Shown piece by piece: positions 1 through 11,860 of a DNA stretch of 11,860 nucleotides. Origin of the DNA: an uncultured Flavobacterium sp. (GTDB taxonomy: Bacteria; Bacteroidota; Bacteroidia; Flavobacteriales; Flavobacteriaceae); the NCBI RefSeq assembly GCF_946479975.1, contig NZ_CAMLIX010000159.1, positions 1 through 11,860 of the forward strand, given 5' to 3'. Position 1 is the first letter of the stretch. Each line of letters begins with the position of its first letter. Both the position numbers and the translations under genes were made by a program. A model generated the notes under the pieces. It made no database searches. It had not been told where the DNA came from and saw only the letters and a list, made by a program, of their open reading frames with translations.

Positions 1-3000
1 AATGGTATTGCCTAGCGATTTATAATCATCAAGTTTTTGTGTTATTACTGAAACATCATCTTTGCTACTGTTTATAATTGTAGCAAGTGATTCACGTGAA
101 ATAAATTTTTCTGATGCTACAAAAAACCTTACAATAATTGCTTTTTTGCTGTTGTCTAAGGTTTTAGTTAAAAGATTTTTAATATAATACCATTGAATAG
201 ATTCTTTTACTGCATTTACATAAACACCAGAAACAACTTGATGTAAAGCCGCACCGACTGCACAAGCTACAGCAGCTTCTTCTATGGTACTCTTAAATTC
301 TTTAGTATTTCCTTCTCTGACATTGCGTAATACGGTGTCACCCAAAACTGAAATAGCTCCAAATGAACAAGTTTCTTTCCATCCTATATTTGAAAAGTAA
401 GCACTAGCACAACTAACCAATGGACTCATATAGGAAGTTGGTATACCAACTCCATTGTACTCAGCTACTAAATTATTTATAATAACTTGTAACCCTATAT
501 CAAAAGCGAGATTCTCTAAGCATTTTTTGTTTTGTGAGCCTAAATATTCCAAAGATAAAGTATACGCTTCTGCGGATAAATAATATTCTGCAGCAACGTA
601 TATGGATGGTATTGCAACTGATGCTACCAAAACTGATTTGCCAATTAAATTTGATAAAGCTTCAGCTGCTGAGGTTCCTTTACGAAGTTTAGTTGCTAGT
701 TTTTCTTGTGACGTACTAAGAGATATTTGAAATTCAATACTATCATTATTGGTAATGTCCTGATTAGCGGGACAGCTTAAAATGAAAGTCTTTTCAACAT
801 TTTGAATTCTAAAATTATCCAGAAGTTCAATTCTGAAACTTTCTGTACCTGAAGAATTTTGTAAATATTCAATTTTAAAGGTATTAGGATATTCAAGAGT
901 TCTATTAGTACTTTTAACATTACTTAATATTAATCGACATATTTTATCTAAATTTTGTTCACTATCTAATAAATTTTTTATCGCAAGTAATTGTTCATTT
1001 ACACTAAGCCTCTCTAGGTTGATTACAGATTGATTCTTTTTGTTTTCTAAGAACTTAATTATTTCATCCCATTCTGCTGATGTATATTGCTTATTAAATA
1101 TATCATAGCATTTTCCAGTGTTTCCACAGATTTCGGCAATTTCATTAAGAGGAAGAGACTTAAGTAAGTTTTGTATTATGCTAATTTTTGCAGCGCCTAG
1201 GTCTTTAATTTTATCATTTAATTGAGCAAAATCAGCAACAGGAAGCGTATTTTCATATCTTGTTATTATAGCTTTTTTATAATGGACTTTCTCGGTTAAT
1301 GGTTTTGCTCCTTCAGTATCTTTCGCAATCTTGTTTAACTCATCTACATAGCAAAGCACCAATTGTATTTGACCAGGCGATGGATTTTTAAGATATCGTA
1401 TTATTACTTTTTTTTCTACTTTCTCTTCTATAATAGTAAACTCAGATTTGGCAACATCAAAACGAACATTTTTTTGATCAAAAGTAATTTGATATCCTTT
1501 ATAATAAAAAATGCTATTTGATACTCCTGCGAATGTAAATACAGTTTGATTTAAATTTTCTTTTCCTTCTAAAAACTCAGTTGTAATTAAAGATGCAGCC
1601 CCAGAAGAACTCTTTTGAAAACCATAAAACTTCCATCCGCCACTATGAATAACCTCCCAATCATTATGAGATAAAACAGTACCATTTCCATAATCAATTA
1701 AAAGATTTGTTTTTCCTGATTCTCCTATATTTGAGAAAGGATGCTTTAGTCCAAAAATTCCGTGCCCTAATTCGTGTGCTGCTGTTCTTAAGTCTCCATT
1801 ATTAAATACAAATGCGTATTGACCTCCAAGAGGCATAAAACCTTTATAAGAGTTTTGACCAGCTTTTCCAGTGTATAAAACATAGTAAGTTTTATCATTA
1901 TATATGAAATCTGTACTAGATTCTATCTGATTTATAATACTATTTTGATCCTCTGTGTAAACATTAAAAATGTCGCTATCTCCACATTTGATTTCGTCCG
2001 GAAGGGTAATATTATTTAATTTTTTTATACGAACCTCAAATTGAATTCCAACCTTGTTATAGATATCGTTGAGTTCTTCTTTTGCTTTATCGACATCTGG
2101 TGTAACGGCACCGTTAATGCTTATAAATGTTACATTTATTGCAGGTTTTTGAGTTAAATCCCAAACGTTTACTTTACCAGCAATCTCAGATTTACTTTGA
2201 ATAGTTTTACTTGGATCTTGCGGGTCTTTTTCTTCTTTACCTTTAACGGTTGCAATTATACTGTACTTGCCGAAATCAAATTTCTTGGTAAGTTTTATTG
2301 CCGCTTTCGAGTCACTTATCCATTCAAAATCGACTTCTTCTCCAGCACTGGTTTTAAAAATAATGTCATCTTTTGTTTTTCCATTTTTAAAACTACCGTC
2401 GGCATAGACGTACTCTTGATGATTATTGAATAAATCAGATACTGCTTTATAATCAACATTATAAGTGCCCCCAGTAGCAATATCAATTGTTTCGTAGGTT
2501 TGCAAAATCTTTGGTGCTCCATTTACAGGCAATCTGTCATAAGCATACTTATTGTTATCACTGCTGTTCGAAATGCTATTTGAAAAAGTAATCTGGACAT
2601 CTTTAGATGATATTTGAGTGACATCACCATTGCTAGATACCCCATTGGTATTTGACGCGACAGCTTTTCCTCCATCTGCAGCTTTTGTAATTACAGGTTC
2701 TCCTTTTCCATTTGCGGGAATTGTAACGGTACTTCCATTTTTATCGGTGTAGACCTGATTATAAGGTGATTTTGGGACTGGAGTGATAGCTCCATTTTCT
2801 CCTTTTATGGTAACACTCCCATCAGGATTTAAAGTTGCAGACTCTACAACATAACCTAATGTCCCTTCTTTAGGTTTTCCATCGCTACCAAATACATCAG
2901 TGATAATTTTATCACCATCGATCATACCTTTCCATTCAGGATCATATGCAGCGATAATCTCTCCTGAAATCAGTTTAAAATCAGTATTCAGTCCGATGTT

Positions 3001-4437
3001 ATTGAATGTAATTCGGATACGAGTATTTTCGCTTAAATTAAATTTTGCTTTTGTGTCATCATCTTGATCTCCTTCAGCAAGTGCATCGGCAGCGTCAATT
3101 AATAATCTGAATTTTTCTATGAAAGGAAATGTTACATACCCATCACCTGAAAAAGATCCGTTACTTCCTGTTGCATGGAGCACAACTACAGGAAAATCAC
3201 CAGCTGAAATTACATCATTTGGAAAAAGTTCTGCTAAAGGTGTCTTGTTTGCTAAATCTGCAGGATCGGGTTTTATACCACAGCCTTGAAAAGCAATTTC
3301 ATCTCTAACAAGTGTATTAAATTCTTTAACTGTACTGTGAGTATATTTTCCAACATCACAAGATGAGCCAACACTATATTCATAGGTTGTATTGGGTTTA
3401 AGATTGGTAATAACTACGTTTTCTCTTGGAGTGACTACTTTATACCATTCAGAATCTGCATTCTTTTCGCGGTAATTTACCTGATAATCAAAGTTATCGA
3501 TATTTCCTGACCAAGATACTTTAGCTTGATTTTCGCTAATTCCATCTACGTTTATTGCTAGAGGAGCGGTACAAAACACTTCGTAATCAAAAAAGAAAAT
3601 TTCACTGAATCCGTTATTTTTAAAAACCCCAATTTCTTCTGCTCCTAAGAGTGCTTTTGCTTTTACTCTCCAAGCATACCTTTTACCAGGAATTAACTGT
3701 GGTTCTGATACTCCGTATTGTACTGTAGTAGTGCGTGTTGTAGTAGTATATAGAGGAGGAGAATATGCAAATGCATTTTGTATAGGTGTATATTTATCCC
3801 ATATTTCTACTAAAGAAAACTCATATTCTACATTACTAACATTGATTTGGCGAGGTGTCCAGCTGAAAATGATGTTCTGAATATTTTGCTGCATTATTGC
3901 TGCATTATTCAAAGGAAGATTTAAAAACGGCGGATCATTTTGAAAAATAACAGTTGTTACACTAGTTTTCTTTGAAAGTTTTTTATTGGTTGCAAAATCA
4001 TAGACCTCTACAGAAAAAGAATAAATCCCTTCAGGAAGGGCTTGTGCATATTGATTTGGATTAATACCAAGGAGATTTTGATATTGAAAATAGGGTGCCA
4101 AATCTATATTAGTCAACTGAATAGGTACTCCGCCTTCTAGAAAAAGATCGTGTGCTCCAACTACAAAATCGTTTGTCATTAATGAAATAGACTGTCCTTG
4201 GAAATAACATTTTAATCGAATTTGTCGATTAGAAATCGTTAAATCATTTAAAGCAATCTGCACTTTTATAGGGCTATTGATGGTAGACGCATCAGCATAA
4301 TTGCTCAAATAAATTGGTGAAGGCTGTGTAATCTGTGTGCTAATCGTTACGGGATAAGTTTGTGCTATACCAGAAATTATTGCCGAAAGCCAAAACCCAA
4401 GGGTTAATAATAGTTGAAATTGTAGTTTTTTTAGCAT
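1..4437 (-). CDS. TANFOR/fibronectin III/metallopeptidase-like large secreted protein, candidate polymorphic toxin (3' end beyond window)
   Basis: The frame is open for 1479 codons from ATG 4437 to the left edge, with no stop in the window. Residues 1-26 form a signal peptide (MLKKLQ, a hydrophobic core, then GIAQ) with no lipobox. Residues 27-170 resemble the TANFOR domain (YPVTISTQ near the start, LPEGIYSFSVEVYD at 135-148). Residues 171-285 are beta-rich with IFSWTPR and YAWRVKAK. Residues 288-375 are a fibronectin III domain. Residues 376-760 are beta-rich without a recognised family. Residues 765-935 look like a zinc metallopeptidase with HELGHGIFGLKH at 888-899. The last 220 residues include hydrophobic stretches near 1263-1290 and 1387-1408. 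N-terminal delivery domains, a protease-like middle and an unseen C-terminus fit Bacteroidota polymorphic toxins. This is inference, since the effector end and any immunity gene are outside the window. It follows the barrel gene by 41 bases. Confidence 0.88.
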   Translation of the reverse strand, partial: MLKKLQFQLLLTLGFWLSAIISGIAQTYPVTISTQITQPSPIYLSNYADASTINSPIKVQIALNDLTISNRQIRLKCYFQGQSISLMTNDFVVGAHDLFLEGGVPIQLTNIDLAPYFQYQNLLGINPNQYAQALPEGIYSFSVEVYDFATNKKLSKKTSVTTVIFQNDPPFLNLPLNNAAIMQQNIQNIIFSWTPRQINVSNVEYEFSLVEIWDKYTPIQNAFAYSPPLYTTTTRTTTVQYGVSEPQLIPGKRYAWRVKAKALLGAEEIGVFKNNGFSEIFFFDYEVFCTAPLAINVDGISENQAKVSWSGNIDNFDYQVNYREKNADSEWYKVVTPRENVVITNLKPNTTYEYSVGSSCDVGKYTHSTVKEFNTLVRDEIAFQGCGIKPDPADLANKTPLAELFPNDVISAGDFPVVVLHATGSNGSFSGDGYVTFPFIEKFRLLIDAADALAEGDQDDDTKAKFNLSENTRIRITFNNIGLNTDFKLISGEIIAAYDPEWKGMIDGDKIITDVFGSDGKPKEGTLGYVVESATLNPDGSVTIKGENGAITPVPKSPYNQVYTDKNGSTVTIPANGKGEPVITKAADGGKAVASNTNGVSSNGDVTQISSKDVQITFSNSISNSSDNNKYAYDRLPVNGAPKILQTYETIDIATGGTYNVDYKAVSDLFNNHQEYVYADGSFKNGKTKDDIIFKTSAGEEVDFEWISDSKAAIKLTKKFDFGKYSIIATVKGKEEKDPQDPSKTIQSKSEIAGKVNVWDLTQKPAINVTFISINGAVTPDVDKAKEELNDIYNKVGIQFEVRIKKLNNITLPDEIKCGDSDIFNVYTEDQNSIINQIESSTDFIYNDKTYYVLYTGKAGQNSYKGFMPLGGQYAFVFNNGDLRTAAHELGHGIFGLKHPFSNIGESGKTNLLIDYGNGTVLSHNDWEVIHSGGWKFYGFQKSSSGAASLITTEFLEGKENLNQTVFTFAGVSNSIFYYKGYQITFDQKNVRFDVAKSEFTIIEEKVEKKVIIRYLKNPSPGQIQLVLCYVDELNKIAKDTEGAKPLTEKVHYKKAIITRYENTLPVADFAQLNDKIKDLGAAKISIIQNLLKSLPLNEIAEICGNTGKCYDIFNKQYTSAEWDEIIKFLENKKNQSVINLERLSVNEQLLAIKNLLDSEQNLDKICRLILSNVKSTNRTLEYPNTFKIEYLQNSSGTESFRIELLDNFRIQNVEKTFILSCPANQDITNNDSIEFQISLSTSQEKLATKLRKGTSAAEALSNLIGKSVLVASVAIPSIYVAAEYYLSAEAYTLSLEYLGSQNKKCLENLAFDIGLQVIINNLVAEYNGVGIPTSYMSPLVSCASAYFSNIGWKETCSFGAISVLGDTVLRNVREGNTKEFKSTIEEAAVACAVGAALHQVVSGVYVNAVKESIQWYYIKNLLTKTLDNSKKAIIVRFFVASEKFISRESLATIINSSKDDVSVITQKLDDYKSLGNTI
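1633..2145 (-). other. Metzincin-like zinc peptidase domain with extended HExxH motif
   Basis: This spans residues 765-935 of the large secreted protein. An early strand and helix (INVTFISING, then DKAKEELNDIYNKVGIQFEV) lead into HELGHGIFGLKH at 888-899. H888 and H892 would bind zinc, E889 would be the catalytic base, and H899 is a candidate third ligand. The third histidine is seven residues after H892, one more than in canonical HExxHxxGxxH metzincins. Where a Met-turn would be expected the sequence reads NLLIDYGNGTVLS (911-923), then NDWEVIH. Related Bacteroidota proteins often have NLMDY here, as I recall, so the Met is replaced by Leu-Ile. Activity is plausible because all three histidines and the glutamate are present. 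Confidence 0.7.
3928..4359 (-). other. TANFOR-like N-terminal domain of the large secreted protein
   Basis: This spans residues 27-170, immediately after the signal peptide. The pattern TYPVTIS, PIYLSNYAD, IKVQIALNDL, GGVPIQL, DLAPYF and LPEGIYSFSVEVYDF matches my memory of the roughly 150-residue TANFOR domain, named after Tannerella forsythia. That domain sits at the N-terminus of large secreted Bacteroidota proteins, including polymorphic toxins. The assignment is from recall of the pattern rather than a profile search. If it is not TANFOR, it is still an export-side beta-sandwich-type module. Confidence 0.62.
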
Positions 4438-4478
4438 GGGGTGTATATATAACTATTGTACTTTAAAATCTGTGTTTC
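4438..4478. other. 41-base intergenic gap, no terminator seen
   Basis: This gap lies between the TAA of the barrel gene and the ATG of the large secreted protein. It is AT-rich with no inverted repeat or T-run typical of a terminator. There is no Shine-Dalgarno sequence before ATG 4437, as is normal in Bacteroidota. The short gap supports co-transcription of the two genes. Confidence 0.6.
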
Positions 4479-6920
4479 TTAATGTTTTAATTCGATAGAA
4501 TCGCTTACTGCCTTTTCTAATGCAAGCTGATGATAAAACGGAATCATTTTCTCTTCTAATTGTCCGCTTATTTCTTGGACATTTTTTTTGTCTTTAAATT
4601 CAAAATAATTGCCAATTTCTTGTTTGCTGAAAACTGCTATTGATTCGTTATGCTGTAATTCGTTTTTTGGTAATTTGGCAAGAAGAGCAAATTCTTTCAT
4701 CATCCATCTGTGATTGATTAACTGCTGCTCTGCTTTTTTACTTCTTTCAACTAATTTTAAATATCTGTTGTAAGCTGTCTTGTCTTTAGCTTCTTCAGTA
4801 TTTATACCGTGCATTTTGTCTGTATTGACACGACCGATTGCAGCGACATAAACCTGTTCGATATTTTCGTCTTTTGCAGAGATCTCTCGATTTAATTTCT
4901 GAACAATTTCAAATAATACATTATTATAATCAGAAATCGTTTCTTTATTGGCATTGTATGCATCAAGATAATCTAGAACTTTTTCTTTGAATTCTTTGTC
5001 TTCTAAAGTCATTCTTACAACCTCCAAGAGCTTATCCAATTTTTGTACTTCTGAGTCAGGCAGGGGGCTTAAATTGTTTTGAAGTTGTTCTAATTTATTA
5101 ACGATTTCACTTTTTGTTCCTTCCAATGTAATTCCGTTAGACGAAACTTTTAGAATATTTTCTGCTATTTCTTTGTTATCTTCTGGTTTTTCTTCCACAC
5201 GTTTTGGACGAAGTTTTATTTTATCAAAAGAATAAGTATAAGATAAAGTTGCTGTCAAGTCATTTTTACGGACATTTTGAGAACTGCTGAAAAGTGTAAT
5301 AACATTCAATCCCATATTATGTTTCTGAAGATAGATGTACGAACTATTTAAACGAATATTAAAAATGTCGTTTATTTTATCTCCATTACTAAAACTAGTG
5401 TTGTAACTAGTGGAAAATGAAGTATTTATTTTCTTGTCGTAGAATAATTTTGTAGCACCAATCGTTGGGCCTACAATTAAATTATTGCCTGTATCGAGTT
5501 TGCCAATTGTGCTATTTAAAGAAGCGGTTAGGTTTAAATCTTTTTTTGGATAACCTAAAATATAGGAAAGCCCAGTGTTATAATAAGTACTGGCGCCACC
5601 CTCAATAGTTTTTCCTTGCTGCTGATTTACCGCGTCCTGCATGCTGAAATTTGCATTGAAAGCTTGTTTTTGTGTTTTATTATTCTTTAAAAGATAGTTA
5701 ATCGTAATTGCTGCATTTTGATTGACTTGCCTGAAATTTAGAGTATCTAAATAATCAAATTGTGAAGTTTGATTGATGTAGTCAAATTGATTTCGGCTGT
5801 TGGTGTACGACTGAAAATTAGAATAATTTAAGTTGAAATTCAACTTTTGAGTAGCTCTGAAATCGGCACTAATGGACGAAACTAGTCTTTTCATCTGACT
5901 TTGTTTCTGCTTGTCTAAGTTGTCTTTTTGTAAACCTAAATTAAGATTCAAACTTAATTTATCTTCATATAAAGTTTGTGAAGCATTAACAGTAACATTT
6001 TCTAAATCATTATTAAAATAATAACCTCCTAATGTTCTGTAATTTGGATCAATGCGCTCGTAACCTAAACCTAAAGTTCCTTTTCCTGCAGGATAGACTA
6101 ATTGTCCTTTCAATGCTTTGTAGCTAGAAGTTGTAGTATTAGAGTTTAAGAACAAAGAGGCAGCATTTTCTGCTTTTGTGTTTTGAGTGACTCTTGTATC
6201 TTCCGTAATGCTGCTGTTTGCAAATTCGGTTTGTACTTGTAATTTTTTGAAAAGTTTAAAAGAGGTTTCAAAACTAATTGCTGCATTTTCTTTTGGCGAT
6301 ACACCAAGCTCAAACGGAATAGGAGTAGACAGCGAATTCAACTCATCTTTGGCTTTAAAAAAGGTAAGTCCGAGATTTATTTTTTCTAATGCATATTGTG
6401 TTTTAAATCCGTAACCCATTCTTTTGTAAGTTGGAACAAGTTCGCTGTTTAAAGCATCGTATTCACTGCTTCTAACTAATCGCCCATACATAGCGCTGAT
6501 TTTAAATTTGCCTTGCGGCGTCAAATCTACACCCAGACCTGTAAATTGGTATCCTGCAAGAGTATATGGAGAAAAAGTCATACTTACGTCTCCAATATGT
6601 CCGGTAATCCATTTGTAAGATGGATGAATACTCAGTCGATTCATAAGAACCGGTTTGTTATAACCAAACTTTTGGTTGGTATATGAAAATGAAAATGGGA
6701 TATTGTATAAACCAGCGACATTCACATTAATATTTCCGTTTAAGAAATAGGTAAAAGGTTCTCTGGCTGCGTTACCAGAATAAAATACTCCGTTGGCAGA
6801 AGCGCCTCCAGAGACATTTATTAATTTAGCTTTTCCTAATTCTTCAACATTAAAATTCTGTGCAAATCCGAAGGTATTGTACATTAGTATGCTGAAAAAT
6901 AATATTCTTTTTAAACTCAT
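4479..6920 (-). CDS. Outer-membrane beta-barrel protein with C-terminal helical domain
   Basis: This 813-residue protein starts at ATG 6920. It opens with a signal peptide (MSLKRILFFSILMYNTFGFAQ), with cleavage likely at the A20-Q21 region. From about 35 to 570 the chain is a succession of amphipathic strands with alternating aromatic or aliphatic residues and polar Asn/Ser/Lys-rich turns, as in a large outer-membrane barrel. Examples are NIPFSFSYTNQ at 73-83, HIGDVSMTFSPYTLAGYQF at 108-126 and DLTATLSYTYSFD at 554-566. From about 571 to 813 it changes to a charged, helix-rich domain that could be periplasmic or surface-exposed. No TonB box or plug domain is seen, so it is not an obvious SusC-type transporter. 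It is also far longer than the PorP/SprF family that usually accompanies SprB. Position between the SprB-repeat gene and the TANFOR-type gene suggests it anchors or exports one of them (inference). Exact function is unknown. Confidence 0.87.
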   Translation of the reverse strand: MSLKRILFFSILMYNTFGFAQNFNVEELGKAKLINVSGGASANGVFYSGNAAREPFTYFLNGNINVNVAGLYNIPFSFSYTNQKFGYNKPVLMNRLSIHPSYKWITGHIGDVSMTFSPYTLAGYQFTGLGVDLTPQGKFKISAMYGRLVRSSEYDALNSELVPTYKRMGYGFKTQYALEKINLGLTFFKAKDELNSLSTPIPFELGVSPKENAAISFETSFKLFKKLQVQTEFANSSITEDTRVTQNTKAENAASLFLNSNTTTSSYKALKGQLVYPAGKGTLGLGYERIDPNYRTLGGYYFNNDLENVTVNASQTLYEDKLSLNLNLGLQKDNLDKQKQSQMKRLVSSISADFRATQKLNFNLNYSNFQSYTNSRNQFDYINQTSQFDYLDTLNFRQVNQNAAITINYLLKNNKTQKQAFNANFSMQDAVNQQQGKTIEGGASTYYNTGLSYILGYPKKDLNLTASLNSTIGKLDTGNNLIVGPTIGATKLFYDKKINTSFSTSYNTSFSNGDKINDIFNIRLNSSYIYLQKHNMGLNVITLFSSSQNVRKNDLTATLSYTYSFDKIKLRPKRVEEKPEDNKEIAENILKVSSNGITLEGTKSEIVNKLEQLQNNLSPLPDSEVQKLDKLLEVVRMTLEDKEFKEKVLDYLDAYNANKETISDYNNVLFEIVQKLNREISAKDENIEQVYVAAIGRVNTDKMHGINTEEAKDKTAYNRYLKLVERSKKAEQQLINHRWMMKEFALLAKLPKNELQHNESIAVFSKQEIGNYFEFKDKKNVQEISGQLEEKMIPFYHQLALEKAVSDSIELKH

Positions 6921-7015
6921 TATGATAAATTCAGGGCAATGAAATAGGGAAGGATAGACCTTGTATTTCGAACTATTTTATATAAAAAAATGACTTTTAA
7001 CTTCTTAATTAAACT
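6921..7015. other. 95-base intergenic gap, no clear terminator or promoter
   Basis: This gap lies between the TAA of the repeat protein and ATG 6920. It is AT-rich, including TTAATTAA and a run of seven T on the minus strand. I see no stable GC hairpin. I also find no convincing Bacteroidota promoter (TTTG near -33 with TAnnTTTG near -7). No Shine-Dalgarno sequence precedes the ATG. A weak internal promoter cannot be excluded. Confidence 0.5.
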
Positions 7016-9931
7016 TTACTGTATAATTAGTTTTCTCAACTTGGTTCCCTGCTGTGATTCAAACAACACAAAATAAATTCCTGATGAAAGTCCGCTTAAA
7101 CTAAAATTGAACGAGTACGCATCTTTTCCATTTTCATTTCTAGAATCTATTACCACATTATTATGAAGGTTATAGACTTTGATACTTGCCGGCATTATTT
7201 TATCTAACGTTATATCAACAGTAAATAATCCGTTTGATGGATTTGGATAAAGTTTCATATCAAACCTTTTCTGTAAATCACTTTCATCTGGATCAACATA
7301 TTCTCCTTCTGTAACTATGATTGTTTTCGTTTGATAAGCTGTACATCTTCCTTTTACCGTATTTAATGAAATGTCATATTCACCCGGTTTTGTAAAAGTC
7401 ATTTCTGCGTAATCACCATTATTGGTTGTAACAATTGCCTCTGACGGTAATTTCCATTCAATTTTATCTGCTTTTGGATTACTGATATCAACAATAATAA
7501 ATTTCTCATTAACAAATACTTGAGATGACATAGCAAACTCGGCACTAATATCAGATTCCTGACTAGAAATATTAATTGTATCTGTTGCCTCACAACCTAA
7601 TTTATTTGTTACAACTACGGTATAATTAGCAGGCTCAGAAACTGTTATTATTGAATTTGTGCTTTTAAACCCTTTGTCAGAACTCCATAGATATGTTGCT
7701 TTATCATCATCGATTGCCGCATTAATGGTCAAGCTTTGCTTATAACAAAGCGTTACATCTTCACCTAAGTAAATAATGTCTTTTGGAGGATCCACAACAT
7801 TGTATTTTCTTGAAATTTTACAACCTCTAGCATCAGTTATTTCAACAGAATATTCACCATTAGACGCATTGCTCAACGTATTTGTTTTTTCTCCTGTGTT
7901 CCATAAGTAAATAAATGGAGCAGTTCCTGCAATTGGAGTTACCACTATTTTCGCATCAGAACCTAAATAACATGTCGGCATTTTAATCATTTCTGAAGCA
8001 TCTAAATGTGGTGGAGCAACAAAAGAAATTGATTCAGTTGTTTTACAGCCGTTAAAATCGGTAACAGTTACAGAATAAGTTCCGGGAGATACGTTTTTGA
8101 GTGTTTCAGTTGTGACTCCCGTATTCCATAAATAGCGGTATGGTTTTGTTCCTCCGGTTGGAGCAGGTGTAATCGTCCAATCATTTCCATCACCGCAAAG
8201 CGTGTAATCTGCAGAAAGTGTATTCGCTATTTTTTGAGGTTCGTTAATAATAAATGAATCACTTTTTGCAATATTGTTTTTAGTATCTGTCACCTCAACA
8301 TAATAAGTTCCTATTCCCAGGCCACCTAGAGTTACATTTGTACCTAAAACGGTCTGATCTAAAATAGAATACCATTTGTAAGTGTAGCCCGCAATACCTC
8401 CAGAGGCATTAGCTCTTAGACTTGCATTTTTATCTCCATTACATAAAACAGCACTTACTGAGGAAATGGTAGACACTAATAGATCTGGTTGCGTAATTTC
8501 ATAAATATCAGATGTGATTGAACAACCTTTTGCATCTGTTGCAATTGCATAATATTTACCAGCAGGAAGATTTACAACTGTTGCAGTAGTTCCTGTTACG
8601 GGAATATTTGTATTAGTAAACCATTTATAATTGTAATTTATTGTTCCGCCTTGAACAACTATGTTGATGCTTCCATTTGAAAGTCCGAAACCTGTTGCAG
8701 GTATTATTGTTTTTTGACTAATTAAAAGTTGTTTCGGTTCTGTAACTTCAACGTTAACTACTGAAGTATAATTACAGCCCTTACTGTCTTGAACTTGTAT
8801 GTCGTAAATATTGGCCTTTAAATTTGGAATTAAAGCTGTACGATTATCAAAAGCAACCCAATTACCGTAACCAGTATCTTGAGATTTGTAGCGGTATTGG
8901 AAAATATTGCTTCCGCCAGCTGCAGTTAAGGTTATTGTACCATCGCTGTATCCTAAACAATTTACATTTTTTTGTACGTAGGTAACAACAATAGGATCTG
9001 GCTGTGTAATTACAATTGATTTACTTGTAACTTCTACTTTATTGAAGTCTTTTACAACAGCATAGTAGCTTCCAATTTCAAGATTACTTAATAAAGCATT
9101 TGATTCGTTAGGAATTTTTACACCGTTTTTATACCAAGAAATAGTTCTTATACCGAAACCGCCTTTTACAACTGCAGTTATTGAACCATTTTTACCATTA
9201 TTACAAGTTATTTCTGCAGATTGGGTAATGCTGATTTCAAGAACATTATTGTTAAAATCAAATTCTGTAGATTTTGTACATCCAGTAGCATCGGTTGCAG
9301 AAACAGTAAAAATGCTGGAAGCAAGATTGGTAAAATCAACTTGTTTTAAAGTCGAGTTTGGAACGTCTTTTATTATTTTTCCATTGCTATCTCGACATAC
9401 ATATTGGTAGGGAGCGACTCCGCCAACAATTTCAATATGAAGTGCGCCATTGTTGTTTCCAGAAGTTGGAATAGTAGGAACAATTTTATCCAAATCAAAT
9501 CCAAAATCTTGAGGCTGGTCTATGATAATATTTTCTAAGATTCCAACACATAAATTACCATCATATGCACTTACAGAATAATTTCCTTTTCTTAAACTAT
9601 ATTGATTTTTATCTGTACTTCCGTTACTCCATAAATAAGTATAAACAGGCGTTCCGCCAATGATATCTGGAGTTCCTCCTGTAACATTGATTTCAACCAC
9701 ACCATCAAATCCATCGAAACAAGTAACATTTTGTATGTTCGTTGTTTGAACAATAATTTGAGTTGGCTGTTTTAATTCGAATAGAGGAGAAGTAGTCTTG
9801 TTATTATTAGAATCAATTACAGTTACATAATAATTTCCAGTTGGTATATTTCCAGTAATTGCTTCGATATTTTTTGTCGTGTTTATTAATGTTCCGTTTT
9901 CTTTATACCATTCGTAGGTGTAGAAACCTTC
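7016..9931 (-). CDS. C-terminal-side fragment of SprB-repeat protein with T9SS type A sorting domain
   Basis: This open frame follows directly after the premature stop and begins EGFYTYEWYKENG, the second half of the interrupted repeat. There is no ATG for the first 77 codons. The first possible initiator is a GTG at 9700, inside the conserved strand of the next repeat (VVEINVTGG), with no ribosome-binding or domain-boundary support. Independent translation is therefore unlikely. The segment holds about nine further repeats, for example VTCFDGFDG, VNCLGYSDG, ATGFGLSNG and VLCNGDKNA. A PKD/Ig-like module comes next (ISAEFAMSS to KTIIVTEG, about 7300-7560), then an acidic linker (EYVDPDESD) and the sorting domain. 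Without the upstream part it has no signal peptide, so as a separate product it could not be exported. Confidence 0.75.
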   Translation of the reverse strand, partial: EGFYTYEWYKENGTLINTTKNIEAITGNIPTGNYYVTVIDSNNNKTTSPLFELKQPTQIIVQTTNIQNVTCFDGFDGVVEINVTGGTPDIIGGTPVYTYLWSNGSTDKNQYSLRKGNYSVSAYDGNLCVGILENIIIDQPQDFGFDLDKIVPTIPTSGNNNGALHIEIVGGVAPYQYVCRDSNGKIIKDVPNSTLKQVDFTNLASSIFTVSATDATGCTKSTEFDFNNNVLEISITQSAEITCNNGKNGSITAVVKGGFGIRTISWYKNGVKIPNESNALLSNLEIGSYYAVVKDFNKVEVTSKSIVITQPDPIVVTYVQKNVNCLGYSDGTITLTAAGGSNIFQYRYKSQDTGYGNWVAFDNRTALIPNLKANIYDIQVQDSKGCNYTSVVNVEVTEPKQLLISQKTIIPATGFGLSNGSINIVVQGGTINYNYKWFTNTNIPVTGTTATVVNLPAGKYYAIATDAKGCSITSDIYEITQPDLLVSTISSVSAVLCNGDKNASLRANASGGIAGYTYKWYSILDQTVLGTNVTLGGLGIGTYYVEVTDTKNNIAKSDSFIINEPQKIANTLSADYTLCGDGNDWTITPAPTGGTKPYRYLWNTGVTTETLKNVSPGTYSVTVTDFNGCKTTESISFVAPPHLDASEMIKMPTCYLGSDAKIVVTPIAGTAPFIYLWNTGEKTNTLSNASNGEYSVEITDARGCKISRKYNVVDPPKDIIYLGEDVTLCYKQSLTINAAIDDDKATYLWSSDKGFKSTNSIITVSEPANYTVVVTNKLGCEATDTINISSQESDISAEFAMSSQVFVNEKFIIVDISNPKADKIEWKLPSEAIVTTNNGDYAEMTFTKPGEYDISLNTVKGRCTAYQTKTIIVTEGEYVDPDESDLQKRFDMKLYPNPSNGLFTVDITLDKIMPASIKVYNLHNNVVIDSRNENGKDAYSFNFSLSGLSSGIYFVLFESQQGTKLRKLIIQ
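7019..7255 (-). other. T9SS type A C-terminal sorting domain
   Basis: The last 79 residues start KLYPNPSNGLFTVDITL. They continue through IKVYNLHNNVV and FSLSGLSSGIYFVLF to the end KLRKLIIQ. The order YPNP-x-x-G, IxVYN, LSxGIYFV and a short Lys/Arg-containing tail is the classic type A sorting signal. It directs periplasmic cargo through the type IX translocon, where it is cleaved and the protein is attached to or released from the surface. It shows that the intact repeat protein was meant to be outside the outer membrane. Confidence 0.93.
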
Positions 9932-9934
9932 TTA
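9932..9934 (-). other. In-frame premature TAA inside a SprB-like repeat
   Basis: The minus strand reads CCT ACT TAA GAA GGT TTC, with the same frame open for at least 642 codons before and 971 after. A single-base change from a sense codon (for example TAC, CAA, GAA, AAA or TCA) is enough to explain it. No homopolymer or frame change is involved. The flanking peptide GTGVPT / EGFYTYEWYK makes one normal, slightly expanded repeat turn when joined. Confidence 0.85.
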
Positions 9935-11860
9935 AGTAGGAACACCAGTTCCAATTTCGGCTTTAGCTCTTAAAATACCAGTTGAATTAAAACAATCAAT
10001 AGATTTAGCAATAGTAATTGCTACTTCTAGTTTTTTTGGCTGAATAATTTCAAAAGTTTTTTCCAGATTACAATTTTTGCTGTCTGTAACTATCAAATGG
10101 TATGAACCTGCAAATTGATTGTCTAAGATGGCTTGAGTTTGACCAATAATTTCTATATTGTTTTTATACCATTTATAAGAATAATTTTTAGTTCCTCCTG
10201 TTATTTCAACTGTGATTTTTCCGTTATTTAATCCAAAACCAGAAGCGTTTTTGACTTCGTTATCTTTAAAATTTAAACTTACAGCGGGTTCTGTAATTTC
10301 TATAGTTTTAGTTATCTTACAATCAACAGCATTATTATCTGATATTGTTACGTTATAAATACCATGAGAAAGTCCAGAAATTGCAGATTTTCCGTTATTA
10401 ATAGAAGATTCTGTCCAGACAATGCTATAGTCAGAAGAACCTCCAGCTATGTTTAAAGTTATTGTTCCGTCACTTTCGCCTTTACAAGAAACTTCTGTTT
10501 TAGTAAAAGTAGCTGCTAATGGATCTGGCTCTGTGATGGTATATTCATTTACTCCATTTAACTTGTTAGTATTTTGGTCTGTAACTTCTACAATATATTG
10601 TCCAGCCCCTAAACCAGGTGTGGTCTCAGTAGTCGATAGAATTTGAGTTTTATCCAATTTATTATACCATTTGTAAATATATCCTGGAACACCACCTTTT
10701 ACTTTTACTGTTAATATAGCTGTTTTATCACCATGACATTTTATCTGTGTATTTTGTTTCATCACTAAACTTTCAATTTCTAAAAGATCTGGTTGTGTTA
10801 AGGTGAAATCTTTACTAACGGGACATTGGTTTTTATCTTTCACTGTGACAACATAAGAACCAGCTTTCAGTTTATCTATTTTATTTGTGGTTGCAAATAC
10901 AACGTCAGAATTTTTTAGTGACCAAGAGTAAGTGTAATCACCAGCACCATCGATTCCTTCAACTTCAAGAATACCATTTTCTGTTTCGAAACCTTTTAAG
11001 TTCTTCTCGGTAATAGTTTTGATAGCCAGTTTAGCGTTTGGCTGACCTACTTTAATCCCTTTAAGATCAACCTCGCAATTATTTTTGTCTTTAACTAAAA
11101 CATTGTAAGTTCCAGCATAAATTGCCGTTAAATCTTTTGAAGAAGCGACAAAATCCTTATCATCATCTTTTGTCCACACATAAGTGTAATCTGTTGTTCC
11201 TCCTTGAACATTAATTTGAATTGATCCAGTTTTTTCTCCAAAACACAAAACATCTCCAACATTTGAAGCTAGTTTAACTTTTAGCGGATTTGGTTCTGAA
11301 AGTGTGATTTCTGCATTTGCTTGCGCACCAACTTTATCACTAACCATTACTTTATATTTTCCAGCATTTTTGCCTGATATTTTATTACTTGTGTCACTAA
11401 TATCTATATAAGCGCTGCCTTCTAACTTAGACCATTTATAGGTGTAATCGTTATTGCCTCCAGTAACTTTAGCTGTGATTTCTCCATCAAAATATCCAGA
11501 ACATTTAATAGCAGAACTTTCTGTTAGTTTTACTTCTATCATTGGATTTTCTTCGACCTTAAAAGTTTGGCTGACACTGCATGAGTTATCATCTGTTACG
11601 GTTAAAGTATAATCACCAGCTTTAAGTCCGCTAATATCTTTTGTGTTTGAGGGGATAGGGGCAGTAGTATTGGATGTCCAATTATATTGGAGTGTTCCTG
11701 TACCGCCAATTGCATCGGCCATACTAATTGCTCCAGTACTTTGCCCATTTATTAAGACTTTTGTTATTGCTGGAGTTTGAATTACAATTGCTGGAGGATT
11801 AATTATTTTAAATAAAACAATTGCCGAACAATTATTTGCATCTATAACTGTTACTTCATA
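9932..11860 (-). CDS. N-terminal-side fragment of SprB-repeat protein (5' partial, ends at premature TAA)
   Basis: The window shows 642 sense codons plus the stop. The frame is open through the right edge (YEVTVIDANNC at the edge), so ATG 11722 (MADAIGGTG) is an internal methionine within a repeat and not a start. The fragment contains the tail of one repeat, seven complete repeats and half of another. Repeat openings include IKCSGYFDG, VLCFGEKTG, IKCHGDKTA and VSCKGESDG. It stops after GTGVPT, in the Gly-rich turn just before the expected YTYxWYK strand, which reappears at once on the other side of the stop. No signal peptide or sorting domain is present in this part, since the N-terminus is outside the window. 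Confidence 0.8.
   Translation of the reverse strand, partial: YEVTVIDANNCSAIVLFKIINPPAIVIQTPAITKVLINGQSTGAISMADAIGGTGTLQYNWTSNTTAPIPSNTKDISGLKAGDYTLTVTDDNSCSVSQTFKVEENPMIEVKLTESSAIKCSGYFDGEITAKVTGGNNDYTYKWSKLEGSAYIDISDTSNKISGKNAGKYKVMVSDKVGAQANAEITLSEPNPLKVKLASNVGDVLCFGEKTGSIQINVQGGTTDYTYVWTKDDDKDFVASSKDLTAIYAGTYNVLVKDKNNCEVDLKGIKVGQPNAKLAIKTITEKNLKGFETENGILEVEGIDGAGDYTYSWSLKNSDVVFATTNKIDKLKAGSYVVTVKDKNQCPVSKDFTLTQPDLLEIESLVMKQNTQIKCHGDKTAILTVKVKGGVPGYIYKWYNKLDKTQILSTTETTPGLGAGQYIVEVTDQNTNKLNGVNEYTITEPDPLAATFTKTEVSCKGESDGTITLNIAGGSSDYSIVWTESSINNGKSAISGLSHGIYNVTISDNNAVDCKITKTIEITEPAVSLNFKDNEVKNASGFGLNNGKITVEITGGTKNYSYKWYKNNIEIIGQTQAILDNQFAGSYHLIVTDSKNCNLEKTFEIIQPKKLEVAITIAKSIDCFNSTGILRAKAEIGTGVPT

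What the first reader, a model, noticed from the sequence alone, without database searches (positions are those of the whole stretch)
8190..11510. Three-repeat (about 254-codon) supercycle defined by cysteine placement in a SprB-like protein
SprB-type repeats are usually described as a simple tandem series. Here three repeat types follow in fixed order A-B-C over more than four cycles. Type A first-cysteine codons are spaced 253, 255, 254 and 254 codons. Type A has cysteines at both ends, B only at the end, C only at the start. This leaves a fixed pattern of cysteines at repeat junctions: B-C has both, C-A and A-B have one. That would fit a defined disulfide pattern repeating every three domains, and growth of the gene by duplication of three-repeat blocks. 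Spacing and residues are seen directly; disulfides and the duplication mode are inference.
Basis: partly seen in the sequence, partly recalled or inferred. Interest (0 to 1): 0.72.

Follow-up and report, generated by a model that had tools for sequence, protein, structure and literature searches.

The report
Every-third-joint disulfide stapling in SprB fibre
A long bacterial surface fibre made of Ig-like beads seems to have neighbouring beads stapled by disulfide bonds except at every third joint, a regular pattern that would set where the fibre can bend.

Summary
In detail: in the minus-strand SprB-repeat protein, type-A start cysteines are 253, 255, 254 and 254 codons apart, and A (both cysteines), B (end only) and C (start only) follow in fixed order. 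The order is kept in 14 of 14 Flavobacterium orthologues. The disulfide reading needs turning round. In representatives of 70 clusters of SprB-array proteins, the start Cys of repeat k goes with the end Cys of repeat k+1: 13 mismatches in 1592 junctions, against 355 of 1678 for pairing inside a repeat and 325 of 1592 for B's end with C's start. Loop positions in the model and most array ends (61 of 78, loose criterion) agree. So the likely bond joins start(k) to end(k+1): C=A=B modules are stapled and B|C is the unstapled joint. Other proteins have free joints every 2 or 4 repeats, or none, so 'three' is one setting of a joint code. No coordinates were available, so no bond was measured. The gene heads a cassette with an 813-aa protein and a polymorphic-toxin-like protein.

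The parts
7016..11860 (-). SprB-repeat, T9SS type A sorted array protein (5' part lies outside the window; split by a stop)
   Evidence: PF13573 1.1e-42 and 1.6e-38 for the two pieces; TIGR04183 4.1e-10; 14 Flavobacterium orthologues
9932..9934 (-). in-frame TAA stop inside repeat R08C
   Evidence: the arrays of 32 close relatives (L001-L014, L063-L080) each lie in one unbroken frame
11792..11860 (-). end of a type A repeat (R00), end Cys codon with first base 11830
   Evidence: corresponds to repeat 6 of L001
11543..11791 (-). R01 type B (end Cys 11581)
11291..11542 (-). R02 type C (start Cys 11503, predicted partner 11077 in R03)
11039..11290 (-). R03 type A (start Cys 11245, predicted partner 10825 in R04; end Cys 11077)
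10790..11038 (-). R04 type B (end Cys 10825)
10526..10789 (-). R05 type C (start Cys 10738, predicted partner 10321 in R06)
10286..10525 (-). R06 type A (start Cys 10486, predicted partner 10072 in R07; end Cys 10321)
10037..10285 (-). R07 type B (end Cys 10072)
9764..10036 (-). R08 type C (start Cys 9994, predicted partner 9550 in R09); contains the stop
9512..9763 (-). R09 type A (start Cys 9721, predicted partner 9280 in R10; end Cys 9550)
9245..9511 (-). R10 type B (end Cys 9280; extra mid-domain Cys 9397)
8999..9244 (-). R11 type C (start Cys 9205, predicted partner 8776 in R12)
8735..8998 (-). R12 type A (start Cys 8959, predicted partner 8524 in R13; end Cys 8776)
8486..8734 (-). R13 type B (end Cys 8524)
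8237..8485 (-). R14 type C (start Cys 8443, predicted partner 8047 in R15)
8009..8236 (-). R15 short repeat with both Cys (8197, predicted partner 7822; 8047)
7784..8008 (-). R16 short repeat with both Cys (7972, predicted partner 7594; 7822)
7559..7783 (-). R17 short, divergent repeat with both Cys (7747, predicted partner 7345; 7594)
7319..7558 (-). PKD-like domain with a lone end-type Cys (7345), the cap of the chain; limits approximate
   Evidence: PKD and BiPBP_C matches below their cut-offs; a lone Cys 64 residues past the last cut in 11 of 14 orthologues, 63 in two and 65 in one
7022..7252 (-). T9SS type A sorting domain
   Evidence: PF18962 3.5e-12, TIGR04183

Best explanation
The cysteines are inter-domain staples. 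In each SprB (Ig-like) repeat the start cysteine lies in the A-B loop at the pole facing the next repeat, and the end cysteine lies at the F-G turn at the pole facing the previous repeat. The start Cys of repeat k bonds to the end Cys of repeat k+1. A joint therefore has either both cysteines (stapled) or neither (free). The order B-C-A means that C-A and A-B joints are stapled and B|C joints are free, so the fibre is a string of stapled three-domain modules (C=A=B) joined by unstapled joints. The last repeat is closed by the lone Cys of the PKD-like domain. The array changes length by whole modules because a cut inside a module would leave unpaired cysteines. Shown: the cysteine pattern, its conservation, the start(k)/end(k+1) co-occurrence, the loop positions in the model, and mostly module-wise length differences. 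Inferred: the bonds themselves, the stiffness and hinge effect, and selection against broken modules.
Against: No coordinates are returned by the tools, so no S-S distance was seen. Within the window alone both wirings use 24 of 27 cysteines; only the comparison decides. The first repeat is type B in 14 of 14 orthologues, and its end Cys has no partner under this model. Of the 78 arrays, 17 lack a suitable Cys at one or both ends by the loose test (9 at the start, 9 at the end, one of these at both). By eye many are cut fragments, but P0228 and the six reach a signal-like start or the sorting domain. P0094 and P0096 keep a start Cys without its partner, and P0180 has one unexplained mismatch. 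Co-occurrence could in part reflect block copying, although it holds for periods 2, 3, 4 and irregular arrays. Three of 32 relatives (L072, L074, L075) have an irregular first module.
Confidence: 0.77

Rival explanations
1. One reading: type A repeats have a disulfide within the repeat, and B's end Cys bonds to C's start Cys across the B-C joint, about 25 residues away in sequence.
For: Cysteine counts also balance in the window; end(k) to start(k+1) is short in sequence, median 25 residues over 258 cases.
Against: 325 of 1592 junctions mismatch for end(k)/start(k+1) and 355 of 1678 repeats within a repeat, against 13 of 1592 for start(k)/end(k+1). Start-only first repeats with a lone Cys after the last one (17 proteins) would be left unpaired. 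The Ig-like topology puts the two sites at opposite poles (established knowledge).
Confidence: 0.1
2. No disulfides matter: the cysteines are inherited through copying of repeat blocks and have no structural partner.
For: Block copying is real: identity at offset 3 is 0.55 and 0.71 in P0018 and P0020, against 0.24-0.32 at offsets 1, 2, 4 and 5.
Against: The same joint rule holds for other periods (2, 4, irregular) and for single free joints inside otherwise complete arrays, as in P0215, P0227, P0229 and P0226; a replacement Cys sits at the joint in P0112.
Confidence: 0.08
3. The cysteines bind a metal or make bonds between molecules, bundling fibres side by side.
For: The unpaired end Cys of the first repeat, kept in 14 of 14 orthologues, could do this at the tip.
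Against: Strict +1 co-occurrence along one chain is not expected from bonds between chains.
Confidence: 0.05

Closest known systems
SprB repeat arrays (Pfam PF13573), including the gliding adhesin SprB of Flavobacterium johnsoniae
   Same: Same repeat family and the same start/end cysteine sites; a 4502-aa SprB-repeat frame of F. quisquiliarum (L031, cut by the locus edge) has 39 type A repeats of 40 found and ends in an end-only repeat.
   Different: The window protein has a type A sorting domain, whereas SprB is a type B substrate with SprF as carrier (PMC12635249, passages read). Here every third joint lacks the pair.
GhpA grappling hook protein of Aureispira sp. CCB-QB1 (cryo-EM entries 9flp and others)
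   Different: Its full sequence was not seen, so the spacing of its cysteine pairs was not read. Its deposited coordinates may already show this bond, which I could not check. A library search did not list the describing paper.
TANFOR polymorphic-toxin loci of Bacteroidetes (PMC7073777, passages and outline read)
   Same: That paper reports SprB-repeat T9SS substrates upstream of TANFOR toxins; here the array gene heads a cassette ending in a protein with a variable C-terminus, with a PT-HINT or nuclease domain in 2 of 10 relatives scanned.
   Different: No NCBIfam match up to E 10 for the window's large protein. The words cysteine and barrel do not occur in that main text, and the passages read do not mention an 813-aa middle gene.

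Membership tests
SprB repeat protein (PF13573) | matches above the Pfam cut-off of 28 bits | tested here: met
   143.8 and 130.4 bits for the two pieces
T9SS type A substrate | C-terminal Por_Secre_tail / TIGR04183 domain | tested here: met
   46.9 bits, cut-off 27; 39.5 bits, cut-off 23
T9SS type A substrate | signal peptide at the N-terminus | tested here: inconclusive
   5' end is outside the window; orthologues begin with a signal-peptide-like stretch by eye only
gliding adhesin SprB proper | type B sorting domain | tested here: not met
   type A domain found instead
gliding adhesin SprB proper | SprF partner gene | tested here: inconclusive
   the next gene is an 813-aa protein without a Pfam or NCBIfam match
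TANFOR polymorphic-toxin locus | SprB-repeat T9SS substrate upstream | tested here: met
   window gene order; the same two genes follow the array in 14 of 14 loci
TANFOR polymorphic-toxin locus | TANFOR N-terminal domain in the large protein | tested here: inconclusive
   no NCBIfam match up to E 10; I do not know whether the model is in this release
TANFOR polymorphic-toxin locus | variable C-terminal toxin domain with a downstream immunity-like gene | tested here: met
   best match to the window's protein ends at residue 947-991 in 11 of 14 loci, at 515 in two, and runs through in one; different small ORFs follow; PT-HINT and Endonuclea_NS_2 in 2 of 10 scanned; immunity itself untested
inter-domain disulfide-stapled Ig-like fibre | start(k)-end(k+1) S-S distance of about 2 angstrom | not testable with these tools
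   no coordinates returned

The most novel reading that the evidence does not exclude
SprB-type fibres of Bacteroidota carry a joint-by-joint disulfide code: each joint is stapled or free, the spacing of free joints (2, 3, 4 or none) is a heritable setting, and whole modules are the unit of gain and loss. This sets hinge spacing and reach of giant surface fibres, here one that belongs to a polymorphic-toxin-like cassette and has a conserved unpaired cysteine in its outermost repeat.
Probability: 0.4. Interest if true: 0.75.

Novelty: new variant of a known kind. Interest (0 to 1): 0.58.

Why it matters
SprB-repeat arrays form very long surface proteins of Bacteroidota. A rule that predicts each disulfide from sequence, including where it is absent, makes stiffness and hinge spacing testable by changing single cysteines, and it corrects the natural but probably wrong assumption that the two cysteines of one repeat pair. 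In the held library of open papers, 'SprB repeat' with 'disulfide' found 0 papers and a five-term search found one, about disulfides of SprF with GldK (passages read); most subscription papers are not in that library, and the GhpA structures may already show such bonds.

Tried and rejected
Own-genome search: none is held for the window. PDB hits by single sequence were weak (best E 0.00053) until a profile was used. The idea that 254 residues is itself the conserved quantity was rejected: range 241-276. Three clean clades for A, B and C were not found (few columns, and near-copies from orthologues inflate the clustering). Excess identity at multiples of three is clear in L001, P0018 and P0020 (0 of 2000 shuffles each) but weak or absent in L011, L012 and L014 (54, 68 and 353 of 2000).

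Array ends, results against: of 39 arrays with only type A inside and starting within 60 residues of the N-terminus, 16 begin with a type A repeat rather than a start-only one. Twelve of these 16 have a further Cys upstream of the first start Cys; four (P0173, P0190, P0199, P0202) have none and begin within the first 20 residues. Six (P0174, P0189, P0193, P0203, P0231, P0235) have an extra Cys near the mature N-terminus and extra Cys in the last repeat, but no Cys after it; I count these as capped differently and not decisive. The criterion (any Cys within 130 residues before or 110 after) is loose and will include chance hits.

Mismatches: of 28 I read 12 as an off-site Cys, 4 as a partner displaced by an insertion, 3 as co-losses masked by an extra Cys, 5 as a partner moved to the linker, 2 as cut first repeats and 2 as real. 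Of 10, five involve cut or partial end domains, P0177 has an extra Cys near the joint, P0204 and P0206 sit beside an insertion, P0216 is a partial hit and P0180 is unexplained. These readings are by eye; the counts in the report are the raw ones. Only the best 120 of 5617 and of 1741 hits were listed and used.

Full report
What is there. The minus strand from 11860 to 7016 encodes a SprB-repeat protein with a T9SS type A sorting domain. Its 5' end lies outside the window. An in-frame TAA at 9932-9934 splits it.

Is it more than chance. Fourteen Flavobacterium orthologues were found (the other 4 of 18 loci are more distant), all with an unbroken frame of 1639-2207 codons. All 14 keep the same order: 13 have 23 repeats (seven B-C-A cycles plus two), one (L014) has 17 (five cycles plus two). 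A cruder count agrees but for one off-site Cys in L013. Over the 32, domain counts are 17 (15 proteins), 23 (13), 24 (2), 29 (1) and 15 (1). Three (L072, L074, L075) begin irregularly, ABCBC. A-to-A spacing varies from 241 to 276 over 160 cases, so the cysteine order and not the length is what is conserved.

How the array grows. With cysteine neighbourhoods masked, repeats of the same type in L001 are more alike than others (0.303 against 0.278, 0 of 2000 shuffles), but in L011, L012 and L014 the effect is weak or absent (54, 68 and 353 of 2000). In two more distant relatives, P0018 and P0020, some repeats three apart are nearly identical, up to 0.98 and 1.0. A tree of 54 repeats clusters the three types (10 changes, shuffled mean 25.9) but not as three clades, with only 66 usable columns. 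Three-repeat blocks are therefore shown as the copying unit in two relatives and inferred for the window.

Which cysteines pair. In the window alone two wirings fit equally: start(k) with end(k+1), or within type A plus B-end with C-start. Each uses 24 of the 27 cysteines listed. Other families decide. In 120 relatives (3707 repeats) start(k) and end(k+1) are both present in 2978 joints, both absent in 565 and one-sided in 28. In a second set of 120, found with another array protein as query, the counts are 1575, 308 and 10. With one representative for each of 70 clusters, mismatches are 13 of 1592 for this rule, 325 of 1592 for end(k)/start(k+1) and 355 of 1678 within a repeat; shuffling the repeat order gives a mean of 246.5. 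Offset +1 is the best of nine tested.

Ends and odd cases. Of 78 arrays whose inner repeats all have both cysteines, 17 begin near the N-terminus with a start-only repeat and have a single cysteine soon after the array, just what a chain of start(k)-end(k+1) bonds needs at its two ends. A looser test is met at both ends by 61 of 78 and missed at one or both by 17. L032 of F. quisquiliarum has a start-type cysteine before its first full repeat, two free joints four repeats apart and an end-only last repeat. P0188 alternates start-only and end-only nine times. In P0112 five repeats lacking the start cysteine have instead a cysteine in the linker at the same joint. The exceptions that I could not explain are P0094/P0096 and P0180.

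Structure. AF2 on five window repeats with 69 aligned sequences gave mean pLDDT 93.2 and pTM 0.63. All three start cysteines lie between the first two strands and all four end cysteines just before the last strand. The chain matches tandem Ig-like proteins, best GhpA of Aureispira. In Ig domains these two loops lie at opposite poles (established knowledge), so a bond within a repeat is unlikely and a bond across the joint is natural. Distances could not be measured.

Reading. The three-repeat cycle is one setting of a joint code: staple, staple, free. The outermost repeat is type B in 14 of 14 orthologues, so its end cysteine has no partner; whether it does something at the fibre tip is open.

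Setting. In 14 of 14 loci the array gene is followed by relatives of the window's 813-aa protein and of its large fn3 protein. The large protein has an HExxH motif in 12 of 14 and a C-terminus that diverges, in 11 of 14 after residue 947-991. PT-HINT and nuclease domains were found in 2 of 10 C-terminal parts. SprB-repeat substrates upstream of polymorphic toxins are already described for TANFOR loci (PMC7073777, passages and outline read). So the cassette is of a known kind, and the array is more likely a surface fibre of that cassette than a gliding adhesin (inference).

Limits. Proteins share ancestry, the cysteine calls were anchored on an HMM with tolerance windows, mismatches were read by eye, and the literature search covered open papers only. 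Besides the papers named above, passages were seen of PMC12618676, PMC9870892, PMC10994853 and PMC8078820; none of those passages describes disulfides in SprB repeats.

Noticed in passing
window 9932-9934 (-): In-frame stop inside the array; the frame on both sides is open, and the arrays of 32 close relatives lie in one frame, so it is a recent loss or a sequencing error.
   Followed up: partly
window 4479-6920 (-): 813-aa protein, no Pfam match, beta-barrel-like by eye; present in 14 of 14 orthologous loci. Relatives, mostly of its first 570 residues, in 73 of 395 genomes of the class, with a SprB-repeat frame upstream in 15 of the 30 loci looked at.
   Followed up: partly
window 1-4437 (-): Large protein with fn3 and HELGHxxxGLKH, running off the window; C-terminus divergent between relatives, with PT-HINT (L005) or nuclease (L013) domains and small unrelated ORFs after it: polymorphic-toxin-like.
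   Followed up: partly
first repeat of L001-L014: End cysteine of the outermost repeat is kept in 14 of 14 orthologues although it has no partner under the joint rule.
   Followed up: no
L032:2399-5575: A second array protein in F. quisquiliarum with free joints four repeats apart.
   Followed up: yes
P0117 and P0112: P0117 has a further cysteine about every 76 residues over much of its length; P0112 has relocated cysteines about every 300 residues.
   Followed up: partly
window 9397 (-): Extra mid-domain cysteine in R10B, present at that repeat in 8 of 14 orthologues.
   Followed up: no
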